Positions 1 through 34,126 of a DNA stretch of 34,126 nucleotides are shown piece by piece. Each line of letters opens with the position of its first letter. The stretch's first letter is position 1. Source of the stretch: a virus; the IMG/VR virus record IMGVR_UViG_3300018416_000054, positions 1 to 34,126 of that record. One strand, given 5' to 3'. The notes under the pieces were generated by a model, which did no database searches, was not told the origin of the DNA, and was given only the letters and a program-made list of their open reading frames with translations. A program made the translations under genes and the position numbers.

Positions 1-3000
1 GTTTTAAATATCTTTTCTTCCGTACAGGGTCCATCTCTGTATTTTGTGCAAGAGATATAATAAACCTACGCCCCATACCTGCAGCAAAGACTCTTGTAAA
101 TTTAGTAAATTGATCTAACAATATCCCTCTAAAGAAAAGCTCAGTACCTTTTTTAGTGAACTCAGTCATGTACTCCATTTCTGCAGCATTCATTAACATA
201 TCCGCCATAGAGTCTTGTGTAACAGCTCCGACATCTAATGCAAATTGTAAAAATTCTTGTTTTTTGGTTGGGTCAGTAGCGTAGTCTTTTAAAATCCCTA
301 GCCCTGTTCTAAAACTTTGGAATTCTCTACTTCTTAAAAATGGTCCAGCTAAATCAGGGAAAGAAGCTAAAACAGAAAAAGTAAGTGTAGTTACAACGTT
401 AGAAAATAATCCCCAACTATTAAATTGTCTAAATGCAGGATTCATAGGGCCATCTACTTTACCTAACATAGACCTTACAGCTTTTCTTGCTAATGGTTGT
501 TTTCTTGATGGAGCTGTAGCTATGGCTGCTTCTATACCCTGTTCCCCACCTATTTTTTCTAAAGCTATTCTTTTACTAGCATGTCTACCATAACCTAAAT
601 AAGCTTGAGCAGGATGTTGCAATAAACCTAAATCTCTTAAAACTCTTGTTGGATAACCATAATCTCGCATGATTACCTCACCACTAGCATCTTTAGCGCC
701 ATCTATATCAGGTATTCTTCTATAAGCTAGTGTTCTAGCTAAACTAGATTTAAATCCTAAACCAACATTACCTAGCACTTTATCTTTCTGTTCAGGATTC
801 ATAACTCTTTCAAACTGTGCATCAGTAACATCAAGTTTCAAAATAGCATCTACATATCTTTCAGCGTATTCTTCAGGTGTTAATTTTTTATTACGCATCA
901 CACCATTTTCGTCTCGATAAGACATAGTTAAATTAGGCTTACCAAGTTTCCCATTTTTCTTTTGGACCAAGAAATTACCTGATTCAATTAACCCAACAGT
1001 GTAATTTTCAAATAAAGCTCTTTTTTGTGGGTTAGCAAACAACTCTCTAATATCTAAGCTTCTTGTAAAATAGCTAGCCATATTGCCATCACGCGTCATA
1101 GTTTCTAATAACCCTATATCTAAGTAAGGTTTGCCAGTTTTTGGATCAACTTCTGCTAGTACTTTGTCATAAAACTCTCTCGCATGAATCCTTAGCTTTA
1201 AACCTAATTCACTTATATCAGCTAGCGCTTGATCACTTATGGTTTCATCCTCCGCCAAAAAGAATGCCTGTTCTTGTTCTGGTGTAAGTTTTAGGTTAAC
1301 AAGAGTAAATCTACCTTTCTTCGGGTCTAAACCAAGTACTTTAGCTAAACTGTTTTGAAACTCTGCATTTAGTTTTTGAGCTCTTTGTAAAAAAGATAAA
1401 CCTTCTGTACCTGCTTCCGTTGAAGCTGACTGTCCACCCAACTGAAATGATAGCTTACGTAATTCTGGTGTTCCTATCGAGCGTAACATCCCTCCGGCAG
1501 TCCTAACAATTCTGTTCAGAAGCTCTATAGCATCAGGGCTATCATTTAGTAACTTATTAACAAGGTTACCTGTTTTTTTGTATAGAGCCTTGTAAGTCTT
1601 TTTATCAGTTACTTTTTTAAGATTATCTGACACCATTTCTAACACAAGTCTTTTTTGATCCCATGTTAATTGTCTTTCTGACCGTTCATAACCTGCTGTT
1701 CTTTTAGGTGCTGTGGTAACACTCTTTATCCATTCAGCAAAAACTGGGTTTGGGTTTTTAAGATTTACCCTATCAGTAAAGACACTTGTACCAATCAATG
1801 AATCCCAAGCCTTTACTATATTTTTAGCAATACGTAAAAAATAATTATCTGCTGCAGATTTTGACCCTTTCCACTTTCTACCATCACTTGCGTACCCTAT
1901 TAGCCACTCAGCTGTTCTATCAGCAAACCATTCTTCAAAGCCATTCGGATTAGCTTCTCCATATGCTTCAGGGTTAGCTTCTTTAGCTTTATTAAATTCT
2001 TGTATTAATTTGTCTCTTACACCTGGTAAGAAATGTACATCATCTAAATAGTTAAGTTGTATAACATGAGCTAATTCATGAGCAATAGTAACTAAAGCAT
2101 CAGCAGTTTGTCCTAACTCTCTAGTACGTTGTACACCATTCCCTCTGTAGTAATCAGTGTCTAAGACAATTACATACTCATCATTAGGAGTAACACTTCC
2201 ATCTTTATTTTTTCTACCAGGTAATCTTAAAGTAACACCACCCCTAAAATATTCGTCAAAACCTGCCCCTCTTTCTTCATATGCTTTTTTCTTACTATAT
2301 GCTTCTTGTAACAACACTTGCATATCGTCATTTTGATTTAACGTTGTTACATCAGCCGTTTTATACTTTATATCGTTAAAAGTAATAAAGTGGATGTTTG
2401 AGCTCATACCGAAAAATTTAAATTTGTTAAGAACCTTAATTAATGGATTTGCTAACGTGCTGTAGTGTTTTCTAAAATTACTACTCATCTCTACGATGTT
2501 TTGACCTTTCCTAACATTACTAGAAGTATAGAAAGCAGGCTTAGTATCGTTTTGCTCACGGTTTTTAGCTCTGTATTTTTGTCCTTCTAAATCTTGAGCT
2601 CCTTCTCTACTGAGTAAAGTTCTTGTTGCACTGACCACATCAGGGTCTTGTTGATCCCGTTCATCTATAACTAGGCCTTCAAAACTGAGTTGAAAAGGTA
2701 ATAACTCTGCTTCTGCCTCTCTTGCTTGATCGACTAAACTATCAATAATTAAATCAAAAGAATCCATAACAGATGGGTCAAAAGGTAATTTTGCATTCCA
2801 TCTTTTCTCATTAGCTTTAACTTTAACGTTAGCATATTCTTTAGATAAAGGTTTTTTTCTTCGTTTAGTTAACTGGTCTACGGTAGGTCTTCTTATCCTG
2901 CCTATTTTTTGTTCTTCTGTTCTCGTGTCTAGTTTTTCTGAAATTAGACTAGCTTCTGTAGAAAAAACTGTATTAGGAATTATTTGGAATTGCCCGTTAT

Positions 3001-6000
3001 TACGTCTAGATTTTACAGGGGACTCAGTTGTAAAAATTAAATAATCTTTGCTTTTTTTATGTATTTCAACATCTTGACGTGTCTTTACAAATATTTCTTG
3101 TTCAATTTCCTTTCTAACTCTGTTTTCAATAGCGACTGATTCGTCTTTATTAGATTCTGCATAATTAGCTACTAAGACTCGGAAATTATTTACTGAACCT
3201 GTGGTATAAGCTTCAGAAGCTGATTCTCCTATTGCTTTAAGGATTTCAGCTCTTTCTTTTGCTTCTTTTTTTCGTATTGCTTCTCTAATAGCTTCAGCTC
3301 TTCTTTCTGTAATCTGTGTGTCAATTATGGCATTTACTAACATACCAGTAGCTCCAGCATATTCATCAAAAGTCTTACCTTGATTTTTAGCATGACGAGT
3401 CATAAATTTGCCTAGAGTCATAGGCGTGTTTGGACCTTTTTTATAAAATTCTGCTGGAGAGTTTCTTATATCTCTTTGTGACATATCAGAAAAAGAAACT
3501 ACTTCTATTCTTTTTCCCCTTTTAACATTAGCAAAAAATTCATAACCTATTTCATTCCCGATACCTAGAACCATTTCAAGAGCTCTAAACGACTGTTTTT
3601 GATCTCCTTCTACGTATGCACCTTCTGCAGTAACTATTTTTTTAGCGTCCCAAATTAAACCAACCATGTTTATAGGTTTAGGGGCATCATCTCTACCACG
3701 CCTTTGTACAAAAAACCCTTTTGATCTAAAGTCTTCTCGAGAAGCCATATTTTTTGCTACGCTATCAATAAGGTATTTTCTAGGAGTTACAAAATCTTCT
3801 TCTTGTCCTTCATTTGCAGCGTTTACAAGAACTTCTTCAGGTGGTCTTCTTGTAGCAATAACAAACTCAGTTCTGTCTAAAGTCAAACCCATTGAAGAAG
3901 CTAAACTGTAATTTTCCCGTATAAACCTAAGTGGATCAAAGAAAGGGTTCTGTGCTTGTTCTTTGTATTTTTTGTTACTAACTTCCCGTCTGACTCTACC
4001 AATAATCTCGTACTCAGCAGAAGGGTTCTGTTTCATCAAAGCAGTCATAGTGTTTAGTAAACCTGCTGGGTAACTAAAACCTAAAGATTCATACTCATAA
4101 GATTCTTGTAAAAATTTAACTTTACCAGCTGCATCAGCATCTTCATCATATTGAGAAAGAAGGTTTCTAGTAGCTTCGGCAATAGCTTCTTTTTGTTCTG
4201 GTGTAGCAAACTGAGAATTGTTGTCGAAAGCGATCCACCCTACAGCATCTTGATTTCTAGTGTTCCCTTGTCCTACTACAAGAATTTTACTTTGTTCTGT
4301 TACAGTTAAAGCTTCCGCTGCAGCACTAGCTTCTACAGTTTCATCATCTGTTTGTTCTGTTTGTAAGTCTTGTGCAGTTTCACTCGCAGCTTGTTGTTCT
4401 GCTAATTGTCCTTCTATTTCTGTTTGTGCTCCTATTGTTTTTTCAGCAGTCCTACCTGCAACTTCTCTTGTTTCTTCATTAGCTTTTCTCGCAGCTTTTA
4501 CAGCATCTTTTATAGGTACTTCACTTTTTGGTATGCCTAATTTTTCAGAAAGTGCTGTGTAATACACGCTTAAAATATTTTTTAATCTCTTATCTATTTC
4601 TTGTCTAAAAGGCCCTTCTGGAGTCAAAGCTCTTAATTGAACTAGTACATCGTAGTTATCCGAATGTCGTTCTAAAATTCTACTTGCATCTTCAGGTGAT
4701 GCTTCTGAGAACGCTTGTACCGTTTGTTCTACTTGTAAATCATATTCATCAATGAATCTTTCTTTTCTGTCGTCTGTTACTTCTTCTAAAGATAATGGGC
4801 CTTGCACTTTTAAGTTAGGTTCATTCTCAAAAGCTTTTTCTAGTTTTTGTTTTACCTCAGGTGCATTAAATTCGTTTGTAGTTTCAGAGTGTACTTCTTT
4901 ACCATCTGCTGTCTCTACCACTATAGCTCTATCATGTGTAGCATTTTTAACTTCAGAAAAACCTTGAGCTGCTGCTAAAGATTCTTTACTAGCCCCTGCT
5001 TCAAGAACGTTATTTACTGTAGCCTGATCTAAAGCAACTATCGTACCTTTGTTTTCTACAGTGCCTGTAAAAAATTGCCTAGCCCCTATAGCTTCTGTTA
5101 TTTGTGCTTTAGTAAGAGTGGTAGTTCCTGCATTTATCCACACAGCTTTTTTAGGGTTTTTACCACTTACCATAACTTGTAGTTCAGCTATCAAATCTCC
5201 AGTAGGTTTTTTAACTGAATCAGTTAAAGTTTCAGTATTAATACCATCTTTACCTCTAGGTGGATTAACTAGTTCTGGGGGTATGCCAAAATCTTCAGGG
5301 CTCTTAGTCTCTACATCAGTTCCAGGAATTTTTTGTCCTTTTTGTTTTTGTAGGTATTGTTCAACTTTATCAAAATCTTTTTTGTCTGCAGCATCAGCAG
5401 GCTGGTCTAAAACCTGTTCCATATCTTCTACAGCATCGTTTACTAAATCTTTAGCTTTTTGTATGGTTCTATTTGTTGAAGCAATAGCATCTGCTGCAGC
5501 TTGTGTAGTTCCTCTACCTGCACCACCAATAATTCCACCACCAAAGAAACCTTTAAATGCGGCTTCCATTAAATCCAACTTAGCATCTTTTGTAGTGTAA
5601 TCAGGATCGATTGCAAACTTCTGTGCTGTAGTCATGCCTTGTTGTAAAGTTTCAGCTGTTCCTTCTGATACAGCCCCACCAGCAAAACCTACTGTTGCAC
5701 CTTTACCAAAACCTTTTCCTAACTCTGTAGCTAATGCAGCAAATCCAGAACCTTTTGGTGCCGTCTTAGCTTTTTTAGCAGCGACCTTTTGAAGACTCTT
5801 TAAAAACGGGGAAACTACTAAACCTGTACCAACTACCTCAGCCCCTAATCCTACAGCAGCATATGGACCAAAACCTACAGCCGCACTAATAGCTGCTTCT
5901 CTATCATCTAGCATATCTTGACGAGCAAACTCTCCATACGTTACACCCGTCCCCTGGACGCCCTCTTGTGCGTATGCACCTGCTAAACCACCCATCCTAG

Positions 6001-6598
6001 TTGCACGACTAACACCAGGAGCGCCTCTTAGTGCTTGTAAAATAGTGTAACCATCCTCGGTAAGATCATTCCAAGCTTGTGTTTTAGTTTCTAATTTTTT
6101 AGCGCGTTTCTCAAAAGCTTCTTTTATTATTTTTTTCGCACCTGTTTTTGCTGTACTAGATAGAGCCATAGAGCTTACACCTGCTAAAGCACCATAGCCT
6201 ACACCGCCTGTAGCTGCCCCTAATAACGCCATGCTTATACTAGCAATAGCAGAAGGTAAAAATTCACCTGTACTAATAGCTAGTTGATCCATAAACCCCT
6301 GTGCATCAGGGGCATCTAAAAATTGTTCGAATGTAGGAAGACCTTCAAGGTATTCTGCAGCTACTTGTTCACGACGTTGAGCTGTTAGTAAAGCTTGGTC
6401 TCTTTCGTAAGTATCACCTGTTAATTGTTGAAAAGCAGCGTCTGCATAGGCAAGCCCCGAATCAAGTCCTGCTGCACCCGCTCTAGCACCCGCTTGAAAT
6501 TTTTCCCCAAATGATTTTTCTTCTTGTCCAGGAGCAATGTTGTAACTCCCTTCTAAAGACTCCAGAAGGGCATCGTAGTTATCCCTATCTATAGCCAT
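1..6598 (-). CDS. Giant virion-associated 'polyvalent-type' protein with HExxH metallopeptidase motif (C-terminus outside window)
   Basis: An uninterrupted minus-strand frame runs from ATG at 6598 to the window edge, giving at least 2199 residues with no stop. Residues about 75-130 and 150-260 hold Ala/Gly-rich hydrophobic stretches that could insert into a membrane. Residues about 400-800 are acidic and coiled-coil-like. A zincin motif HELAH lies at residues 1507-1511 (bases about 2066-2080). It is followed about 45 residues later by an acidic EEWFADR segment that could supply the third zinc ligand. The last visible part contains a hydrophobic segment reading LASFPDLAGP, resembling the LPD-type domains of phage polyvalent proteins. 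It is the last of three internal-virion-like genes, starting 3 bases after the previous stop. It occupies the position of the T7 gp16 ejection protein, but no transglycosylase motif was seen. Inference: it is packaged and injected with the DNA, with a peptidase acting on the envelope or on host proteins. Confidence 0.8.
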   Translation of the reverse strand, partial: MAIDRDNYDALLESLEGSYNIAPGQEEKSFGEKFQAGARAGAAGLDSGLAYADAAFQQLTGDTYERDQALLTAQRREQVAAEYLEGLPTFEQFLDAPDAQGFMDQLAISTGEFLPSAIASISMALLGAATGGVGYGALAGVSSMALSSTAKTGAKKIIKEAFEKRAKKLETKTQAWNDLTEDGYTILQALRGAPGVSRATRMGGLAGAYAQEGVQGTGVTYGEFARQDMLDDREAAISAAVGFGPYAAVGLGAEVVGTGLVVSPFLKSLQKVAAKKAKTAPKGSGFAALATELGKGFGKGATVGFAGGAVSEGTAETLQQGMTTAQKFAIDPDYTTKDAKLDLMEAAFKGFFGGGIIGGAGRGTTQAAADAIASTNRTIQKAKDLVNDAVEDMEQVLDQPADAADKKDFDKVEQYLQKQKGQKIPGTDVETKSPEDFGIPPELVNPPRGKDGINTETLTDSVKKPTGDLIAELQVMVSGKNPKKAVWINAGTTTLTKAQITEAIGARQFFTGTVENKGTIVALDQATVNNVLEAGASKESLAAAQGFSEVKNATHDRAIVVETADGKEVHSETTNEFNAPEVKQKLEKAFENEPNLKVQGPLSLEEVTDDRKERFIDEYDLQVEQTVQAFSEASPEDASRILERHSDNYDVLVQLRALTPEGPFRQEIDKRLKNILSVYYTALSEKLGIPKSEVPIKDAVKAARKANEETREVAGRTAEKTIGAQTEIEGQLAEQQAASETAQDLQTEQTDDETVEASAAAEALTVTEQSKILVVGQGNTRNQDAVGWIAFDNNSQFATPEQKEAIAEATRNLLSQYDEDADAAGKVKFLQESYEYESLGFSYPAGLLNTMTALMKQNPSAEYEIIGRVRREVSNKKYKEQAQNPFFDPLRFIRENYSLASSMGLTLDRTEFVIATRRPPEEVLVNAANEGQEEDFVTPRKYLIDSVAKNMASREDFRSKGFFVQRRGRDDAPKPINMVGLIWDAKKIVTAEGAYVEGDQKQSFRALEMVLGIGNEIGYEFFANVKRGKRIEVVSFSDMSQRDIRNSPAEFYKKGPNTPMTLGKFMTRHAKNQGKTFDEYAGATGMLVNAIIDTQITERRAEAIREAIRKKEAKERAEILKAIGESASEAYTTGSVNNFRVLVANYAESNKDESVAIENRVRKEIEQEIFVKTRQDVEIHKKSKDYLIFTTESPVKSRRNNGQFQIIPNTVFSTEASLISEKLDTRTEEQKIGRIRRPTVDQLTKRRKKPLSKEYANVKVKANEKRWNAKLPFDPSVMDSFDLIIDSLVDQAREAEAELLPFQLSFEGLVIDERDQQDPDVVSATRTLLSREGAQDLEGQKYRAKNREQNDTKPAFYTSSNVRKGQNIVEMSSNFRKHYSTLANPLIKVLNKFKFFGMSSNIHFITFNDIKYKTADVTTLNQNDDMQVLLQEAYSKKKAYEERGAGFDEYFRGGVTLRLPGRKNKDGSVTPNDEYVIVLDTDYYRGNGVQRTRELGQTADALVTIAHELAHVIQLNYLDDVHFLPGVRDKLIQEFNKAKEANPEAYGEANPNGFEEWFADRTAEWLIGYASDGRKWKGSKSAADNYFLRIAKNIVKAWDSLIGTSVFTDRVNLKNPNPVFAEWIKSVTTAPKRTAGYERSERQLTWDQKRLVLEMVSDNLKKVTDKKTYKALYKKTGNLVNKLLNDSPDAIELLNRIVRTAGGMLRSIGTPELRKLSFQLGGQSASTEAGTEGLSFLQRAQKLNAEFQNSLAKVLGLDPKKGRFTLVNLKLTPEQEQAFFLAEDETISDQALADISELGLKLRIHAREFYDKVLAEVDPKTGKPYLDIGLLETMTRDGNMASYFTRSLDIRELFANPQKRALFENYTVGLIESGNFLVQKKNGKLGKPNLTMSYRDENGVMRNKKLTPEEYAERYVDAILKLDVTDAQFERVMNPEQKDKVLGNVGLGFKSSLARTLAYRRIPDIDGAKDASGEVIMRDYGYPTRVLRDLGLLQHPAQAYLGYGRHASKRIALEKIGGEQGIEAAIATAPSRKQPLARKAVRSMLGKVDGPMNPAFRQFNSWGLFSNVVTTLTFSVLASFPDLAGPFLRSREFQSFRTGLGILKDYATDPTKKQEFLQFALDVGAVTQDSMADMLMNAAEMEYMTEFTKKGTELFFRGILLDQFTKFTRVFAAGMGRRFIISLAQNTEMDPVRKKRYLK

Positions 6599-6601
6599 AA
6601 G

Positions 6602-8569
6602 TTATTGCTCCGCGTTCGCGCCCGCTCTTTGAACTACTTCTTGGATATTTCGTTGAAGTCTGTCATCTTCAATAATTAATCTTAAAGTTTCCGCACTTTT
6701 ATCACCAAATAATTTTTGCATATCTGATCTAGTAAAAATTTGGCTATTTCCAAAATCAAAATCACCATTTTCTAAACTCTCGATGCTGTAATAAGCCCCA
6801 GCAACATCTAAGTCCCTTTGTCCTAAATCGGGAGTGCTAGTTATAGCCTCCCAAATACTAGTAAAAAAGCCGGGGTCTCTGTTTATAAAAGCTTTAGATT
6901 TTGCTGCTAACACCATAGCATCTTTAAAAGCCCTTATAGTATCGTAATCAGCAGATGTAGCATTGCCCGCTCTATATCTTCTAAGGCTTAATTCTGCTTT
7001 CCTTTGCATAGTTATTAGTTTTTTTCTAAGCTTTGGAATTTTTTCAGGGTCTCTTGGATCAAAACTTGCTGTACCATCTTCTTTTGTAAACAAAAGTTGT
7101 GCAACTGTCCCAATATCTTCCGCAGCTGCTTCTGACCTTGTTAAATTCTCAGTTTCTAAATCCTTAAAGAATTTTTTATATTTGAGATCATGTTCTTCAA
7201 GCTTTAACTGATGCTCTGCTAGACTTTGTGGGGTTAGATTCATATCTCCAGCTACAATACCACCCCATATAGCAGTGTAAGCATTTTGAGCGTAATTACC
7301 GATAGAAGTCATATCAGTATTACCTAATCGTCTAGCTTCTGTTATAGCTATCTGCCTAGCTAAAGATATACCTACAGCCCTTAATTCTGATATTTTTATT
7401 TTATTATTTTGACTTAACTCATTTATATTTGTTATGCCATACTTTTTAAGAATATCATTAACTCTGTCCGTTCTAATAAGCTCTTGTTGGTCTCTAGTTA
7501 AATCATCAAGACTTTTACCTTCTAACTCTTGTAAAAACTCTTGTTTCATCGATTCAGAATCTTGTATAACTGTTGCAGGATCAGGCGCTCCTTCTCCTTT
7601 ATTAGAAGTAGCTACAGACTCTTCTAAAGCTTTACCACCTAACTCATTAATAATTTCTTCCATCCTAGCTTTAGTTCTTTTAGCCCCTTTGTATAAAGCG
7701 CTGTTTTCATCAAGAGTAGCTAGTCTTTCATTTGCTTGATTTAATTTTTTAGTTGCATTATCTAACTTACGTTGGTCAGATTTATTTTTAAGATTTGTAA
7801 AGAACCCACCTTCTCCTTCAGGATAAGGTTCAGACCCCGTGCCAGTCCTCGAGGCTTTTCTTTTATCTGTAGTTGAAGGAGCTGGAGCATCAGTAGCATC
7901 AGGAGCTGGATCGTCTGCTTGCTGTGTTTCTTCATAGTAATCAGAAAGTAGTAAAGTTTTTTCTTCTCTACTTATTTCTGGAGAACTTAGTATATCTAAT
8001 ATTTCTTTTTTCTGGGTCGCAGGTACTCGATCTTGCTCTTGAATATTTCTAGATAACTGCGACCTCTGTATAGATGTAGGATCAAGATCAAGGTTAAGAT
8101 CAAATAAAGCAAGTTCAGCCATGCTATTTGAAAAACCTTCGGGAACCACCACAATTTCATCGTCTGGAGCTGAAGTACCTTTAAGAGTTATCTGTGAAAT
8201 GCCATCTCCTGTATCTGTATCTAATACAGCGTTACCACCACCAATAGGAGTTTCTCCAGCAAACCTACCTTGTTTGCCACCATCAAATTGTAAAGTTTGT
8301 TCAAACGCAGGGCTTAAATTTATAAGCCTTGTTCTAGTTTCATTTATAACAGGACTATTTTCATTAAATCTTGGGCCTTCTTTATACAAAGCTGTGTCTT
8401 TGTCAAATTCTAAATATCCTTGTTCTACTGCAAGTGACATTTGAGCACCCAAGTCTCTAAGTCTTTCTCTTTCGGCTCGGTCTGCTCTTTGTTGCCTTCT
8501 AGCGGCTTGACCGGCAATAAGATTAGCCCCCGATTGAAGGCCTGACATAAAAGGATCACGTATTGCCAT
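6602..8569 (-). CDS. Internal virion-like structural protein, 655 aa
   Basis: The protein begins MAIRDPFMSGLQSGANLIAG, with an Ala/Arg-rich helical N-terminus. A low-complexity Asp/Ala/Pro/Thr hinge follows near residues 217-235, and after it a long charged helical C-terminal half. There is no signal peptide or clear membrane helix, and no enzymatic motif was found. Its start codon overlaps the stop of the upstream S74-domain gene by one base (TAATG), and the giant metallopeptidase-like gene follows after 3 bases, so the two are probably co-translated. Size, helical composition and position match the T7 gp15-type ejection protein slot, but the assignment rests on context, not on sequence motifs. 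It could equally be another inner-core or tail component. Confidence 0.7.
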   Translation of the reverse strand: MAIRDPFMSGLQSGANLIAGQAARRQQRADRAERERLRDLGAQMSLAVEQGYLEFDKDTALYKEGPRFNENSPVINETRTRLINLSPAFEQTLQFDGGKQGRFAGETPIGGGNAVLDTDTGDGISQITLKGTSAPDDEIVVVPEGFSNSMAELALFDLNLDLDPTSIQRSQLSRNIQEQDRVPATQKKEILDILSSPEISREEKTLLLSDYYEETQQADDPAPDATDAPAPSTTDKRKASRTGTGSEPYPEGEGGFFTNLKNKSDQRKLDNATKKLNQANERLATLDENSALYKGAKRTKARMEEIINELGGKALEESVATSNKGEGAPDPATVIQDSESMKQEFLQELEGKSLDDLTRDQQELIRTDRVNDILKKYGITNINELSQNNKIKISELRAVGISLARQIAITEARRLGNTDMTSIGNYAQNAYTAIWGGIVAGDMNLTPQSLAEHQLKLEEHDLKYKKFFKDLETENLTRSEAAAEDIGTVAQLLFTKEDGTASFDPRDPEKIPKLRKKLITMQRKAELSLRRYRAGNATSADYDTIRAFKDAMVLAAKSKAFINRDPGFFTSIWEAITSTPDLGQRDLDVAGAYYSIESLENGDFDFGNSQIFTRSDMQKLFGDKSAETLRLIIEDDRLQRNIQEVVQRAGANAEQ

Positions 8570-9345
8570 TACAATGCTCCGTAGTTAACCATGTAGTAAC
8601 CATTTCTATTTACAGAAACAGCTTCTGGTTTAATTAATAATATTTCTTGAGCAAGTACACCAACTGGTTTTGATGTAATGCCTAACTTTTTAGCAATGTT
8701 ATTCCATTGCCATTTGTATATGTTGTACTCCCCATCTTTGCCTATTAGAGTTATATCGTCTTTCAGTCTTTCATCTGAGAAAATAGCTAAAGCTGCTATT
8801 GTACCAATAGCTTGTCTATTAGTAGCTGATGCTTGCGTTTTAGCTTGGTTGTATGCAGCTTGTCTATTACCTTCATTAACAGCGCTACTGCCCAATAATT
8901 TTAACCCTTGAGTTTTTGCGTTAACACCTATGTTAGCTGATAACCCCAAATTTCTAAGCTGGTTTGCCATGGCATCTCTTGTAGCAAAATTTTGTGCACT
9001 GATTTCACCTAAAGTACCAGCTCTTTGTTGCTCTTTGTTTAGTTCTCGTCTTTGAGCAGGAGTCAACTCTGCACCATAACGTTCTAAATTTCTTTGAGTT
9101 ATACCTTTAGATACATCTATAGCTCTTCTAGCATCTTCAGTAGCTTGTCTTCTAAGCTCATCTCTATTAGGTTTTTCACTTAGTCTAAGAACCTCATCTT
9201 CTACAGGCGCATATGTATCAAGGTAGTTTTGATAATCATCTCTAGTTATAGTAGCTAAATCAGTTCTAGCTGTACCAAAAGAGTCATCACCTCTGATACG
9301 TCCAGCAGGCTCCATCATTATTGCTTGGTTATTAGGTATTGCCAT
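8569..9345 (-). CDS. Virion protein with short C-terminal S74 (endosialidase chaperone-type) domain, 258 aa
   Basis: The N-terminal 185 residues are helical, rich in Arg/Gln/Ala, and resemble an internal-virion or tail-core protein. The last 70 residues (189-258) read FSDERLKDDI, then a GEYNIYKWQW segment, PVGVLAQEI, and finish with YYMVNYGAL. This is the pattern of the S74 intramolecular chaperone family (SD-x-RLK, GVxAQEv, VxY), including the Ser190-Asp191 site at which longer members self-cleave. Here the domain is the short form that ends right after the VNY motif, without the long coiled coil of the endosialidase type. S74 domains normally trimerise and fold tail spikes or fibres, so finding one in the internal-virion cluster is of note. 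Overlaps both neighbours by one base. Confidence 0.75.
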   Translation of the reverse strand: MAIPNNQAIMMEPAGRIRGDDSFGTARTDLATITRDDYQNYLDTYAPVEDEVLRLSEKPNRDELRRQATEDARRAIDVSKGITQRNLERYGAELTPAQRRELNKEQQRAGTLGEISAQNFATRDAMANQLRNLGLSANIGVNAKTQGLKLLGSSAVNEGNRQAAYNQAKTQASATNRQAIGTIAALAIFSDERLKDDITLIGKDGEYNIYKWQWNNIAKKLGITSKPVGVLAQEILLIKPEAVSVNRNGYYMVNYGAL

Positions 9346-9875
9346 TAGCTAAATATCCCACCTTCAGTATTAAAATCTACTTCCATACCAGCACCAAGTA
9401 AAGTACCAAGAGCTCCTGCATTTGCAGAATATAAAGCCTGTTTATTACGCATATCAGCCATAGTATTACCAGCAGATAATCTACTGAGAGTAGATAATCC
9501 GCTTAAAGCAGCTGTATTCTTTTTAGCGCCTACATCAGTGATAGCTTTTCTAATTTTAAACTGTTCGTCTAAACCTGCAGCTCTAGCTCTTCTTTTTGCA
9601 TCATAAATATTTCTTACATTATTGCTGAACTCACCAAGCTTACGATCAAAGTTTAGAGGGTCTAAACCTCCAGCGTTAGCTCTAGCTTGAGCTTGATCTG
9701 CTCCAGCGATGTCTGAATAATACTGAGTTTGATCTGAATCTAGTCTATCTTTTAAACCAGCTATGGTTGTACTTAGGATTTTATCCCCACGTGCAGACAT
9801 AGCACGCCCGACTCGTTGCTCCATTAGCTCTTGAGGTGAAGCTTGTGCTTTTGATTTTTTAGGTTTTTTCGCCAT
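9345..9875 (-). CDS. Small internal-virion-like protein, 176 aa
   Basis: The protein has a very basic N-terminus (MAKKPKKSKAQ), then a charged helical middle (residues 20-130), then an Ala/Gly/Leu-rich C-terminus ending GALGTLLGAGMEVDFNTEGG. No catalytic motif, Cys cluster or signal peptide is visible. It overlaps both flanking genes by one base inside the structural operon, directly before the S74-domain and 655-residue proteins. The context and the glycine-rich hydrophobic tail fit a small ejection or inner-core protein (T7 gp14-like in position and size). That is an inference. The gene itself is well supported by length and tight packing. Confidence 0.65.
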   Translation of the reverse strand: MAKKPKKSKAQASPQELMEQRVGRAMSARGDKILSTTIAGLKDRLDSDQTQYYSDIAGADQAQARANAGGLDPLNFDRKLGEFSNNVRNIYDAKRRARAAGLDEQFKIRKAITDVGAKKNTAALSGLSTLSRLSAGNTMADMRNKQALYSANAGALGTLLGAGMEVDFNTEGGIFS

Positions 9876-10297
9876 TACATATCCTTTCTATAAACATAAC
9901 TAACTAATTTATACCCATATTTAGGGGCTATTTTAGACCAACCTTTTCGACTAGTCTGAAACTCTATATTATCTGCTTGTAACTCTTCTGCAAGCTTTTC
10001 TAACAAATCAAAACCGTTTTTTGTATATCCGTATTTAGGGTCTTGGTAAGCTACCCAAACATATAAAGTGGGTCCACCACCATAATTGTCTTGTATTGCA
10101 GTAACTATAAACCCTACATCTTTATCTTTTTCATACGCTATATACAAATCAGCTTCTTTATTTCTAAGTGCTACATATACATCTGCAGGCACCCAATCAG
10201 AATAGCTTTTTTCAGTTATATATTTTAATTTCTCCTCTAAATATCCGTAAACAAATTGTAAGTCATCTACATGTATCTTACTAAACTTTACTCCCAT
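9875..10297 (-). CDS. Small GNAT-like acetyltransferase-fold protein, 140 aa
   Basis: The layout suggests a GNAT fold: an N-terminal helical part with a Trp/Val segment, a strand at about residues 53-66 (YIAYEKDKDVGFIVTAI), a strand LYVWVAY near 78-84 followed by YGYTKNGFDLLEKLAEE, and a C-terminal TSRKGWSKIAPKYGYK segment typical of the last GNAT motif ('...GFKKYGYK'). The acetyl-CoA-binding Q/RxxGxG/A loop is not clean (PKYGYTKNG), so catalytic activity is doubtful. Small GNAT-like proteins occur in structural modules of short-tailed phages; the T7 gp13 slot is comparable. Ends one base before the connector gene start and overlaps the next gene by one base. Confidence 0.6.
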   Translation of the reverse strand: MGVKFSKIHVDDLQFVYGYLEEKLKYITEKSYSDWVPADVYVALRNKEADLYIAYEKDKDVGFIVTAIQDNYGGGPTLYVWVAYQDPKYGYTKNGFDLLEKLAEELQADNIEFQTSRKGWSKIAPKYGYKLVSYVYRKDM

Positions 10298-10984
10298 TTA
10301 CCCTTTCTCCGAGCCATACCTCCGATATCTTCTAGTAGGTGCTACTCCAACACCAGCATATTTAACTTTCCTACCAACTCCTATATCGGCTCTTCTAGCT
10401 TTTATTTCAGCTTCTTGTACTGTATTTGCAAATAACCCTGCGTAATCTCTAGCTGCATTTGGGTCAGTCCAATCTCTAGCAGGCATACGTAGCAATCTGT
10501 ACAACGCACCGAAAATAATTCCGTCTCTGTAATCATCTGCTATTTCCGTAGCAATATTATTAGATGACCTAGATGGTTTTAAAGATACATTTAAAATTAT
10601 CCCGTTTGTTAAACTAGTATCAGGTATTGGTACAAGCCAAAACAAATCAGGAGATTGCTGTAAAAAATATTCTGGAGTTCCAGAGTTAGAAGATTCCCTC
10701 CATTTCGGCTTTCTACTCTCTAAAGCTCTAGGGGTAATTGCTTCTAAGTCTTTACCATCGTAAATACCCCAGATAACTTTATCTACTTTAGTACCAGTTG
10801 GCTGACCAAACTCGTACTCGTAAATTCCTGCTACTGTGCTGATAGGGTCTAGCTCTTTAGTATAGACCGCAGCTTTTTCACAAAGTTCAATTGATGATGA
10901 TCTTAGTGCATTCTCTACAACTGTATCTGGACACCCAGGTACGTAGGGTAATACATCTTTCATAAATGATTCAAAACTAGCCAT
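10298..10984 (-). CDS. Head-to-tail connector / tail nozzle-like protein, 228 aa
   Basis: The N-terminus (FESFMKDVLPYVPGCPDTVVENALRSS) is the typical opening of a family of short-tailed phage connector proteins. In these, an initial helical domain handles successive ring assembly and the middle is a beta-rich domain, here residues 60-150 with LFWLVPIPD. The C-terminal third (residues 150-200) is helical with DGIIFGALYRLLRMPARDW, followed by a basic tail ending RRYRRYGSEKG. It follows the SU10-like adaptor gene with a one-base overlap, matching the usual adaptor-then-nozzle order. Inference: it forms a ring below the adaptor in the tail. Exact identity cannot be fixed by eye. Confidence 0.65.
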   Translation of the reverse strand: MASFESFMKDVLPYVPGCPDTVVENALRSSSIELCEKAAVYTKELDPISTVAGIYEYEFGQPTGTKVDKVIWGIYDGKDLEAITPRALESRKPKWRESSNSGTPEYFLQQSPDLFWLVPIPDTSLTNGIILNVSLKPSRSSNNIATEIADDYRDGIIFGALYRLLRMPARDWTDPNAARDYAGLFANTVQEAEIKARRADIGVGRKVKYAGVGVAPTRRYRRYGSEKG

Positions 10985-11676
10985 TATGTCGCGCTCATTA
11001 TTTGTATATCAGGTTTTATTAAAGCATCAATCTGCGCTTTGCCAGTTACACTGACAGTAAACAATTGATAGTGTGTTGCAGCTCTTGTTGCATTACCTGC
11101 ATATTCTGCATCTTTTATAAATGCTCTAAACAAAGTGTAATCTATAAGAGCATTTGAGTAGTTATCAGGAACCGAAATAGTAGAAGATGTATTTGCTAAA
11201 TCCGTAGGTCTCTGCGAATAAATTAATTCTACAAAAGTACTTGTTGATGAAGCACCTGGGTAAACGTAATAATTCAAAGGGTCATTCTCATCAAACATAA
11301 AATGTTTTACAGTTGTACTATGAGCTGCGTCCCCTGTAACTGTAGGATCATGCCAATCTGGGTTTTGTGTATCTATAATATCTTTTGATACTAACCTAAC
11401 ACTTCTTTTACCTGTCGCACCACCAGAGGCATCAGACATATTACGAACTACATCAATTAGTTTTAATCCATCAGAAGGTAATGTTTGTTTAGTACCAACT
11501 ACTAAAGCAACATTAGAATGTACAGCAGTAGCAGAAGGAGCAAGATTTGCTATCTCCCTCTGCCCATCATTAACATAATTTAACAACTCAGCTTCAGTCC
11601 ACCTTACGTTTGCAGTGTCCTGTAATATACTTTCTACTCTAGCTAGTATGTTTGCGCCTGTTGTTACTGATGCCAT
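10984..11676 (-). CDS. SU10-like head-tail adaptor protein, 230 aa
   Basis: The N-terminal stretch at residues 10-45 (ARVESILQDT, RWTEAELLNYVNDGQREI, ANLAPSA) is the hallmark of the phage adaptor family found in SU10-like and many marine phages. A helix with W-T-x-x-E-L-L-x-Y-x-N-D-G-Q-R-E is followed by beta strands that read TLPSDGLKLIDVVRNM. A SQRPTDL segment and a helical C-terminus DYTLFRAFIKDAEYAGNATRA complete the family layout. In that family the protein docks 12 copies on the portal and extends the DNA channel. Overlaps the next gene by one base. Confidence 0.8.
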   Translation of the reverse strand: MASVTTGANILARVESILQDTANVRWTEAELLNYVNDGQREIANLAPSATAVHSNVALVVGTKQTLPSDGLKLIDVVRNMSDASGGATGKRSVRLVSKDIIDTQNPDWHDPTVTGDAAHSTTVKHFMFDENDPLNYYVYPGASSTSTFVELIYSQRPTDLANTSSTISVPDNYSNALIDYTLFRAFIKDAEYAGNATRAATHYQLFTVSVTGKAQIDALIKPDIQIMSAT

Positions 11677-12158
11677 TAATCTTCTTCTCTATCTACTATA
11701 ATTTCTGCCCAGACTTCATCCCTTTCATCTGAACTAACTTGTTCCCCAAACACTGCTTTTATTACAGACTGTTTAGGCAACCCTTCTGAAGTAAAGTCTT
11801 TAGGAGCACCTTCATCTAAAATTTGCTCCATTGCAGCTCTTAACTTTTCTCCTCTATCTGTTTCTTCCTCTTCAGATACTCCTGGTATTTCAACCTCCTC
11901 TTGATCCGATCCGTCTTCTTTATCACGGGCATAGTTTTCTCCAAATTCTATTACTTCAACTGCGTCCTCCACAATTTCATCTTCCCTTGCAATAAGAGAA
12001 GGGTTTCTAAGTGGTGCATCTTCAACTCTTCTAGCACCTTCTTGTAATGCTAATAAACCTAAATCGTCTCCCACTTCTTTTACTACGCCTTTATATAATC
12101 TAATAGACGCTCCCCATGTTGATGATATATACATATCTTCGTCAGCTATAATTTTCAT
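11676..12158 (-). CDS. Small acidic head-associated protein, 160 aa
   Basis: There are two modules. The N-terminus (residues 1-47) looks like a small beta-barrel phage head module (ISSTWGASIRLYKGVVKEV, then LLALQEGARRV). The middle is very acidic (EEVEIPGVSEEEETD). The C-terminal 50 residues carry a DFTSEGLPKQSVIKAVFG segment followed by VSSDERDEVWAEI, a helical motif seen at the end of small capsid-adjacent proteins of many marine phages. No enzyme motif. It lies between the major capsid terminator (52 bases after the capsid stop) and the adaptor gene, with its own ribosome site (AGGAG) before the ATG. Likely a head completion or decoration protein; function not established. Confidence 0.6.
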   Translation of the reverse strand: MKIIADEDMYISSTWGASIRLYKGVVKEVGDDLGLLALQEGARRVEDAPLRNPSLIAREDEIVEDAVEVIEFGENYARDKEDGSDQEEVEIPGVSEEEETDRGEKLRAAMEQILDEGAPKDFTSEGLPKQSVIKAVFGEQVSSDERDEVWAEIIVDREED

Positions 12159-12171
12159 AATTACTCCTAAA

Positions 12172-12208
12172 TTAAAAAATAAAGGAGAGCCACCCGAAGA
12201 TGGCTCCC
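12172..12208 (-). terminator. Rho-independent terminator after major capsid gene
   Basis: On the minus strand the sequence reads GGGAGCCATC-TTCG-GGTGGCTCTCC followed by TTTATTTTTTAA. The stem has ten pairs with a single T bulge and a UUCG tetraloop, then a U-rich tract. It begins about 19 bases after the capsid stop codon and lies before the next gene. Probably partial, raising capsid transcript level relative to the downstream structural genes. Confidence 0.85.
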
Positions 12209-12226
12209 ACTTTAATTAAGACTGGA

Positions 12227-13375
12227 TTATGCGTAAGCAACATCTAGTCTGATTACACCAAAGTCCTCAACAGCACTGTTGTGGTCGCTTTGATATTTTG
12301 GTTTCCTAAGGCCGAAAATCTTACCAATAGAGATACCATTTTGGTTACCGTAGTCGAAGTTATCTTCAACCATTTCTGGTAAACCGATATCAGCCATAGC
12401 AAGAGCTTGGGCTCCACAGAATAGGCAAGCTGAACCATTAACATCGGCATCAGCACCCCATTTATAGCCCGCAGAACCAGCATTACTTGATGTTCCAGAA
12501 GTAGCTCCTGAAGTATCAAATACATGTCTGAATTCATGCACCATTACACCGTCAACCATTAAACTAGAAGAACCAGCAAACAAGCTTGATTGTGGTCCTC
12601 TGATTCCAGCATTCCTAACGTTAGCTAAGAAGTCTGAATCTAGTTTAAGATCAGCCATAACTTGTGGAGTTACGAAAAGATGGAACATCTCATCGTTACC
12701 AGCACCTCTGACACCACGGATGTAGTTGTCTTTAGCGTAGGCTTTTAAGTCCACAATTGCGCTGTAGGTTATTTTATCAGCTGCTGCTACTGCAGTAACA
12801 TCACCAGCTACGATACCATTTGTAGCATCGAATCTTCTGTGCCTGTTAGTAGTTGGAGCTGAGACATCACTAGCAAAAGCTAGATCGCCAAGGTTTTGAC
12901 CAGTTGTGTAAACAGGTCTTAGCGCACCATTGTTTTTCTGCGTGTACGCAATCCCAGAAAGCGTTAAAAACGCAAGCTGGTCTATTCTGTCAGCAATTGC
13001 ATAAGCAAGAGCATCTCTAGAATGTTCACGGAAGTTAACAACAGATTTTTGATCAGCTAGTCTTCCTGCAAGTCTGTTAGCAAACCTGAGTTGATCTAGT
13101 TGAACAGTTATGTCGAATGCACGTAGTGATTCTTCATTACCTTCTAGAGTGTTATCTCCAGTTATACCATCACCTGTCATGTCAGCTAAAAGTGTTAATA
13201 CAGCTCTAGCTCCTTTTTCAGATTTAGTAAGTTCGCTTATTCTTTGGACCATAGCGTTCGATCCAGAACCAGCAAACTGGTTAATGAAAGACATATTACG
13301 AGCAACGCGCCAGAAGTCACGTGACCAAGCCGTTAGTTGTTCGGAGGTCAGTGACGCAAAGTTAGTATTAGCCAT
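12227..13375 (-). CDS. Major capsid protein, N4 gp56 family, 382 aa
   Basis: Residues 45-140 hold the family signature: a Lys-rich stretch, then LLADMTGDGITGDNTLEGNE with EESLRAFDITVQLDQLRFANR just after, then a helical segment ending DQLAFLTLSGIAY. This is the N4 gp56-type HK97-fold capsid protein, and the length (382) is in the usual range (about 380-410). The C-terminal part has the second conserved block (ACLFCGAQALAMADIG). The gene has a good ribosome site (AGGAG) 8-9 bases before ATG. It is preceded by a 222-base hairpin-rich leader and followed by a strong terminator, so it forms its own expression unit inside the structural operon. Confidence 0.9.
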   Translation of the reverse strand: MANTNFASLTSEQLTAWSRDFWRVARNMSFINQFAGSGSNAMVQRISELTKSEKGARAVLTLLADMTGDGITGDNTLEGNEESLRAFDITVQLDQLRFANRLAGRLADQKSVVNFREHSRDALAYAIADRIDQLAFLTLSGIAYTQKNNGALRPVYTTGQNLGDLAFASDVSAPTTNRHRRFDATNGIVAGDVTAVAAADKITYSAIVDLKAYAKDNYIRGVRGAGNDEMFHLFVTPQVMADLKLDSDFLANVRNAGIRGPQSSLFAGSSSLMVDGVMVHEFRHVFDTSGATSGTSSNAGSAGYKWGADADVNGSACLFCGAQALAMADIGLPEMVEDNFDYGNQNGISIGKIFGLRKPKYQSDHNSAVEDFGVIRLDVAYA

Positions 13376-13597
13376 TGGGCTTCTCCTATATTATTAAACG
13401 TTACTATTACCTGCCAACTTATTGGGGTGACAAATTAACCCGTATACCTCGTATCGTGAGGAGACGACTTCGCCAATTTTACGAGTGCGACCTCGACCTG
13501 TTTTACGTCTTGATAGACGAAATACGTTGTTTAACCTGTAACGATCAGGGCCAGATATCGTTCTGACTTAACGAATTCTTATATACTATATCAGTGT
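13376..13597 (-). other. Hairpin-rich leader of the major capsid gene
   Basis: A 222-base spacer with no convincing gene on either strand, in an operon where other spacers are 0-15 bases except the post-capsid terminator gap. Four short inverted repeats are visible: AACGAT/ATCGTT (13540-13545 with 13557-13562), CGTCT-TGAT-AGACG (13506-13519), CGAG-TGCGAC-CTCG (13482-13495) and CCTC-GTATCGT-GAGG (13447-13461). The last 20 bases contain the capsid ribosome site. It may hold a capsid promoter, an RNA processing or stabilising structure, or a translational control element. No known riboswitch was recognised. Confidence 0.5.
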
Positions 13598-14671
13598 TTA
13601 TCCAAAGTCACCACGTAATCTACGTAAAGTTTCTTCAGGTAAAGCATTAAATTCATCTTCTGATAGCGCATTTAGGTCTATTGTCCCTTCTCCTCTTTCT
13701 GCATTACCTTGCCCTTTTAGTTCAGGCGGTTGCGATTGAGAAGCCTCTATTTTCTTTTTGACAGTAGCCGTTTTCTTTTTCTGTATTGTCTCTACATTAC
13801 TTTTTGGCTGCGGGGCCTCTTGTACAGCAGGTTGATTAGCACCCATGACATACCCAGTAGCTTTTGTTAAAGCATCAGACGCTTGATACCCTTGAACAAT
13901 AAATGCATCTCGTAGACCAATTACTTCATTAGCTATGTCTTCATTGTAGTCTGCACTATTTTCATCTAATACAGGATATTGTTCTTGTATCATTTGAGCA
14001 GTAGTTTGTAACTGAACAGCTTCTTGACTTTGTTGTACTGTTTGCCCCATCTGCTGTTGAACTTCAAACATCATTTGTTCTTTTTCAGCTTGTCTTATCT
14101 CTTGTCTAAGAGCTGCAGCTTTTTCAGGCTCCATATCTACAACTAATTGTTGGTACTCTAACTCTTTAGCATCAAAATCATACTTAGGAGCTTGCGCTTG
14201 TATTTCTGCTTGTTTAGCTGTTTGCTCATCAAGCTGTTTCTGCAATGCTTTTTGTTTTGCTAGTACCTCATCTAATCTAGATTTAGGGACCATAGGAGAT
14301 TTTTGTTTTTCTTCTACTTCTTCGGCAACGGGTGCTTCCTGAAGTTCTGCAACATCTCCATCAGTAGTTTCCTCTGTCGGCTCCTCATCTGTTTCTTCTC
14401 CAACAGGTTCTCCTTCCTCTTCTGCAACAACTTCTTCTTCTTCCGTTGAATCTTCTTCTGTTGTTTCTTCAATTGCATCAGTCTCTTCTGAGTCTTCATC
14501 TGTCTCCTCTTCTATTGGGTTTCCATCTCCATCTAAGCCAAAGCTTAAATCCTCCTTAAACGGTGAAGCTTCTTCTTCACTTATTCTATCTGCACCGGGT
14601 ATACCGTCATAAGTAACATCATATTGTTCCTCTGACTGTGCATTATCAGTTTGCGTTTTGCTATCTGCCAT
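13598..14671 (-). CDS. Scaffold-like capsid assembly protein, 357 aa
   Basis: The N-terminal 125 residues are extremely acidic (long runs of Glu/Asp/Thr). A Gln/Glu/Lys-rich coiled coil follows (residues 130-225, with QKALQKQLDEQTAKQAEIQ and QQQMGQTVQQSQ), and then a Lys-rich C-terminal segment (KKKTATVKKKIEAS) ending NALPEETLRRLRGDFG. This acidic, helical build with a basic C-terminal contact region is usual for scaffolding proteins. The gene sits between portal and major capsid genes, the standard position. No protease motif was seen. The start is supported by ATAGGAGTTAGAA just before ATG, 15 bases after the portal stop. Confidence 0.8.
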   Translation of the reverse strand: MADSKTQTDNAQSEEQYDVTYDGIPGADRISEEEASPFKEDLSFGLDGDGNPIEEETDEDSEETDAIEETTEEDSTEEEEVVAEEEGEPVGEETDEEPTEETTDGDVAELQEAPVAEEVEEKQKSPMVPKSRLDEVLAKQKALQKQLDEQTAKQAEIQAQAPKYDFDAKELEYQQLVVDMEPEKAAALRQEIRQAEKEQMMFEVQQQMGQTVQQSQEAVQLQTTAQMIQEQYPVLDENSADYNEDIANEVIGLRDAFIVQGYQASDALTKATGYVMGANQPAVQEAPQPKSNVETIQKKKTATVKKKIEASQSQPPELKGQGNAERGEGTIDLNALSEDEFNALPEETLRRLRGDFG

Positions 14672-14686
14672 TTCTAACTCCTATAG

Positions 14687-16795
14687 TTATTTATTAGTCA
14701 ATACTGTCGCAGCCATTTTAGCTGCTGCTTGAGTGTCCGATTGATCTTTTCTCATCTGATTTGTGTCAGCTGATAAAGCTCTACGTAACTCGAGTTCTTC
14801 TCTCTTCATTTGTAATTGCGCTTGTAATTTAGCAATCTGTATTTGTGGGTCTATTTGCATAAGGTCTTGGGCTTTAGCCATATTTAATTGTGCTTCGGAT
14901 TGCGTATTTGCTACTTCAGCTTCTAATTGTGCTAATTGTAACTCAACTTGCTTTAATTGTGCTTCTGCTTGGAACTGCATAATTTGTGCCTCTTCTTCTG
15001 TTGGTGGCTCTTGACCTGTTAATACTCTAATTCTTCTAGCTAATTCATTCTTTCTTTGTAAGTTAGAGTACTCAATAATTACATCATCTGGAATCGGCAC
15101 ACCCATTTGTTTAAGTTCAAGTGCTTGTGCAAACTGTATGTCGTCAAAATTATCTCTTGCGGGTGCTGTACCTACAATCACATCGTATTCCCCAACTGTA
15201 AGGTCATTTATTACAGTGCCTTCTGGTGTCATTTCATTTATAACCATAGGTTCACGTGGTTTCATTGGGTCTTCTTCATTAGTTACCTGAATAACGCGCT
15301 CTTCTGTGTAAAACCTTTGGATTAAATTTAATACATTTTCAGCTAAATACTGTCTAGTTTTAGTTAAATTGTCTAAGGGTACTTGTATCATTAAAGCGCC
15401 ACGTTCTTGTTTTGCCCTTATAGCAACCCCAGACACCTCAGGGCTGTCTGAACCTAACATAGCGTCACTTATACCACTTATTTCTTTAACATTTAGTGCA
15501 GCTTTTTGTGCTATACGATCGAGCCCAGTAGGTATTGTGTTGTGTGGTATCTTAGATGGGGGTTGAGAACCACGGTTATATTCTAATACTAGACCTGTTT
15601 CAGCTCCGTGTTCTTCTAAATCGTCAGCTGTCATACCTACTAACGACCCAGACTCTACCATCCAACCACTATTTGCAGTTGTATTTACAATATGTAGCTC
15701 CTGGGAACTGATTTTGTTTAGTTGTTCTTGTGGTGATAACAGATTTCTTACCATTCCAAATGGTCTACCTCTTCTCCAGTACGGAAAATAAGGCACAATT
15801 GTAAAATCAGAGTAAGGAGACCAGTCATCATGCAAAACTACTTTGTCTGCGGTAACCGTCCACCTAACTTTTTTGACTAATTTTTCTATAATTCCTAAAT
15901 TAAACTGTTTTGCAAACTTATTTCGCTTAGTTTTTGACCATTCCATAGGGACTTCTCTCATATCCCCTGTTTCTTCGTCTACATAGAACTCACAAAGGTG
16001 TAATTTTCTATGTTGTCGCTCTATAACTCTTATAGCTCTAACAGCACCGACCTCTTCTGGGTCAGATATTGCATCTTCTCTGTATTCGAGCCCATTATTT
16101 ACGTCTCCATACCTTTGTTCTTCGTATTCAACAGAATCTAAACCAAAACTAGAGCCATTTTCAGCTATTATTCTTAACCTATCCGCTTTTTTCTGACCAT
16201 AAATCTCTTCTATCTCATCTGTAGTCATCCAACGGGTCTCAAAAATCTCATCCCAGCTTTTTGGGTCCCAATCTTTTGCATCAGGGTCTATTAAAATGTC
16301 TAGTGGGTCTTTAGCTTTGATTCTAATCTCACCTTCTACGTGATCACTGAAGTCTAAACGCACATCAAAGTAACCACGATCTTGGATTAGACCATCTGTA
16401 AACACCTGACTCTCTACCCAATCTAATTTATTGTTATCTCCGATCTGTTTAAATAATTTATTTAGAACAACTGCTGTTTCTTCATCACCATTTCTTCTAG
16501 GTTTGAAGTTGATGTCCATTCTTCTTGTAGACTGTTCACCAACAACTGTGTTTACAGTAGGAAGAATTGTATTTATTGTAAGTGCAGGTCGACCTTCTTC
16601 ATCTAAAGCAGCAATATCCATTTGGTCCCACTGCTCGCCTCTATAAAAAGCGTCACATTTCTGCGCCATATCGATATACTCTAAATGACCATTATCTCTG
16701 GCTCTTTTATATCGATCCCATTGATTACGAGTGATATAGTTTTCTTGCTCACCACTCAAGTTTCTTTGTTTCTTTTTATATCTTGCGTCTGGCAT
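14687..16795 (-). CDS. Portal protein, P22-like family, 702 aa
   Basis: Residues 25-110 match the opening of P22-type portals: CDAFYRGEQWD, then RPALTINTILPTVNTVVGEQ, then RMDINFKPR. They are followed by GYFDVRLDF and AKDPLDILIDPDAKDWD. A central SPYSDFTIVPYFPYWRRGRP segment and SGISDAMLGSDSPEVSGVAI complete the conserved blocks. The C-terminus (residues 600-690) is a long Gln/Glu-rich coiled coil, the likely barrel that projects into the head. Length 702 is close to P22 gp1 (725). It would form the dodecameric DNA channel and terminase dock. The start ATG shares one base with the terminase large subunit stop. Confidence 0.9.
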   Translation of the reverse strand: MPDARYKKKQRNLSGEQENYITRNQWDRYKRARDNGHLEYIDMAQKCDAFYRGEQWDQMDIAALDEEGRPALTINTILPTVNTVVGEQSTRRMDINFKPRRNGDEETAVVLNKLFKQIGDNNKLDWVESQVFTDGLIQDRGYFDVRLDFSDHVEGEIRIKAKDPLDILIDPDAKDWDPKSWDEIFETRWMTTDEIEEIYGQKKADRLRIIAENGSSFGLDSVEYEEQRYGDVNNGLEYREDAISDPEEVGAVRAIRVIERQHRKLHLCEFYVDEETGDMREVPMEWSKTKRNKFAKQFNLGIIEKLVKKVRWTVTADKVVLHDDWSPYSDFTIVPYFPYWRRGRPFGMVRNLLSPQEQLNKISSQELHIVNTTANSGWMVESGSLVGMTADDLEEHGAETGLVLEYNRGSQPPSKIPHNTIPTGLDRIAQKAALNVKEISGISDAMLGSDSPEVSGVAIRAKQERGALMIQVPLDNLTKTRQYLAENVLNLIQRFYTEERVIQVTNEEDPMKPREPMVINEMTPEGTVINDLTVGEYDVIVGTAPARDNFDDIQFAQALELKQMGVPIPDDVIIEYSNLQRKNELARRIRVLTGQEPPTEEEAQIMQFQAEAQLKQVELQLAQLEAEVANTQSEAQLNMAKAQDLMQIDPQIQIAKLQAQLQMKREELELRRALSADTNQMRKDQSDTQAAAKMAATVLTNK

Positions 16796-18447
16796 TAGGC
16801 CCTCATTGCTGTTTTATCTTTACTACTCTTCGTAAGATGTCGAAGTCTATCTCTCCAAGAAGGGATATGTTCGACTGGTTCTATATAAGTCGCGAACTCA
16901 GCCATCATCAATCCCACCCATGCCAAAGCATCAACTTGGTCATCATGTACACCATTTGGGAAACGTAAAAGTTCTGCGACTAACGGGCCAGTCCAGACTT
17001 CATCTTTAGGTATTCGCACCATTCCTTGTTGCATCCTACCTTGTATAGCTCTAGCCCTCGCTTCTTTATCACGCCTTCCCGGTTTCAAATCTTTAAAATA
17101 AGCTTCATATAGTTTACGCTCTCTTACCCTTTTTTCCAAGAACGGACCGAGTGCCATCTCTATATGACCTTTCTCAATACCAATTATGCTTGGTCTCCAC
17201 TGTTCATACAAGTCTAAAATTCGTTCAACAATTTCAAAACCATCAAACTTACCTCGTACACAATCAACCACATACAAATTATCGTACTCATCTACACCTA
17301 CAACTAATCCAACTGAATAGTCATTTCTGTCTCTTTGTCCTATAGCTAAGTCCCATGCACAGTAAAATTTCATCCTACTAAAATCTATATCGGCTGGGTC
17401 GTAATACCTGATCATGTCTCTTGTAAAGTAATCACCTTCATCGGACACTGGGTTCTGTTGATATAGCGCTGACCAATCTCGAGGGCCAACGGCTCGCTGG
17501 ATTTTTTCTAATGATTCTAAATTATATCTATCTTCATGAAGAGCATCGCCCATCTTTCTGTACTCTTCGTCCGCTTCTGCTATCGCTGGATATTTAACTA
17601 CTTCCCATTCATCACCACCGTCTGCAGCTCCACGAAGTAAACGTCCAGCTAAATCGTCATCATGCCATCTTGTTAAAATTACAAGTATGCCTCCGCCTGG
17701 AGCAAGACGTGTATACGCTGTTGAGGTGTACCAATCCCAGACATTGTCTCGGTTGTAATCCGACTCTGCATCTTCTCTGTTTTTTACAGGGTCATCGATT
17801 ACAAGTACGTGTGCACCTTTACCTGTAATACCACCACCAACACCAGCTGCTACATAACCACCACCTTTGGTAGTCAACCATGCTTCAACAGACTGTGAAG
17901 ATGGGTCTAATTTTGCATCCGTAAACACGTTCTTATATAATGGCTCCCGCAGTAAATGACGGACCTTTCTACTGAAAGACATCGCTAACGATCCAGAGTA
18001 TGAGCAACTTATAAATTCATGTTTTGGATTTCTGCCTAAGTGCCACGCTGGATAAGCAATACTAGCTAATGTTGATTTTCCATGTCGTGGTGGCATAAAC
18101 AACATTAACCTAGGAGACTTCCGATCTACTACATCTTGACTAAACTTTTCGAGGCGTTTGCAAATGTCTTTGTGTACCCAGCCAGCAGAATAGTCAGGAT
18201 TAAATCTCTCTACAAACGGCAGGAGTCTTTTTCGTGAAAGTACTCTTTTGGCTAATTCTTTCTGTGCCTTTAATGATGAGGCTTCTTCCTCTTGAAGTTC
18301 TTCTTGTGGAGTTGGATCAGGGTTCGGGGCAATTCGCTCAGCGTCATCGGCTCGGCAATATACACATAGACCATGTTCCTGAGAGAACAATGTTTGAGGT
18401 TGTAATTTTTTACAACGAGGACATTCAACTTTAGGTATTGTGCTCAT
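16795..18447 (-). CDS. terL: Terminase large subunit with N-terminal zinc-finger-like motif, 550 aa
   Basis: DNA-packaging motor. The ATPase domain has Walker A PPRHGKST (119-126), Walker B VLVIDDP (214-220, Asp218/Asp219) and a VILTRWHDDDL coupling region (256-266). The RNase H-like nuclease domain shows Asp366 (FYCAWDLAIG), Glu425 (IGIEKG) and the HDDQVDALAW motif (501-510). Residues 9-31 form a C-x2-C ... C-x2-C set (CPRC ... CVYC), a treble-clef-like knuckle that is an accessory addition to the usual terminase. The gene follows the ART-like gene with a one-base overlap and abuts the portal gene. It is separated from the small subunit by that ART-like gene, which is unusual. Confidence 0.93.
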   Translation of the reverse strand: MSTIPKVECPRCKKLQPQTLFSQEHGLCVYCRADDAERIAPNPDPTPQEELQEEEASSLKAQKELAKRVLSRKRLLPFVERFNPDYSAGWVHKDICKRLEKFSQDVVDRKSPRLMLFMPPRHGKSTLASIAYPAWHLGRNPKHEFISCSYSGSLAMSFSRKVRHLLREPLYKNVFTDAKLDPSSQSVEAWLTTKGGGYVAAGVGGGITGKGAHVLVIDDPVKNREDAESDYNRDNVWDWYTSTAYTRLAPGGGILVILTRWHDDDLAGRLLRGAADGGDEWEVVKYPAIAEADEEYRKMGDALHEDRYNLESLEKIQRAVGPRDWSALYQQNPVSDEGDYFTRDMIRYYDPADIDFSRMKFYCAWDLAIGQRDRNDYSVGLVVGVDEYDNLYVVDCVRGKFDGFEIVERILDLYEQWRPSIIGIEKGHIEMALGPFLEKRVRERKLYEAYFKDLKPGRRDKEARARAIQGRMQQGMVRIPKDEVWTGPLVAELLRFPNGVHDDQVDALAWVGLMMAEFATYIEPVEHIPSWRDRLRHLTKSSKDKTAMRA

Positions 18448-19688
18448 TAATTAAACCCTTTTCCATACTGTGATCCAAGAACTCCACCTGCTAAGGCTGT
18501 CGCTCCAATAGCTGCACCTGTTTTTTTGGCTAAGTCTTTTCTAAAAGCTTTACCTTCTGCTTGAGCTCGAGAAACTTTTGAATAACCTTCTTTACCAAGG
18601 TCTTTAGTTTTGATTTTTTCCGGTCTAAGCAAAATAACCACTGGGTCTTGCTTATCGGCATATTTTCCACCTGTATATTGAGGTGTTTTTAGCGCATCAT
18701 AGTCATATTTTTCTAAAAAATCTCTTTGCGCAGGAGTAACTCTAGTAATCTGTTCCTTACTACCCACATAACTTTTTAATGTTTTTAGTTGTGATACTTT
18801 ATTAAAATCTTTAGTTTTTGTTGCTAGTTCTATTTCTTTATCTAATTCACCCTTCATAAACTTTGAAGGTTTTTTAGTATCATAAATTTTTTTAGCACTT
18901 GTTATATCTATTTCATAAAAGCTCCCACCTTCACGAGCATAAGAATTCGCAAGCGTTTTGTCCCCAGAAAAAAGACCTGCTTGAAACGGAGTATAGGGTG
19001 TTTTTTCATTCCCTACGTTATATTTGTCAGATTCAAGTTTTTTAGGACGGTCTCCGAATGAAGTTATCTGACCTTCTTTTATAGTTTGACCTTGCATAGC
19101 ACGATCATAAGGAGTTCTAAAAGTACCAATTCCTGACGGTCCACCATGGTACGTTGTTTTAGGTGTAGTCATTCTAGTAAACCTATCCACAACCTGATCA
19201 GAGAAAACTTTACTTCTCCCTATAGCGCTTGTTACAAATCTACCTAGACCACCTAAGGTAGCTTCGATAACGGGTGCGGTGTTTTGTAGTCCAGGTTCAA
19301 AATAATATTCAGGGACAGCTTGTTGATAACCTTGAACTGCGAAAGGTGGGTTCTCACCAAACTGTTTTAACTCTTCAGTTTTGTAACCACCCTTTGCATA
19401 TTCTTGTGCTTCCTTTTCTGTATCAAACTTTCTGTAATTACCCGTAGCCAAAGCAGCTTGTTTAGCTCCTACAAAGTTATCCCCATAATCTTTTAAAGTA
19501 CCATCTTCTTGTAACTGAATCATAGGGTAAGCAATGTTTCCACTATCCGCCATTCTATGCGTCATCATTTTACCTTCAGGGCTTGTTAAAACAGGGTAGT
19601 CTTTAGGGTTATCTATACGAGCTTGGAATTGTGGGGTTTCTATATCATCCCGCAAATCTAAAATAGCTTTTTTAACTACATCTAACAT
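18447..19688 (-). CDS. ADP-ribosyltransferase-like protein (polyvalent-type), 413 aa
   Basis: Residues 28-105 look like a small module common in phage structural and effector proteins: pattern P-V-L-T-S-P-E-G-K ... T-H-R-M, then AYPMIQLQEDG, then ALATGNYRKFDTEKEAQEYA. From residue 178 the sequence fits an H-Y-type ADP-ribosyltransferase fold: TTYHGG (178-183), a long loop, GLFSGDKTLANSYA (238-251), FYEIDI (258-262), and near the end YDYDALKTPQ followed by QDPVVILLRPEKIK (347-360). The usual catalytic Glu near the last strand is not obvious; Asp348 is the nearest acid, so activity is uncertain. The C-terminus (391-408) is a Gly/Ala-rich hydrophobic stretch. It lies in the late packaging operon between terminase subunits, overlapping each by one base. 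Inference: it is virion-packaged and modifies a host target after entry, as T4 Alt does. Confidence 0.6.
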   Translation of the reverse strand: MLDVVKKAILDLRDDIETPQFQARIDNPKDYPVLTSPEGKMMTHRMADSGNIAYPMIQLQEDGTLKDYGDNFVGAKQAALATGNYRKFDTEKEAQEYAKGGYKTEELKQFGENPPFAVQGYQQAVPEYYFEPGLQNTAPVIEATLGGLGRFVTSAIGRSKVFSDQVVDRFTRMTTPKTTYHGGPSGIGTFRTPYDRAMQGQTIKEGQITSFGDRPKKLESDKYNVGNEKTPYTPFQAGLFSGDKTLANSYAREGGSFYEIDITSAKKIYDTKKPSKFMKGELDKEIELATKTKDFNKVSQLKTLKSYVGSKEQITRVTPAQRDFLEKYDYDALKTPQYTGGKYADKQDPVVILLRPEKIKTKDLGKEGYSKVSRAQAEGKAFRKDLAKKTGAAIGATALAGGVLGSQYGKGFN

Positions 19689-20167
19689 TACTTTCCAGGC
19701 TCAAGATATTTAACATCGTCACCAGCCAACTTCAAAAGTTCTTCATCAGATAGGTGTTCCATACGCTCTACTTTCTCACCATTAATAATATTAATTTGTG
19801 TAGCATTCTCAGGCTGGAATAACCCATGTAATTTACACAAGGCATCTACTACGTTCTTCTCCTCTGTAGCATTTGCTGATTTTCGGTGCGCTTCTAAATA
19901 CATACTTGTCGCTGTATTTCTGTCGAAGTTAAATTCTTTCCTAGATTCTTCTCTTAGATAATTTACTGCTTGTATTATCTTAGGTTTTTTAAAAATGTCG
20001 TAGACAGTGTCCATATCTTGATAACCCGCAGCTCTTCCCGCGGCAGCTTTAGTCATACCGCGAAGGTACATTAAAATTAAACGTTCTTCTTGTACGCTTA
20101 ATTCGTTTAGTTTGACTCCCATATAGGGATAATGTGACTGAAGCTCAGCTCTTTCACTATCTGACAT
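19688..20167 (-). CDS. terS: Terminase small subunit, 159 aa
   Basis: An N-terminal helix-turn-helix reads LSVQEERLILMYLRGMTKAAAGRAAGYQDMDTVYDIFKKP (two pieces, residues 23-62), the usual DNA-recognition layout of small terminases. A helical oligomerisation segment (residues 63-115, AVNYLREESRKEF ... ATEEKNVVDALCKLHGLF) and a C-terminal tail that may contact the large subunit follow. It would bind the packaging start site and guide the large subunit. It follows the HNH gene by 12 bases and overlaps the ART-like gene by one base. The assignment is strong by motif and context, although the large subunit is one gene away. Confidence 0.85.
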   Translation of the reverse strand: MSDSERAELQSHYPYMGVKLNELSVQEERLILMYLRGMTKAAAGRAAGYQDMDTVYDIFKKPKIIQAVNYLREESRKEFNFDRNTATSMYLEAHRKSANATEEKNVVDALCKLHGLFQPENATQINIINGEKVERMEHLSDEELLKLAGDDVKYLEPGK

Positions 20168-20179
20168 ATTCGCATCTTA

Positions 20180-20656
20180 TCAAAAAATTTCCTTAGTCGT
20201 CACTATATTCTTAATCCACCAGAAAAATCGATCTTCGGGTAAATTATGTTTCATTGTATTAATTCGGTGACACACAAGCTGGATATTATCTGGTAAGTAA
20301 TGTAAGTCTGGATTTATTCGGTCTATTGATACATTAAAATCGTGCACACCTGTACCGTCTTTAACATGTGTCATGTGTACACCACTGATAGCACATCTCC
20401 CTTGTTGACTGTCCCATACCTTGATTAAATCTCCAGGGTCGATGGCCCATTCCATTTCTGGATTTTTCTTGTTTCTTGAGTATTTCAATTGAGTACACAG
20501 ATGGGACAAGTACGCTTGTGGACTTGCACTTCTATTTTTATTTTGTTCTGTTGTTCGGCATCTTTTGCAAATTGATCTTTTCCATTTTCCATTAAGGACT
20601 TCAAACTCGTCCATAGGTTTTTGGTGTTTGCAATTACCGCACTTCCGTGTCTCCAT
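20180..20656 (-). CDS. HNH endonuclease with N-terminal four-Cys knuckle, 158 aa
   Basis: Cys6, Cys9, Cys30 and Cys33 (CGNCK ... CKRC) form a probable zinc knuckle. The nuclease half has CAISG (88-92), SIDRINPDLHYLPDNIQLVC (110-129) and HRINTMK (130-136), the pattern of the phage HNH subfamily where the first His-containing motif reads SIDRI. It is the first gene of the minus-strand arm, directly upstream of the terminase small subunit. HNH nucleases in this position assist terminase cutting in HK97-like phages, so a packaging role is plausible. A homing-type nuclease is the alternative. The upstream Shine-Dalgarno sequence is weak. Confidence 0.85.
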   Translation of the reverse strand: METRKCGNCKHQKPMDEFEVLNGKWKRSICKRCRTTEQNKNRSASPQAYLSHLCTQLKYSRNKKNPEMEWAIDPGDLIKVWDSQQGRCAISGVHMTHVKDGTGVHDFNVSIDRINPDLHYLPDNIQLVCHRINTMKHNLPEDRFFWWIKNIVTTKEIF

Positions 20657-20931
20657 TGCGAGACTCTAACACAAAAATTTTTTTATAGAAATTTTTTATA
20701 AAAATATATAAATATATCGCTCATGCAGTGTTTCCCCCGTGCGTCTATTTGCCAGCCCTTCCCCCTTTTTCCGTTTTTCGGTTTCCTAAATCCATTCAGA
20801 TCGTTGGAACCTTGTTTCGATTTTCAAAATCAACTATCTCTCTGGCGTTCGCTAGGTATTGGTTGAGTTATGAGTATGATTAATTTCCTCGGTCATACTT
20901 ACTTATATTAATAGAGGATGGAGATAATATT
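20657..20931. promoter_or_regulatory. Divergent intergenic hub between early and late arms
   Basis: 275 bases with no gene, from which the minus-strand packaging/structural arm and the plus-strand early arm diverge. It starts with a 50-base run of A and T only (about 20670-20718), suited to promoter melting. A perfect 13-base palindrome GATTTTCAAAATC lies at 20819-20831, and a 7-base inverted repeat AGTATGA/TCATACT at 20873-20879 and 20893-20899 lies just before the first plus-strand gene. No convincing -35/-10 pair with correct spacing was found by eye, so promoter positions are not given. The palindromes are candidate operators. Confidence 0.55.
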
Positions 20932-21261
20932 ATGTCTAAAGTAAAGCACATAATTAGAGAGGTCATCGGCTCTTACACTGATGAAAATGGCGCGGTCAAA
21001 GAACTTACTACAATAGTTGGTGAGGCATGGCCACATTCTAAAGGTGATGGTATGGATATAGTGCTATACAAAAAACCTCAAGAAGAGCTAGTCACTGAGC
21101 TAGACCATAATGGTAACGAACGTCTTGTCATGAGACCAAATCGTCTTAAGTCCTTTCCTATCAATAAAGAAAAGGTTGTTGAGGCTAAATCAAATCCAGC
21201 AGACGTTCTTAAAAAGAAAGTAGCTAACGGTAAAGATGCCGACATGGAGGTTGCTATATGA
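20932..21261 (+). CDS. First early-arm gene, unknown function, 109 aa
   Basis: Not recognised. The protein is small and soluble, with an N-terminal beta-like half (KHIIREVIGSYTDENGAVKE, then IVGEAWPHSKGDGMDIVLYK) and a basic C-terminal helix (DVLKKKVANGKDADMEVAI). There is no Cys cluster, signal peptide or membrane segment. A GGAG ribosome site lies 9 bases before the ATG. As the first gene after the divergent hub it is probably transcribed early and could be a host-takeover or regulatory protein, but nothing in the sequence shows this. Its stop overlaps the start of the next gene (ATGA). Confidence 0.75.
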   Translation: MSKVKHIIREVIGSYTDENGAVKELTTIVGEAWPHSKGDGMDIVLYKKPQEELVTELDHNGNERLVMRPNRLKSFPINKEKVVEAKSNPADVLKKKVANGKDADMEVAI

Positions 21262-21473
21262 GTAAAACTACTACAAAGATAGTTAGAAGCACTATATCCG
21301 CTGCTGCAATCACTGTAGTCGCGAGTAAGCGCATAGCTAACACCATGAGTTCTTTCATAAAGGATGTGAAGGAAGAGGTAAATAATCGAGAGCAGGTTCA
21401 GGAGGAGCCTGTTTTTGAGCCTAATCAATCATCAATGAGAGATTTCGCTAATAAAGGAGATGTAGAATGTTAG
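21258..21473 (+). CDS. Small early protein, unknown, 71 aa
   Basis: Not recognised. The N-terminal half is moderately hydrophobic and basic (KIVRSTISAAAITVVASKRI), possibly an amphipathic or membrane-associated helix. The C-terminal half is acidic (KEEVNNREQVQEEPVFEPNQ, two adjacent pieces). Its start overlaps the previous stop by 4 bases, and its stop overlaps the start of the following 36-residue membrane peptide, so the four genes at 20932-21686 form one translationally coupled unit ending at a terminator. Confidence 0.65.
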   Translation: MSKTTTKIVRSTISAAAITVVASKRIANTMSSFIKDVKEEVNNREQVQEEPVFEPNQSSMRDFANKGDVEC

Positions 21474-21577
21474 AATTCTTAGCTAGTGTGTTTTTATTCT
21501 TCCTCAATCTATACATTATCGGCTTTTTAGCTGCCTGTGTATGGGTGTGGTTCAAGCTTTTTAAAGATGAAGGATGA
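21467..21577 (+). CDS. Tiny membrane peptide, 36 aa
   Basis: ATG at 21467, preceded by AAAGGAG 9 bases upstream. The product is MLEFLASVFLFFLNLYIIGF, continuing LAACVWVWFKLFKDEG: one hydrophobic span of about 25 residues followed by a basic/acidic tail, so a probable single-pass inner-membrane peptide. It overlaps the previous gene by 7 bases and the next by 11. Small membrane peptides of this kind in early arms can act in superinfection exclusion or membrane modification; no function is shown here. Confidence 0.55.
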   Translation: MLEFLASVFLFFLNLYIIGFLAACVWVWFKLFKDEG

Positions 21578-21686
21578 AGAAATAGCATTTGGACTTAAGC
21601 TTACCTGCATTTTAGTCCTTATATTATTAACCCTCAGAGCATTGGAAATCCCATATGGTTTCTGGTGCTATGAGATGTTCTGTTAA
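21567..21686 (+). CDS. Tiny membrane peptide, 39 aa
   Basis: ATG at 21567 inside the end of the previous gene. The product starts MKDEEIAFGLKLTCILVLIL, continues LTLRALEIPYGFWCYEMFC, and stops 5 bases before the terminator stem. There is one hydrophobic span (residues 10-24) and three Cys in total, two of them in the last six residues. The overlap and placement before the terminator support it as a real last gene of the unit, but no ribosome site other than GATGAAGGA is seen. Confidence 0.45.
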   Translation: MKDEEIAFGLKLTCILVLILLTLRALEIPYGFWCYEMFC

Positions 21687-21691
21687 CACTC

Positions 21692-21725
21692 GGGAGAGTC
21701 ACTTCGTGTGGCTCTCCCTTTTTTT
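21692..21725 (+). terminator. Rho-independent terminator of the first early unit
   Basis: GGGAGAGTCAC-TTCGT-GTGGCTCTCCC followed by TTTTTTT. The stem has 11 pairs (one G-U) and a run of seven T. It lies 5 bases after the stop of the 39-residue peptide. Confidence 0.92.
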
Positions 21726-21738
21726 ATGGGAGAGAATA

Positions 21739-21771
21739 CTTACGCCGGTGTGCGTGCTTACGCCGGTGTGC
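21739..21771. repeat. 15-base direct repeat, 18-base period
   Basis: CTTACGCCGGTGTGC occurs exactly at 21739-21753 and 21757-21771, just after the terminator and before the GTGTACC cluster. The shared GGTGTGC core is close to the downstream repeats, so it may be a diverged member of the same array. Confidence 0.7.
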
Positions 21772-22226
21772 AACTATTTACTACTATCATCAGCTTGCTG
21801 ATGTGGACCGTACGGAGTACTTGGACCTTTTTCCATAGAAAAAGCACAACGTCCAAGAGCCCCCTGTGTACCGGTGTGTACCGGCTACCGCCACGCAAGT
21901 GGTACACAGCTAAACCCTTGATTTCAAAGGCTTTTCTGGGATGTGTACCGTGTGTACCACGTGTACCACCAAAACTAGCCTTATTTTTATGGACCATCGT
22001 TCATGAATATATGTTATTTATCATGTTAATTTCTAAATTTACTGGTACATCTGGTACACATGGACCATAGACCATGGATATATGTAATAGAATCAATAAC
22101 TTACGTGTGTACCACTAGCCTCATTTTTACGTGGTACACAAAACCTACGTATATCACCATTTATTCAACATAATCAACAACTTAAGTGTGTACCACTGTG
22201 TACCACCAAACGCACGATATTCACGT

Positions 22227-22250
22227 CCAAACCACCTGGCAGTGGTTTGG
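22227..22250. promoter_or_regulatory. Perfect 9-base inverted repeat
   Basis: CCAAACCAC-CTGGCA-GTGGTTTGG, arms at 22227-22235 and 22242-22250, in the gap between the last GTGTACC copy and the next gene. It lacks a T run, so it is more likely an operator or a leader hairpin than a terminator. Confidence 0.55.
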
Positions 22251-22319
22251 TGTTTGTTGATTGGTGAGTTATATAGCTCATTTATTATCATGCAATTCAA
22301 CAAAAAAAGGAGTAAAACA

Positions 22320-22619
22320 ATGATAAATACAATAAAAACGTACCTACAACGTAAGTACATACAAATATGGCATCACCTTATCCTTAGAGATAATTATGGT
22401 TACGCTGAACACAACATCCACGGCACATGCAAATGCTGGGGTGGTGAGTTTGAATGTGGTGCTTCAAACGAAGAGAGAAAGTCTGCACAACGTATGTTAC
22501 GAAGCTATCGTGTTATCGAAGCTCTGTACAACGATGCAGCTGACAAAGAGTTCAATGACTTTGTCGATGTTATGGAAGATAAACGCTTTGAAGAGCATCT
22601 AAGGAGTTTGAATTCATAA
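22320..22619 (+). CDS. Small unknown protein with Cys-rich motif, 99 aa
   Basis: The start at 22320 is chosen because AAAAAAAGGAGTAAAACA sits directly before it; the open frame continues upstream into the repeat block without a ribosome site. The N-terminus is basic and helical (INTIKTYLQRKYIQIW). A short segment HGTCKCWGGEFECG (residues 34-47) has Cys37, Cys39 and Cys46, which with nearby His could bind a metal. The C-terminal half is charged and helical. No family recognised. Starts a small unit with the next two overlapping genes. Confidence 0.7.
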   Translation: MINTIKTYLQRKYIQIWHHLILRDNYGYAEHNIHGTCKCWGGEFECGASNEERKSAQRMLRSYRVIEALYNDAADKEFNDFVDVMEDKRFEEHLRSLNS

Positions 22620-22741
22620 TGGAACTAATACTATTGCTTATTCTCGGTGGATTTTATGCTTTTATAGAAGACTATGAATTCACCGAAAAAGAATTACTTG
22701 AATTAGAACAACTTTTAGAGGAGATGGACAATGGACTTTGA
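22619..22741 (+). CDS. Tiny membrane-anchored acidic peptide, 40 aa
   Basis: ATG overlaps the previous stop by one base (TAATG). The product begins MELILLLILGGFYAFIEDYE and continues with an acidic helix (FTEKELLELEQLLEEMDNGL). One N-terminal hydrophobic span plus an acidic, Leu-repeated helix suggests a membrane-anchored coiled-coil peptide. A ribosome site is provided by the GGAG of AAGGAGTTTG 12 bases upstream. Function unknown. Confidence 0.5.
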   Translation: MELILLLILGGFYAFIEDYEFTEKELLELEQLLEEMDNGL

Positions 22742-22886
22742 CTTTAACGCAATGGCTGTAAAACATGGGTTGGTGCTCAGCAACACCGACAAGAAAAAGC
22801 TCAACCATGCACGAGCTCAACGTAGAATATATGAATATCAACGCCGTAAACACAGAGACAAACTTAAATATCCAAATGCATGGTAA
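22731..22886 (+). CDS. Small basic protein, 51 aa
   Basis: ATG at 22731, overlapping the previous gene by 11 bases, with GAGGAG just upstream. The product starts MDFDFNAMAVKHGLVLSNTD and continues with a strongly basic helix (KKKLNHARAQRRIYEYQRRK, then HRDKLKYPNAW). The high Arg/Lys density suggests nucleic-acid contact. It ends 4 bases before a strong terminator, so it is the last gene of this unit. No family recognised. Confidence 0.55.
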   Translation: MDFDFNAMAVKHGLVLSNTDKKKLNHARAQRRIYEYQRRKHRDKLKYPNAW

Positions 22887-22890
22887 GCAT

Positions 22891-22928
22891 AAGCCCAATC
22901 AGACTTCGGTTTGGTTGGGCTTTTTTTA
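22891..22928 (+). terminator. Rho-independent terminator
   Basis: AAGCCCAATCAGA-CTTCG-GTTTGGTTGGGCTT with TTTTTTT following; a long stem (AGCCCAA/TTGGGCT core) with a CTTCG loop. It closes the 22320-22886 unit. Confidence 0.92.
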
Positions 22929-23160
22929 TGCTGGTCAGCCCTACGATGTGTTTTTGGGTAGGCTTTGTAGGTTGTATGTTAAAAATTGGTTAGCCCGCTT
23001 TCACGCTAGCCGTCACAAAACAGGCATACAACTTAAAGATAACCAAAGCTTAGAGCAGTGCGTGATGGGAGCTCCTTTCCATCATGCGTTGCTCGATACA
23101 ATTTTGCTGGTGCAAAATTGGTATTTGTTGATTTGTGTAATGGGAATTGTCTCATTATAT
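22929..23160 (+). ncRNA. Candidate structured RNA/leader with five consecutive hairpins
   Basis: No gene seen. Consecutive inverted repeats: AGCC(C)TAC/GTAGGCT (22937-22944 with 22958-22964), GGTTAGC/GCTAGCC (22988-22994 with 23005-23011), a 16-base RNA-type stem GAGCAGTGCGTGATGG/CCATCATGCGTTGCTC (23053-23068 with 23079-23094, fully paired if three G-U pairs are allowed), a perfect CAATTTTGC/GCAAAATTG (23099-23107 with 23112-23120), and AATGGGA/TCTCATT (23139-23156). The G-U pairs point to function as plus-strand RNA. It could be the 5' leader of the 245-residue gene that starts at 23183, or a separate small RNA. Confidence 0.45.
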
Positions 23161-23182
23161 AACTATATACAAGGAGTATATT

Positions 23183-23920
23183 ATGGCTAAATCTAAAGCT
23201 AAAAACGTGGATCACTTCGATCCTTCTGATGTAGAAACTAAAGAGTTACTACCACCTGAAACAACTGATAAAGATGCTTTCAATGATGATACGCTTGCTG
23301 ACCCTGAGGGTGCTGAAGCGAGAACAAGTAGAGGTTCTCTTTATCCTGCGTATCTACTAGTTGATTACAGAGTCAACGACAAAGATGAGTTGGAACCTCA
23401 ACCATCGGCCATCGAAAGAATCATGACTCATTTCGATACTAAGCATGATTCATCGGTACCTGATAATGTATCTAGTGCCTTCTCTGAAGACCTAGAAAAA
23501 GTTATCGCTGGCACCGAAGCTAGACTCAATGTTGACGGACCAACAACAGGCATCCAGATGATGCGTGAGGCTACTACAACATGGGCTGAGTTCGTTAGTT
23601 GTATACACGACTACATCAACTCTTCCTCATCTGTAGCGAAAGCAGACGACATGCCTGATTGGTTGCTTGAGCGTGAGCAAAAAATGGTTGACCTCGGTTA
23701 CAAAGCTAGACTGTTGCGTGATGCTTCAGCCGCTTGTTTCGATCGTTTTGGTCTTCCTGGTGTTTACAAGCTCAATCGTGACTATGTTGCACAAGCAGTC
23801 GAGAACAGACTGCAAAGATTGGCAGCATGGAACACCAACAAGCACAAGGTTTCAACTGCTGCAAAAACAATGGCAGCTGAAGCAAGTGGTTCAACTGATA
23901 TCGCTGTTGACAACTGCTAA
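23183..23920 (+). CDS. Unknown acidic phage protein, 245 aa
   Basis: The start at 23183 is chosen because ACAAGGAGTATATT lies just before ATG; an earlier in-frame ATG at 23147 has no ribosome site. The N-terminal 60 residues are acidic and look disordered (DHFDPSDVETKELLPPETTD). Residues 60-245 are mixed and helical, with WAEFVSCIHDYINSS and CFDRFGLPGVYKLNRDYVAQ. The C-terminus is Ala/Ser-rich. No family or catalytic motif recognised. It stands alone between a hairpin-rich leader and a terminator, so it probably has its own control and may be strongly expressed. Confidence 0.75.
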   Translation: MAKSKAKNVDHFDPSDVETKELLPPETTDKDAFNDDTLADPEGAEARTSRGSLYPAYLLVDYRVNDKDELEPQPSAIERIMTHFDTKHDSSVPDNVSSAFSEDLEKVIAGTEARLNVDGPTTGIQMMREATTTWAEFVSCIHDYINSSSSVAKADDMPDWLLEREQKMVDLGYKARLLRDASAACFDRFGLPGVYKLNRDYVAQAVENRLQRLAAWNTNKHKVSTAAKTMAAEASGSTDIAVDNC

Positions 23921-23939
23921 GAACTCCCCCGGAGCAAAA

Positions 23940-23973
23940 GGAGAAGAGAATTTCGCTTATTTATATCTTCTCC
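23940..23973 (+). other. 8-base inverted repeat downstream of 245-aa gene
   Basis: GGAGAAGA at 23940-23947 pairs perfectly with TCTTCTCC at 23966-23973, with an 18-base loop, and lies before the terminator. It may stabilise the 3' end of the transcript. Confidence 0.5.
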
Positions 23974-23995
23974 TATGAGCAAATAAGCTAGAAAT

Positions 23996-24034
23996 TGCCC
24001 AGTAAGGTCACCCATCCTTGCTGGGCTTTTTTTA
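23996..24034 (+). terminator. Rho-independent terminator
   Basis: GCCCAGTAAGG-TCACCCAT-CCTTGCTGGGC followed by TTTTTTT; the 11-base stem has one G-U pair. It ends the 245-residue gene transcript. Confidence 0.92.
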
Positions 24035-24250
24035 TGCAAGCCAGTCACGCATTGTCGGCGTAGGCGTAGGTAAGCAGCGCACGATTGAAGTAACTTATCC
24101 TATAGATTTATAAGTTAGGCTTTAATCGTGCACTATTTCTTAAGCGACCAACAACGCAATATGGTTCAGGACCTTTCGGTAGCGAGGGTTTGTTGGAGCT
24201 ACCACCCGCAAGCACGCCAGGCCCTGCGATGTGCTGTAAAATGTAATTAA
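24035..24250 (+). ncRNA. Candidate structured leader RNA before the MGLDQY gene
   Basis: About 215 bases without a gene. A long imperfect hairpin pairs GCACGATTGAAGTAACTTAT (24079-24098) with ATAAGTTAGGCTTTAATCGTGC (24110-24131), broken only by one mismatch and a 2-base bulge. Further on are GGTAGC/GCTACC (about 24177-24204) and CCAACAA/TTGTTGG (about 24149-24197), which are mutually exclusive alternatives. Alternative pairings of this type suit a regulatory leader, but no known riboswitch class was recognised. No tRNA cloverleaf could be drawn. Confidence 0.4.
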
Positions 24251-24263
24251 TAAGGAGTAAATT

Positions 24264-24665
24264 ATGGGATTAGATCAATATGGTGGTTGGTTAGAAACAC
24301 CAACTAAACAGCAAGAACTGCATTCAAAACTAATGAATGATGATGATAATTTTGCTGTTGGTGAGTTTGACTGGCGTAAACATGCAAAGCTGCAAGAGTT
24401 TATGGAAATTTTGTGGTACAAAAAATATAAAAACACTGAAACATTCAATTGCCAAAATATGCCACTTGATAGAGAAGATATACTAGCTTTACAAGCTGCT
24501 GTTAAAGGTGAAGAGTTGCCAGAATCAGAAGGTGGTATGTTTTTTGGTCATGAGTTTCAAGATGTATCTGCAAAAGAATACAGAGACCAGGACCTAGAAT
24601 TTTGTGCTAAAGCACTCAAATGGCTAGATGAAGGTAAAACACCTTACTATAGTTGTTGGTGGTAA
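24264..24665 (+). CDS. Conserved 'MGLDQY' phage protein of unknown function, 133 aa
   Basis: This is a recognisable phage family with invariant features: start MGLDQY, FDWRKHAKLQEFME (residues 34-48), FNCQNMPLDREDI (60-73), ELPESEGGMFFG (83-94) and the C-terminus TPYYSCWW. Function is unknown. Related proteins sometimes carry unsupported enzyme labels in databases, and no kinase motif is visible here. The ribosome site is AATAAGGAGTAAATT before ATG. It is flanked on both sides by hairpin-rich gene-free stretches, upstream 343 bases and downstream 731 bases. Confidence 0.85.
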   Translation: MGLDQYGGWLETPTKQQELHSKLMNDDDNFAVGEFDWRKHAKLQEFMEILWYKKYKNTETFNCQNMPLDREDILALQAAVKGEELPESEGGMFFGHEFQDVSAKEYRDQDLEFCAKALKWLDEGKTPYYSCWW

Positions 24666-24671
24666 AAGAAC

Positions 24672-24763
24672 ATAGCTAAGTGACGCAATTCTGCATAAAT
24701 ATATGCAACCAAAAAGAATGCTTAGCTGTATAGACCCACTGTTTTTTATCATTAGTGGTTTTG
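24672..24763 (+). other. Two hairpins directly after the MGLDQY gene
   Basis: The outer stem AGCTAAG/CTTAGCT (24674-24680 with 24721-24727) encloses an inner perfect stem TGCATA-AATA-TATGCA (24692-24707). A second hairpin CCACT/AGTGG (24736-24740 with 24754-24758) is followed by TTTTGTT. The last one could be a weak terminator; the first is a nested structure of unknown role. Confidence 0.5.
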
Positions 24764-24775
24764 TTCAGTCATTGA

Positions 24776-25109
24776 GGGAATAGTTCACCCAAGAAGGTCG
24801 AAACGAACTACAATTTCCCGTGTAGCTAGGTGTTCGACTGCAGAAAAAAGTAAAGATAAAACTGCGAACTCTTTACCCTAGCTACACACCAGTTTCCGAA
24901 ATACACAACAGACACGACCGTTTTCTTGGCGCGCGAATCTGAAATAAAACATCCGAGTTTCAGTAACTTGATACCGTAAATGTTGTGTATTTCACCAGTT
25001 TCCGAGGTATGTATTGGACAACAACCGCGTACCAGCTGCAGTGAAGTGAACACAAGTTACACGGGCGTTCACCGCCAGATACAGTCGCTACATACCTCAC
25101 CAGTTCCCG
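24776..25109 (+). repeat. Array of hairpins separated by conserved 12-base linker CACCAGTTTCCG
   Basis: Linkers: CTACAATTTCCCG (24808-24820, diverged), CACCAGTTTCCG (24887-24898), CACCAGTTTCCG (24993-25004), CACCAGTTCCCG (25098-25109). Between them are long hairpins whose arms differ completely but pair exactly: TAGTTC/GAACTA (24781-24786 with 24805-24810); TGTAGCTAGG/CCTAGCTACA (24821-24830 with 24877-24886); AAATACACAACA/TGTTGTGTATTT (24899-24910 with 24981-24992); AGGTATGTA/TACATACCT (25005-25013 with 25089-25097). Each stem begins or ends directly against a linker. Secondary inner stems exist, for example CTGAAA/TTTCAG (24939-24944 with 24958-24963) and a GTGAAC/GTTCAC pair (about 25045-25072). 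No gene fits here. Non-repeating arms with retained pairing argue for selection on RNA (or cruciform DNA) structure. Confidence 0.7.
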
Positions 25110-25380
25110 TAATGTGCAGTTAATGAAACGACCACTGAAAGCCTGCATTGTAATGATATATCACGCATGGCGAGGAGTTGCATTAACAGCTGAGTTTTTT
25201 AATTAAAACTGGAACAACCTTAGGTCTGATACATAGGTAGTGGTCTGCTGAATTTATACACTTAAGCACAGACCCGAAAAAACCAACCCCTAACTGTGCA
25301 TTACAACCCTGCGACACTATATGTCGCACTTGTATGTTAACATCCCTGCGATGTTATTCTTATGTAATAACTATAGCTAA
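25110..25380 (+). other. Gene-free spacer with further hairpins before the MoxR gene
   Basis: A continuation of the hairpin region. After the last linker, TGCAG/CTGCA (25115-25119 with 25143-25147) and GTTAATG/CATTAAC (about 25119-25125 with 25180-25186) offer weaker or alternative stems. GGTCTG occurs twice (about 25222 and 25242), opposite one CAGACC (about 25269). TGCGAC-ACTATAT-GTCGCA lies at about 25310-25328 and TAACAT-CCCTGCG-ATGTTA at about 25338-25356. A 27-codon frame from ATG 25123 has no ribosome site and is not called. The spacer ends in the ribosome site AAATAGGAGTAAATT of the MoxR gene. Confidence 0.45.
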
Positions 25381-25396
25381 AAAATAGGAGTAAATT

Positions 25397-26431
25397 ATGG
25401 CTAATGAAATGAATATCCCCCCGATTAGACCCAAAGACCTGATCCCTGAGATTATAGATAATACCCGTGCTGGTATTTCTACATTTATCTGGGGCCCCCC
25501 AGGTGTAGGTAAATCACAAATTGTTAAAGCTGTTGCACAACAACTTAACAGATCACTTATGGACTTTCGTAGTAACTTGTTCGACCCTGTCGATGTGCGT
25601 GGTATACCATTCCACGATGCAGTCGAGGGTACACACATGACCTACTGGGCTCCACCAAGTATATTCCCTTATGATCACAGAGACTCACCTGAAGGTATCT
25701 TCTTTCTTGACGAACTGACTACTGCACCACAAGCTACACAAAACGCTTTCTTGCAATTAGTTCTTGATGGCAAAGTAGGTGACTATACATTGCCGGAAGG
25801 CTGGTGTTGTATCGGTGCAGGCAACAGATTGTCTGATATGGCAGCTGTATATGACATGCCAGCACCTATGAAAAACAGGTTCTTGCAATATCATCTAGAC
25901 GTTAACTTAGATGACTGGTGTGACTGGGCCGCACAAAACAATATAACTGACCTTATTACATCATTTATACGGTTCAGACCTAACTTGTTATTCAATTTCG
26001 ACAGTGCTGACACAGCATTTCCTACACCAAGAAGTTGGGAAATACTTAACAAAAAGCTGCAATTCAATGACAACACAGAAAGCGATCGTTTCTTTCATGG
26101 TGTGTCATCACTAATCGGTCAAGGTCCTGCAGGCGAGTTTGTAACATTCAAACTTAACAGAGATAAGATGCCTGACATTGATCAGTTGATTAGACAACCA
26201 AATGCAGCAAAAGTTCCTAAAGATGAACCTGCGATCATGTACGCTATAGCAGGTGCTGTAGCAGCCAGATCAACAGATGAAAACTTTGACAAGGTTTGCC
26301 AATATGCAAATCGTATGGAACCTGAGTTTCAAGTAGTGCTTATGCGTGATGCACTTTCTCGTAACCCTAATCTAGCTTCGACATCCGCATATCAGTCGTG
26401 GTTAGCTAAAAATGCAACGGAGATAATCTAA
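25397..26431 (+). CDS. MoxR-type AAA+ ATPase, 344 aa
   Basis: The AAA+ core has Walker A WGPPGVGKS (32-40), Walker B IFFLDELT (101-108, Asp105/Glu106), a sensor-1 region reading CCIGAGNRLSD, and an arginine-finger-like PMKNRF shortly after. This layout is that of MoxR/RavA-like ATPases, which act as chaperones and usually pair with a vWA-domain partner. That partner is encoded three genes downstream, and the intervening genes overlap or abut. The start is supported by AAATAGGAGTAAATT. Length and domain content fit the family, with no extra domain. The substrate is unknown; in this phage it may remodel or load metal into a host or virion protein. Confidence 0.88.
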   Translation: MANEMNIPPIRPKDLIPEIIDNTRAGISTFIWGPPGVGKSQIVKAVAQQLNRSLMDFRSNLFDPVDVRGIPFHDAVEGTHMTYWAPPSIFPYDHRDSPEGIFFLDELTTAPQATQNAFLQLVLDGKVGDYTLPEGWCCIGAGNRLSDMAAVYDMPAPMKNRFLQYHLDVNLDDWCDWAAQNNITDLITSFIRFRPNLLFNFDSADTAFPTPRSWEILNKKLQFNDNTESDRFFHGVSSLIGQGPAGEFVTFKLNRDKMPDIDQLIRQPNAAKVPKDEPAIMYAIAGAVAARSTDENFDKVCQYANRMEPEFQVVLMRDALSRNPNLASTSAYQSWLAKNATEII

Positions 26432-27111
26432 TGGCAACAGTAAGAATGAGTGACAAACTCAAATATGCAATACTAGATGAGGCTGAGCATCAGTTTCAAA
26501 ATGTTAACAAAGAAAAGGAAATACCTTTGGATGTTGGTGATGCAGTTTATGCAGAATATGCACAACCAGTTGTTGATTCAGTACAAAGCTTAATGATCAA
26601 ATATCCACATGTAAAAAACTTTATGAGTTTTGAAAACATGTCAGAGATATCAGTAGGTTTTGTAATACCTAGTGACGTTAGTGACCAAGATCAAACTTAT
26701 AGTTCAACATCTCAACTAAAAATGTCAGCTGAACGTCCATTTCCAAGAGGTGGTGGAAATAGTTACAACTATAACCATATTTCTTTTCACATTCCTCATG
26801 ACTCTGAAAATGCTGAAAAAATCAGAGAAGTTAAAAATCACAATGAAGACGTCAGCACAAGAAGAGCAGATTACAGAGCTAAAGTTAAAAACACTATTGA
26901 AAACTTTACAACTGTAAATCAAGCTCTCAAAGCATGGCCTGCATTGGAGAAACTTATCGCTGGTACTAGCGAAGGTGCTTGGGTTTTACAACGTGTGAAC
27001 GAAAAGGTTCAACGTAAAAAGAAACAAGCTGAGCAACGTGCTGAGATCGAACTTAATGAAACCGATCTTAATTCAGTTATTCTAACCAATGCGTTAATTG
27101 GTGATGACTAA
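26431..27111 (+). CDS. Nmad5-like protein (putative nucleotide-modification-associated), 226 aa
   Basis: Residues 1-40 (RMSDKLKYAILDEAEHQF ... DVGDAVYAEYAQP) and 145-190 (VKNTIENFTTVNQALKAWPA, LEKLIAG) fit my memory of the Nmad5 family: an opening helix pair, a DAVYxxxY segment, a central beta part, then 'TVxxxLxxWP'. The central part (residues 60-130) is beta-rich with HISFHIPHDS. The C-terminus is charged. No catalytic motif can be pointed out. The gene lies between MoxR and the vWA-metallopeptidase protein, sharing one base with the MoxR stop, so it may be a client or adaptor of that pair. The family call needs a profile search. Confidence 0.55.
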   Translation: MATVRMSDKLKYAILDEAEHQFQNVNKEKEIPLDVGDAVYAEYAQPVVDSVQSLMIKYPHVKNFMSFENMSEISVGFVIPSDVSDQDQTYSSTSQLKMSAERPFPRGGGNSYNYNHISFHIPHDSENAEKIREVKNHNEDVSTRRADYRAKVKNTIENFTTVNQALKAWPALEKLIAGTSEGAWVLQRVNEKVQRKKKQAEQRAEIELNETDLNSVILTNALIGDD

Positions 27112-27367
27112 CATTCCTACATTCCAGTTCGACTCTACCAATCATGGTACAGTCGACTGGACTTATGTAAAAACAATGAAAGACAAAATGTACCATGCAC
27201 AATATATGGTAAAAAAGTCAGACCTTATTGTGCTGACAAAGTTATCTGCAGAAGATAAAAAACTTGTGCATCAAGAATTGTTTGACAGTTTTGCAGAAGA
27301 GAACCAGTTAGTTAGAGATCATAACAACAAAAAAGCACGTGAAAGACGTGCAAGGAAAAAACAATGA
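27104..27367 (+). CDS. Small basic protein in MoxR operon, 87 aa
   Basis: The ATG at 27104 is chosen over TTG/GTG codons just upstream; it overlaps the preceding gene by 8 bases. Residues 1-55 are mixed (TFQFDSTNHGTVDWTYVKTM ... LIVLTKLSAEDK). The C-terminus is a very basic helix (NNKKARERRARKKQ), typical of nucleic-acid or acidic-partner contact. No family recognised. Its stop overlaps the start of the vWA gene (ATGA), so the four genes are translationally linked. Confidence 0.7.
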   Translation: MTNIPTFQFDSTNHGTVDWTYVKTMKDKMYHAQYMVKKSDLIVLTKLSAEDKKLVHQELFDSFAEENQLVRDHNNKKARERRARKKQ

Positions 27368-28488
27368 GTAATTCATTCACAAAAGCTAGGTCTAGGCTTT
27401 TACTAGACAATCCATTTTTTGGTACGTTAGCTCTTAAGCTTTTACCAAAAGAAGACCCATCACAACCAAGCGGTTATACAGACGGTAAAGTGCTTGGCTA
27501 CAATCCTAAATGGTTTGAAAAACTTAGCTCACAACAACAAGTGGGTTTTATCGCACACGAGATAATGCATATTGTTTATATGCATATATTTCGTAGAGAA
27601 CAACGTCATCCTAAAAAGTGGAATGTAGCAGCAGACTATGTCATTAACTACAACTTGGTACATGACTGCAGAATGGTATTACCTGACGGTGCATTAATTG
27701 ATGAGCAATACAAAGGGATGACCACTGAGCATGTGTACAATTTATTACCAGAACCAGAAGATGAAGATGGTAATTCAATACCTTGGGACGACTTACCTGA
27801 AGACTTCGGTGGTTCGGGTGCAGTGAGAGATGGTACACCATCTAATGGATCATCGACCAAGGAACAACAAAAATGGACCATCGATATCAACCAAGCTTAT
27901 GAGGCAGCTAAAATGGCTGGTAAGTTACCTGGTGGTTTATCTAAAGTTATTGATGAAATAGTTAAGCCTAAAGTTAACTGGAAAGCAGTACTTACAAAGT
28001 TTCTTACAAGCACTGCTAAAAACGATTACTCATGGGTTAAACCAAACAAACGTTTCCTGGGTCAAGACATGTATCTACCTAGTCTTTACAGCGAACGATT
28101 AGAATCTATTGTAGTTGCAGTAGATACATCTGGTTCTATTACTGACGAAGAGTTACAAATATTTGCTTCAGAAACTAGTGCAATACTAGCTTCTATGGAC
28201 CCAGAAAAGATAGAGTTTTTACAGTGTGACACCGCTATAAATCAGCACGACACTTATACACGCGAAAGCCTGCCACTCAAAGTAGAGTTCAAAGGTAGAG
28301 GTGGTACTGACTTTGCTCCTGTATGGGAATACATCGAAGAGAATCATCTAAATCCAAAAGCTTGTATTTATCTTACAGACTTATATCCATGTGACTGGGG
28401 TGAGCAACCACCTTATCCAGTTCTATGGATATCAACTACAGATGTAGATGACGTGCCATTTGGTGAAGTCACAAGGATTCAGGTATGA
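27364..28488 (+). CDS. Metallopeptidase-vWA protein (DUF2201 type), MoxR partner, 374 aa
   Basis: The N-terminal zincin-like domain has the motif HEIMHIVYMH (residues 65-74) followed by NVAADYVIN (87-95), as in the DUF2201 metallopeptidase domain. A linker rich in Asp/Gly/Ser follows (130-170). The C-terminal vWA domain shows the MIDAS motif DTSGS (254-258), the distal Thr in GRGGTDFAP (311-319) and YLTDLYP (336-342). It would bind a divalent metal at MIDAS and act with the MoxR ATPase. This MoxR plus vWA/zincin pairing is widespread in bacteria and marine phages, but its target is generally not known. The start overlaps the previous gene by 4 bases. Confidence 0.88.
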   Translation: MSNSFTKARSRLLLDNPFFGTLALKLLPKEDPSQPSGYTDGKVLGYNPKWFEKLSSQQQVGFIAHEIMHIVYMHIFRREQRHPKKWNVAADYVINYNLVHDCRMVLPDGALIDEQYKGMTTEHVYNLLPEPEDEDGNSIPWDDLPEDFGGSGAVRDGTPSNGSSTKEQQKWTIDINQAYEAAKMAGKLPGGLSKVIDEIVKPKVNWKAVLTKFLTSTAKNDYSWVKPNKRFLGQDMYLPSLYSERLESIVVAVDTSGSITDEELQIFASETSAILASMDPEKIEFLQCDTAINQHDTYTRESLPLKVEFKGRGGTDFAPVWEYIEENHLNPKACIYLTDLYPCDWGEQPPYPVLWISTTDVDDVPFGEVTRIQV

Positions 28489-28509
28489 TATTAATTATAG
28501 GAGTTAAAT

Positions 28510-28782
28510 ATGGGAAGAGTTAAAGAGGCTATACAAAATGCTATAGACGAATACGGAGACATCATAGATGCGTCTTATCACAAAGCTCAAGAAAACTGGG
28601 CTGAAGTTTTACTAGATGCAAAATTAAAATCACATCATGGTATAGACGAACGTCAACTGCTTGTTGATGAAATGTGTAGACACTGTTTAATTGAAACAGG
28701 TCTTACAAATCCTAATGTATTTAGTTGGGACAGTGTCATTACTTTTTATCTTGATTCAGAGTTTAACGATTCACCAGTATGA
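28510..28782 (+). CDS. Small acidic unknown protein, 90 aa
   Basis: Not recognised. Mostly helical and acidic (RVKEAIQNAIDEYGDIIDAS, then ENWAEVLLDAKL), with CRHC (residues 56-59) in the middle and a Phe/Trp-rich end (FSWDSVITFYLDSE). A single CxxC is not enough for a confident zinc site. The ribosome site is ATAGGAGTTAAAT. It follows the vWA gene after 21 bases and overlaps the next gene start (ATGA), so it probably belongs to the same transcript. Confidence 0.7.
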   Translation: MGRVKEAIQNAIDEYGDIIDASYHKAQENWAEVLLDAKLKSHHGIDERQLLVDEMCRHCLIETGLTNPNVFSWDSVITFYLDSEFNDSPV

Positions 28783-29003
28783 CTCAGTTTACTAGCGAAG
28801 TAGAGAAACAGCGTGCATTGCTTGAATTAGAAGAGTGGCGTAAACAAATATACTATTGGCATACAAACAATGGTATTCGCACAATTGTCTACAATGATGG
28901 ACGAAAACAAGTTTACAAAGCTGGAACTAACATTCTTATAGACGATATCCCCAGCCCTCATAGAAGACGAACATTGATTGACATGATGTTCGGCGATATT
29001 TAA
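28779..29003 (+). CDS. Small unknown protein, 74 aa
   Basis: Not recognised. The N-terminal helix is charged (EVEKQRALLELEEWRKQIYY). A small beta part follows (GIRTIVYNDGRKQVYKAG), and the end is basic (SPHRRRTLIDMMFGDI). The overall shape (helix, hairpin, basic tail) would suit a small nucleic-acid or partner-binding protein, which is only a guess. Overlaps the preceding gene by 4 bases and is followed by the repeated CCCCCGGAGCAAA element. Confidence 0.65.
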   Translation: MTQFTSEVEKQRALLELEEWRKQIYYWHTNNGIRTIVYNDGRKQVYKAGTNILIDDIPSPHRRRTLIDMMFGDI

Positions 29004-29009
29004 CTTCCA

Positions 29010-29026
29010 CCCCCGGAGCAAAGGAG
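29010..29026 (+). repeat. Second copy of CCCCCGGAGCAAA-AGGAG element
   Basis: CCCCCGGAGCAAAGGAG lies here, 6 bases after a stop codon. The same element with one extra A lies at 23926-23943, 5 bases after another stop. A related CTCCCCCAGAGCA lies inside the primase gene at about 31335-31347. Its role is unknown: possible mRNA 3'/5' element or recombination boundary. Confidence 0.6.
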
Positions 29027-29111
29027 CGCTTGTGCAACACTATTTTTACATCAATTTTTATTCATCGACGCGAATTCCTGTCGTGTGCAACAACAAATAA
29101 AGGACTACCTA

Positions 29112-30920
29112 ATGATAACAATAACACTCGATTTTGAAACATATTATGATGTTCATTTTTCCTTGACAAAGCTAACAACACCTGAGTATGTCAACCACTC
29201 TGATTTTAAAGTGTGGGGCGTAGGCATAAAAGTTGAAGACCAAGAAACTGTGTGGTTACAACCCGATGAAATCGAAGCGGAATTTGCTACGTACGACTGG
29301 GAGGATGTAGCTCTTGTGTGTCAAAACACTCCTTTTGATGCATACATACTTTCCCAGGTATATGGAATTAGTAATGTAGGTTATTACTACGATACAGCTG
29401 CGATGAGTCGTGGTTTGTACCCTTCACAAAGTGCTAGCTTGTCTGCACTCGCAGAACGCCTCTGGCCCAATGATGTAAGTATGCGTAAAGGAGTCGAGCT
29501 TGTTAATGCAAAAGGTATACGTGACTTAACTCCAAAGCTTGATGCCGAAATAGGTGGTTATTGTATACAAGACTGTGAACTTACATACGCAGCCTGGCAA
29601 AAAATGTGTTCACAATATCCTAAAAACGAACTTGATCTGATAGACCTAACAACTCGTATGTATGTTGAGCCTAAATTAGTTCTTGACCCTGACGTTTGTA
29701 TTGACCACCGTGACAAACACAAAAAAGCAGGAGATGATGCAGTACGTAATTCAGGTGTTGACCGAGACATACTTAGTTCTAATCCAAAGTTTGCACAATA
29801 CATCGAAAAAGAGCTGGAGATTGTAGTACCAACTAAAAAATCACCACGCACAGGTAAGATGATTCCCGCGCTAGGTAAAGCAGACTCCGGCTACATACAG
29901 ATGTGTGCAATGTACCCCGAACACCAACACATCTGGGACGGCAGAACCGCAGTAAAATCACGCATCGAAGAAACTAGAGCCGATAGATTTCTACGTGCTA
30001 TCAATAAAGATGGCAGTTTTTCTGCACCACTCAAATACTACGCCGCTCATACAGGTAGGTTCGGTGGTACAGAAAAAGTTAACTTACAAAACTTACCCAG
30101 AAACAGTGCGTTAAGACGTGCAATACAAGCTCCAGCAGGCGAGCTGCTGTATGTATGTGACTTAGCAAACATAGAAGCCAGAATGCTTGCGTGGTTAGCC
30201 AACGAACCTTACTTACTAAACACTTTTGCAGCTGGCGGGGATGTATACAGTGAGTTTGCATCTCAGATATATAACCGACCAATTACTAAAGCCAACAAAC
30301 TTGAACGTTATGTAGGCAAAACAGCAGTCTTGGGTCTTGGTTATGGTATGGGTGCTGATAAATTTAAATACACACTTTCTACTGGATCACCATCTGTAGA
30401 TGTAAGTGACACAGCAGCAAAAACAATTGTAAATCAATACCGATCTTTTTACCCAAACATTCCCGGTCTCTGGAATCAGTGTAAACAATTACTTTATGCA
30501 ATGTTAAATCAAGCACAGTCTGGTACAACTTATGGACCATTGACCGTGGGACTTCACCAACTAGGTTTGCCAAATGGTATGGCTCTTAAATACCCAACAC
30601 TTACATACAGCCCCAGAGACGGTCAGTTTATGTACATGTCATACAAACGCTCCGAACGCCTGTATGGTCCAAAGTTAACAGAAAACATTGTCCAGGCGCT
30701 TGCAAGAATTGTGTTAACCGAACAAATGTTAATCCTACAACAAGAGCCCGAGCTGGATGTTGTATTAACTGTACATGACGAATTAATACTAAAGGGACCA
30801 AATACAAATTGTGATACACATATGAATCGTATTCTGGAAGTAATGAAAACTCCACCCGATTGGTGTAAAGACCTTCCATTAGATGCTGAAGGAGGGTATG
30901 ATATTTCGTATTCTAAATAA
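29112..30920 (+). CDS. DNA polymerase family A (PolA) with 3'-5' exonuclease domain, 602 aa
   Basis: Replicative polymerase. The DEDD exonuclease domain has DFE (Asp7, Glu9), QNTPFDAY (about 71-78) and YCIQDCE (about 149-155). The polymerase domain has motif A CDLANIEARMLAWLA (Asp350), motif B RYVGKTAVLGLGYG (Lys403, Tyr411) and motif C VHDEL (His555-Asp556-Glu557). In motif B the residue aligned with E. coli Phe762 is Leu407. The start at 29112 is chosen because AATAAAGGACTACCTA precedes it; an in-frame ATG at 29085 has no ribosome site. It is followed by a CsrA gene and a primase-helicase, forming the replication block. All catalytic residues are present, so it should be active. Confidence 0.92.
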   Translation: MITITLDFETYYDVHFSLTKLTTPEYVNHSDFKVWGVGIKVEDQETVWLQPDEIEAEFATYDWEDVALVCQNTPFDAYILSQVYGISNVGYYYDTAAMSRGLYPSQSASLSALAERLWPNDVSMRKGVELVNAKGIRDLTPKLDAEIGGYCIQDCELTYAAWQKMCSQYPKNELDLIDLTTRMYVEPKLVLDPDVCIDHRDKHKKAGDDAVRNSGVDRDILSSNPKFAQYIEKELEIVVPTKKSPRTGKMIPALGKADSGYIQMCAMYPEHQHIWDGRTAVKSRIEETRADRFLRAINKDGSFSAPLKYYAAHTGRFGGTEKVNLQNLPRNSALRRAIQAPAGELLYVCDLANIEARMLAWLANEPYLLNTFAAGGDVYSEFASQIYNRPITKANKLERYVGKTAVLGLGYGMGADKFKYTLSTGSPSVDVSDTAAKTIVNQYRSFYPNIPGLWNQCKQLLYAMLNQAQSGTTYGPLTVGLHQLGLPNGMALKYPTLTYSPRDGQFMYMSYKRSERLYGPKLTENIVQALARIVLTEQMLILQQEPELDVVLTVHDELILKGPNTNCDTHMNRILEVMKTPPDWCKDLPLDAEGGYDISYSK

Positions 30921-30931
30921 TCAAATGAGTT

Positions 30932-31108
30932 GTGAACAATTTAATACTAACCAGGAGGAAGGGAGAAAAAATTGTGCTACATTTAGGTGGACATATTCTT
31001 GCTGTCTGCACAATTACAGGATTAGGAAACAAACAAGTTAAGTTAGCTTTTGAAGCTGAACCAGAAATTAAAATTGATAGAGAAGAAATATATCAAGAAA
31101 AGTTATGA
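30932..31108 (+). CDS. csrA: CsrA-type RNA-binding translational regulator, 58 aa
   Basis: The frame from GTG 30932 to TGA 31106-31108 encodes (M)NNLILTRRKGEKIVLHLG, then GHILAVCTITGLGNKQVKLA, then FEAEPEIKIDREEIYQEKL. It lines up along its full length with bacterial CsrA: LILTRRxGE at the start, xxNQVRxG/A in the middle and xREEIYQ near the end. Both RNA-binding sites are kept: the N-terminal LTRR strand and the Arg of DREE (Arg44 equivalent). Length is close to E. coli CsrA (61). CsrA dimers bind GGA motifs in leaders and block or promote translation. Start is GTG with only a weak ribosome site, 11 bases after the polymerase stop. Inside the gene, AGGAGGAAGGGAG (30953-30965) precedes a second in-frame GTG (30974), which could make a 44-residue product, and itself offers GGA sites for autoregulation. 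Confidence 0.85.
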   Translation: MNNLILTRRKGEKIVLHLGGHILAVCTITGLGNKQVKLAFEAEPEIKIDREEIYQEKL

Positions 31109-31132
31109 TGTAATATCTTCTAGGAGGGAATA

Positions 31133-33592
31133 ATGGAACTTATATTTTTAAGCTCTAAACAAAAATTAGTAAAAGAAATTTCAACTGAGGGTGTTACGCC
31201 CTATCCATTAGTAAAAAACTTTACGTCTCACACTGAGACGGTGGAAAACTGTGATGAGTTGTTTACAACACTTACACAACATGCTGCAGCAGGCCATTGT
31301 TTGCATAAAGGTTTACTAACTAAAAAATTAAAGAACTCCCCCAGAGCAGGTGTAGCCGATAGAAATGCTCCAACGGACTACATTGTGTTTGATTTAGACG
31401 GTATACAATTACCCAATACCAGCGTTCCAAATGTAATAGAAGAAGACGATATAAAAACTATTGCTAAACAATTTGTACATTATTTACCATCAGAATTCCA
31501 CGATGTAAGCTATGTTGCACAGGCTTCGGCCTCTCTGGGATGTAAAAGTAACACTATATCAATGCACTTATTTTTCTTACTAGACCGTCCTGTTTATCCG
31601 CGTGCATTAAAAGAATGGTTTAGGTCATTAAACTTTTCTATACCTGTATTAGCCGAACAACTTAAATTATCTTCTAATGGACAATCATTAACTTATCCAA
31701 TTGATATATCTGTAGCTGATAATTCAAAACTTATTTATATAGCACCACCTAAATTTACTAACGTACAAGACCCGTGCTCTGGATCGAGGTTTGTAAAGAT
31801 TGACCGTGGTACATCAACCATAGATATATTTCCATTAGTAAGAGAAGTTAACAGAGAACGTTTAAGTCATCTCAGCATACAAATAAAAAATAACTTACGT
31901 AAAGAAGCTGGCTTACCAAAGAAAACAAGTAAAACACAAAACCTAACTGTCGGAGATGAGTATGTAGAACTCTTAGATAACCCCGACAAAATGACAATAC
32001 AAGTTAGCAGGATAAGCGACCCGTATGTAAACTGTAATATAAATGGAGGCGACAGTGGGGGTTATTACTTTTTATTAACCAACCCGCATTACATGTATAA
32101 CTTCAAAGGTGAACCAATATGGGAAATAGAAAAAGCTGACCCTGAGTTCTATCGTTGGATATTTGAAAAATTTGAAGACAAAATAAGTAAAGAGAAAAAT
32201 CTAAAACCAGTTGTACTTCGTGATTTCTTTACTGACACATATTACAACGGTTTGTTTGATACTAAACTACAACAGTTCAACGATGCGTTTCCACTCACGC
32301 CTACAAACAAAACTAGTTTAGAAGGTTTTATGAAAAGTCATAATAGACCTTTCCCCGACTTTGTACCTGATGCCCGTGTTGTTTTCGACCCCTCCAACGA
32401 TACGGGCATCAACCTTAAAGAAGTACCTTATTACGTAAACATGTACCGTCAAAGCGAATATATGCTCGCAGCACAAACCCCAGAAGAAGCACTAGAGTAT
32501 GGTACTGCAATAAATTTACATCAACTAACTCCAAATATTTATAAACTAATATCACACATACTTGGCGGCGGTGCAGCTGAGCTTGAACACTTTGTCAATT
32601 GGTTAGCTTATATATACCAAAACAAAAACAAAGCAATGACTGCATGGATTCTTACAGGAGTCCCAGGTACTGGTAAAGGTTTGTTTATCCATAAAGTATT
32701 AAAACCACTCTTTGGTGAAGCACAAGTTCCTATGCGTTCATTAGAAAATATAGAAGAACAATTTAACTTATACATGCGTACAGCTTTATTCCTTGCAGTA
32801 GATGAGTTCCGCATGGGTGACTCAGGCAATATAGGTAAAATGGCTGACAAACTTAAACATCAAATTACAGAACCAAATCTTACTATTCGTGCAATGCGTA
32901 CAAACCAGATCGAGCTGCCCAGTTTTTGTAACTTTATATTCCTAACTAACCGAGCCGATGCAGTTAAAATCGAAGAAGGCGATAGACGTTACAACGTAGG
33001 TCCCAGACAAGAACGTAAGTTAGAAGAGGTTTATCCTGAACTATTGTCAAACATTACAGAGCTGCAAACTGAACTATATGTATTTGCAGGTGCTTTAAAA
33101 TCATTTCAAGTTAATGAGCGCATGGCTCATACAGTGCTTGAGAACACTGCTAAAGATGAGATGCGTCAAGTAAGTATGTCTGTACTAGAAGAATTTGCGA
33201 CTGCAATAAAAACAGGAGATTTACCTTTCTTTACTGACATATTAGATATACCACTTACAAACGCCTTCGACGCTGGTGGTATAAGTACAGCACAAAGATA
33301 TGTAAAAAATTGGATAGCTACTGCTAATGAAGAACTAGTTATACCTATGGCTCATCTAAAATTAGTGTATGACATACTTACAGACAGCAAAAATAAAATG
33401 TCTGTGCGAGACTTTACAAAAGCTATGTCAAGGCTTAATATAAAACCAAGTCGGAAGAGAATCGGTACCGACAGAACAGCTTCAGCCCCCAGGGGAGTTG
33501 TAATAACATGGATAATAACGGAAGATATTAAAGATAACTTAATTAAGGATTACTTCGATTCGAATGACCAATCCCTCCTCAACACCGCCTAA
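31133..33592 (+). CDS. Primase-polymerase / SF3-type helicase fusion, 819 aa
   Basis: The N-terminal domain resembles archaeo-eukaryotic primase-polymerases: FDLDG (Asp87, Asp89), SMHLFFLL (His145), YPIDISVADNSKLIYIAPP (Asp191). The C-terminal helicase (about 480-680) has Walker A GVPGTGKG (509-516), Walker B LFLAVDEF (Asp557), and a sensor-like NFIFLTNRADA, as in the D5/DUF5906 helicases of NrS-1-type phage polymerases. It would prime and unwind DNA for the PolA encoded just upstream. The ribosome site is TAGGAGGGAATA. The last 29 bases overlap the nuclease gene start. Length and domain order fit a single replisome protein. Confidence 0.82.
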   Translation: MELIFLSSKQKLVKEISTEGVTPYPLVKNFTSHTETVENCDELFTTLTQHAAAGHCLHKGLLTKKLKNSPRAGVADRNAPTDYIVFDLDGIQLPNTSVPNVIEEDDIKTIAKQFVHYLPSEFHDVSYVAQASASLGCKSNTISMHLFFLLDRPVYPRALKEWFRSLNFSIPVLAEQLKLSSNGQSLTYPIDISVADNSKLIYIAPPKFTNVQDPCSGSRFVKIDRGTSTIDIFPLVREVNRERLSHLSIQIKNNLRKEAGLPKKTSKTQNLTVGDEYVELLDNPDKMTIQVSRISDPYVNCNINGGDSGGYYFLLTNPHYMYNFKGEPIWEIEKADPEFYRWIFEKFEDKISKEKNLKPVVLRDFFTDTYYNGLFDTKLQQFNDAFPLTPTNKTSLEGFMKSHNRPFPDFVPDARVVFDPSNDTGINLKEVPYYVNMYRQSEYMLAAQTPEEALEYGTAINLHQLTPNIYKLISHILGGGAAELEHFVNWLAYIYQNKNKAMTAWILTGVPGTGKGLFIHKVLKPLFGEAQVPMRSLENIEEQFNLYMRTALFLAVDEFRMGDSGNIGKMADKLKHQITEPNLTIRAMRTNQIELPSFCNFIFLTNRADAVKIEEGDRRYNVGPRQERKLEEVYPELLSNITELQTELYVFAGALKSFQVNERMAHTVLENTAKDEMRQVSMSVLEEFATAIKTGDLPFFTDILDIPLTNAFDAGGISTAQRYVKNWIATANEELVIPMAHLKLVYDILTDSKNKMSVRDFTKAMSRLNIKPSRKRIGTDRTASAPRGVVITWIITEDIKDNLIKDYFDSNDQSLLNTA

Positions 33593-34126
33593 ATTAACGT
33601 CGGATAAAAGACCTGACATAATTGAAGCGTTTACAAAGCCTGATGAGCTGGGCCTTGTACCTGCATGGTCATACTCAGGTCTTAAAGTCTTTGAAACCTG
33701 TCCTTATAGAACTTATATATCTAAAGTCAAAAAAGTTTATGAAGAAGCAGGTCCCGCAGCAGAACGTGGTTCACGTATTCACCAGCTTGCGGAAGATTAT
33801 GTGCAAACCAAAATAGGTGATCTTCCTGATGAATTAAAAAAATTTACTTCACAATTCCAAGAGCTCCGGGATTTATTTGTAGAAGGTAAAGTAGAAGTAG
33901 AAGGCGAGTGGGGCTTTACTTTAGATTGGAATGCTACAGGTTGGATGGCACCTGATACTTGGGCACGTGTAAAGTTAGATGCAATCGTACATGAAACAGA
34001 AACATCAGCTCGTGTAATAGACCATAAAACAGGTAAAAAGTTCGGTAATGAAATAGCACATGGACAACAAGCATTAACCTACGCTATTGGTACATTTTTT
34101 CGCTACCCATTACTAGAACATGTACA
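33564..34126 (+). CDS. PD-(D/E)XK (Cas4/RecB-like) nuclease, C-terminus outside window
   Basis: ATG 33564, 29 bases inside the end of the primase gene; 187 residues are visible before the window edge. Motifs: WSYSGLKVFETCPYRTYI (35-52) and GSRIHQLAEDY (69-79) of the RecB/Cas4 family N-terminus, then KLDAIV (Asp139), RVIDHKTGKK (Asp153, Lys155) and QALTYA (Gln169, Tyr173), giving the D...DxK...QxxxY core. Only one of the cysteines used for an Fe-S cluster in Cas4 (CPYR, Cys46) is seen so far. Likely a recombination or DNA end-processing exonuclease of the replication module. Confidence 0.88.
   Translation, partial: MTNPSSTPPKLTSDKRPDIIEAFTKPDELGLVPAWSYSGLKVFETCPYRTYISKVKKVYEEAGPAAERGSRIHQLAEDYVQTKIGDLPDELKKFTSQFQELRDLFVEGKVEVEGEWGFTLDWNATGWMAPDTWARVKLDAIVHETETSARVIDHKTGKKFGNEIAHGQQALTYAIGTFFRYPLLEHV

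Follow-up and report, generated by a model that had tools for sequence, protein, structure and literature searches.

A tandem array of structured cassettes, most belonging to two phage RNA families that appear to be undescribed, upstream of a MoxR-like gene in an uncultured virus

A structured noncoding gap between two genes

The window, by which we mean the whole stretch of DNA analyzed, is a 34,126-base record of an uncultured virus, presumably a marine virus of bacteria. What can be said of its host is likewise presumptive, and scans of genome contigs gave nothing useful on the host. On the plus strand, which carries the array and the features described between 24222 and 26431, a noncoding gap of ∼730 nucleotides (nt) separates the gene for a 133-amino-acid (aa) protein (MGLDQYGG...; positions 24264 to 24665) from the gene for a MoxR-like AAA ATPase (25397 to 26431). 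The 133-aa protein had no match in Pfam, PHROG, or PADLOC; in relatives, its homologs carry a pseudoknot cassette within the 5′ leader. A protein encoded between MoxR and a VWA protein (26431 to 27111) matches Nmad5, a nucleotide-modification domain (PF18757; E = 8e-8). At 21898 to 22206, a repeated inverted motif (GTGGTACACA/TGTGTACCAC), also present in L056, L003, and L145, looks like the iterons of a replication origin. A promoter-like motif, CCCTGCGATG, lies upstream of the 133-aa gene (24222 to 24231) and again between the array and MoxR (25344 to 25353). Exact copies of the form CCCTNCGATG occur at 22939, 24222, and 25344, upstream of open reading frames (ORFs); the motif often follows terminators and recurs upstream of ORFs in relatives. 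The copy at 24222 is likely the transcription start for the unit containing the array, and since the motif recurs at 25344, the array probably belongs to this first transcript or to read-through.

The first structured element 3′ of the 133-aa gene is a stem, ATAGCTAAG/CTTAGCTGT, with an inner hairpin (24672 to 24729), which recurs in L031. An array of five cassettes follows, at least four of which are assigned to two families of phage RNA that appear not to have been described. The first unit (24736 to 24811) consists of a hairpin (24736 to 24758) and an H-type pseudoknot (24763 to 24811; S1 GGG:CCC, S2 TAGTTC:GAACTA); it is identified by covariation and by a match to covariance model R1 (36.3 bits, E = 1.2e-6, with the window included in the model). 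Junction AATTTCCC (24812 to 24819) leads to U2 (24820 to 24887), whose 11-bp closing stem P1 encloses a pseudoknot (S1 GTTCG:CGAAC, S2 GTAAAGA:TCTTTAC; P = 0.0025); the same architecture in other sequence is found in the related record G001 (L056:3504-3569). Junction ACCAGTTTCC (24888 to 24897) comprises the 3′ end of U2 and the 5′ end of U3 (24898 to 24993), which has a 13-bp covarying P1, a core of the form GACACGACC...TTGATACCGT, matches to models R2 and R3, and a pseudoknot (S1 CTTGG:CCGAG, S2 CTGAAA:TTTCAG; P = 0.02). The same junction sequence (24994 to 25003) precedes U4 (25004 to 25098), which belongs to the U3 family in diverged form (GGACAACAACC...CAGATACAGT) and has a 10-bp P1. U4 is identical in G001 and scores 69 bits (E = 3e-17) against R2, a model that contains U4 itself; a fixed-geometry test for a clean nested pseudoknot did not confirm one in this unit. 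Beyond junction ACCAGTTCCC (25099 to 25108) lies U5 (25109 to 25304), whose motif (GAAACGACC...CTGATAC) marks it as a long relative of this family; its inner hairpins covary, and its 14-bp P1, GTAATGTGCAGTTA/TAACTGTGCATTAC, includes two G-U pairs. The first 95 nt of U5 are 93.7% identical to L067, for which the corresponding values are 72% for MoxR DNA and 68% for the 133-aa gene; a search with R3 did not match U5. A weakly terminator-like 7-bp hairpin, TGCGACACTATATGTCGCA (25310 to 25328), follows the array. An earlier note on this DNA had ended the array near 25109 and had thereby overlooked U5.

That note had described three near-identical linkers, a diverged fourth, and perfectly pairing arms between them, all of which are present: CACCAGTTTCCG at 24887 and 24993, CACCAGTTCCCG at 25098, and a diverged copy that terminates the first unit. 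Directly adjoining the linkers are perfect Watson-Crick stems of 11 bp (GTGTAGCTAGG/CCTAGCTACAC, 24820 to 24887), 13 bp (GAAATACACAACA/TGTTGTGTATTTC, 24898 to 24993), and 10 bp (GAGGTATGTA/TACATACCTC, 25004 to 25098), each absorbing one linker base per side (G...C), so that the unpaired linker is ACCAGTTTCC. Stems of at least 10 bp numbered three, whereas 200 versions of the gap produced by dinucleotide shuffling had a mean of 0.07 and a maximum of 2; sequences of equal composition therefore give fewer stems than observed. The 737-nt RNA of the region folds with a z score of −2.8. The first unit is a pseudoknot rather than a hairpin. The stems do differ from one another, as the note held, but U3, U4, and U5 share a common core, so the hairpins are not all nonhomologous. 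The units are 68 to 196 nt long and are not near-identical repeats; only the linker, 12 to 13 nt, is repeated.

Two cassette families and their turnover in relatives

Family 1, to which the first array unit belongs, has an H-type pseudoknot 3′ of a hairpin; pattern scans together with R1 located members in over 20 virus records besides the window. In alignments A5 and A7 (12 and 16 distinct sequences), 95.6 to 96.3% of cells were paired, both partners had changed in 12 and 19 cells, respectively, and sliding the pairing partner abolished the signal. The observed covariation was reached by 0 of 500 shuffles; here and below, such counts come from small alignments of related members and are not probabilities. 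Stem 2 appears as GGTCC:GGACC, AGTTC:GAACT, GGTTC:GAACC, and GGCTC:GAGCC. Outside arrays, most copies end 17 to 34 nt ahead of the start codon of a gene, which in many instances encodes a 133-aa homolog. Tandem pairs of two copies occur in L262, L264, and L252, and the same pseudoknot stands ahead of different genes in L234 and L254. Covarying hairpins were also seen directly 3′ of the pseudoknot at L022:2188-2240 (GAGCAAAGG/CCTTTGCTC), L197:1865-1915 (GAGTAGAGAGG/CCTCTTTACTC), and L199:1073-1120 (GAGTAAGGGGG/CCTCCTTACTC).

In family 2, the closing stem P1 varies almost freely in sequence, the flanks are conserved (ACGACC/GATAC), and the ends are short and constant (GTTYCC...ACC[A]); a nested pseudoknot with two directly adjoining 3′ arms is usually present. 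Within P1, U3 and U4 carry the core GACACGACC...GATAC, which U5 shares at the level of the motif; U2, which lacks this core, may be a shorter version. P1 was 100% paired in 10 sequences, all seven counted pairs were doubly changed, and its 25 doubly changed cells were equaled in 0 of 500 shuffles. Model R2 was built from six members, and R3 is its widened version; each necessarily recovers the sequences on which it was built. Beyond the group from which the family had first been recognized, R2 found the new members L080, L081, L159, L162, and L165 (E = 2e-10 to 3e-14), which share much sequence with L151, a member of that model; its weak matches L019, L020, and L021 were clear members on reading. 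A further member, in G026, was found with R3 (E = 1.1e-13). The nested pseudoknot fits one geometry in seven of eight modules, with a combined P of ∼5e-9 that is rough because the geometry was fixed after some modules had been seen. U3, G003, L067, L151, and L020 have this pseudoknot in the same place, as do two shorter modules, U2 and G001 U4b, both of which lack the conserved core. A generic stem-plus-pseudoknot scan returned 52 matches versus 36 in one control, a background too high for finding modules from structure only, and single-module pseudoknots therefore need covariation support. With pairing retained in homologous contigs, covariation in both families, and members of both recovered by covariance-model searches, the view that structure has been kept under sequence change is upheld and the structures themselves are well supported.

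Nearly identical family 2 cassettes lie directly after three different stop codons in L278, L273, and L275, with the ends GTTYC...ACC (the first base is A in L278); the L151 group lacks these ends. Since solitary cassettes keep them, the linker of the array consists of the ACC(A) of one cassette and the GTTYCC of the next. What had been taken for an element of its own is thus the joined ends of adjacent cassettes. Ahead of the family 2 cassette in L162 is a structured leader segment (L162:2235-2332) containing a tRNA T-arm-like hairpin, AGGGTTTGATTCCCT, in which ARAGORN found no tRNA.

Four other records share the gene block, with MoxR DNA 72 to 94% identical where compared. The same gap holds at least six units in G001, two in G003, two in the L067 genome, and a different hairpin array in G002, so that cassette number and kind vary among close relatives. 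In G001, the U3 core is 97% identical and its stem is different yet perfectly paired; in L067, the stem is identical to that of U3 and the core is replaced. This variation indicates that cassettes are exchanged both as wholes and as nested pieces. Solitary cassettes of both families in relatives are intergenic, lie on the sense strand, and usually stand 17 to 34 nt before a start codon. The array is best explained if cassettes accumulated end to end in the lineage of the window.

Other features were observed in the related records. The G002 array is a 1.4-kb noncoding stretch in the same place (L002:2700-3950), with hairpins GGAGTGC..GCACTCC, a linker-like CGACTAAATTTCA, and two elements beginning CAGTCCCTARTCCGTA. 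The leader of the G003 133-aa gene holds a module with a 9-bp stem, CTAGCAATG/CATTGCTAG (L003:3150-3228). ARAGORN called tRNAs with anticodon CTA at L003:1931-2007 and L024:812-885 (named tRNA-Pyl), which are possible amber suppressor tRNAs. KPP25, a cultured relative identified through its capsid and primase, has no obvious array in its annotation, and neither family was found in the cultured phages tested.

Comparison with described elements

Rfam gave no match to the window at the gathering score and none to 24640 to 25400 at E values up to 5; at the other loci, L262 had none and the rest had only weak, chance-level matches. A literature search of partial coverage found no such element. Structured phage leader RNA is known as a kind, and the two families and their stacking into arrays appear to be new. 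A tRNA-like array, an idea taken from the G...C-ACCA ends, was rejected because ARAGORN found no tRNA in the window and CCA is not conserved. The region is noncoding and, as had been noted, not a CRISPR array, since the linker is 12 nt, against repeats of at least 20 nt in CRISPR arrays, and the units are structured and homologous, unlike the unrelated, nonpalindromic spacers of such arrays. Matches to the bare linker pattern in L005 to L008 proved unrelated, and L063/L065 and several other pattern-scan matches were chance occurrences in or near coding sequence.

The T4 gene 32 translational operator, in the 5′ leader, shares with the cassettes an H-type pseudoknot ahead of a ribosome-binding site in a phage, with a sequence that drifts between phages (PMC535899); it serves one gene and has a known binder, gp32, whereas the cassettes stand at many genes, form two families, carry extra hairpins, and build arrays. 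As for position, the cassettes of relatives usually lie 17 to 34 nt before start codons, whereas the window array ends ∼90 nt before MoxR. ToxI, CptI, and TenpI arrays and phage pseudo-ToxI are likewise tandem pseudoknot RNAs with unpaired linkers, and phage TE escapes ToxIN through an expanded pseudo-ToxI (PMC5086642). ToxI, however, consists of near-identical 34- to 36-nt repeats beside a toxin gene, and no toxin-like gene was recognized among the proteins tested near our array (no ToxN match in Pfam or PADLOC for nearby proteins, which included part of the small ORFs). The array shares pseudoknot units with type III antitoxins; assignment to that class was rejected because the units differ and no toxin was found among the nearby proteins tested. 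The manA, wcaG, and PhotoRC-II RNAs are structured RNAs of marine phages, several in putative 5′ untranslated regions (PMC2864571), but the array differs from them in its structure, its tandem layout, and its lack of an Rfam match. Like our cassettes, REP and ERIC elements are short and palindromic, lie at gene junctions, and move from site to site (PMC3116915, PMC2229807); they are bacterial DNA repeats, unlike these phage-borne, oriented elements with conserved RNA cores and pseudoknots. No examined record held more than two matches to any one model, and the same cassette occurs at different junctions in different phages. GOLLD and ROOL are also long structured noncoding RNAs of phages (PMC12286853), each with one fixed fold, in contrast to independent cassettes that come and go and have no Rfam match.

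Possible functions of the cassettes

The sense orientation, the position, and the G-U exchanges argue that the cassettes work as RNA and in cis, on the transcripts that contain them, and the position together with the T4 gene 32 precedent (PMC535899) favors leader or intercistronic control. We therefore prefer, with moderate confidence, a reading in which each cassette would fold on the mRNA, would probably be bound by a phage or host protein, and would then control translation initiation or shield or define the mRNA end at gene junctions. Transcription, the binding partner, and the effect on translation or mRNA stability are the parts of this reading that we infer. The nearest of the earlier suggestions was a leader of the MoxR operon: cassettes in relatives do lie just upstream of ribosome-binding sites of genes of this block, but in the window a promoter-like motif separates the array from MoxR. 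Several observations count against this reading: the cassettes of the window, ∼90 nt from MoxR, are not beside its ribosome-binding site; U4 lacks a clean nested pseudoknot and U5 is unmatched by R3; and constant turnover of cassettes would also be expected of decoys or mobile elements.

An alternative that we regard as unlikely, if worth serious attention, is that a host RNase cuts the linkers to release separate small RNAs whose pseudoknots would work in trans, for instance as decoys against RNA-targeting defense or mimics of type III antitoxins. Tandem pseudoknots with conserved unpaired linkers resemble ToxI precursors, for which the pseudo-ToxI of TE is a precedent (PMC5086642), and occur also in L262, L264, and L252; cassette number and kind change rapidly, and ACCA after a 10- to 13-bp stem would resemble the end of an RNase P substrate. 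Yet ACCA gives way to ACTA or AACC in other units, the units are not near identical, no toxin-like gene was recognized among the nearby proteins tested, and solitary cassettes upstream of ribosome-binding sites would be needless for a trans-acting RNA. It is improbable, in our judgment, that the two families are interchangeable gene-junction cassettes of which family 2 is catalytic (self-cleaving) or ligand binding, stacked into a modular arms-race or processing array with no described counterpart. Slightly less probable still are selfish or neutral mobile intercistronic cassettes of the REP/ERIC kind, whose structure would mainly keep them harmless. Near-identical family 2 elements with constant GTTYC...ACC ends directly after stop codons at three junctions, and one family 1 pseudoknot ahead of different genes in L234 and L254, would fit such mobility, but steady sense orientation and start-codon spacing, conserved cores and pseudoknots, and conservation above that of the flanking genes argue for a sequence-level function.

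Small ribozymes usually combine a variable P1, conserved internal-loop bases, and a pseudoknot. Family 2 has this build, with conserved internal-loop bases on both strands, and its constant unpaired 5′ flank beside G1 could be a cleavage site. That family 2 cuts mRNAs where genes meet, either as a self-cleaving ribozyme or as a nuclease-guided signal for processing, is nevertheless quite improbable in our view, as no Rfam ribozyme matched even at loose thresholds and family 1 has the same location without the family 2 core. Least probable is a DNA-level element, that is, an origin, a recombination site, or a packaging site. The arms are palindromic and cassettes swap between genomes, but G-U pairs exchange with Watson-Crick pairs and orientation follows transcription, both of which speak for RNA, and the iteron-like repeats lie elsewhere (21898 to 22206); the replication region proposed in the earlier note is disfavored on the same grounds.

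Phage genomes are densely packed with genes, and a stretch of 600 nt of noncoding RNA that is conserved and covaries must therefore earn its place. Both families are absent from Rfam, have been found in numerous uncultured marine phages, and are defined well enough for working covariance models. They offer a direct route to testing how phages control translation and the fate of mRNA at gene junctions, and the arrays show that such RNA elements are gained, lost, and exchanged as cassettes.
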